Part shown: in pieces, positions 1 to 21,588 of the stretch
Numbering within the stretch: position 1 is the stretch's first letter
Layout: every line of letters begins with the position of its first letter
Origin: a virus
Virus record (IMG/VR): IMGVR_UViG_3300023184_000581
Coordinates: 1 to 21,588 of that record
Length of the DNA stretch: 21,588 nt
Reading direction: 5' to 3' (one strand)
Notes under the pieces: model-generated
Seen by the model: only the letters and a program-made list of their open reading frames with translations
Databases searched by the model: none
Told to the model about the DNA's origin: nothing
Program-made: the position numbers and the translations under genes

Positions 1-788
1 TCTGGAGAAGAATACAGCATCTCCAACATTGGATTTACTACACCCCCTAGTAAGGCGAATGTTCCTGCTTTAGCTGTGGCAGAGGAACCTGAAGCATCAC
101 CCAATCCTTTAACAGCACCCGCCACAATAGCTGCTTTCAATGCGCCAGTAACGTTAGTTTCTTCACCAGTTGTTACTTTATCTATTGCAGCCTTGCCCAC
201 TTTGAATGCTTGACCTGCCAACTCTTTACCCAACTCTAAGTTTTCATATCCTTGCGAATATGTAAATTGCAAAGTATCTGGCATATACAATGCAATAGAA
301 TCTGTGGTTCTTACTGTTGTGTTTATGAAACTACTTTTTTTTATATCGTTCACTTTATCAACATACAGTGCATTGTTTGTTGCTGCGGCAGCTTTAGTGG
401 CACTGAATGCTGGTTTGGATGCTTTAAAAAAAGAAAGTTTCCCACCCACAGCATCATTTATAGAAGAAAATGCACTATCAATTTTACCGTTAATCGCGCT
501 AGAAAATTTCTCTTTAATGTTTGGCAATCCTCTCACACTACCAGGAGTTGCCTGATTTTTAGCTACGCTTGGTGCACCACCTTTGTCTTGTTGAATACCT
601 GTAAACTGAGTATTCTTTTGCTGGAATATGTGGATGACCATGTAATGGGCTTTATCATAATTACCCACATCTATCGGATACCTAAAAGTATTTGATGTTC
701 CATACTCAGTATCTGTGAAAAGCTCGGAAAGCGGTCCTTTATTGTTCTCGCGGGAAATTGTTATGTCGGAAAGACCAAAGAAAGCCAT
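1..788 (-). CDS. 48: gp48-like baseplate tail-tube cap protein (partial, 3' end beyond window)
   Basis: The reading frame opens with ATG at 788 and stays open to the left edge (about 262 codons), so the C-terminus is missing. The ATG has an AGGA ribosome site five bases upstream. The N-terminus contains the block FRYPIDVG followed by YDKAHYMVIHIFQQ. I associate this pattern with the gp48-type baseplate tube cap of T4-like marine phages. The middle is rich in Ala, Ser and Lys, and an Ala/Gly-rich hydrophobic stretch lies near the left edge. In T4, gp48 and gp54 sit on top of the baseplate and start tail-tube polymerisation. Here the gene diverges from gp4-gp53-gp54-like, a context that supports a baseplate role. 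A T4-type late promoter lies just upstream. The family call rests on N-terminal pattern and context only; another baseplate or tube-associated protein is possible. Confidence 0.6.
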   Translation of the reverse strand, partial: MAFFGLSDITISRENNKGPLSELFTDTEYGTSNTFRYPIDVGNYDKAHYMVIHIFQQKNTQFTGIQQDKGGAPSVAKNQATPGSVRGLPNIKEKFSSAINGKIDSAFSSINDAVGGKLSFFKASKPAFSATKAAAATNNALYVDKVNDIKKSSFINTTVRTTDSIALYMPDTLQFTYSQGYENLELGKELAGQAFKVGKAAIDKVTTGEETNVTGALKAAIVAGAVKGLGDASGSSATAKAGTFALLGGVVNPMLEMLYSSP

Positions 789-815
789 AGTTGTCCTAAT
801 AGGTTGACTAGATAG

Positions 816-823
816 TATTTATG
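816..823 (-). promoter_or_regulatory. T4-type late promoter for the gp48-like gene
   Basis: Read on the minus strand, the sequence is CATAAATA. It matches the T4 late -10 element TATAAATA at seven of eight bases. Transcription would start about 20 bases before the ATG at 788, leaving room for the AGGA ribosome site. The element overlaps the ATG of the divergent gp4 gene. The window also encodes gp33, the late co-activator used with gp55 and the gp45 clamp at such promoters. No -35 element is expected. Confidence 0.6.
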
Positions 824-1252
824 TCATATAAAGGTAAATTTACTCCCAAAAACCCAACAAAATATAAGGGTGATGCGACCAATATCATCTATAGGTCATC
901 GTGGGAATTAAAGGTAATGAATTATTTAGATGACCATCCAGACGTAATCTGGTGGGGGTCTGAAGAGTTAGTTATACCTTATTGGAGTCCAGTGGACAAT
1001 AGGAAGCATCGGTACTTCCCCGATTTTGTTGCCAAGATTCGACAAAAGAATGGTGTAATTAAAACCTTTGTGATTGAAGTCAAGCCAGAGGCGCAGACTA
1101 AGCCGCCAACGCAAAAACGTAAGACCAAACGGTATATCCAAGAGGCGGCAACCTACGTTATCAATCAATCTAAATGGAAAGCAGCAACTGAATTCTGTAA
1201 AGATCATGGTTGGGAATTTCAGGTTCTAACTGAAAAGCATCTAGGGATTTGA
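821..1252 (+). CDS. 4: Head completion protein gp4 (nuclease fold)
   Basis: At 143 residues it is close to the T4 protein (about 150). The family pattern is clear: MSYKGKFTPKNPTKYKGD at the start, YRSSWE near residues 24-29, the SEELVIPYWSP region around residue 50, RYFPDF at 64-69 and FVIEVKPE at 83-90. The E29, D68, E86 and K88 arrangement fits the PD-(D/E)XK-like core of this family. In T4, gp4 (formerly 50/4) finishes filled heads so that tails can attach. The start matches the family start even though no Shine-Dalgarno sequence is visible; the bases before the ATG are A/T-rich and overlap the divergent late promoter. The gene leads the plus-strand structural operon, 12 bases before gp53. 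I am confident of the family; whether it has nuclease activity is not shown here. Confidence 0.93.
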   Translation: MSYKGKFTPKNPTKYKGDATNIIYRSSWELKVMNYLDDHPDVIWWGSEELVIPYWSPVDNRKHRYFPDFVAKIRQKNGVIKTFVIEVKPEAQTKPPTQKRKTKRYIQEAATYVINQSKWKAATEFCKDHGWEFQVLTEKHLGI

Positions 1253-1264
1253 GATAAATACCTC

Positions 1265-1846
1265 ATGGCAAAAAAACTAATAGACAGAATTAAGGAATCC
1301 CTTGCCAAAAAGGGATTTGAACCTAGATCACGTGATGCTCGAAACTGGCTTCGTTCCAAGATTCCTACATTAAGGCCAACTAAAGCACAACTGATGCAGG
1401 ATAAGAATAGGCTTAAAAGTTCATCGATTATAGGGAAGATGTACTTTTATTTTTATGATCCAAAAACGAAGGATAAGCTGCCATATTACGATAAGTTCCC
1501 ATTGGTTATACCAATAGAACGATACCCAGACGGTTTCTTAGGGCTAAATTTGCATTACATACACCCAAAGCAGCGTATCATTCTTTTAGATAAGTTGAGT
1601 GAAATTGCAACTGATAATAACTTTGATGCTAACACAAAGTTGAGGATTAGTTACGATTACCTTTCTAGGGCATCAAGATTATATCAGGCTAAACCTTGTA
1701 TTAAACGCTATCTTTTCAGTCATGTGCAATCGAGGTTTCTGGAAATAACTGCCGATGAGTGGGATATCGCCGCACTGTTACCAGTTGAATCTTTTATGAA
1801 AGCCGACAAGAGCAAAGTTTTTGCAGACTCAGAGGACAAATTTTAA
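1265..1846 (+). CDS. 53: Baseplate wedge subunit gp53
   Basis: The 193 residues compare with 196 in T4. The diagnostic core runs from about residue 58: KMYFYFYDPKTKDKLPYYD, then FPLVIPIERYPDGFLGLNLHY. These are the most conserved blocks of gp53. The protein clamps neighbouring baseplate wedges together and is the last wedge component added before the hub joins. The N-terminus (LIDRIKESLAKKGF, then RDARNWL) also fits the family. The ribosome site is weak; the GATAAATA just upstream is too close to the ATG to be its promoter. The stop codon shares one base with the start of the next gene (TAATG), implying translational coupling. Confidence 0.93.
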   Translation: MAKKLIDRIKESLAKKGFEPRSRDARNWLRSKIPTLRPTKAQLMQDKNRLKSSSIIGKMYFYFYDPKTKDKLPYYDKFPLVIPIERYPDGFLGLNLHYIHPKQRIILLDKLSEIATDNNFDANTKLRISYDYLSRASRLYQAKPCIKRYLFSHVQSRFLEITADEWDIAALLPVESFMKADKSKVFADSEDKF

Positions 1847-2589
1847 TGTCATTTTCACCCAATTTATTTTTATCAAATATAAATGCCAAAGGTGGTTTAT
1901 CTAAACCATCTAGGTTTGAAGTAATTCTACCGATTCCACCTTATATTGCAAGTGCTATCGGGAACTCTGTTATCGAGAAGATTATAAACTTCCCCAATTC
2001 CATATTCAGTGACGTTTCAGACGCAATTAATTCTGCGATGGGAACAACTGATGGATCAGCAATGAAGTCTTCCAACCCGACAGTTTCCCGATATCTTGCG
2101 CTGCAATGTGAAGCCGCAGAACTGCCAGGCAAATCTCTAGACACCGCAGACGTAAAAATATATGGACAACCATTTAAAGTTCCATATCAAGTACAGCAAA
2201 CTGCCGATACGAGCCTAACTTTTATTTGTACCAATGATTTTTATGAACGTAAAATGTTTGATCGTTGGATGGAAGCAATCGTACCACCAGATACAAACAA
2301 TGTACGTTTCCCCAAAAGTAATTCATCACGCTACCTGACCAATATTCGAATCATACAATATGATGATGTAGTTCGTCAGATATTTGCGGTTGAATTGATT
2401 GATGCTTTCCCCGTAGCAATTGCGCCACAAGCACTTAGTTGGCAAGATGATGGTTTCCATCGTTTATCGGTAAGCTTTGCATATCAACGTTATCGTCCAA
2501 TCTATGAAGGTAACTTTGATATTGGTCAGACGCTGACTACGTTGGGTGCTACGGCAATATCAACAATCACAAGAGGATTCGGATTTTAA
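1846..2589 (+). CDS. 54: gp54-like baseplate tail-tube initiator (tail-tube fold)
   Basis: This 247-residue protein shows the T4-like tube-fold pattern: SRYLALQCEAAELPGKS around residues 81-97, KIYGQPFKVPYQ, then TFICTNDFYERKMFDRWME, and late LIDAFPVAIAPQALSW and SVSFAYQRYRP. Both gp19 (tube) and gp54 (initiator) share this fold. I prefer gp54 because the gene lies beside gp53 and the gp48-like gene and is longer than gp19 (about 163 residues in T4), with an extra N-terminal insertion around residues 25-75. It is shorter than T4 gp54 (320 residues). It would sit on the baseplate with gp48 and template the first tube ring. Translation is coupled to gp53 through a TAATG overlap. The family fold is secure; the gp54-versus-gp19 assignment is less so. 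Confidence 0.7.
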   Translation: MSFSPNLFLSNINAKGGLSKPSRFEVILPIPPYIASAIGNSVIEKIINFPNSIFSDVSDAINSAMGTTDGSAMKSSNPTVSRYLALQCEAAELPGKSLDTADVKIYGQPFKVPYQVQQTADTSLTFICTNDFYERKMFDRWMEAIVPPDTNNVRFPKSNSSRYLTNIRIIQYDDVVRQIFAVELIDAFPVAIAPQALSWQDDGFHRLSVSFAYQRYRPIYEGNFDIGQTLTTLGATAISTITRGFGF

Positions 2590-2606
2590 TTAACTGAGAG
2601 GAAATT

Positions 2607-3338
2607 ATGTTACCAAAACTTGATGTACCAATTTATAACATTAAATTGATTTCGACAGGACAAGAAGTACGCATTCGACCATTTTTGGTCAAAGAACAAA
2701 AGTTGTTTCTTATGGCGGCAGAATCCGAAGATTCAAAAGAAACAATCAATACAATTAAACAAGTGCTGAAAAATTGTATTCTAGATGATATAGATGTTGA
2801 TAGTTTACCAACATTTGATTTGGAATACTTGTTCATGAATCTTCGTGCAAGGTCAGTCGAAGAAGTAGTCAATTTAAAGTACAAGTGTAACAACACTGTA
2901 AAGAATAATAAAGATGAAGATACCGTTTGCAATGGTTCAGTTGAGTTTGATGTTAATTTGTTGGAAATTCAACCAACAAAACATCCAGAACATTCATCAA
3001 AATTTTTGTTGAACGATAAGATTGGAATCAGTCTTAAATATCCTACATTTGAAATGGTTCAGAAATATGAGCAAATGGATGAAAACGATATTATGGTCAA
3101 CATTTTAATCGATTGTATCGATTACCTATATGATGATCAACAAGTTTATTATTCTAAAGATAGTTCTAGAAAAGAACTTGAGGAATTCGTAGATTCTATG
3201 CAGCAAAAAGATTTGGAAAAAATTCGTGTGTTCTTCGATACCATGCCTGAGATTAAAAAAGATGTTCATTTTCATTGTCCGAAATGTGGCTATGAAGAGG
3301 AGATGGTTATTAAAGGACTACAAAATTTTTTCGCCTAA
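2607..3338 (+). CDS. 26: Baseplate hub protein gp26, with Cys4 zinc-site candidate
   Basis: The protein has 243 residues and the gp26 family start (MLPKLDVPIYNIKLISTGQ). Four cysteines form a likely zinc site: C94 and C108 in the middle, C224 and C227 in HCPKCGYE near the end. T4 gp26 (208 residues) belongs to the group 26, 51, 27, 28, 29 that assembles the central hub. A clear ribosome site (GAGAGGAAA) precedes the ATG. The gene ends in a homopolymeric stretch reading caa aat ttt ttc gcc taa, where two overlapping -1 slippery heptamers fall directly before the stop. The next reading frame (gp51-like) continues in the -1 frame, so a minor 305-residue gp26-gp51 fusion is likely. gp26 itself ends at the TAA. 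Confidence 0.85.
   Translation: MLPKLDVPIYNIKLISTGQEVRIRPFLVKEQKLFLMAAESEDSKETINTIKQVLKNCILDDIDVDSLPTFDLEYLFMNLRARSVEEVVNLKYKCNNTVKNNKDEDTVCNGSVEFDVNLLEIQPTKHPEHSSKFLLNDKIGISLKYPTFEMVQKYEQMDENDIMVNILIDCIDYLYDDQQVYYSKDSSRKELEEFVDSMQQKDLEKIRVFFDTMPEIKKDVHFHCPKCGYEEEMVIKGLQNFFA
3312..3332 (+). other. Probable programmed -1 ribosomal frameshift site (gp26/gp51)
   Basis: The last codons of gp26 contain two overlapping heptamers of the X XXY YYZ type: A AAT TTT (3323-3329) and T TTT TTC (3326-3332). The stop codon is at 3336-3338. An internal Shine-Dalgarno-like AAAGGA lies at 3312-3317, a few bases upstream; such elements stimulate -1 shifts in dnaX. A -1 slip gives NFF then RLIFRYDSLGNYY and opens the gp51-like frame to 3523. 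I did not find a convincing downstream stem-loop or pseudoknot by eye. Confidence 0.6.
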
Positions 3339-3523
3339 TATTTCGTTATGATTCACTGGGTAATTACTATCAGACAAACTTTGCTTTAATGCAACACCAC
3401 AAGTATAGTTTGACTGAACTTGAAAATATGATACCGTGGGAAAGAACCATTTACATTAGTCTTTTGATTAAGTATTTGGAAGATGAAAAAGAACGAATTA
3501 ACGCTCAAAAACAAAAACGATAA
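3332..3523 (+). CDS. 51: gp51-like baseplate hub assembly frame, probably made as a -1 frameshift extension of gp26
   Basis: This frame is open from 3314 to the TAA at 3521-3523, but its first ATG is at 3389 and has no ribosome site. Translation from the slip site gives about 63 residues, with LGNYYQTNFALMQHHKYSL, then TELENMIPWERTIYISLLI and a charged helical end. I recognise the MQHH / IPWER pattern from short proteins annotated gp51 beside gp26 in T4-like aquatic phages. It is far shorter than T4 gp51 (249 residues). Conserved-looking residues start well before the ATG at 3389, which argues that the upstream part is translated. I therefore infer expression by -1 frameshifting from gp26 rather than independent initiation; a non-AUG start cannot be excluded. 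The stop directly abuts the next gene's ATG (taaatg). Confidence 0.65.
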   Translation, partial: RLIFRYDSLGNYYQTNFALMQHHKYSLTELENMIPWERTIYISLLIKYLEDEKERINAQKQKR

Positions 3524-5119
3524 ATGGCATTCTTAGACGTATTTAAAAAAACAAAGAACCCAAAGTCCCCATCTAAAGCAGGTGGGGACACAGAAGGGTC
3601 AATCAGCGCAGATGTTATACCTTTTTTAAACATCATCGCAAAAAATTCTCTTGCTCTACCGGGCATGGCAAGAGATATGAATGTTTTGCGTCAAAATATT
3701 GTTAAGCTAGTTAAGTTAAAGAATGCTGAAGCGATTACTAAAGCTGATAAATTTTTTAAGTCTGAAGACCAGCGTGAGGCAGAACTGGAGGAGGCACGTA
3801 AAAAAGAAACTTCTCCACAACCAATGACTAAAGAAGGTAAACCCAAAAAAGAAAAAGATGATAGTGGTGGTGAAGAAGGAGTATTGGGTTATCTTTGGAA
3901 TTTACTTAAAAATGTATTAGGTAAACTATTTTTTGGTTTGGCGTTGGCAATTGGTTCGGCATTTGATTTAAGCAAAATAATGGGGGACATTGCCGACAAG
4001 TTAAATCCTTTACCTTTAATAGAGAGTTTATTTCAATCGATTAAGGATGGTTGGAAAGCAATTACTGAGACAGATATAGTCAAAGAAACCCTCATCAAAG
4101 GTATGGGTAAGTTTTTAGATTTCATTACTGCTGGCTTATTCGGTGAAGAAGATTTACGCAAATCATTAAATGATTTAGCCGAATATATTACTCCAATGAT
4201 TGATGTTATCACAGAAACATTTGAAAGAATAGTCGGTTGGTTGAAAGATAATATTGGGTGGGACCCGTTTACAATTCCCTTATCTAAAGTAAATGAGTAT
4301 CTACCAGATTGGGCTAAAAAGTTTTCATTGCCTGACATTCAAGTTCCTGGATTTAGACCGTTCCAGAATAACAAAGAAATGCCAGCCCCAACCACCAGTA
4401 GTAAAAGTTCACCTCCAACTACACCTACTGAAGAAACAACGAAAGCAAAAACTGCACAGGGTGACGTTGTTTATGATGAGATGGGTAATGTTGTATCGGG
4501 TACGCCAGCAACCGAACCCACTCCAACAAAACAGACTGCCAGTAAAGCACCAGAAAGTAAAGTCAAACGATCAACAGAGGATTTGGCTAAAGAAGCTGGA
4601 CAAGATAAAAAGAAAGCTGTAGAGTTTTTGAAAGCGCAAGTTGGTGTTGTATTTGATCCGAAATCACCAACACAATTTGCGGATATTAAAACTGGAAAAC
4701 CATTAGATGAGCAATCTGTCAGAGATAGAATTGTTGACATGAAAGGTGATCCAGATAAAATTCTTTCATTATTAAAGGGTGCAACAGCAGTAAAAGCAAC
4801 AACTATGTCATCCCCATTAACACCTTCGGAAGCCGCAGCAACAGGAGGATCACCTTCGGCTGCATCCGTTGGGGGAGCATCACCTTCAGCCCAAGCCACA
4901 CCCATTTCTTCGGCATCGGGAGCGTCTATATCACAAGCATCTTCTGAAGTAGCTGAAGGTCAAAGGATGGATGCGGCTGCTGATGCAGGAACAGTAATTG
5001 ATGCTGGTGTAACCAATAACTCTGTAGGCACCACTGGTAATAAATCAAAACAAATATCGGATGCATTTAACAGCAGCTTTATTGATAATTATTATTCTAA
5101 TAGAACGGCTACTGCTTAA
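3524..5119 (+). CDS. Tail/hub scaffold paralog A: membrane-segment protein with an unrecognised cargo domain
   Basis: This 531-residue protein is the first of three tandem paralogs. Shared parts: an N-terminal block (LNIIAKNSLALPGMAR, residues 35-50), a hydrophobic segment (about 121-148), the block FITAGLFGEEDL (200-211), a long low-complexity Pro/Thr/Ser linker, and a C-terminal tail (ASSEVAEGQR, then TNNSVG, ending RTATA). Where paralogs B and C carry wall-cutting domains, A has a compact charged region at about 345-425 (EDLAKEAGQDKKKAVEFLK to KILSLLKG) that I do not recognise. Near the end is an Ala/Ser/Gly-rich linker with repeated SPS. No ribosome site is seen; the ATG follows the gp51-frame stop directly, so translation probably depends on ribosomes finishing that frame. 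A role at the tail tip is inferred from the paralogs and the position next to hub genes. Confidence 0.75.
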   Translation: MAFLDVFKKTKNPKSPSKAGGDTEGSISADVIPFLNIIAKNSLALPGMARDMNVLRQNIVKLVKLKNAEAITKADKFFKSEDQREAELEEARKKETSPQPMTKEGKPKKEKDDSGGEEGVLGYLWNLLKNVLGKLFFGLALAIGSAFDLSKIMGDIADKLNPLPLIESLFQSIKDGWKAITETDIVKETLIKGMGKFLDFITAGLFGEEDLRKSLNDLAEYITPMIDVITETFERIVGWLKDNIGWDPFTIPLSKVNEYLPDWAKKFSLPDIQVPGFRPFQNNKEMPAPTTSSKSSPPTTPTEETTKAKTAQGDVVYDEMGNVVSGTPATEPTPTKQTASKAPESKVKRSTEDLAKEAGQDKKKAVEFLKAQVGVVFDPKSPTQFADIKTGKPLDEQSVRDRIVDMKGDPDKILSLLKGATAVKATTMSSPLTPSEAAATGGSPSAASVGGASPSAQATPISSASGASISQASSEVAEGQRMDAAADAGTVIDAGVTNNSVGTTGNKSKQISDAFNSSFIDNYYSNRTATA

Positions 5120-5121
5120 TT

Positions 5122-7260
5122 ATGTTATCCGGTCTTCTTGGTCTTACAATAGACAAGGGTGATCTCAATAAATCATCCCCATCCCCCGTAGCCAATACCC
5201 TAAAAAAGACAGCCATCAATTATCTTGCCATCGGTAGAATGGCAAATGATCTCAAACTCATACGTTTAAATTTTTCCCGTTGGTTAGCCATAGAAGGTGT
5301 CAGAGTTAGAGGCACACCAGATGCGAATGTTTTAAAGGATGATGAACTCTCTAAAAAATTTAATGTTCAACGTGAAAAATATTTAAATTCAAAAGTTAGT
5401 AAATTATCACAAGATGCGACCAGTGGTAATAAAGGTTTAGTTAAAAATTTAATGGGGAAATATATTGATTATAAAGTAGGACGAAAAGTAGAACGAAAAA
5501 TTGCCGCAGCAGTATTGAAGAAGTATAAAAAACTTACGTGGATTCGTAAGTTTATGAAATTTAAAAGGAAGTTAATAGCTGATGTAAACAAATTACTAGG
5601 AAAACTGAACATAAAAAAAATGTTCATGGATTGGTTTAAGAAAAATTCCAGTAAAATTATAAAACCTGTAATTCAAGTATTCTCGAATGCAATGAAACGT
5701 TTTTTCACAAATGGATTGAAAAAATTAGCCATCAGATTCGGAACTGCGTTTGTTGCTTCTGTAGGATTTTCTGGACCGTTTGCAGTAGCCATTGCCGCTG
5801 CGGTGACAATCGTAATGATGTTGTGGGACCCCCTGAAGGATGCGTGGGAAGAATATCAAAAGGGTGGAGACTTTTTTAAAACCTTTATTGTTGGATTGAT
5901 GGATGAATTTAGCTTCGGTTTATTCGGTAAAGAAAATTTATCTGAATTTTATGATTTGGTTGGTAAATGGCGTGATAACTTGTTTAAGCAAATATTCAAT
6001 ACAATAGACGAATCCATAAAATTTATTGAAAAAAAATTCACAAGTTTTGCAGATTTCATTATTAAGAAAGGAAAATCGCTTTTCACCAATGAATCCAGAC
6101 CAGCAGATTTTAAATCTTCTTTTGAAGAACTGAACTCAAAACGTATACAAGATGAAGCAAAAGAACGCGAACAGTATGGTAAATATTTTGATCAGATGAA
6201 TGAAAAAATCGAGCAGAAAAAAATTAAAATCCGTCAACTCGATTTGGAAATTGCAACCCTTGAGTACGACATCAAATACTTAACAGAAGGTCCAGAGAAA
6301 GCTAACCTTGAGGCTGCAAAGGTAGAGAAAGCAAAAACAGAAAAAGAAAAAGCTGAACTTGAAAAACAAAAAGCAGAACAATTTCAAGGTATAGGTGATG
6401 CTGGAGATGAAGAAAAAAAGTCAGCCAAAAAAGAAACAAAAACATCTACTGCTCCCCCAAAAGCAAACCAAGCTGCTGCATTAACTCCCGTGAAAAAACA
6501 GGAAGTTGTACCAGAAAAAAAACCAACAGTTGCACCCACACCAACAATTTCAAAACCATCTTCTACAAGTGGACAATATGAAAACATTAAACAAATGGTT
6601 ATTGGGAATGAAGGTTGGAAAAATAAACCCTACAAGGATTCTCGCGGATTATGGACTGTAGGCGTTGGACATTTAATTGGTGACGGTAAAAAGTTGCCTA
6701 AAGAATGGGATCGTGAATTTAGCAATCAAGAAGTTCGTGAATTATTTGAAAAAGATTTCGCTGAACATTTGAAGCTTGCAGAAAAGGCACCAGGATGGGA
6801 TAAAGCAAACGAAGCTGGCAAGGCTGGCTTGATTGATTTAACTTATAACATGGGTGGTTATTGGTATAAAAAATTCAAAGTAGCCGCCAGTTTGTTATCG
6901 GAAGGTAAGTTTAAAGAAGCTGCCGATGAATTTAAATCGAGTAAATGGTATAAACAAGTTGGTGAACGTGCTCCAGCAACAGTAAGCTTAATACGTTCTG
7001 GTGCAGCTAATAATAAAGAGGGTTCAACGGCACTTGCTTCTGTTCTATCATCAACTAAAGTAGCTTCCGCTGGAAAGTTTCTTGGTGGGGAATCAACGCA
7101 ACTTGCTCAAGCCCAAAGAGAACAAATGAAGCCAAAAGACGTTAATGTAATAAACGTTGCAAAAGTAAACAATAATAAAAAAACACAAAACGAAAATATT
7201 GCTATGACCAAACCTGGACCGGATAGCCAATCAACTCTGGTGAATAGGGCAACAGCATAA
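5122..7260 (+). CDS. Tail-associated lysozyme, scaffold paralog B (GH24 domain)
   Basis: At 712 residues it is the largest of the three paralogs. Order of parts: N-terminal helical block (TAINYLAIGRMANDLKLIR, 30-48), a very basic region (110-200), a hydrophobic segment (about 207-234), FSFGLFGKENL (263-273), a Lys/Glu coiled coil (about 335-420), a Pro-rich linker, then a T4-lysozyme-type GH24 domain (about 486-630). The catalytic pattern E-8-D-5-T is intact: E497, D506 and T512, within EGWKNKPYKDSRGLWTVGVG. Such a domain hydrolyses the MurNAc-GlcNAc bond. The shared C-terminal tail follows (AQAQREQ, VNNNK, ending RATA). In T4 the tail lysozyme is part of gp5; here it is borne by a different scaffold. 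The gene starts 2 bases after paralog A without a ribosome site and shares one base with paralog C (taatg). The membrane segment suggests insertion into or passage through the host membrane. Confidence 0.88.
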   Translation: MLSGLLGLTIDKGDLNKSSPSPVANTLKKTAINYLAIGRMANDLKLIRLNFSRWLAIEGVRVRGTPDANVLKDDELSKKFNVQREKYLNSKVSKLSQDATSGNKGLVKNLMGKYIDYKVGRKVERKIAAAVLKKYKKLTWIRKFMKFKRKLIADVNKLLGKLNIKKMFMDWFKKNSSKIIKPVIQVFSNAMKRFFTNGLKKLAIRFGTAFVASVGFSGPFAVAIAAAVTIVMMLWDPLKDAWEEYQKGGDFFKTFIVGLMDEFSFGLFGKENLSEFYDLVGKWRDNLFKQIFNTIDESIKFIEKKFTSFADFIIKKGKSLFTNESRPADFKSSFEELNSKRIQDEAKEREQYGKYFDQMNEKIEQKKIKIRQLDLEIATLEYDIKYLTEGPEKANLEAAKVEKAKTEKEKAELEKQKAEQFQGIGDAGDEEKKSAKKETKTSTAPPKANQAAALTPVKKQEVVPEKKPTVAPTPTISKPSSTSGQYENIKQMVIGNEGWKNKPYKDSRGLWTVGVGHLIGDGKKLPKEWDREFSNQEVRELFEKDFAEHLKLAEKAPGWDKANEAGKAGLIDLTYNMGGYWYKKFKVAASLLSEGKFKEAADEFKSSKWYKQVGERAPATVSLIRSGAANNKEGSTALASVLSSTKVASAGKFLGGESTQLAQAQREQMKPKDVNVINVAKVNNNKKTQNENIAMTKPGPDSQSTLVNRATA

Positions 7261-9089
7261 TGTTAGATAAATTTTTTAATAAAAATAATCCAGACAGTAA
7301 GGTTCAAAAAGATAAAGACACGAAAGACGGTGTGGCAGCAATGCGTATTGTCGCAAAAAATACGCTTGTGTTTCCTTCAATAGCCAAACAACTCAAATCA
7401 CTAAACTCTGCATTCGGAAACTATTTAAAATTAAATAACATCAGACCAGCAGTTGGTGATAAGCTTACCGATGTTACCAAATCTCTCAGAGAATCCAAAG
7501 AAATATCAGTAGCCAATATCAAAGTTAAAAAATATGCCAAAGAGAAAAAACGAACTTTCTTAGCTGGAATATTGGATACTTTTGTAAAAATACTGAGTGG
7601 TCTTTTTTTAGCTTCCCTTCTTTCAATTGGTTACGTTGTATATAAACTCACTGAAATTATTTCTCCATATGTTGGAAAGGTTATTGATAAAATTTCTGAG
7701 GGGATAACATTCCTATCGGATAGCATCTCTTCATTTTTCAGGGATGTCGATTGGCTAGATTTATTTGAAACATCATTCAAAAAGTATTTAAACTTTATCA
7801 GTTTTGGTATCATAAACGAAGAACGAGTAAATGAAGTAATATCACAATCAGGTTCATTTTATAAAGAAATGATGAAAGGTTTTGGTAGCATTATTAAGAA
7901 TGCTATTGAATGGTTAGCACCAAAATTACAATCTATAGGAAGATTTGTAGGAAAAGATATTCTTGGTGTTGATATTGATAAACAAGCTGAGAGAAGAAAC
8001 ATAAAAGAACAGCTTGCGAAACGTTCACAAGAACTGCAAAAAGAATACAATGATCTGGATAAGCAAGATGTAGAGTTAACTGGTAAAAAGAATAAATTAT
8101 CCAAAGAAAAACAAAAATTACAAGAGTTAAAATTAAAAAGAGAAGAAGAAGAGAAACAGAAAAAGATAGCTGAAGCTGTTGAAAAGGAAAAGAAGAAACC
8201 TATCCTTGAAAGATTATTCGGTAAAAAAGAAGAAGCTAAACCTGAAGCAGTCCCGACAGAAGTTAAAAGGGAAGAAGCAAAACCCACACCAACAATAAAG
8301 AAAGAAGAACCCAAAGTTGAAGTGAGTAAAGTACCAGCTTCGGATGGGACTGCTGCACCTTTACCCGAACCAGCAAAACAACCTTCATCTGCTGTTAGTT
8401 TACAATCTGTTGTAGAAGACAATTCACCAAAGTTTACTCCGATTGATTATTCAGGATTAAATCCAGCTTTCAAAAAGCTTTTGGTTGAGATGGCTACTTC
8501 ATATACGCAAGAAACTGGTAAAAAGTTATTAATCAATTCGGCGTATCGTTCAAATCAAGAGCAGAAAGAACTGTACGATAGATGGATTGCATCAGGTAAG
8601 AAGGGTGGTGTTGTTGCCAAACCAGCGGCTCCATTAAAAGGTGCTGATGGACAATCGGGAGCAGGATCACCTCATACCAGTGGTACTGCTATTGACATTC
8701 AAGCAAAAGGACAATTATTCGGAAAGCTTTCAGGTGATGTTGATAACCCTTCTGGATGGCTAGAGAAATTTGGTTTAACGCGACCAGTAACATCAGAATT
8801 TTTAATAAAGCAGGGAAAAGACCCGGCAAAACGGGAAGATTGGCACGTTACTCCACTCAAAAGTTTACCTACACCCGATGGTGGTATTGTTGCGAATAAA
8901 TCAGGTAAAGCTGTTGATTTGGAAAGTGGTAAGAAAACCCCCAACTATGATATAGGAAAATCCTCTTCTGAAATTGCAGCCGAGCAACGAGGACAATCTA
9001 AACCACAAAATCCTACCTACGTTGATGCTCGTACTACAAACAACAACATAGTGGAAAAAAATAAAAAATACGTTCCTGTTCCAGCATAA
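7260..9089 (+). CDS. Tail-associated D,D- or L,D-peptidase, scaffold paralog C (M15/VanY-like domain)
   Basis: This 609-residue protein is the third paralog. It has the N-terminal block (MRIVAKNTLVFPSIAKQL, 28-45), a hydrophobic segment (about 101-128), the block NFISFGIINEERV (178-190), a Lys/Glu-rich coiled coil (240-325), a Pro-rich linker, and an M15 peptidase domain (about 395-535). Zinc and catalytic residues are in place: SPHTSGTAIDI gives H472 and D479, and EDWHV gives the E526 base and H529. SAYRS (427-431) is the usual substrate-side motif. These enzymes cut peptidoglycan stem peptides, either as D-Ala-D-Ala carboxypeptidases or as L-Ala-D-Glu endopeptidases; the exact bond cannot be told here. 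The tail matches its paralogs (SSSEIAAEQRGQ, then TTNNNI). The ATG overlaps the stop of paralog B by one base. It is the last gene of the plus operon. Confidence 0.87.
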   Translation: MLDKFFNKNNPDSKVQKDKDTKDGVAAMRIVAKNTLVFPSIAKQLKSLNSAFGNYLKLNNIRPAVGDKLTDVTKSLRESKEISVANIKVKKYAKEKKRTFLAGILDTFVKILSGLFLASLLSIGYVVYKLTEIISPYVGKVIDKISEGITFLSDSISSFFRDVDWLDLFETSFKKYLNFISFGIINEERVNEVISQSGSFYKEMMKGFGSIIKNAIEWLAPKLQSIGRFVGKDILGVDIDKQAERRNIKEQLAKRSQELQKEYNDLDKQDVELTGKKNKLSKEKQKLQELKLKREEEEKQKKIAEAVEKEKKKPILERLFGKKEEAKPEAVPTEVKREEAKPTPTIKKEEPKVEVSKVPASDGTAAPLPEPAKQPSSAVSLQSVVEDNSPKFTPIDYSGLNPAFKKLLVEMATSYTQETGKKLLINSAYRSNQEQKELYDRWIASGKKGGVVAKPAAPLKGADGQSGAGSPHTSGTAIDIQAKGQLFGKLSGDVDNPSGWLEKFGLTRPVTSEFLIKQGKDPAKREDWHVTPLKSLPTPDGGIVANKSGKAVDLESGKKTPNYDIGKSSSEIAAEQRGQSKPQNPTYVDARTTNNNIVEKNKKYVPVPA

Positions 9090-9117
9090 AAAAACCCCAC
9101 ACCTTTCGATGTGGGGT
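9088..9117 (-). terminator. Intrinsic terminator for the minus-strand gp32 block, between convergent operons
   Basis: A perfect 7-bp stem pairs CCCCACA (9095-9101) with TGTGGGG (9110-9116) around an 8-base loop. Read on the minus strand, the stem is followed directly by seven T residues (complement of the A run 9088-9094), the standard form of an intrinsic terminator. It lies 20 bases after the gp32 stop. On the plus strand there is no T run, so termination of the tail operon here would be weaker, although the hairpin could still act as a barrier or protect the 3' end. Confidence 0.88.
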
Positions 9118-9136
9118 CAAAGAACAGGACTAGGTT

Positions 9137-9997
9137 TTAACCCTGTTCTGCGAGAGATCGGAAATAATCCACTTCATCATCATCTCCAAGACTTGGTTCT
9201 GATGAAAGAGTAGCATCTTCTGCTTTGCTACCAATTTGTGTTACACCATTCAAACCGAGAACCTGAGTCAGTCGATCTTTCAAAGCATCATATGATTTGA
9301 AATGTTTAGCATCAATAAACTCTTTGAGTGAATGCTCAGACTTCAAGATTTTTCCAATCTTTTCATCATCATCTGACAATGGTGATGGCGCATCAAACTC
9401 AGATTTATCATAGTTGCGATAACCTTCAACTTGACGAATCTTGATTTTGAAGTTAGCACCTTCCCAAAAATGAAATGGATTCAAAGGTGTTTCATCAGCA
9501 AACTCTGGATTCATTGCTTCAGTGATCTTGTCAAAGATTTTTTTACCAAACTTATACAGACGAACTTGACCTTCGTTTGCTGGATTCTTAGGATCAGATA
9601 TCACCAAGATGTTTGCAATATAAGTAAGCTTACGCTTTTGCTTACGTACAATTTCTTTATTCGCTTCAATACCAGAATTCCAAAGAATAGAATTGTGTTC
9701 GCATACTGGACACTTCTGAGCATTCGTAGTCAGACAATTATCCATCAACCAAAGACCATTAGGTCCTTGAAATGCGTGATTGAAACGACGAACCCAAGGA
9801 AGTGCATCATCACCATCAACTACTGGTGCTGGTAGGAAACGAATGATTGCCATACCGTTTCCTGCTTTATCTACTTCAGGTTGCCAGAAACGTGGATCGT
9901 CTTTTTCGTAGACAGTTTCTGTTGGTTGATTAACCTTTAGTATTTCTTTAGTGAGCATACTAAGATTATTGCTGCGTTTGAGTTTTTCTAAATCCAT
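9137..9997 (-). CDS. 32: Single-stranded DNA-binding protein gp32
   Basis: The 286 residues compare with 301 in T4. The basic N-terminus mediates cooperative binding in this family. The core shows RFLPAP (53-58), the zinc ligands H74, C88, C96 and C99 (T4: H64, C77, C87, C90), and GLWLMDNC. The C-terminus is strongly acidic (GDDDEVDYF), as in T4, where that tail recruits replication partners including gp59. The protein coats ssDNA during replication and recombination. The ATG has GAGGT six bases upstream. The T4 order 32-59-33 is kept, except that a nucleotidase gene lies between 32 and 59. T4 gp32 represses its own translation through a leader pseudoknot; I see no clear equivalent in the short leader here. 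Confidence 0.95.
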   Translation of the reverse strand: MDLEKLKRSNNLSMLTKEILKVNQPTETVYEKDDPRFWQPEVDKAGNGMAIIRFLPAPVVDGDDALPWVRRFNHAFQGPNGLWLMDNCLTTNAQKCPVCEHNSILWNSGIEANKEIVRKQKRKLTYIANILVISDPKNPANEGQVRLYKFGKKIFDKITEAMNPEFADETPLNPFHFWEGANFKIKIRQVEGYRNYDKSEFDAPSPLSDDDEKIGKILKSEHSLKEFIDAKHFKSYDALKDRLTQVLGLNGVTQIGSKAEDATLSSEPSLGDDDEVDYFRSLAEQG

Positions 9998-10020
9998 TTG
10001 TTTACCTCGTATGTTAAATA

Positions 10021-10563
10021 TTAAGAATGTATAACGTCTTGTCCACTTTGTTCATTATCAACTGCTACATACGTACCATCCACGATTGACTTTAAAGTTT
10101 TTAAAGTCTTGTTTAGATCATTATGAATGATACCGATACCACCTGCCATATTAAAATCATCAATAACATCCTGCGTGTCATCAATAAGTATCACATTAGG
10201 CTTCGCATAGTCAGCTTTCAAAGCACGACCAGGAACTATGTTTGCCTTAAAATCGATATAGTGTTTCTTTAACCATATCTTCTTTTGCTTCTTAACTGCT
10301 TCATGATGTGTACGACCACCAGAAGAAGAAAGAATCTCTATCGGTATATCCAGTGAAAGAACATACTTCAACAATTCTTTACCACCAGGATACCACTCTA
10401 ATGTTTCAAAATTATTACCTTCAACAAATTCATCCCACTTATGATCACGTTTTTCACCACGTTCACGATTGGGTTGAGGGTCTACTTTCCACATCTCTTT
10501 ATATCGTTTGGTGAAATCACTAAGTACACCATCCATGTCAAGATAAATTTTCTGTATTTTCAT
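10021..10563 (-). CDS. HAD-family 5'(3')-deoxyribonucleotidase
   Basis: This 180-residue protein has all HAD signatures: motif I YLDMDGVLSDF with nucleophile D9 and acid D11, motif II EILSSSGG (77-83), a Lys-rich stretch (91-100), and motif IV NVILIDDTQDVIDDF (123-137). This arrangement, with length about 180, is typical of the deoxyribonucleotidase (NT5C-like) family common in T4-like phages, which removes phosphate from deoxynucleoside monophosphates. A role in nucleotide-pool balance during replication follows from the family and from its place between gp32 and gp59. Its start overlaps the end of gp59 by 26 bases, so the two are probably translated in a coupled way. Specificity cannot be read from sequence; a general HAD phosphatase is the alternative. 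Confidence 0.85.
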   Translation of the reverse strand: MKIQKIYLDMDGVLSDFTKRYKEMWKVDPQPNRERGEKRDHKWDEFVEGNNFETLEWYPGGKELLKYVLSLDIPIEILSSSGGRTHHEAVKKQKKIWLKKHYIDFKANIVPGRALKADYAKPNVILIDDTQDVIDDFNMAGGIGIIHNDLNKTLKTLKSIVDGTYVAVDNEQSGQDVIHS

Positions 10564-11146
10564 TTAAGGTTTTCTTCAATAATAACTTATACTTCGTCAA
10601 ATCAAACTGTATGAACGGTGTGTACTTCTTTATCCGTAAACTTACCTTGGGATAGTGGATCGTATCCGAGATTTGTTTATCCCACCTTGGAATAAATCCA
10701 AGAATAGAATTCAGTATACACATTGTCTCTAGTTGAATCTCACTGTGTAAATACTTCTGCAACAAATCTGGATACTGCCCATCTTGACACTGTAACATAG
10801 CATTTGGGTTGCTGTCAAACAAATTTTCTATGTCATTCGTAAAAGTATAAGTCAATGACTGAATAACTTTTTGTCTAGCACGATAACAAGCTTCTGCTTC
10901 ATCCTGTAAAAGATTTCCCACCCATACATTTGAGTCGGCAATAAAGTTAGCAACCAAAAAATCCTGCATCATCTGTTCGCTAGAACAACGACGAGAAAGT
11001 TTATAGTACTGCCACTTGTCTTTCCGATTCTCAAATGCCTCTACACTTGTCCTTGTTTTACCCCGATACTTCAGGTAATCATACTGGTCTTGTGTAAAGT
11101 GTAGCTTGAGTGAAGAGAATAAACAAAACGCTTCATAACCTGTCAT
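10538..11146 (-). CDS. 59: Replicative helicase loader gp59
   Basis: The protein has 202 residues (T4: 217). Family features include the N-terminal block GYEAFCLFSSLKLHF, the FENRKDKWQYYKLSRR region (38-53), FLVANFIADSNVWVGNLL, and late LQKYLHSEIQLETMCILNSIL. In T4, gp59 binds forked DNA and gp32 and loads the gp41 helicase; it links recombination intermediates to replication restart. The gene lies between gp33 and gp32 in the T4 order. Its ATG overlaps the gp33 stop by 4 bases, and its end overlaps the nucleotidase start by 26 bases. Alternatives are unlikely given the sequence pattern and synteny together. Confidence 0.9.
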   Translation of the reverse strand: MTGYEAFCLFSSLKLHFTQDQYDYLKYRGKTRTSVEAFENRKDKWQYYKLSRRCSSEQMMQDFLVANFIADSNVWVGNLLQDEAEACYRARQKVIQSLTYTFTNDIENLFDSNPNAMLQCQDGQYPDLLQKYLHSEIQLETMCILNSILGFIPRWDKQISDTIHYPKVSLRIKKYTPFIQFDLTKYKLLLKKTLNENTENLS

Positions 11147-11367
11147 ATTGGTAAACGACTACCTTTAGTTTTCAACATATTCATATTTTCAGCTTGCTCA
11201 TGTATCTTTGCTTTTAAGTTTGGAGAGATAAGTGTTGCTGCTACCTCAGTCTCCAAACCCGTTTTATTACAGTACTCTATTATAGCCTCTAGATAATTAT
11301 AATCTGTAGTTGCGACAATTTCTTCTATCTCAACTGCAAATTTTATCATCTCTTCTTTTGTGGGCAT
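11143..11367 (-). CDS. 33: Late transcription co-activator gp33
   Basis: I place the start at the ATG at 11367, giving 74 residues that begin MPTKEEMIKFAVEIEEIV. A longer frame exists up to 11436, but it would overlap the upstream gene, and the family normally begins with this MPTKEE-like block. The chosen ATG is two bases past the upstream stop, with AAGGT further upstream. The end KTKGSRLPI is also typical. In T4, gp33 (112 residues) bridges RNA polymerase to the gp45 sliding clamp while gp55 reads the TATAAATA element. It is therefore consistent with the late promoters seen at 816-823 and 16282-16289. gp55 and gp45 are not in the window. Confidence 0.85.
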   Translation of the reverse strand: MPTKEEMIKFAVEIEEIVATTDYNYLEAIIEYCNKTGLETEVAATLISPNLKAKIHEQAENMNMLKTKGSRLPI

Positions 11368-11368
11368 A

Positions 11369-11947
11369 CTAGATTTTGACCTTTGCGCCACCAGCAGTGC
11401 CTGGTGATGGAAATGTCCATGACGAAACGTCAGCAACCGTCAACGATTTAATATCTTTGCTGTTAAGTGACCACGATTGAATTTGCTCTTGCGTCAAAGG
11501 TGACATCGTTGGAAATGTACCATGCTTATCTTTGTATGCATAGGTTTTATTTGTACCCAAATCGGTTACAGTCAAAGGTGCAATATCAGCAGTAGTTAAT
11601 GCAGCAATACTTGCAGTTGTCAAAGTACCAAATGGCCATCCGTTGTTAGGAAAGTTATCCATAGAAAACTTATCTGCTCTAGGTTGTTGCGCTTGTGCTT
11701 CAGGTTGACCCACCCACTCATTTTCTTCCGACTCATCATAATCATATATTTCACCAATTTCATTCTCAACATCATGACCCGATGCAATTAGAAATTTTCG
11801 GAATTGCTGAAATACAACAGACAAATCGTATTCTGGTTCTGCTTGAAATGACATATTTACATGTGTACCCTGCCTGTCTGTAAAAGAAAAACTATAACTA
11901 CAAAGTTCATCATCACTATTGTAACCACCAAGTTTAGTTGTGTACAT
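11369..11947 (-). CDS. Phage protein with C-terminal LTxxDIxx short repeats, function unknown
   Basis: I choose the ATG at 11947 (192 residues) rather than 11962, because GGAGG lies seven bases upstream of the inner ATG and overlaps the outer one. The N-terminal half (SYSFSFTDRQGTHVNMSF, then DLSVVFQQFRKFLIASGHDV) looks like a small phage domain that I have seen in other contexts but cannot name. Next is an acidic stretch (EIYDYDESEENEW). The C-terminal half carries short repeats of 8-9 residues: LTTASIAA, LTTADIAP, LTVTDLG, and later LTQEQIQSW, SLNSKDIKS, LTVADVSSW. The gene directly precedes gp33, the place of dsbA in T4, but the protein is much longer than DsbA and does not resemble it. 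No function is assigned. Confidence 0.7.
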   Translation of the reverse strand: MYTTKLGGYNSDDELCSYSFSFTDRQGTHVNMSFQAEPEYDLSVVFQQFRKFLIASGHDVENEIGEIYDYDESEENEWVGQPEAQAQQPRADKFSMDNFPNNGWPFGTLTTASIAALTTADIAPLTVTDLGTNKTYAYKDKHGTFPTMSPLTQEQIQSWSLNSKDIKSLTVADVSSWTFPSPGTAGGAKVKI

Positions 11948-11962
11948 AGTCCCCACCTCCAT

Positions 11963-12199
11963 TTAAAAAGATTTTTTCCCCGCAAATGCTGCATGTGTTA
12001 TACAAATTATATCATCGCCTCTGGCATAGGAGCAACGCACTGACAATGGATCAATACCTTTTACAATTGCATTCTCGATGTTGGATGCCATCAATTTACG
12101 TTCATTAATGTAATAGATGCAGATTGCAGCTATCACTGAAAGCAGAACCAATGTAACTGAAAATATTATTATAGCATTCAAACTCTTCTGCTCCATCAT
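11963..12199 (-). CDS. Small single-pass membrane protein, unknown
   Basis: The preferred start is the first of two adjacent ATGs at 12199, six bases after AAGGAG, giving 78 residues. An outer ATG at 12232 lacks a ribosome site and touches the upstream stop. The protein begins MMEQKSLNAIIIF, has one membrane segment of about 22 residues (IIIFSVTLVLLSVIAAICIYYI), then a soluble tail with NAIVKGIDPLSVRC and ICITHAA. The GIDP-SVRC-type tail occurs in small membrane proteins of T4-like phages. The two tail cysteines may be periplasmic and bonded. It follows the SleB-like hydrolase gene by 32 bases, so a lysis or envelope role is possible but unproven. Confidence 0.7.
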   Translation of the reverse strand: MMEQKSLNAIIIFSVTLVLLSVIAAICIYYINERKLMASNIENAIVKGIDPLSVRCSYARGDDIICITHAAFAGKKSF

Positions 12200-12231
12200 C
12201 AACTTCTCCTTTTTACTATTTAATATGGCCA

Positions 12232-12786
12232 TTAAGTGTTCCTCTGTTTTACTCTGTTGTAGAAAATGTGCCTACCGATATAGGCAGTCCTTCTCATATT
12301 ATTCCAAGTCGGTTTTACATAATCTGCATGATAAAACAAAGCACCCTTAGACGGGTCATCATATTCTTCTGGATTTAAATAGAAATTTAATGATAAATCC
12401 ACAATACTATTGTATAACAAATTGCTATCAGGTGTCAATGCTTTTCTATTAATAATAGACTTGGCTCGTTCTTCACAAAACCACGAAAATTGACATACAC
12501 CATCTGATTTTTGTTTTACTACGCCACAATATGTGGTTGGATATTTACCGCTAATCATACGATTACGGGTTACATGAGCAACAGCAATTTGTCCTTCTCT
12601 AGGTTCTTGTGCTGCCTCAAAATAAATGTTCTGTGCAAGGCACTCAATCTCGGTTCTTGCTTCTTTTGTTAGGTCGCGTAGTTCTACATTTAATTTGGTA
12701 GGCACAACAATCTGCGCCATAGTCTGACCAAAAAATAAAATGAAAGACGCAAAACACGCGCACAGTAATAGGGTTAAAAAACGCAT
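12232..12786 (-). CDS. Exported SleB-like cell wall hydrolase (candidate endolysin)
   Basis: This 184-residue protein starts with a signal peptide (hydrophobic residues 4-24, ending QTMAQ), then a SleB/Hydrolase_2-type domain: CLAQNIYFEAAQEPREGQ (49-66) with the likely catalytic E57, AVAHVTRNRM, CQFSW, FYLNP, GALFYHADYVKPTW, and a C-terminal IGRHIFYN. SleB-type enzymes act as lytic transglycosylases on peptidoglycan. With a signal peptide, the enzyme can be exported by the host Sec system, as in holin-independent or SAR/signal-arrest lysis. The ribosome site is strong (AAGGAG, five bases before the ATG). A very stable C(UUCG)G hairpin lies just upstream in the leader. It is the obvious candidate lysis enzyme of the window, distinct from the two tail-borne wall hydrolases at 5122-9089. 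Confidence 0.87.
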   Translation of the reverse strand: MRFLTLLLCACFASFILFFGQTMAQIVVPTKLNVELRDLTKEARTEIECLAQNIYFEAAQEPREGQIAVAHVTRNRMISGKYPTTYCGVVKQKSDGVCQFSWFCEERAKSIINRKALTPDSNLLYNSIVDLSLNFYLNPEEYDDPSKGALFYHADYVKPTWNNMRRTAYIGRHIFYNRVKQRNT

Positions 12787-12805
12787 TATTTCTCCTTGTT
12801 AGTTA

Positions 12806-12827
12806 GGGAGGTGCCGAAGCACCTCTT
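12806..12827 (-). promoter_or_regulatory. Stable C(UUCG)G hairpin upstream of the SleB-like gene
   Basis: On the minus strand the sequence reads GAGGTGC-TTCG-GCACCTC: seven perfect base pairs closed by a cUUCGg tetraloop, extendable by two G-U pairs. It lies between the stop of the 90-residue gene and the ribosome site of the hydrolase gene. No T run follows, so it is not a standard terminator. C(UUCG)G hairpins are known as frequent intercistronic elements in T4 mRNA. A role in processing, stability or attenuation is inferred. Confidence 0.7.
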
Positions 12828-12833
12828 GTCCCA

Positions 12834-13106
12834 TCAGGTAGATGATTTTGCTTTGGGTTTATCTACTGAAATGTTTGAAACGAAACCGTTCAAGGCTTGC
12901 GCCTTTGCGATGATCTCTGCTTCAGGGGGGTATGGTGGGAATACGGGATGGTCTGGAATCTGACCGCCATTTAGTTTAGCGGTTTCGACTTTAACAGTCC
13001 AATCAGTGCTTATTTGTTGACACTTTCCGTGGTAATCTTCGGAAAGCATATCTTTTGCCATTTTTAAAAGTTCGAGACGAATCTCGAAAGGTGTTAAATT
13101 ACTCAT
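12834..13106 (-). CDS. Conserved small hypothetical protein
   Basis: This 90-residue soluble protein begins SNLTPFEIRLELLKMAKDML and has a Pro-rich middle (DHPVFPPYPPEAEII), followed by AKAQALNGFVSN. The N-terminal block is one I recognise from small proteins of T4-like aquatic phages with no assigned function. AGGAG stands six bases before the ATG. It follows a leader hairpin at 13127-13157 and is followed by the C(UUCG)G hairpin before the hydrolase gene. Prediction: two amphipathic helices joined by a proline-rich linker. No catalytic motif is seen. Confidence 0.75.
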   Translation of the reverse strand: MSNLTPFEIRLELLKMAKDMLSEDYHGKCQQISTDWTVKVETAKLNGGQIPDHPVFPPYPPEAEIIAKAQALNGFVSNISVDKPKAKSST

Positions 13107-13126
13107 GTGTTTCTCCTGTGTGTGTA

Positions 13127-13157
13127 ATACTGGCTAGTATGTGTGTGATGCCAGTAT
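13127..13157 (-). promoter_or_regulatory. Intergenic hairpin before the 90-residue gene
   Basis: ATACTGGC (13150-13157 read on the minus strand) pairs perfectly over eight bases with GCCAGTAT (13127-13134) around a 15-base CA-rich loop. It is followed by a short CA repeat and the AGGAG ribosome site. There is no T run. Function is unknown; an mRNA-processing or stability element is plausible. Confidence 0.5.
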
Positions 13158-13163
13158 ATCTAT

Positions 13164-13412
13164 TTAGTCATTTTTTTCTTGACCAGTGATGCAATAACCG
13201 CCTTTGAATACATAAACATCAGAATCGACTCTTAGCTGTTCATATACTTCATTGTTAAAACATTTGTATGGATCACGATAGTTCTGTGTCCAATAATATG
13301 CACCATACCCGATACCACCAAGAACCATTAGAATAGGAATGTACTTCAGGAACTTTACAATTCCTGGCATCAAATCTAATAACTTCGGGAGGATTTCGAG
13401 TAAGGCTTTCAC
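13164..13412 (-). CDS. Small membrane protein with GTG start, unknown
   Basis: The 82-residue frame begins with GTG at 13412, sharing one base with the upstream stop (TAGTG), so translation is probably by coupling; no ribosome site is visible. An amphipathic N-terminus (KALLEILPKLLDLMPGIVKF) leads into one membrane segment (about 24-43, IPILMVLGGIGYGAYYW). The tail (NYRDPYKCFNNEVYEQL, then YVFKGGYCITG) has two cysteines. I recognise this composition from small proteins of T4-like phages without known function. A holin role is conceivable from size and hydrophobicity but nothing specific supports it. Confidence 0.72.
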   Translation of the reverse strand: MKALLEILPKLLDLMPGIVKFLKYIPILMVLGGIGYGAYYWTQNYRDPYKCFNNEVYEQLRVDSDVYVFKGGYCITGQEKND

Positions 13413-13618
13413 TATTTCTTTTTATTTTTCTTGCGAGACTCTAACCATTCTTTGATTAATCGGTCTTGACGTTTATCTTCCCAAGTGTCTATGTTACGAT
13501 CTTTCTTTCGACCTTGACCTTTAAGAAATTTTGTATCCCCATAAGGAGTAACAAAATCTGCGCCTGTTTTATATACATCAATTTTTGGAAATGTTTTTGC
13601 AACCATTTTTAATCCCAT
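13412..13618 (-). CDS. Small basic hypothetical protein
   Basis: This 68-residue, strongly basic protein ends with a run of Lys/Arg (LESRKKNKKK). Its ATG lies inside the last codons of the upstream gene (10-base overlap), with AAGGA two bases before it; an alternative start at MVAKTF is four codons later. The segment TPYGDTKFLKGQGRKKDRN is probably disordered and could bind nucleic acid, but no domain is recognised. It is the middle member of three tightly packed genes (13164-14169). Confidence 0.65.
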   Translation of the reverse strand: MGLKMVAKTFPKIDVYKTGADFVTPYGDTKFLKGQGRKKDRNIDTWEDKRQDRLIKEWLESRKKNKKK

Positions 13619-14169
13619 AGTCCTTGATAATATTTACCAAATAAACGAAACCCGTTCTGTATACGCTCAGATTCTTCCCAAGTTGCTGACCAATCTGTAT
13701 CTTTTACTTTCATCTCAAATGCAAATATCATTTCATTCATAATCCAATCCCATCGGGCATGAATATCATTTATGCCTTCTTTTACTTTATCTTCTTCATA
13801 AAAATCAAAAGTAAATTGGGGTTCCCAATCTTCAGTAGTTGTGCCACGAAGATGTTCTGGTACATCTTCCATATCTGTGAATGGTGACCCATGTTTCGTT
13901 TCCTTCAACTGTTTCAGCATAGGAAGAATGATATCTGCTAACGTAGAATCCATTGACCATGTATCATACCGATCAATCTTCACATAACTGATTCGTGGAT
14001 GAATAAAGTCAAGAAAATCGTGCCATGCTACGCAGATTGGATTTAGACGATTAGACCATTTCTCAATGATTGGTTCACCATAATCAATCTCACGCCAAAA
14101 GAAAACCTTCTCCAAAATAGTATAAGGAGAAATCCAATGATTGCGATAATTTGATTTATAGATTTTCAT
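13609..14169 (-). CDS. Conserved phage hypothetical protein
   Basis: This 186-residue soluble protein starts MKIYKSNYRNHWISPYTI and contains KIDRYDTWSMDSTLADIIL (84-102), KHGSPF and a long acidic/aromatic middle with many Trp and Asp/Glu residues. I recognise the family from other T4-like phages, where it is unassigned. The WSMD...LP pattern and regular Trp residues suggest a compact fold, but no active site is visible. It follows the tmRNA terminator, so it needs its own transcription start or read-through. The next gene overlaps its end by 10 bases. Confidence 0.75.
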   Translation of the reverse strand: MKIYKSNYRNHWISPYTILEKVFFWREIDYGEPIIEKWSNRLNPICVAWHDFLDFIHPRISYVKIDRYDTWSMDSTLADIILPMLKQLKETKHGSPFTDMEDVPEHLRGTTTEDWEPQFTFDFYEEDKVKEGINDIHARWDWIMNEMIFAFEMKVKDTDWSATWEESERIQNGFRLFGKYYQGLWD

Positions 14170-14174
14170 GGTAT

Positions 14175-14213
14175 AAAAAATAGTGGGAGTGATTGGTTAA
14201 TAAGGACACTCCC
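14175..14213 (-). terminator. Intrinsic terminator ending the tmRNA transcript
   Basis: On the minus strand, GGGAGTG (14207-14213) pairs with CACTCCC (14185-14191): seven perfect pairs around a 15-base loop. A T-rich stretch with six consecutive T (complement of 14175-14180) follows shortly after. It lies 15 bases past the tag stop codon and directly before the ATG of the next gene. In two-piece tmRNAs a helix after the tag is normal, so the hairpin may double as part of the coding piece. Confidence 0.8.
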
Positions 14214-14228
14214 GAAACCCCAAGTGAG

Positions 14229-14270
14229 TTACGCTGCTAGGCGATCCTCACCATAGAATGCATCATTTGC
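14229..14270 (-). other. tmRNA tag-peptide reading frame (ANDAFYGEDRLAA, stop)
   Basis: From the resume codon GCA at 14270 the frame reads Ala-Asn-Asp-Ala-Phe-Tyr-Gly-Glu-Asp-Arg-Leu-Ala-Ala and stops with TAA. Proteobacterial tags commonly begin (A)AND and end in (L)AA; the terminal LAA is the ClpXP recognition end. The middle (AFYGEDR) differs from the E. coli tag. The resume codon is assigned by analogy, since there is no AUG. Confidence 0.85.
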
Positions 14271-14354
14271 ATTTATAGATTTGCTTGATTAACGGTCATC
14301 GCCTACCGTGTTGCCTTCTCCACTATCTCACGCTGTCGAAACCTGGTCATCCCC

Positions 14355-14438
14355 ATCAGAAGCACACTACCACACGTTGTATATTACTAAAGGTAGCGAT
14401 CCTTTAGTAGTGTAGCGGGTAACTCCATAATGTGCTTC
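14355..14438 (-). other. Intervening segment removed from the tmRNA precursor
   Basis: This 84-base stretch joins the CCA end of the acceptor piece to the 5' G of the coding piece. GAAGCACA (beside the CCA) pairs perfectly with TGTGCTTC (beside the coding piece), extending the acceptor stem. Inside, TACTAAAGG pairs with CCTTTAGTA over nine bases. In bacterial permuted tmRNAs the equivalent segment is cut out by tRNA-type processing (RNase P on one side, 3' trimming on the other). Confidence 0.78.
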
Positions 14439-14503
14439 TGGTGGAGATGGGGGTATCGAAACCCCGTCCAACATGCCTTTGCTTTGAAGGAATTACAACA
14501 ATT

Positions 14504-14635
14504 CTATCTTATGTAATTGCCAGTGACAACCACATAAATGAACAAACACCAACCAAATCGTAACGCTATATCAAACCAGCGTTCAAAATGATCAAGTTTA
14601 GTTTTAGGATCTTTTTTCTCATCACTCATATTCAT
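14504..14635 (-). CDS. Small single-pass membrane protein (43 residues)
   Basis: The frame starts at ATG 14635 with GGAG five bases upstream, and a second in-frame ATG stands two codons later. It encodes a charged N-terminus (SDEKKDPKTKLDHFERW) and a C-terminal hydrophobic segment (FGWCLFIYVVVTGNYI), ending with TAG at 14504. The stop lies immediately before the tmRNA acceptor piece. The charge-then-membrane layout and good ribosome site support it as a real gene. Function is unknown; it may share a transcript with the tmRNA. Confidence 0.65.
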   Translation of the reverse strand: MNMSDEKKDPKTKLDHFERWFDIALRFGWCLFIYVVVTGNYIR

Positions 14636-14650
14636 AACGACTCCATAATA

Positions 14651-15328
14651 TTAGGCGAAAGAACCAGCAACCCTACCAGCAGCAGCAGTTACACGCTCTG
14701 CACCAGAGCGGATTTTCTTTTTGATGTTCGATACGCCTGTATCAATTTTACTCTTCAAACCAGCACGGGACTTCAGTCCAGACCGATGTGCATCAGATGC
14801 AGCTTGAGAAGCTTTGTATGCGGAATCCATGTTTGCAGAAGTTTTCGCGGCACGTTTTGCTAATTGACTAGCTTTAGCTTTCTTAAACACACCAGAAAAA
14901 CCCGATGAACCTTTTGCTGCCTTTGCTGCTTCTTTTGCTTTGTTGTGCATTTTAACGTGTGCCTGAGTTGCAGATGTACTTGCGCTTGCTGCCTTTGCTG
15001 CTTTACGTTTACTCATAAAGTTTTTAATACCATGAACTGCGCCAGCAACAACACCACCAAGAGATTCGTCCAACGCCATTTCCATGAACTCTTCTACTAA
15101 TTCTTGATTAGGATCATAGCCTGTCATGGATATGTTAGCAGCTTCTGCCAACGTATGCTCTTTGTAGTTTTCTACAAAGTAACTCATCATTACTTCTGCA
15201 ATGTATGCATCATCTTCTGTTAATTCATATTGTTCACAACCTTCTTCATGGAATTCTTCGGCAAGCAAATCCACCATTTCCATGAACATATCTTCACGTT
15301 TGATTATTTGTTGTTCTGTTAGATACAT
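14651..15328 (-). CDS. Acidic-then-basic hypothetical protein, possible head/core or DNA-associated protein
   Basis: I choose ATG 15328, six bases after AAGGA; a GTG just before it is also in frame. The 225 residues have two halves. The first (about 1-90) is acidic and helical (REDMFMEMVDLLAEEFHEE, then MALDESLGG). The second (about 105-225) is very rich in Lys, Ala, Ser and Arg (KRKAAKAASAS, KEAAKAAKG, KASQLAKRAAK, NIKKKIRSGAERV), like histone-like or prohead core proteins. I recognise no domain. Its neighbours at 15367 and 15694 include a probable head-packaged protein, so a head-related job is a reasonable guess only. A ribosome-free gap of 15 bases separates it from the small membrane ORF. 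Confidence 0.7.
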   Translation of the reverse strand: MYLTEQQIIKREDMFMEMVDLLAEEFHEEGCEQYELTEDDAYIAEVMMSYFVENYKEHTLAEAANISMTGYDPNQELVEEFMEMALDESLGGVVAGAVHGIKNFMSKRKAAKAASASTSATQAHVKMHNKAKEAAKAAKGSSGFSGVFKKAKASQLAKRAAKTSANMDSAYKASQAASDAHRSGLKSRAGLKSKIDTGVSNIKKKIRSGAERVTAAAGRVAGSFA

Positions 15329-15366
15329 CACTATTCCTTTATGAGTTACTTACCTATTTTGGTAAT

Positions 15367-15678
15367 TTATTTTAATTTTCTTTCCAATTCACTTAAACGA
15401 TTCATACCCGTTTGTTTAAGTTGATGCTCATAATCATGTAATGGTGCAATTGGATCGTCTTTAATGCTTATACCCAATTTTTTAAATTCTTCGTAAAACT
15501 CTTTTCGTCTTTGATCATACCACCCAATAACTGCGCTAAACCCCTTTGTAGGATTTTTTAAAACATTTTCACGATAATAATTTTGATAACGACTTACATA
15601 CTTGTTCAATTCAGATTCATATACAGACGAAATATTACTACTTTTTATTTCGTAAATTAAATTTTCAATTGTATCCAT
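15367..15678 (-). CDS. Hypothetical protein
   Basis: This 103-residue, mostly helical and charged protein begins MDTIENLIYEIKSSN and contains GFSAVIGWYDQRRKEFYEEF and a C-terminal MNRLSELERKLK. AGAAGGT stands about ten bases before the ATG. There is no signal peptide, membrane segment or known motif. It is packed between the probable head-packaged protein and the Lys/Ala-rich protein. I do not recognise the family. Confidence 0.65.
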   Translation of the reverse strand: MDTIENLIYEIKSSNISSVYESELNKYVSRYQNYYRENVLKNPTKGFSAVIGWYDQRRKEFYEEFKKLGISIKDDPIAPLHDYEHQLKQTGMNRLSELERKLK

Positions 15679-15693
15679 AATATATTGTACCTT

Positions 15694-16263
15694 CTAATCG
15701 TGTGAAGTAAACGAATGAGACGAACCCTTCAGTACAGTTCTACCTCTTCCCTTTTCCTTTTCTGCATCACTTTCCGCATTTGGATTTACTTTAACATTAT
15801 AATGAAGTTTACCTTTATGTTCAACTTCTCCTTTTTTAGGTGAGTTGTTAAGGTGATGCCATTTAGCATCTTGAGTTTTATGGTGAACAGACAAAACAGT
15901 TTCCTGTTTATGTTTGTTGCCAATACCACTCAAAGAATGAACCATCTTTTTATGACCCTCTGCTCCTTCATGTTTAGCGTGAACTAGGTATGAACCTTCA
16001 TGACTCACTTTTTCAGTACCCTCATCACTCTTATATTGATACTCACCTTTATGAGGTCCAGACCAGCCGCCAATGTGTCCAGATTTACGAGCATGTTCCA
16101 AATCTTTTTTTATCTCAGAGTGAGCATGTTTCAGTTTTTCGGGGGTGTCTGTATGAGCACCTTCTGGAGAAACCGCACCAATACTACGTCCATGAGACAT
16201 GTGTTTATTTACCTTTTGTTGAAGTGGATTACCCTCAACAATATATTGTTTTAATGATAGCAT
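15694..16263 (-). CDS. His-rich basic protein with capsid-targeting-like N-terminus (candidate internal head protein)
   Basis: This 189-residue protein starts MLSLKQYIVEG. This resembles the capsid-targeting sequence of T4 internal proteins (IPIII begins MKTYQEFIAE), which ends at a gp21 prohead-protease site of the type (I/L)-x-E. Here the site would be I8-V9-E10, with cleavage before G11. The rest is basic, hydrophilic and rich in His, Lys and Gly (THTDTPEKLKHAHSE-like composition, GGWSGPHKGEYQY, KWHHLNNSPKK), with no membrane segment. A T4-type late promoter and a GGGAGG ribosome site stand upstream, consistent with late expression. T4 internal proteins are packed in the head and injected with DNA. 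The role is inferred from the N-terminus and promoter; the mature part is not recognised. Confidence 0.72.
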   Translation of the reverse strand: MLSLKQYIVEGNPLQQKVNKHMSHGRSIGAVSPEGAHTDTPEKLKHAHSEIKKDLEHARKSGHIGGWSGPHKGEYQYKSDEGTEKVSHEGSYLVHAKHEGAEGHKKMVHSLSGIGNKHKQETVLSVHHKTQDAKWHHLNNSPKKGEVEHKGKLHYNVKVNPNAESDAEKEKGRGRTVLKGSSHSFTSHD

Positions 16264-16274
16264 ACCGCCTCCCT

Positions 16275-16940
16275 TTAGGCATATTTATCAATATAATGCA
16301 TTAGGGGTTTACGGTAATCGTGAATCTGACGCTCAAACACCTGTGTCGGACCCCCTTCAGTTGCCACCAAAACCACAATATCATCAATCCACATTCCTGT
16401 CAACTCGGAAAACATCAGGGCATAAGCCGTACATTGCATAAAGTAGTTCTGAATGTGTTCTTCTTCCTTTGGTTTGGCAGAAGTTTTAAAGTCAATTACC
16501 GATAATTTACCATTCCAGATGCCAATCAAATCGACTCGTCCCGCAACTCTCAATTGATGTGAATAAAGTGCCTGTTCCTGCGTATACACATCACCTAAAT
16601 TTTCATCAATAATGGGTCGGAGTTTTACGAACAACTCCTTGACATCAGGCATCATGGTTTTAATTTTGAGATCAGTCAGCGAATTGTCAATGTATTTTTC
16701 ACATACCAAGTGAACTTTGGTACCACGATTTGCAGCTTTCTTTGAAATCTTGTTTGCTTGTTCTTCACCCACATTTCGTCGCCATTCCATGATGGCTTCT
16801 TTGTTGTGATGAGAAAGCACTGTAGTGATAGACTTATACTTTTCTCCTGTGGGAGTAGTATATCGTCTACCACTATCAGTTGTTTCTGCTTCTAAGTCAA
16901 AGTCAAGTGCTGCAAGTTTTACATGATTAAATGTTCGCAT
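16275..16940 (-). CDS. RecB-like PD-(D/E)XK exonuclease
   Basis: This 221-residue protein has the compact RecB/Cas4-type nuclease motifs: RGTKVHLVCE (72-81) with H77, GRVDLIG (134-140) with D137, LSVIDFKTS (146-154) with D150 and K152, and a QCTAYALMF helix that supplies the conserved Gln/Tyr motif. These position metal ions for DNA cleavage. The family is common in T4-like phages of aquatic bacteria, where it is annotated as exonuclease and thought to act in recombination or host DNA breakdown. The ATG overlaps the upstream stop (TAATG). Whether it acts on ends or on single strands cannot be told. No iron-sulfur cysteine set is seen, unlike Cas4. Confidence 0.85.
   Translation of the reverse strand: MRTFNHVKLAALDFDLEAETTDSGRRYTTPTGEKYKSITTVLSHHNKEAIMEWRRNVGEEQANKISKKAANRGTKVHLVCEKYIDNSLTDLKIKTMMPDVKELFVKLRPIIDENLGDVYTQEQALYSHQLRVAGRVDLIGIWNGKLSVIDFKTSAKPKEEEHIQNYFMQCTAYALMFSELTGMWIDDIVVLVATEGGPTQVFERQIHDYRKPLMHYIDKYA
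16282..16289 (-). promoter_or_regulatory. T4-type late promoter for the His-rich gene
   Basis: Read on the minus strand, the sequence is GATAAATA, seven of eight bases matching TATAAATA. A start about six bases later leaves a short leader containing GGGAGG four bases before the ATG at 16263. The element lies in the last codons of the nuclease gene (stop at 16275). Spacing and the type of gene served both fit late transcription. Confidence 0.65.
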
Positions 16941-17122
16941 TATGTAATGTAGTGGTTCCTGCTATGGTGGGGGTAGTTCTGTCGTATGAACTTCTTTTCG
17001 TTCTTTGCAATTGTATTATCTTTTTCCATGTTGTCAATTTCAGTTGACAGTTCTCGTTCTAATTCTTTGGTAATGTAATCATTTAGAATTGCTACTTTTT
17101 TTTGCAATGAACGTTTTGCCAT
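16940..17122 (-). CDS. Small charged hypothetical protein
   Basis: This 60-residue protein has a strong ribosome site (AAGGAG, five bases before the ATG). It begins MAKRSLQKKVAILNDYI, continues with an acidic helix (KELERELSTEIDNMEKD) and ends in a basic His/Asn-rich tail (NYPHHSRNHYIT). The stop shares one base with the nuclease start, so both are probably made together. No known motif; the heptad-like Leu/Ile spacing suggests a short coiled coil. Confidence 0.65.
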   Translation of the reverse strand: MAKRSLQKKVAILNDYITKELERELSTEIDNMEKDNTIAKNEKKFIRQNYPHHSRNHYIT

Positions 17123-17163
17123 ATTTGCTCCTTACGACGAGGTTAGCATGACAAAGATACTTC

Positions 17164-17460
17164 TCAATATTTTCCAATATGTTTATCCACCAATTGTTTG
17201 GTTTTGATTTCTTTCATTGACTTACGACCATGTGCATTTGCGACAGCAGATGTCCTATGGTTTTCGGAAACTTTGGATAGAACTTCTTTGAACCCGTCTG
17301 GTATTTTACCAGTGATTGATACACCAGAAACCGTCATTGTGGCTCCTAGCATTTGTTGAATGTTTGGATTGTCTTTGAGGTATTGCTCACGTGCTGCTAT
17401 GCTCATGAATGCTTCAAATTCCTCACCTGTTTCAGTATTTACAAAATCATATGTTGGCAA
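17164..17460 (-). CDS. FmdB-like small conserved phage protein, probable TTG start
   Basis: I place the start at TTG 17460, giving 98 residues starting (M)PTYDFVNTETGEEFEAFM. GGAG stands eight bases upstream, and the codon is one base after the upstream stop. An ATG at 17493 is possible but would overlap the upstream gene by 32 bases and add residues outside the usual MPTY start. The protein continues SIAAREQYLKDNPNIQQML, GKIPDGFKEVLSKV and ends KTKQLVDKHIGKY. I recognise it as a small conserved protein of T4-like phages whose N-terminus resembles FmdB-like zinc-ribbon proteins. The cysteines of the ribbon are absent, so metal binding is unlikely. Function unknown. Confidence 0.72.
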   Translation of the reverse strand: MPTYDFVNTETGEEFEAFMSIAAREQYLKDNPNIQQMLGATMTVSGVSITGKIPDGFKEVLSKVSENHRTSAVANAHGRKSMKEIKTKQLVDKHIGKY

Positions 17461-17461
17461 A

Positions 17462-18028
17462 TTAATTACTCCGATACCATGATGGAATATCACGGTTTTT
17501 CCATTTGGCTAAGTGTGTCTTATTCTGTATATAGTAATTTCTATATGATGCCAACGAATCAAACTCATACCGATCTATGTACACTTCACGTATCACCTTA
17601 ATATCGTCAGGCATAGCGGGTGTTGGTTCAGTAAAAGGTTTTTGTGGAATATTGTTTGGTAATCTAGCCAGAAGCATTTCTAGCTTGGAACATGCATGTA
17701 CTTTACCATAACGATGCGTGTATTCATCCAGTAGTGCCTGAAATAAAGCAAATAACCAATCATAATTTTTATCTGATTGTCTCACCCATACACAACTCGG
17801 ATGGTTAACGTGAGTAGCAGAATACAAAACGGTATCACGGTTATCGGCAAGAACATATACAGTTTTCTTCCGACCAGATGGACTGTAGCCAGTAGAAAGA
17901 ACACCGTCAAGAATACGGTGAGCAGTAGAAAGAAGTTGAGCATATTCTAGGATCATTTTTATCGAATGTTTATCATTATGATATTCCGCACATTTTTTTA
18001 CATCATGATCAAGATAAAAGATATTCAT
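17462..18028 (-). CDS. Conserved phage hypothetical protein (MNIFYLDHDVKKCAEYHNDKH family)
   Basis: The 188 residues begin with a conserved block NIFYLDHDVKKCAEYHNDKH, followed by SIKMILEYAQLLSTAHRIL, HVNHPSCVWVRQSDKNYDWL, LLDEYTHRYGKVH, and late TPAMPDDIKVI and LAKWKNRDIPSWY. I have seen this family widely in phages with no assigned function. The clustered His, Asp and Lys residues near the start (DHD, HNDKH), with HVNHPSCVW and YTHRYGK, suggest a metal or phosphate site, but that is inference. The start codon follows the lipoprotein stop by one base, and its own stop is one base before the next TTG start, so these genes are read as one unit. Confidence 0.78.
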   Translation of the reverse strand: MNIFYLDHDVKKCAEYHNDKHSIKMILEYAQLLSTAHRILDGVLSTGYSPSGRKKTVYVLADNRDTVLYSATHVNHPSCVWVRQSDKNYDWLFALFQALLDEYTHRYGKVHACSKLEMLLARLPNNIPQKPFTEPTPAMPDDIKVIREVYIDRYEFDSLASYRNYYIQNKTHLAKWKNRDIPSWYRSN

Positions 18029-18029
18029 C

Positions 18030-18290
18030 TTAGAAGCACAAGAAACGGCATTCGCTAGAACGCGCTTTCGTTTGCATTTGAACTTGCGTCAACTCTTTCA
18101 TGTGTTGATATTTCAGTTCGCTTTCGCGGCGTTCCATATCACGTTCAAGTTTTAAAATACGTTCTAACTGTGCTTGTACCAAATCACGATCAGTCAAACC
18201 GTCAGGATTGAATGCAGTTTTTTGTGGTGGTGCTGCACATGCAGTCAAGAACAACAAGGGAACAACAACTAAAAATGATTTCACGTTCAT
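18030..18290 (-). CDS. Small lipoprotein with coiled-coil tail
   Basis: This 86-residue protein has a lipoprotein signal peptide: MNVKSFLVVVPLLFLTAC, with lipobox L15-T16-A17-C18 followed by AAPP. After lipid attachment at C18, the mature part is a charged heptad-like helix (LERILKLERDMERRESELK, 42-60) with a C-terminal CRFLCF. The ATG overlaps the stop of the upstream membrane gene by 4 bases (ATGA), and GAGGA stands upstream. A membrane protein and lipoprotein made as a pair resembles the i-spanin/o-spanin (Rz/Rz1) arrangement, but the partner's topology is not that of a classical i-spanin and the lipoprotein is not Pro-rich. A cell-envelope role is secure; lysis is only possible. Confidence 0.75.
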   Translation of the reverse strand: MNVKSFLVVVPLLFLTACAAPPQKTAFNPDGLTDRDLVQAQLERILKLERDMERRESELKYQHMKELTQVQMQTKARSSECRFLCF

Positions 18291-18514
18291 TTTGAATCCT
18301 CATCAGGTGTAAGCTTATTCATAATATAAAGAAACCCAAGTAACTGAACACCAGCAATGCTGTTAATCATAGCAAATAAAACCATGATTGAAGCAATTAT
18401 ATAAAACTTCTGTCTACTCGTCAATAGATTACCATAAAAGTTTGTAGATTCAATCGCTTTTAATGCTTGCGCTTGAATTCTTTCCCATATAGCAATTATT
18501 TTAGATTTCAACAT
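18287..18514 (-). CDS. Small membrane protein paired with the lipoprotein
   Basis: I choose ATG 18514 (75 residues), which has AAGGTGG six bases upstream; the longer frame from 18553 has no ribosome site and would begin inside an intergenic hairpin. The N-terminus is an amphipathic helix (MLKSKIIAIWERIQAQALKA), followed by SRQK and one long or two short membrane segments (about 37-65, FYIIASIMVLFAMINSIAG and VQLLGFLYIM), ending with an acidic DEDSK. The stop overlaps the lipoprotein start. A holin- or spanin-like job is conceivable from size and neighbour; no specific motif supports it. Confidence 0.7.
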   Translation of the reverse strand: MLKSKIIAIWERIQAQALKAIESTNFYGNLLTSRQKFYIIASIMVLFAMINSIAGVQLLGFLYIMNKLTPDEDSK

Positions 18515-18532
18515 TTCCCACCTTTCATCAAA

Positions 18533-18550
18533 GGGGAGTCGAAGACCCCC
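18533..18550 (-). promoter_or_regulatory. Intercistronic hairpin, weak terminator or processing element
   Basis: On the minus strand the sequence reads GGGG-GTC-TTC-GAC-T-CCCC, followed by TTT: seven pairs with one bulged T and a three-base loop. It lies between the stop of the winged-helix gene and the ribosome site of the membrane-protein gene. The T run is too short for an efficient terminator; partial termination or mRNA protection is plausible. Confidence 0.5.
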
Positions 18551-18559
18551 CATAGCCCA

Positions 18560-18898
18560 CTACTGTGTAACAGTTTCTTTTTCTGCAACTTGTGCTGTTT
18601 GTGCATTTAAATCATTGAGATTTTTTACAACAGGAAGAACTGAGAAACCACGATCTTCCACTAGATGACGAACATCTTGTGGATTTAACAATTCATAACC
18701 CCAAACTGTTTTACCTTTACGATGTTGTTTAATTTGTGCACCACGCTCTTTGAGTTGCCAGATTTCAGCAGAGATACGGTTAATAAGTTTGTAATTCATT
18801 GACACAGCAATATCTTCTTTAGAAATTGGACCACCATTCAAAAGAACCAATAAAAGTCGTTCCCAACGAATGGGTGTTTTTGATTTAGTACGTGACAT
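18560..18898 (-). CDS. Winged-helix DNA-binding protein (phage regulator candidate)
   Basis: This 112-residue protein begins MSRTKSKTPIRWERLLLVLL. Next come a helix-turn-helix-like section (GGPISKEDIAVSMNYKLINR, 22-41, then ISAEIWQLKERGAQI) and a beta wing (KQHRKGKTVWGYELL, 57-71). The order helix, helix, recognition helix, wing fits winged-helix regulators of T4-like aquatic phages. The C-terminal 35 residues are Asn/Ala/Gln-rich and probably disordered. AAGGAG stands six bases before the ATG. It is the first gene after a good sigma70-type promoter, which would make it an early gene. Its targets are unknown. Confidence 0.75.
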   Translation of the reverse strand: MSRTKSKTPIRWERLLLVLLNGGPISKEDIAVSMNYKLINRISAEIWQLKERGAQIKQHRKGKTVWGYELLNPQDVRHLVEDRGFSVLPVVKNLNDLNAQTAQVAEKETVTQ

Positions 18899-18928
18899 AT
18901 AAATCTCCTTAAAGTTATTAGGAGTTTT

Positions 18929-18957
18929 ACTTTACCACCAAAGAGAATTGATGTCAA
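18929..18957 (-). promoter_or_regulatory. Sigma70-type promoter for the winged-helix operon
   Basis: On the minus strand a perfect -35 TTGACA (18952-18957) is separated by 17 bases from TAAAGT (18929-18934), which matches TATAAT at four of six. It lies in the 66-base gap before the winged-helix gene and after the glycine-rich gene's stop. It would be read by unmodified host RNA polymerase, as early phage promoters are. Confidence 0.72.
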
Positions 18958-18964
18958 CCGTTAA

Positions 18965-20692
18965 TTATGCGTTTAATTTAATAATTACGATACCCGAACC
19001 ACCATTACTACCAGTACCTGGACTTTGACCACCGCCGCCGCCACCACCACCCAATCCAGCAGTTCCTGCTACTGAATTGCCTGAACCTGCATTGCCTCCC
19101 GCACCACCGCCACCAACTCCACCTTTACCTCCAGAACCACCAGCATTAGCAGCACCACCACCACCACCGCCAGCATATGCTGTGCTTGAACCAGTAATAC
19201 TATTATTCGCTCCATTTCCACCACGACCTGCTTGACCTGGAGCAGCATTTAGTCCTGTCTCATTAGAACCACCGCCTCCACCACCACCATCCCAACTATT
19301 ATTATCAGTACCACCTATTCCACCATCATAACCTTGTCTGGCAGCATTTATAAAACTAGAACCAGGATAAACACCTCTGCCCACTGATGCTGCACCTGGT
19401 GATTTGGAACCAGAACCACCACCTGAGCCACCAGGCAATCCAAAAGGACCCGCTGGTGCAGGACTACCTGTATCACCACCACCCCCACCACCAACTGCCC
19501 ATGCTGGTGTCAATAATGCACCAGATGCAGTATTAAATATTCCTGAATTAGAACCATTTGCACCACGTGTAGATGGTTGTCCAGGCGACCATCCGTTTCC
19601 ACCACCGCCTACTATAATAGCGTAACTTGAACCAGTAGATACTGCTAAATTTGTACCTGTTAAAAATCCACCGCCACCGCCACCGCCGCCAGAAAATCCT
19701 GCACCACCACCACCCCCACCTGCCACTATGAGGTAATCAATACTGCTGATACCTGGAGGACCTGTGAGTAAGCCAGAACCAGCGAATGTAAGTATTGTTC
19801 CTGGAGTTGCGTTGTCTAATCTCCATGAAATTAAAACTATCCCCGAACCACCATTCTTACCAACATCATTAGCAGGATAACCTGCTCCAAGAGCACCACC
19901 ACCTCCACTACCGCTATTATTCGCTGCGGCGGTATTATAATCTCCTGCTCTAAATAATGGATTACCACCACCACCATATCCACCAGTTGTGAATTGTGAA
20001 GCAGCAGCACCACCACCACCAGCGTATCCAATATTTGAACCCGAAAGTGTTGAAAAAATTCCTATACCGCCATTACCAGAACCATTTGGTCTTCCTGAAG
20101 CATCATCTGCAAGTCCTGGTTGACCAGCACCACCAGCACCCCCACCACCACCTGATCCTCTCTGTCCTGACCATGAATTACCACCGCCAAAACCTTGTCC
20201 TGGAGTTCCTGCTCCGCCAGTACCTGCGGAACCTGGACCACAACCGCCACCACCACCAGAACCGCCAGAATTGCCAGTACCCCCATTACCACCAGCACCA
20301 TAACCACCACCTATCGCAGTCAGTGCAGGAAAAGGTGCAGGTGCCGTTAAAGATGAATTACCGCCATTAGTTCCTGTTGGATTACCTCCTGGTCCTCCCG
20401 CACCAACTGCTACTGTAACTGTTTGACCCGGTGTTACTGATAAACTTGTTCCTGTTAAAACTCCACCTGCACCACCACCACCACCCGAACCAGTTCCAGG
20501 AGTTGAACTTGCACCTCCACCACCTCCACCCGCAACGACAACATAATCAATTGCTGTGACACCAGTAGGAACAGTCCACGTAGATGAGAAATTAAAACCT
20601 TGAGTTATTCTGGTAAGAACGCCTTGAGCAAGTGATCTCACCAAACCGTAAGATTTTATAGAACTAGAGAAAGATGCAAAGATAGGTGGCAT
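18965..20692 (-). CDS. Glycine-rich tail fibre/adhesin protein
   Basis: This 575-residue protein has a distinct N-terminus (PPIFASFSSSIKSYGLVRSL) and two tandem glycine-rich modules. Each opens with a PTGV/GPPG-I-S/A-IDY-V/I-VAGGGGGG block, passes through long Gly/Ser/Ala stretches with LTGT and repeated GGGG, and closes with GGSGIVLISW or GGSGIVIIKLNA. Such modules form polyglycine-II-like or beta-sandwich adhesin tips in phage fibres, where length and loop changes alter receptor choice. The preceding gene ends in a similar module plus a LamG-like domain. The ATG is five bases after that gene's stop and has no ribosome site, so translation is probably coupled. The DNA is dominated by CCACCA-type triplets on the plus strand, a substrate for slippage. 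Adhesin function is inferred from composition. Confidence 0.78.
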   Translation of the reverse strand: MPPIFASFSSSIKSYGLVRSLAQGVLTRITQGFNFSSTWTVPTGVTAIDYVVVAGGGGGGASSTPGTGSGGGGGAGGVLTGTSLSVTPGQTVTVAVGAGGPGGNPTGTNGGNSSLTAPAPFPALTAIGGGYGAGGNGGTGNSGGSGGGGGCGPGSAGTGGAGTPGQGFGGGNSWSGQRGSGGGGGAGGAGQPGLADDASGRPNGSGNGGIGIFSTLSGSNIGYAGGGGAAASQFTTGGYGGGGNPLFRAGDYNTAAANNSGSGGGGALGAGYPANDVGKNGGSGIVLISWRLDNATPGTILTFAGSGLLTGPPGISSIDYLIVAGGGGGGAGFSGGGGGGGGFLTGTNLAVSTGSSYAIIVGGGGNGWSPGQPSTRGANGSNSGIFNTASGALLTPAWAVGGGGGGDTGSPAPAGPFGLPGGSGGGSGSKSPGAASVGRGVYPGSSFINAARQGYDGGIGGTDNNSWDGGGGGGGSNETGLNAAPGQAGRGGNGANNSITGSSTAYAGGGGGGAANAGGSGGKGGVGGGGAGGNAGSGNSVAGTAGLGGGGGGGGQSPGTGSNGGSGIVIIKLNA

Positions 20693-20697
20693 AATAG

Positions 20698-21588
20698 TTA
20701 GAAAGGAGCGAATTTAGAAATGATAGGACCTTGATCGCCAGCACCAGTTCTGATGTATGGATGTCTATTGTTACCACTGTTATCTACGAGTGTTGCACTC
20801 TGTAGTCCAAGGAATAAAGTTGTTGCAGCATTAGTCACTACACCTAATGGTGAAGTTGGTACAGTTAAATCTGAACCTGGTGTATATACAACACTATTTG
20901 TTATACGAAGATTAGAAATATATCCATTATAACGACCTGAACCATTTACAAAATTTCCAACAACCCAATTTGTTTGTGCGTTACCATTAACAGCACCTTG
21001 ACTGCCTGCTTGTGCGCCGTTTATCCAATAATATTGTGTTCCACTACTTCTTGAAATAACTATGTGGTTCCAAGAACCTGGTTTATAACGAAGAGATGCT
21101 AAACCACCACCGCCACAGTTAAAACATGCAGCATCAATTCCTAATGGTGCGGTACCATCGGTATTACTCCTGGCATAAAGATACCAAGTATTATTTCCCG
21201 AATCTGGTCCCATAAGACAACCACCACCAGTATCATTACCAGTGGCAACAGGAAATATAAATGCTTCCCATGTGAAGTTTGCGTTTGGAAAAGTTGAACC
21301 TACAGGTGCATATAACCAAGTGGAATTATCCGCCGTAGTATCGGCACCAAAAAATTGCACTGAATAACTACTGCCTGTTACTGTTCCATAATTATTACCT
21401 GCGGGTAATGCTACATTTGCGCCTGTTCGTTGATACTTGAGAATGACAATTCCCGATCCACCTTGACCGCCCATAGAACCAGGAGCGGAACCACCGCCGC
21501 CGCCGCCAGTGTTCGGTGCGCCGTAACTTGCTGGTGCTGATTGTTTACCTGCTGCGCCACCTCCAGGTGAACCCACTGGACCTCCCGC
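20698..21588 (-). CDS. Glycine-rich tail fibre protein with C-terminal LamG-like domain (partial, 5' end beyond window)
   Basis: The frame is open through the right edge, so the N-terminus is missing; visible codons give about 296 residues. The first part is the end of a glycine-rich module (GGQGGSGIVILKYQ), like those in the next gene. After it comes a concanavalin/LamG-like domain of roughly 200 residues: FTWEAFIFPV, NTWYLYARS, RYKPGSWNHIVISR, YYWINGAQAG, YNGYISNLRITNSVVYT. Such domains bind glycans or proteins and occur in phage fibres and other surface adhesins. The C-terminus reads LVDNSGNNRH to ISKFAPF. The gene lies five bases before the second glycine-rich gene and is transcribed first, suggesting that both form one host-recognition unit. 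Confidence 0.78.
   Translation of the reverse strand, partial: AGGPVGSPGGGAAGKQSAPASYGAPNTGGGGGGSAPGSMGGQGGSGIVILKYQRTGANVALPAGNNYGTVTGSSYSVQFFGADTTADNSTWLYAPVGSTFPNANFTWEAFIFPVATGNDTGGGCLMGPDSGNNTWYLYARSNTDGTAPLGIDAACFNCGGGGLASLRYKPGSWNHIVISRSSGTQYYWINGAQAGSQGAVNGNAQTNWVVGNFVNGSGRYNGYISNLRITNSVVYTPGSDLTVPTSPLGVVTNAATTLFLGLQSATLVDNSGNNRHPYIRTGAGDQGPIISKFAPF

Follow-up and report, generated by a model that had tools for sequence, protein, structure and literature searches.

tmRNA is an RNA that frees stalled ribosomes and tags the unfinished protein for destruction. In 2022, 53 two-piece tmRNAs were reported in 18,146 phage genomes, mostly aquatic, and viral tmRNA was proposed to maintain the machinery that the phage has hijacked or to recycle proteins of the host (PMC9004378); the main text of that paper, which describes the Methylophilales phage Melnitz, contains no analysis of tag sequences. 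The tmRNA database holds 79 phage sequences (PMC11915505), and a tmRNA has been annotated in the Stenotrophomonas phage Marzo (PMC8928761). The window analysed here is the whole stretch of 21,588 bases of IMG/VR record IMGVR_UViG_3300023184_000581, a freshwater virus record with T4-like genes, including those for tail tube, baseplate hub, head closure, a gp32-like SSB, a gp59-like helicase loader and a gp33-like late regulator. ARAGORN, run on the window, called a single permuted tmRNA on the minus strand (14530..14138) with the tag ANDAFYGEDRLAA. Matches to two Rfam 15 families were strong, namely RF04321 tmRNA_permuted (14500-14229, 138.3 bits against a gathering score of 47, E 1.6e-27) and RF01850 beta_tmRNA (14552-14174, 132.5 bits against 84, E 1.2e-40). 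The tmRNA of the window is circularly permuted (two-piece) and of betaproteobacterial type. Its features, and the neighbouring gene that was used to find syntenic relatives, are as follows.

14439..14500, minus strand: acceptor (3′ tRNA-like) piece, first in the gene (ARAGORN 3′ tRNA domain 14476-14439; RF04321 alignment from 14500)
14355..14438, minus strand: intervening segment of 84 nt, predicted to be removed from the precursor (ARAGORN layout, compensatory stem, fold)
14185..14354, minus strand: coding piece (ARAGORN and Rfam)
14354-14328, minus strand: 5′ tRNA part, beginning GGGGAUG (ARAGORN layout)
14229..14270, minus strand: tag reading frame GCA AAU GAU GCA UUC UAU GGU GAG GAU CGC CUA GCA GCG UAA, read as ANDAFYGEDRLAA* (ARAGORN, relatives)
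14221..14292, minus strand: tag cassette, made up of resume context, tag and 8 nt past the stop (the unit differing between near-identical scaffolds)
14224..14251, minus strand: helix 5, formed by GUGAG of the Gly-Glu codons (14251-14247) and CUCAC (14228-14224) directly past the stop (sequence; compensatory change)
14185..14213, minus strand: 3′ hairpin GGGAGUG (14213-14207)/CACUCCC (14191-14185), then T6 (sequence; beta_tmRNA match stops at 14174)
13609..14169, minus strand: neighbour gene of 186 aa (phrog_11543), downstream of the tmRNA and outside the RNA

The acceptor piece comprises the P2 strand GUUGU, the D/T part, the T arm GGGGU-UUCGAUA-CCCC, the acceptor strand CAUCUCC, the discriminator A and an encoded CCA. 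The ends of the intervening segment pair with each other (GAAGCACA/UGUGCUUC), leaving UGAU before GGGG. The coding piece contains the acceptor strand GGGGAUG, GGUUUCGAC, the PK1-region hairpin ACGGUAGGCGAUGACCGU, the resume context UAUAAAU, the tag, helix 5 and the 3′ hairpin; the last of these, with its T6, marks the end of the tmRNA and possibly serves as a terminator. GGGGAUG and CAUCUCC form an acceptor stem of seven pairs (G1-C72, G2-C71, G3-U70, G4-C69, A5-U68, U6-A67 and G7-C66), of which G3-U70 is the alanine identity pair. The initial annotation had proposed a two-piece tmRNA on the minus strand with a CCA-ended acceptor piece first, a removable segment of 84 bases, the tag ANDAFYGEDRLAA and a seven-pair acceptor stem including G3-U70. 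The layout was borne out by ARAGORN and Rfam, the segment (14438-14355) and the tag by ARAGORN, and the stem by the sequence together with the ARAGORN bracket structure. The gene end that it placed at 14185 coincides with the end of the 3′ hairpin, and the covariance-model and permuted ARAGORN searches that it suggested gave the strong matches reported above.

The fold of the tmRNA stretch beat 100 of 100 shuffles (z -4.2). A stem of at least 8 bp in the intervening segment was found in 102 of 115 distinct relatives, as against roughly 1.6% of segments after shuffling, and each position showed three to six types of pair; in the precursor this hairpin continues the acceptor stem. Covariation in helix 5 was observed in a related subclass of 16 sequences, in which the codon before Gly ended in U with the partner A (11/16) or in C with the partner G (5/16) and was unpaired in none; the covariation score was reached in 0 of 500 shuffles, and slid registers scored far below it. 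An 8-nt perfect complementarity between the PK1-region loop and the tag codons (UAGGCGAU/AUCGCCUA, 14303-14296 with 14246-14239, minus strand) was dropped as a candidate new helix. It was invariant in most relatives with no covariation, fell to 6 nt or fewer in GEERLAA relatives, and had counterparts of similar length elsewhere in the set; it is probably due to chance. A promoter scan gave 4 sites compared with 6.8 expected by chance, and a -35/-10-like site at 14529-14501 does not stand out as a promoter, being not above chance and giving a start too late for the whole P2 strand. A clean TTGACA-17-TACTAT lies upstream in two relatives (L153 and L329).

The gene is patchily distributed among related phages. 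Permuted tmRNAs were common in related freshwater contigs and are annotated in Stenotrophomonas T4-like phages. Of 72 testable relatives, 37 had a tmRNA directly upstream of the neighbour gene listed above, and 12 of 13 relatives negative in ARAGORN also had no Rfam match; the gene is missing at this place in about half of the syntenic relatives, implying that it is dispensable. The gp33 gene is located some 2.8 kb downstream of the tmRNA in the window. A PF07486 cell wall hydrolase of SleB type (12232-12786, minus strand), a probable endolysin, is encoded in one strand block with gp33, gp59 and the tmRNA. Elsewhere in the window, three large proteins are encoded in tandem (3524-9089, plus strand); the first and the third resemble each other at the N terminus (24% identity over 244 aa, E 3e-8), a lysozyme domain is present in the second and a VanY D-Ala-D-Ala carboxypeptidase domain in the third, and they are likely to be related virion proteins bearing different wall enzymes. 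Long glycine-rich proteins (PF21722; 18965-21576, minus strand), one with a laminin-G/concanavalin-like domain, are probable tail fibre or adhesin genes.

The tag of the window has 13 residues and an RLAA end and does not take the host-like form (10 residues, A[LIM]AA end); a host-like tag is not, however, a defining feature of the permuted beta-type tmRNA family. The tag belongs to a family, AND-x-[FY][FY]-GE[DEV]-RLAA, for which a scan with the pattern AND-x-[FY][FY]-GE-x-RLAA recovered 94 stretches of viral DNA and nothing from the genomes of 84,980 species of bacteria and archaea. Most of the viral stretches were called permuted tmRNA by ARAGORN. Those that it missed had the stop codon at the same place and, with one exception (L364, GEVSLAA), kept RLAA; all five ARAGORN-negative tag loci tested matched tmRNA_permuted. 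Annotated phages searched with the cassette of the window and with one from an alpha-type scaffold gave no real match. Bacterial tags read at 73 loci sampled from the related order were nearly all of 10 residues and, with one exception, ended in A[LIM]AA, position -4 being Ala in 72 and Ser in one. The order-wide host searches from which they came served only as a source of host tags and yielded few permuted matches, since one-piece tmRNAs also occur in that group and only a few candidates from each genome were scored. Arg at -4 was also present in the unrelated viral tags VAANDDSYTVRIAA, ANNNLHFEQRLAA and ANDSQFRIAA. Across 19 distinct sequences from loci found by scaffold or synteny and not by tag, pN/pS of the GExRLAA frame was 0.12; this is the unbiased estimate, a value of 0.17 from sequences chosen by tag pattern being biased. 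Together with the conserved stem of the intervening segment, this value excludes chance or decay as an account of the tmRNA. Very long predicted tags of 23-31 residues were seen in eight other viral permuted tmRNAs, several with a cyanobacteria-like core ANNIVAF[ST]R extended on both sides (for example, AKTDTPAANNIVAFTRIPTANARQLATV). Four one-piece viral tmRNAs had 13-residue tags ANNN[LS]HF[EQ]QRLAA with the same RLAA end as the tag of the window, possibly by convergence.

Comparison of collinear phages with near-identical tmRNA scaffolds showed that some carry this tag and others an ordinary ALAA tag, and that only about 55-70 nt differ between them. Between L147, with ANDAFYGEDRLAA, and L114/L144, with ANDETFALAA, there was 1 difference in 93 positions of the upstream region and acceptor piece, none in 67 of the removable segment and none in 64 of the 5′ coding part, then 32 in 72 in the tag segment and 3 in 84 past it. 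The corresponding counts for L329 and L153 were 5/93, 6/84 and 6/62, followed by 34/72 in the tag segment and 0/83 beyond, and further such pairs exist. The contigs of the exchange pairs are flanked to either side by kilobases of collinear sequence with 82-91% identity. Because the exchanged unit extends a few nucleotides past the stop codon, helix 5 is preserved in the swap. In a tree built from the upstream scaffold, tag class required 21 changes, well-supported branches forcing at least 10 of them, and the hypothesis that the tag forms one clade was rejected (AU test, p-AU 4e-51). At three loci (L293, L301 and L354), the GExRLAA tag is carried by scaffolds matched by the alphaproteobacterial model but not by the beta one. 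In L125 (~2430), a tmRNA with a short removable segment and no encoded CCA has an upstream flank about 92% identical to that of the window; the acceptor half, too, is exchanged between phages. Exchange of the tag between relatives is more dynamic than capture followed by retention and points to selection on the tag. Tentatively, freshwater T4-like phages may share a pool of alternative tag cassettes, each a helix-5 unit, that recombine between scaffolds, even between alpha and beta permuted ones, and GE[DEV]RLAA may be an evolved degron that changes the host protease or adaptor used, in answer to protease diversity or defence.

These findings bear on where the gene came from. The hairpin typical of the coding half was found in 13 bacterial contigs, nearly all of Alcaligenaceae (Advenella, Pelistega and Brackiella) and all with ordinary ALAA tags; since it is almost confined to Alcaligenaceae among bacteria, the scaffold is classed as betaproteobacterial in type, and the tag matches that of no sampled bacterium. 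The initial annotation had suggested capture from a host lineage. Its reading of the gene as a permuted tmRNA in a T4-like genome was supported, the type being betaproteobacterial; a rare or one-off capture does not agree with a trait that is common and patchy and whose tag is exchanged. Its expectation that a strong match would name the donor lineage failed for the tag, which is absent from the bacterial genomes searched and foreign to the ARAGORN tag list and therefore names no donor.

The strongest alternative is that the phage captured an ordinary host tmRNA that tops up the rescue capacity of the host, its tag having drifted with no special role. The beta-type scaffold is near host forms, the LAA end is retained, and many related phages have ordinary ANDxxFALAA tags at the same place, all of which would fit such a capture. 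However, drift would not produce a tag that is strongly conserved across diverged phages (pN/pS 0.12), absent from the bacterial genomes searched and recurrent on many scaffolds, and we consider this explanation unlikely overall. It could also be that the tag segment is kept as an RNA structure, with the peptide a mere consequence of helix 5, as the pairing of the Gly-Glu codons with the strand past the stop and the near-invariance of CGCCUAGCnGCG in nucleotides might suggest. Yet ALAA cassettes of different sequence occupy the same place in otherwise identical scaffolds, and in the set chosen by tag pattern, which is biased as noted for pN/pS, third codon positions vary most while the codons for Asn, Asp, Tyr/Phe and Glu keep their coding sense, making this explanation quite improbable. 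A decoy role, in which the phage RNA would draw SmpB or ribosomes away from host tmRNA and so block host trans-translation, has been proposed for phage DS6A, whose TLD-only, tag-less tmRNA reportedly inhibits tmRNA, possibly through titration of SmpB (PMC4131195, PMC11915505). It is barely credible here, given that relatives conserve the open tag frame together with the resume context, helix 5 and the stop, and that a decoy needs no kept tag peptide. Equally remote is the idea that the tag exchange is an artefact of metagenome assembly: every case is a metagenome contig and conserved stretches of about 25 nt flank the cassette, but the cleanest pair regains similarity at once past the cassette, the collinear flanks extend to both sides, and two joins less than 70 nt apart in several independent pairs are unlikely.

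Taken together, these results make it probable that the window encodes a working trans-translation RNA of the two-piece beta type, which would use host SmpB and carry a virus-specific degron cassette with a lengthened linker. The tmRNA would be made during infection as a precursor with a tRNA-like end, the acceptor stem continued by the 84-nt hairpin. Host tRNA-processing nucleases would cut past CCA and before GGGG, leaving two pieces held together by pairing; host alanyl-tRNA synthetase would recognise G3-U70 and charge the RNA, and host SmpB would deliver it. Ribosomes stalled on broken or host-degraded messages would then be freed and A-ANDAFYGEDRLAA added to the unfinished protein. In this way the phage could keep ribosomes and amino acids circulating and set its own rule for the degradation of tagged proteins. 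Neither SmpB nor SspB was matched in 19 related phage records, the longest of 208 kb and some possibly incomplete; the lack of an SmpB match implies that the RNA would use the SmpB of the host. SspB was encoded in 12 of 12 tested bacterial genomes with beta permuted tmRNA.

Including the charged alanine, the tag reads A-AND-A-F-Y-GEDR-LAA, in which an SspB-type box (AANDxxY) and a ClpX-type LAA end can be recognised by sequence only; the linker is three residues longer and ends in Arg (GEDR). In E. coli, AANDENY is the binding site of the adaptor SspB and ALAA that of the ClpX pore, and ClpXP also degrades degrons lengthened by an inserted linker, such as AANDENYSENYALAA (PMC8512704). The engineered DAS+4 tag places four inserted residues between the sites for SspB and ClpX; it is rapidly degraded when SspB is there and stable when it is not (PMC8138137). 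From these motif roles, the extended degrons and the presence of SspB in all 12 genomes, we infer a functional rescue RNA with a linker-extended viral degron; this reading of proteolysis rests on E. coli biochemistry, by analogy with which the tag may act as a virus-specific degron. The open-access literature searched contained no report on the effect of Arg at -4 on degradation.

Permuted tmRNA in phages is itself already known; no description of a virus-only tag family or of tag exchange was found in the open-access literature, where older papers are sparsely covered. That the tag is conserved, known only from viruses and exchanged as one block shows that it is itself under selection in phages. 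Phages with the same scaffold and different tags are natural matched pairs for asking why viruses carry tmRNA. The tags would be naturally evolved degrons, with no match among those bacterial genomes that were searched and a likeness to engineered tags with extended linkers.

Among known systems, Melnitz likewise has a permuted tmRNA in a T4-like aquatic phage, near the late transcription coactivator gene; its tmRNA differs in being of alphaproteobacterial type and in following a glutamine riboswitch (PMC9004378), whereas an Rfam scan of the window gave no riboswitch match. The Stenotrophomonas Menderavirus, Marzo, also combines a permuted tmRNA in a T4-like phage with Arg at -4 of the tag, VAANDDSYTVRIAA, but it has a different scaffold (26% of the query aligned, at 78.6% identity), a position within a tRNA cluster and a different tag (PMC8928761). 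The engineered degrons AANDENYSENYALAA and DAS+4 (PMC8512704, PMC8138137) share, by sequence, the SspB box, extra linker and ClpX-binding C-terminus; the tag of the window is natural and viral, has a linker three residues longer and ends in LAA rather than DAS. The betaproteobacterial tmRNAs of RF01850 and RF04321 are the same in gene order, acceptor stem with G3-U70, T arm, PK1-region hairpin, resume context and helix 5, whereas the tmRNA of the window is distinguished by a 13-residue GEDRLAA tag in place of the 10-residue ANDxx[FY]A[LIM]AA and by its viral location beside phage genes.
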